This document shows positions 1 through 5,344 of a stretch of DNA of 5,344 nucleotides, in pieces. This stretch comes from Sedimentisphaerales bacterium. GTDB lineage: Bacteria > Planctomycetota > Phycisphaerae > Sedimentisphaerales > SG8-4. The DNA lies in NCBI GenBank assembly GCA_016932895.1, contig JAFGCA010000575.1:1-5344 (forward strand), written 5' to 3'. Below the pieces are notes generated by a model. It was not told the DNA's origin and searched no databases. It saw only the letters and a program-made list of their open reading frames with translations. Position 1 is the stretch's first letter. Each line of letters begins with the position of its first letter. Position numbers and translations under genes: made by a program.

Positions 1-824
1 GCGCTGTTGAAGCTGATGAGCGCCAGGCCGAGTGCGCCGTAGGCCAGCCGCTCGAGATCATCAAGGCTCACCGCCGGAAGGGCGGGCCGGGGCAGGCCGG
101 CAGGAATGGAGCCAAGGAGGGTTACGCCTCGCCCGTCCAGGCCCAGCCACAGGGAGGCGGCGATGCCCAAGGCTACTGCGACCAGGGGGCCGGGAAGCCG
201 GGGGGATAGCCGCTTAAGGACGAGCAGGAGCGCGACCGTGGTGCCTGCCACCGCCAGCGTCGGCAGATGGGTCTCTCCGAACCGCCCGGCAACCGCTGCA
301 AGCTGCCGAAAAATGCCGCCATGGGGGAGCGCGAAACCGAGCATCTTACCAAACTGCCCGACAACGATGGCCAGGGCGATCCCGTTGAGGTATCCGGCGA
401 GGATGGGCCGCGCCAGGAAGTTGGTCAGAAAGCCCAGCCGAAGGCAGCCCGCGACGATACAGAAGGCGCCGGTGATGACCGCCAGCGTCATGGCCAGGGA
501 GACGGCGCGCTCCGCGTCTCCTGCCGCCATGGGCAGGATGATGGCGGCGACGATGGTGCAGGTGGCGGCATCGGGAGCGAGGATGAGCTGACGCGAAGTC
601 CCGAACAGTGCGTAGGCGAGCAGCGGCAGGATGCTGGCATAGAGGCCGTAGACCGGCGGCAGGCCGGCGAGCTGCGAGTAGGCGATGGCCACCGGCACCG
701 CCACTGCCGCGACTGAGAAGCCGGCCACGATATCGTAGCGCAGCCAGCTCCGGTCATACCGACGGAGAACGGCAAGGCCCGGCAGGATCCTCGCGCCCGC
801 CCGAGATGGGTGGTATTCATTCAT
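1..824 (-). CDS. SulP-family anion permease (likely sulfate transporter), N-terminal part
   Basis: This is the first 274 residues of an inner-membrane SulP/SLC26-type anion permease; the gene runs off the left edge. The SulP signature is at residues 43-62 (including AYSQLAGLPPVYGLYAS), followed by YALFGTSRQL (71-80) and APDAATCTIVA (83-93), the conserved block after the first helices. Hydrophobic segments are visible near residues 32-50, 60-78, 86-101, 107-127, 139-157, 188-204 and 212-228. SulP proteins are usually 500-600 residues with a C-terminal cytoplasmic STAS domain, which would lie outside the window. The start at 824 is set by AAGGAG at 838-833, eight bases upstream; the ATG four bases further in is in another frame. 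SulP members move sulfate, bicarbonate or dicarboxylates, so sulfate is inferred from the sulfatase next door, 194 bp upstream. Family is near certain; substrate is not. Confidence 0.93.
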   Translation of the reverse strand, partial: MNEYHPSRAGARILPGLAVLRRYDRSWLRYDIVAGFSVAAVAVPVAIAYSQLAGLPPVYGLYASILPLLAYALFGTSRQLILAPDAATCTIVAAIILPMAAGDAERAVSLAMTLAVITGAFCIVAGCLRLGFLTNFLARPILAGYLNGIALAIVVGQFGKMLGFALPHGGIFRQLAAVAGRFGETHLPTLAVAGTTVALLLVLKRLSPRLPGPLVAVALGIAASLWLGLDGRGVTLLGSIPAGLPRPALPAVSLDDLERLAYGALGLALISFNS

Positions 825-861
825 AGATCACGCTCCTTTTTCCGGGACAAAGGGCCGCTGC

Positions 862-895
862 GGGCGACCGATCGCGCATCAGCACCGGTCGGCCC
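862..895 (-). promoter_or_regulatory. Hairpin in the leader of the SulP gene
   Basis: An imperfect inverted repeat, GGGCGACCG at 862-870 against CGGTCGGCCC at 886-895, gives nine base pairs with one bulged G around a 15-base loop. It lies 38 bases upstream of the SulP start. No T-run follows it on the minus strand, so it does not look like an intrinsic terminator. It could be a structured leader, an operator for a dimeric regulator, or a chance product of GC-rich sequence. No matching riboswitch class was recognised. Confidence 0.3.
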
Positions 896-960
896 ATCAA
901 ATTCATGCTTATCTTTGCTCAAAACAGGCACTGCTTCCTGCGCTGAACGCCCCCGCCGAA

Positions 961-1000
961 GGAAATTAACAAATGCCCGGCGACCCCGGCAAGGGGGCCG
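961..1000 (-). terminator. Possible weak intrinsic terminator after the sulfatase gene
   Basis: Just past the sulfatase stop, GCCG (1000-997) and GGGG-complement pairing fold the minus strand into two 4-bp GC stems (978-981 with 997-1000; 984-987 with 993-996). They are separated by a two-base bulge and enclose a five-base loop. The downstream side (977-961) is a T-rich tract containing ATTTGTTAATTT rather than a clean T-run. If it works, the SulP gene would be transcribed partly by readthrough or from its own promoter. No convincing promoter was seen in the 825-960 leader. Confidence 0.35.
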
Positions 1001-1018
1001 AGCGGACAAACCCCGCGG

Positions 1019-3391
1019 TTATTGCCGGGCCATTGCGATGCGGATGACGTCCTCCGCCTTCACCATGTGGTCGCTGTTGGCCGGATCGTCGGCGATCGAG
1101 AGCAGGATGCCCTTGATCGCACCGTTGAACCGGTTGTCGCCCGCCTTGTAGTCCGGCGATACGGGCGCGCCGCTGTCCTCGCCGACGTCGCAGCCGTCAT
1201 CGGCGGAGAAGATCATCGCCAACGTGGCGTCGATATCTCCTTCGCCGGCCTTCTGGCCGTCGACGTAAAGCGTCGCCTTGCCGCCCTTGCCCATGCCGCC
1301 GCCGGCGTAGGCAAACTCCATGCGCACCTGGTGCTCGCCGGCCGGCAGCTTGTCCTTCGACTCGACGAAGAAGCTTTTGAAGCCGCCCCAGTTGTAGCAG
1401 TACTTCAGCTTTCCGTCCTTGGCGTACAGGCTCCAGCCGCCGATGTTCGCGCCCTGGGAGATGATCACGCCCTCGGCGCCTTTCTCCGGGACAACGATCT
1501 CGGCCGTCACGGAGTGCGACTTGTTCTTCAGGTTGAGCACGCAGTTCTCGCCCAGGCGACCCATGCCGGAAAAGAGCATCTGCTGTTTTCCCTTGATCAG
1601 GATCGGCCGCCCGGCGGTGTCGGGGTTGAGTTTCTCCATCAACCGATCATCCAGCGGCAATACCTTGTACCGCGTCGCCTCGATCAACCACAGGCGCTGA
1701 AGCTCGTGCAGTTTCTCCGGATTCTTCTTGGACACGTCGTTCGCCTGGCTCCAGTCGCCCGGCTCGTAGAGCTCCCACACGTCGTCGTCGAAGGCCGGCG
1801 GCTTTTCCGTCAGAGGCGCCCAGGGCGTCTTGTGATGCGTCACCGCCGTCCACCCCTTGTGGTAGATGCCGCGGTTGCCGAACATTTCGAAGTACTGGAG
1901 ATCGTGCTGCTCCGGCGCTTTCGCATCATCGAAGGCGTAAAGCATGCTCGTGCCCTCGAAGGGGTCCTGCGGGACGCCGTCCACCGATACCGGCTCGGGC
2001 AGTCCCGCCGCCTCGAGCACGGTGGGCACCACATCAATGACGTGCGTGAACTGCGAGCGGATCTCGCCCTTGGTCTTGATGCCCTTGGGCCAGGACACGA
2101 TCGTCCCGTTGCGCGTACCGCCCCAGTGGGACGCAACCTGCTTGGTCCACTGGTAGGGCGTGTTCATGGCCAGCGCCCACGCGGCGGAGTAGTGATTGTA
2201 CGACTCCGACCCGCCCAGCTTCTCCAGCCGCTCATTGAGGAACTCGGGCGTCTCGAAGCCCTGCAGCCCGTTGAAGTAGCTCATCTCGTTGAAGCAGCCG
2301 TTGATGCCGCCTTCGGCCGACGCGCCGTTGTCGCCGATGATGTAGTAGATGAGCGTGTCTTCGAAGATCTCCAGCTTCTTCAGACCCTCGATAAGGCGGC
2401 CGACATGGTGGTCGGTGTACTCCATGTAGCCGGCATAGACCTCGGCCTCGCGCGCCAGAAAAGGTTTGAACTCCTCGGGCATCTCGTCCCACCTCGGGAG
2501 TTCCTTGTTCCAGGCGGTGAGTTGACAGCCCTGCGAGACGACCCCAAGCATCTTCTGACGCGCGAGCGTCTCCTCGCGTAGCTTCTCCCAGCCCTGGTCG
2601 AACTTGCCCTTGTACTTGTCCGCCCATTCCTTCGGCACATGGTGCGGCGCGTGGGTGGCGCCGGGTGCGAAGTAGACGAAGAAGGGCTTGTCGGGAGCGA
2701 GGGCCTTCTGCCGGGATATCCAGTTCATGGCCTTGGTGGTCATGTCATCCACGAGGTGATAGCCCTCCTCGGGAGTCTTGTCCGGTTCGACGGGGGTGGT
2801 GCCCTCATAGAGGCTCGGGTACCACTGGTTGGCTTCGCCGCCGATAAAGCCGTAGAAATATTCGAAACCGCCGCCGCCCGCGGGCCAGGCGTCGAAAGGC
2901 CCGACCGGGCTCGTCTGCCAGACCGGCACCTCGTGGCACTTGCCGAACATGGCCGTGTTGTAGCCGTTCAGCTTGAGCGTCGTGGCCAGCGGCGCCATCG
3001 AGTTAGGCCGCACCGAGCAGTAGCCCGGAGCGCCGGTGGCGATTTCGGTGATGCCGCCCATGCCGGCGGAGTGGTGATTGCGCCCGGTCAGCAGCGCCTG
3101 CCGCGTGGGCGAGCAGAGCGCCGTGGTATGGAAGCGATTGAGCTTCAAGCCCTCCGTGGCCAGCTTCTCCGCGGTCGGCGTCTGGCAGGGACCGCCGAAA
3201 GCGCTGGACGACCCGAATCCGGCGTCGTCTATCAGCACGATCAGCACGTTCGGCGCGCCCTTGGGCGGCCGCAGTTGAGGAATCGGTGGGAACTTGCTGT
3301 TCGGGTCCTTCGCGTCGTACGCGATGAACTTCGGCTTCTCTGTGTTCGGCATCGGCAGATGCGAACGGTGTTTGTTGTCGGGTGTGCTCAT
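1019..3391 (-). CDS. Type I sulfatase (arylsulfatase-like), formylglycine-dependent, cytoplasmic
   Basis: This 790-residue enzyme of the alkaline-phosphatase fold should hydrolyse a sulfate ester to alcohol plus sulfate. Metal ligands are visible as IDDAGFG (Asp55, Asp56) and GDNG (Asp354, Asn355). The sulfatase signature is ALCSPTRQALLTG (residues 91-103), with Cys93 the residue oxidised to formylglycine and Arg97 stabilising it. Other likely active-site residues are Lys151 and His153 (GKCHE), His247 (GATHAPHH), and Lys417/His422 around ASHWGGTR. Residues from about 600 form a glycine- and beta-rich extension absent from shorter arylsulfatases such as Pseudomonas AtsA, probably a LamG-like sandwich. 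There is no signal peptide, so the protein is inferred to be cytosolic. The start MSTPDNK is chosen for AAGGAG at 3405-3400, eight bases upstream; the reading frame stays open to 3442 but that extension is leader. The maturase upstream on the same strand fits a Cys-type sulfatase. The true substrate cannot be read from sequence. Confidence 0.95.
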   Translation of the reverse strand: MSTPDNKHRSHLPMPNTEKPKFIAYDAKDPNSKFPPIPQLRPPKGAPNVLIVLIDDAGFGSSSAFGGPCQTPTAEKLATEGLKLNRFHTTALCSPTRQALLTGRNHHSAGMGGITEIATGAPGYCSVRPNSMAPLATTLKLNGYNTAMFGKCHEVPVWQTSPVGPFDAWPAGGGGFEYFYGFIGGEANQWYPSLYEGTTPVEPDKTPEEGYHLVDDMTTKAMNWISRQKALAPDKPFFVYFAPGATHAPHHVPKEWADKYKGKFDQGWEKLREETLARQKMLGVVSQGCQLTAWNKELPRWDEMPEEFKPFLAREAEVYAGYMEYTDHHVGRLIEGLKKLEIFEDTLIYYIIGDNGASAEGGINGCFNEMSYFNGLQGFETPEFLNERLEKLGGSESYNHYSAAWALAMNTPYQWTKQVASHWGGTRNGTIVSWPKGIKTKGEIRSQFTHVIDVVPTVLEAAGLPEPVSVDGVPQDPFEGTSMLYAFDDAKAPEQHDLQYFEMFGNRGIYHKGWTAVTHHKTPWAPLTEKPPAFDDDVWELYEPGDWSQANDVSKKNPEKLHELQRLWLIEATRYKVLPLDDRLMEKLNPDTAGRPILIKGKQQMLFSGMGRLGENCVLNLKNKSHSVTAEIVVPEKGAEGVIISQGANIGGWSLYAKDGKLKYCYNWGGFKSFFVESKDKLPAGEHQVRMEFAYAGGGMGKGGKATLYVDGQKAGEGDIDATLAMIFSADDGCDVGEDSGAPVSPDYKAGDNRFNGAIKGILLSIADDPANSDHMVKAEDVIRIAMARQ

Positions 3392-3474
3392 GTCTATCTC
3401 TCCTTTTGTGGTTTGTTTTCTACGTTTCTTGTTTACTCGCAACAGGACTCTGCTTGACTGCGTATGTTATGATC
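3380..3474 (-). repeat. Left copy of a degenerate direct repeat (maturase tail, leader and start)
   Basis: This copy matches 4963-5056 in the same orientation. The block 3420-3474 is identical to 5002-5056 at 49 of 55 positions without gaps, and the 16 bases at 3380-3395, covering the ATG and the next codons, are identical to 4963-4978. The leader between them is 28 bases here and 27 in the other copy, and is similar but not identical. It supplies the ribosome binding site and start of the sulfatase. Confidence 0.9.
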
Positions 3475-3491
3475 CTCTCAACATAACGGCC
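3420..3491 (-). pseudogene. Relic of the 3' end of a sulfatase-maturase gene
   Basis: Read on the minus strand, these 24 codons, including a TAG stop, encode GRYVERIITY followed by AVKQSPVASKQET. The real maturase ends with GHYADEIMTS followed by AVKEIPVASRQET. Fourteen of 23 residues are identical, several differences are conservative, and the stop lies at the same place. The similarity reaches further at protein level than the clear DNA repeat, so this was probably once translated as the end of a separate, diverged maturase gene or a duplicate of this one. No SPASM cysteines precede it; upstream the sequence passes straight into the 3' end of the DUF1254 gene in a different frame. It has no start of its own and is unlikely to be expressed. 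Confidence 0.7.
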
Positions 3492-3513
3492 CTCCTCCCC
3501 ATAGGACGTCCAT

Positions 3514-4929
3514 TTACTTTACACGCGTCAGCGGGGGTTGCTTCCAGGAGCCATTCAGTGCAGCTTCTTCAGGCCAATAGATGCGCATCGCTACCCAGAA
3601 TGGCCCACTTGGAGCAGGCAACCAGTTAGACTCCTTTTCTGCCCCAGGCGATTTCGCTTGGATGTAGAGCGTCAGACCATCGTCCGCATCGCGCTTGAGG
3701 TTAGGGAGCATGGGAGAGTTGATGAGATATCGGTTGATCGGATTGGCCACCAGAAGGCTTTCTGGCAATCCATACATCGTGACCGACCAAAATGCATGAG
3801 CCGGAGGCAACTGGCCCGGTGCAAAGCGCAGGGTGTACCGATTCTTCGATGCATCCAATTCTCCACCATCTGCATCCTTTCGATAAAATGGATAGATGGC
3901 CTCCTGCTTCGAGTTTCCATAGAGACCGATTACAGCCGCAGCAAAGCGGTATAGGTAGTTGTTCTTCAGATATTCTCGCGTGCCGAAGAGGTCGCCGCTT
4001 GTCACTTTGTCGCCCGCAAAATCGGTCTTTTCAAAGGCAGCGAACTCCTCCCAAGCATCCGCCATACCTCCGGCCAATGCCTCTTTCATTTCTGGTGTGA
4101 GCTTTGCACCATCAATAGCCTTACCACTTCCCACATTGATCTTGGCGAAACGGGCCATTAGATCGACCTCGGAGGGTACCGTTGGACAGAATTGCAGCAC
4201 GAAGCTCAGGACATTGAAGAACTCTGGTGATGTCTTCTGTGTTTCAGGCGTGAGCCGAGGCATAGAACCTTTTACTAACGGCTTAACGGGAGCTGGATGA
4301 CCTAGAAAAGCCGAAAGAGGCTGCACTTTGTAACCCGCTTGCACCTTCTTCACATTGTCGATATCACTGGGATCAAAGAGTTGGGTCCGATAGGTGACGA
4401 ATACCGCTTCGGTTTCCGAGCGGAATACCTTCTTGAAGCCTTCGGGTATGTCACCTGTCCAGCCGGGTCCGACAACGAGAAAGTCACCAGCCTCATTCCC
4501 GGTGGCACGACTGCCGATGTAATCGAAATTATGGGTGTAGGCGTCGATCAGCTGAATCGAGTAATACCGGTTCGGTTCAACTGCAGGTACCGTCAAGACA
4601 ATAGGTTCAGCACGCAGATCCAGCCCCGCCACCGAATAAGGCGTGTCTGAGTTCGGCGACACAATTGCCCTGTCGTCCGGCGTGAAGACCCGCGGAATAT
4701 TGCGTATGTGATTCCAGGGGGCCTTGAACTCAGGGTTATCGATATCCGAGAAATAAGTGTACATGACGCGAGCCGCGTCAACCATCGGATAGCCATAAAT
4801 GTAAGCCTCCTTGGCGATGGCTCGGGCTTCTGTGGGGCTTACTTCGATTTCGGTGCTTGCCTCCGAGAACGGGGCAACTGCGAGCGTCGCCAAGATACAG
4901 ACGCAGACTGTAGCAGTCGTGAGTTTCAT
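3514..4929 (-). CDS. Exported DUF1254/DUF1214-domain protein of unknown function
   Basis: The protein has 471 residues from this start. It opens with a typical Sec signal peptide: MKLTT, a hydrophobic stretch ATVCVCILATLAVAP, then FSEAS, so the mature protein should be periplasmic or secreted. The DUF1254 domain follows, with NIPRVFTPDDRAIVSPNSDT, then RYYSIQLIDAYTHNFDYIG and DFLVVGPGW. The C-terminal DUF1214 domain is marked by FAPGQLPPAHAFWSVTMYG, NRYLI and, near the end, WLPAPSGPFWVAMRIYWP with a final NGSW. The two domains occur together in a widespread bacterial family with no established enzymatic activity known to me. An in-frame ATG at 4974 (MSTPKND) would add a 15-residue charged leader. 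I prefer 4929 because it gives a normal signal peptide and has its own AAGGAG at 4944-4939, nine bases upstream. The gene is less GC-rich than its neighbours and is bracketed by the direct repeats. Its position between maturase and sulfatase suggests co-transcription; the role is unknown. Confidence 0.9.
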   Translation of the reverse strand: MKLTTATVCVCILATLAVAPFSEASTEIEVSPTEARAIAKEAYIYGYPMVDAARVMYTYFSDIDNPEFKAPWNHIRNIPRVFTPDDRAIVSPNSDTPYSVAGLDLRAEPIVLTVPAVEPNRYYSIQLIDAYTHNFDYIGSRATGNEAGDFLVVGPGWTGDIPEGFKKVFRSETEAVFVTYRTQLFDPSDIDNVKKVQAGYKVQPLSAFLGHPAPVKPLVKGSMPRLTPETQKTSPEFFNVLSFVLQFCPTVPSEVDLMARFAKINVGSGKAIDGAKLTPEMKEALAGGMADAWEEFAAFEKTDFAGDKVTSGDLFGTREYLKNNYLYRFAAAVIGLYGNSKQEAIYPFYRKDADGGELDASKNRYTLRFAPGQLPPAHAFWSVTMYGLPESLLVANPINRYLINSPMLPNLKRDADDGLTLYIQAKSPGAEKESNWLPAPSGPFWVAMRIYWPEEAALNGSWKQPPLTRVK

Positions 4930-4986
4930 TCTCTCTTTCTCCTTTTGTGTCTTATCGTTCTTGGGTGTGCTCATGTCTCTTTCCTT
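4927..4986 (-). promoter_or_regulatory. Double translation start region of the DUF1254 gene
   Basis: Two in-frame starts, each with a ribosome binding site, lie 45 bases apart. The upstream ATG (4974-4972) has AAGGAA at 4986-4981 and begins with the codons for MSTP, as the sulfatase does. The downstream ATG (4929-4927) has AAGGAG at 4944-4939 and begins the signal peptide. The sequence CACAAAAGGAGA before the downstream ATG also occurs in the sulfatase leader, so the region looks like two stacked versions of one initiation module. Which start is used decides whether the export signal is N-terminal or preceded by 15 charged residues. Confidence 0.55.
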
Positions 4987-5056
4987 TTTCTGGTGTGTCT
5001 TCTACGTTTCTTGTCTACTCGCAACAGGAATCTCCTTGACTGCTGATGTCATGATC
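4963..5056 (-). repeat. Right copy of a degenerate direct repeat (maturase tail, leader and start)
   Basis: This is the counterpart of 3380-3474. Here the coding part is the real 3' end of the maturase gene (stop TAG at 5004-5002), followed by a 27-base leader and an ATG with codons for MSTP in frame with the DUF1254 protein. The two copies lie about 1.58 kb apart, and the DUF1254 gene is the only gene between them. Confidence 0.9.
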
Positions 5057-5344
5057 TCATCGGCGTAATGCCCACGCTTCAGAAGATCGGCCATCTTTCG
5101 CATCGCCGGCTCAGTGTGTTCGAAAAACGCTTTGAGCCCCGAGCATAGCCAGTTGAGACCGGGCTCGCCATCGGGTGTGCGAAGGATGCGGTTCTTGGGG
5201 CACTCGCCATGACACGTGAACCGGTACCGGCACTGCCGACAGTACCCGGGGAGAGTTGACTGTTTGGTCTGGCCGAACGCGATCTGTTTGGCGCCGTTGA
5301 CCATTTCCACGAGCGGGGTCTGCGTGATATTCCCCAGAAGGTAC
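5002..5344 (-). CDS. Anaerobic sulfatase-maturating enzyme (radical SAM, SPASM domain), C-terminal part
   Basis: Only the last 113 residues are in the window; the radical-SAM core with its CxxxCxxC motif lies off the right edge. The visible part begins YLLGNITQTPLVEMV and carries the SPASM cysteine array YCRQCRYRFTCHGECPKNR, then TPDGEPGLNWLC: spacing C-x2-C-x5-C-x3-C-x18-C. In this family these cysteines help hold two auxiliary 4Fe-4S clusters. The GECPKNR and TPDGEPGLN segments with the following FFEH are characteristic of anSME/AslB-type maturases rather than other SPASM proteins. The enzyme oxidises the active-site Cys or Ser of type I sulfatases to formylglycine in the cytoplasm before folding; its obvious client is the Cys93-type sulfatase in this block. 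The gene ends 27 bases before the upstream ATG of the DUF1254 gene, consistent with one operon. The GTG at 5310 is an internal Val codon, not a start. Confidence 0.94.
   Translation of the reverse strand, partial: YLLGNITQTPLVEMVNGAKQIAFGQTKQSTLPGYCRQCRYRFTCHGECPKNRILRTPDGEPGLNWLCSGLKAFFEHTEPAMRKMADLLKRGHYADEIMTSAVKEIPVASRQET

Follow-up and report, generated by a model that had tools for sequence, protein, structure and literature searches.

The window, by which we mean the whole stretch of DNA analyzed, is an entire contig of 5,344 bases, probably metagenomic, that carries four genes, all on the minus strand. Read along that strand, they are the C-terminal end of a sulfatase maturase gene of the anSME type, a DUF1254/DUF1214 gene, an arylsulfatase gene, and a SulP gene. 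In anSMEs, the radical SAM core has a CxxxCxxC cluster. The maturase part (5002 to 5343) encodes the last 113 residues of an anaerobic sulfatase maturase of the radical SAM/SPASM class and matches PRK13745.1 (E = 4e-31), TIGR03942 (E = 4e-24), and the anSME structure PDB 4k36 (E = 7e-4). Both family profiles are matched over the C-terminal SPASM-type region (TIGR03942 positions 277 to 362 of 363 and PRK13745.1 positions 305 to 404 of 412), and the scores lie below the full-length cutoffs because only 113 residues are present; the N-terminal part of the gene is beyond the contig end. From its likely native ATG, the DUF1254/DUF1214 gene (3514 to 4929) encodes 471 amino acids with two domains above the Pfam cutoffs, PF06863 (E = 1e-45) and PF06742 (E = 2e-31), at 155.4 bits against 22.2 and 109.3 bits against 25; a relative of the protein has been solved (PDB 3u07, E = 5.5e-38), and the closest DUF1254 proteins listed share 78 to 80% identity with it. 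The arylsulfatase (1019 to 3391, 790 amino acids) has a PF00884 domain (E = 1.3e-67) and is up to 87% identical to proteins among the homologues listed, with three of the closest at 85 to 87%. Its translation contains CSPTR, and C-x-P-x-R is the motif of cysteine-type sulfatases. Last, a SulP-family anion permease of 274 amino acids (3 to 824; PF00916, E = 2e-57) is cut by the contig end and falls below the full-length cutoff of TIGR00815 (E = 8e-53). The profile matches thus bear out the identities first given to the DUF1254 (and DUF1214) gene, the maturase C terminus, and the sulfatase.

The original prediction held that the DUF1254 gene is bracketed by direct repeats, each a complete gene junction. 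This module can be read in both places, as a maturase end, a TAG stop, a leader, an ATG, and MSTP codons, and the predicted matches are present: 49 of 55 bases are identical without gaps between 3420-3474 and 5002-5056, and the 16-base word GGGTGTGCTCATGTCT occurs at 3380-3395 and 4963-4978 with 16 of 16 bases matching. No exact word common to the two junction regions is longer than those 16 bases. The ungapped repeat itself exceeds the predicted length, since positions 3404 to 3491 and 4986 to 5073 agree at 71 of 88 bases (81%), divided between maturase tail (58 of 72) and leader (13 of 16). When small gaps are allowed, the local alignment covers 3368 to 3534 and 4947 to 5109, with weak outer parts, and at the first of these sites the likeness may extend to the DUF1254 stop. 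The best ungapped score was 54; among 200 dinucleotide-preserving shuffles the mean was 10.3 and the maximum 15, and none reached 54. The junction is therefore duplicated, with one copy upstream of the DUF1254 gene (copy A, 4986 to 5073, maturase tail GHYADEIMTSAVKEIPVASRQET and then the stop, with the start of the leader) and one downstream of it (copy B, 3404 to 3491, maturase tail GRYVERIITYAVKQSPVASKQET and then the stop, with the start of the sulfatase leader).

In each copy, one half is in use and the other has the look of a relic. The maturase end is live in copy A and decayed in copy B. Near the C terminus, all 120 maturases compared have a motif of the type G-x-x-A/P-D/E-E-I/V, which reads GRYADEIM in 88 and has R in second place in 112. 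Copy A has GHYADEIM and copy B has GRYVERII, which keeps G-R-Y and I while V-E-R replaces A-D-E. The family-typical R of copy B, where copy A has H, may be a retained residue or a chance change. Over 23 codons, the copies differ with a pN of 0.195 and a pS of 0.231 (10.5 and 3.5 differences), and these values, from few sites, are consistent with one copy being unconstrained.

The sulfatase start shows the converse, live in copy B and apparently a relic in copy A. The start in use at 3391 looks native, because an R-S/T-H-L/I-P motif lies within the first 60 residues in 110 of the 119 sulfatase homologues listed, of which 27 start with MST and 3 with MSTP. In copy A, the codons for MSTPKNDK (4951 to 4974), which share the 16-base word with the sulfatase start, are in frame with DUF1254 and upstream of its likely native start. 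The DUF1254 homologues begin near the inner ATG at 4929, where the N terminus resembles a signal peptide by eye, and only 1 among 119 listed starts with MST, with a different continuation. For these reasons we take the MSTP codons before DUF1254 as vestigial sulfatase sequence, and the DUF1254 gene probably starts at 4929. That the gene is the material between the copies is thus correct as predicted, except that it probably does not begin with the MSTP codons. Read directly, AAAAGGAG precedes both live junction starts, the DUF1254 ATG (4929) and that of the sulfatase (3391), and AAGGAAAG precedes the relic MSTP start, the third of the three. The SulP ATG likewise has AAAAAGGAG ahead of it. A longer form of DUF1254 with 15 extra residues, made from the in-frame relic start, is possible but would probably be minor because the ribosome site of that start is weaker. 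The leader of DUF1254 (4938 to 4949; CACAAAAGGAGA on the coding strand, TCTCCTTTTGTG on the plus strand) has 12 bases that recur identically in the sulfatase leader (3399 to 3410). As a mark of a crossover, this word is only suggestive, because a shared word of at least 12 bases appeared in 13 of 2,000 mononucleotide shuffles.

Next, we considered whether the two copies have a common origin. In the 15 residues that follow the maturase motif, copies A and B agree at 11, and the best of the 120 other maturases agrees with copy A at 3; tails after the motif vary freely. The 120 were the best matches to a relative's maturase and share only about 60% identity with the window fragment, so that nearer tails lie outside this sample. 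Because the copies agree at 11 of 15 residues and none of the 120 exceeds 3, the copies share one origin. Their source would be a single junction or a pair of close paralogues, with a common ancestor that appears to postdate the split from the 120 maturases; recombination with a close paralogue is a possible source of the likeness. The same comparison led us to reject the two tails as anciently separate maturases. It is also hardly credible that convergence or a regulatory leader common to both sites, and not duplication, produced the repeat. Leaders are present in both copies and their ribosome-binding sites look alike, but maturase coding tail makes up 72 of the 88 bases, with the 58 identities noted above, and the same tail is found in none of the 120. 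That the contig is chimeric, an artefact of assembly, is highly improbable. In its favor, the window is the whole of one contig of 5,344 bases, but the longest exact word between the copies, at 16 bases, is short compared with the words used in assembly, and a diverged repeat with complementary halves decayed is not something that a chimera would create.

The DUF1254 gene also differs from its neighbors in composition: its GC3 is 0.578, against values of 0.881, 0.814, and 0.693 for the sulfatase, SulP, and the maturase part, respectively. It is the outlier of the four, and this fits a separate origin. GC3 is likewise low (0.55) over the final 114 bases of the maturase, so composition gives no sharp edge at the gene.

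We favor the explanation that DUF1254 was inserted at a maturase-sulfatase junction and that the junction was duplicated in the event, which we consider probable. A DUF1254/DUF1214 gene that brought a ribosome-binding site of its own would have entered between the maturase gene and its sulfatase gene, leaving two copies of the junction, each with the maturase end, the stop, the leader, and the first sulfatase codons. Upstream of the newcomer, the maturase end would have been kept in use and the sulfatase start become a relic; downstream, the sulfatase start would have been kept in use and the maturase end become a relic and decayed. We infer that this could have happened in a single event, by recombination anchored at one end in the junction homology and joined at the other end without homology, as in homology-facilitated illegitimate recombination; the trace would be the same after template switching or single-crossover integration. 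A single duplicating insertion would account for the position of both insert edges, no more than a few dozen codons from the junction, and for the one live half in each copy.

The original prediction had read the copies as a duplicated maturase-sulfatase junction with DUF1254 between them, and this reading stands. Of the two routes it offered, entry of DUF1254 at a junction that became duplicated is the better fit, because it avoids having to lose, as a tandem pair would, about 3.6 kb of sulfatase and maturase coding sequence up to a point near the junction, and because DUF1254 is a compositional outlier. Nothing here supports its further suggestion of a clean deletion of the gene through the repeats. 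The copies are 81% identical with a longest exact run of 16 bases, and recombinational deletion would be inefficient at such values. The tandem route, in which a maturase-sulfatase pair was duplicated and DUF1254 replaced the inner sulfatase and maturase, or these decayed or were deleted so that two junctions remain, is possible but doubtful. It yields an identical end product, the decayed maturase tail shows that erosion occurs here, and sulfatases of this family can sit side by side, as in one locus with three sulfatase-family matches (L032). Against this, it requires a duplication of about 3.6 kb (taking the maturase length from locus L077), an insertion, and losses, and the edges of the losses must have stopped within about 8 codons of the sulfatase start and no further than 24 to about 36 codons from the maturase end. 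Furthermore, the order maturase-sulfatase-maturase-sulfatase, proposed as a check on this route, was seen in no fetched locus, although most flanks were 1.5 kb and a doubled pair could have been missed.

To place the junction among other genomes, we used sulfatase queries (10, 398, 250, 200, 149, 249, 38, 6, and 6 genomes, the last two sets identical; score limits of E = 1e-50 to 1e-300), a maturase query (300 genomes), and DUF1254 queries (189 and 200), a total count of 1,995 in which some genomes are repeated. The order of maturase directly followed by sulfatase, with no DUF1254, which had been proposed as a check, was found in two fetched genomes. In one, an Azoarcus metagenome-assembled genome (G004; loci L004 and L015/L077), the sulfatase is 73% and the maturase tail 58% identical to those of the window; in the other (L059), the values are 42% and 60%. 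The leader of L077 differs from that of the window, and both loci are too distant to serve as a base-by-base empty site. Elsewhere, the sulfatase precedes the maturase (L009/L019 and L069) or the two are divergent (L039/L089, and also L087 and L088, where the sulfatase matches are only distant at 31%). At 6 of the 10 loci from the maturase query, there was no sulfatase match in the 1.5-kb flank. The nearest sulfatases in whole genomes (78% identity in L063 and L072 and 84% in L073/L079) have no maturase match in the fetched surrounding DNA, and the maturase and sulfatase are therefore not always paired. In L079, the contig breaks off within the sulfatase gene.

DUF1254 appears to be a recurring neighbor of this sulfatase family in other arrangements. 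DUF1254 queries gave 22 loci in 21 genomes (13 + 4 + 5, with repeats left out; flanks of under 1 to 8 kb), and 4 of the 22 have a sulfatase-family match in the fetched DNA. In one of these, the sulfatase precedes DUF1254 (L003), in two the genes are divergent (L006 and L009), and in one DUF1254 precedes the sulfatase on one strand, as in the window (L093/L107). The last order also occurs at L102, which was reached by a sulfatase query and hence stands outside the count of 22. The Azoarcus genome (G004) also has a DUF1254 gene, on the contig of the maturase-sulfatase pair and some 17 kb away from it. With a sulfatase match at 4 of the 22 loci, a selective reason for the arrival of DUF1254 is plausible. 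In the collection of papers searched in full text, five contain the word DUF1254 and none pairs it with sulfatase. This neighborhood with arylsulfatases, more than the repeat, could give the first functional hint for DUF1254.

A broader proposal is that DUF1254 genes are single-gene cassettes that favor sulfatase-maturase junctions since they serve the same pathway. On this view, the duplicated junction would mark where an accessory gene was set down between an enzyme and its activator with neither broken, by a mechanism that can recur and needs no integrase. We regard this as quite improbable. We looked for comparable flanking direct repeats at 22 DUF1254 loci, with L102 counted in and G857 left out, and found none; the best scores were 9 to 21 against 54 over somewhat different segment lengths, so there is no sign of a recurrent process. 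No intact maturase motif was found around the same loci either, by a pattern that is blind to a decayed tail like that of copy B.

It is very unlikely that an integrative element used the 3' end of the maturase gene as its attachment site, brought a substitute 3' end, and later lost all but DUF1254, so that the copies would be worn attL and attR sites. The size of the repeat is compatible with such an element, and integration into gene ends commonly leaves a displaced original 3' end next to a restored one. However, the likeness between the copies extends into the leader and first codons of the neighboring gene, and DUF1254 (3514 to 4929) fills nearly all of the space from 3492 to 4985. No integrase or transposase was seen within that space, where the other frames, judged by position, overlap DUF1254 and reach at most 138 amino acids. 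Additionally, no match was found for copy B in plasmids, for copy A in phages, or for the exact block pattern in viral contigs. Maturase tails in plasmids did not reach 60% identity. Three plasmid sulfatases (L043 to L045, 61 to 71% identical) had neither a maturase nor a DUF1254 match in the fetched flanks. Protein searches of viral contigs gave one match with no maturase or DUF1254 match there (L014) and a second (L108), and one further such search found none.

The maturase-DUF1254-sulfatase string lies on one strand and is probably co-transcribed, as far as the gene order indicates. Between 3300 and 5344, no sigma-70-like promoter sites were found against 1.6 expected, which neither proves nor excludes co-transcription, and terminator-like sites numbered 3 against 1.9 expected. 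By inference, the genes would form one transcription unit for the use of sulfate esters, in which the maturase would activate the cysteine-type sulfatase and SulP may transport sulfate or a different anion; the DUF1254 protein is probably exported.

Compared with known sulfatase-anSME gene pairs, the window is alike in that a maturase neighbors a sulfatase, as in L077 and L059, and differs in having DUF1254 in between, an order seen in no other fetched locus, most with flanks of only 1.5 kb. The insertion that we favor has parallels elsewhere. Homology-facilitated illegitimate recombination has been proposed for the type VI secretion system (T6SS) effector-immunity arrays of Vibrio cholerae (PMC5361080). 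In that proposal, the DNA that enters is anchored at one end by a conserved stretch and joined at the other without homology, and part of the resident genes stays behind downstream of the newcomer (PMC5361080), as we propose here. The cases differ in that whole immunity genes are left in the arrays (PMC5361080), whereas in the window the leftovers are short, the end of one gene and the start of another. In the C-terminal displacement at rhs loci, which that paper also names (PMC5361080), displaced 3' gene ends likewise lie behind a newer insert, but in the window the displaced end is that of the maturase and the insert is a separate gene, not a new C terminus. As an insertion with a duplicated flank would leave it, a homologous stretch lies on both sides of the insert in the window and the end of the resident gene has been displaced. 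The repeat appears to be the well-kept scar of a rearrangement of a known type, not a new system, and it offers a clean, readable record of how a gene can enter the middle of a gene string with both neighbors left intact.

Arylsulfatases of the window's family were repeatedly found near DUF1254 genes in other, unrelated genomes and in several relative orientations (loci L003/L103, L006, L009, L093/L107, and L102; paired numbers denote one locus), and a functional link between DUF1254 and the arylsulfatase is plausible. A literature search on both words, DUF1254 and sulfatase, found no paper containing the two within the collection searched. DUF1254 genes also occurred as tandem pairs, at 8001 to 10910 of locus L002 and at 8001 to 10834 of locus L013.

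At locus L081/L101 (genome G493), a SulP match (74 residues, 77%) lay about 470 bases ahead of a maturase gene, the product of which was 76% identical to the maturase of L077, an Azoarcus locus with the maturase directly before a sulfatase. The window's sulfatase had no match in the 12 kb fetched for L081/L101.

Antisense to the window's sulfatase, an open frame of 519 residues runs on the plus strand (1022 to 2581); high GC3 most likely produced it as a side effect. The sulfatase of this family at locus L041 (genome G547) contained, as read, one in-frame TAG.

Among the listed homologues (P0122 to P0240), proteins from Falsiroseomonas, Roseiarcus, Pseudanabaena, and Syntrophorhabdaceae sources were about 80% identical to the window arylsulfatase (1019 to 3391), which suggests that this gene has spread widely by horizontal transfer.
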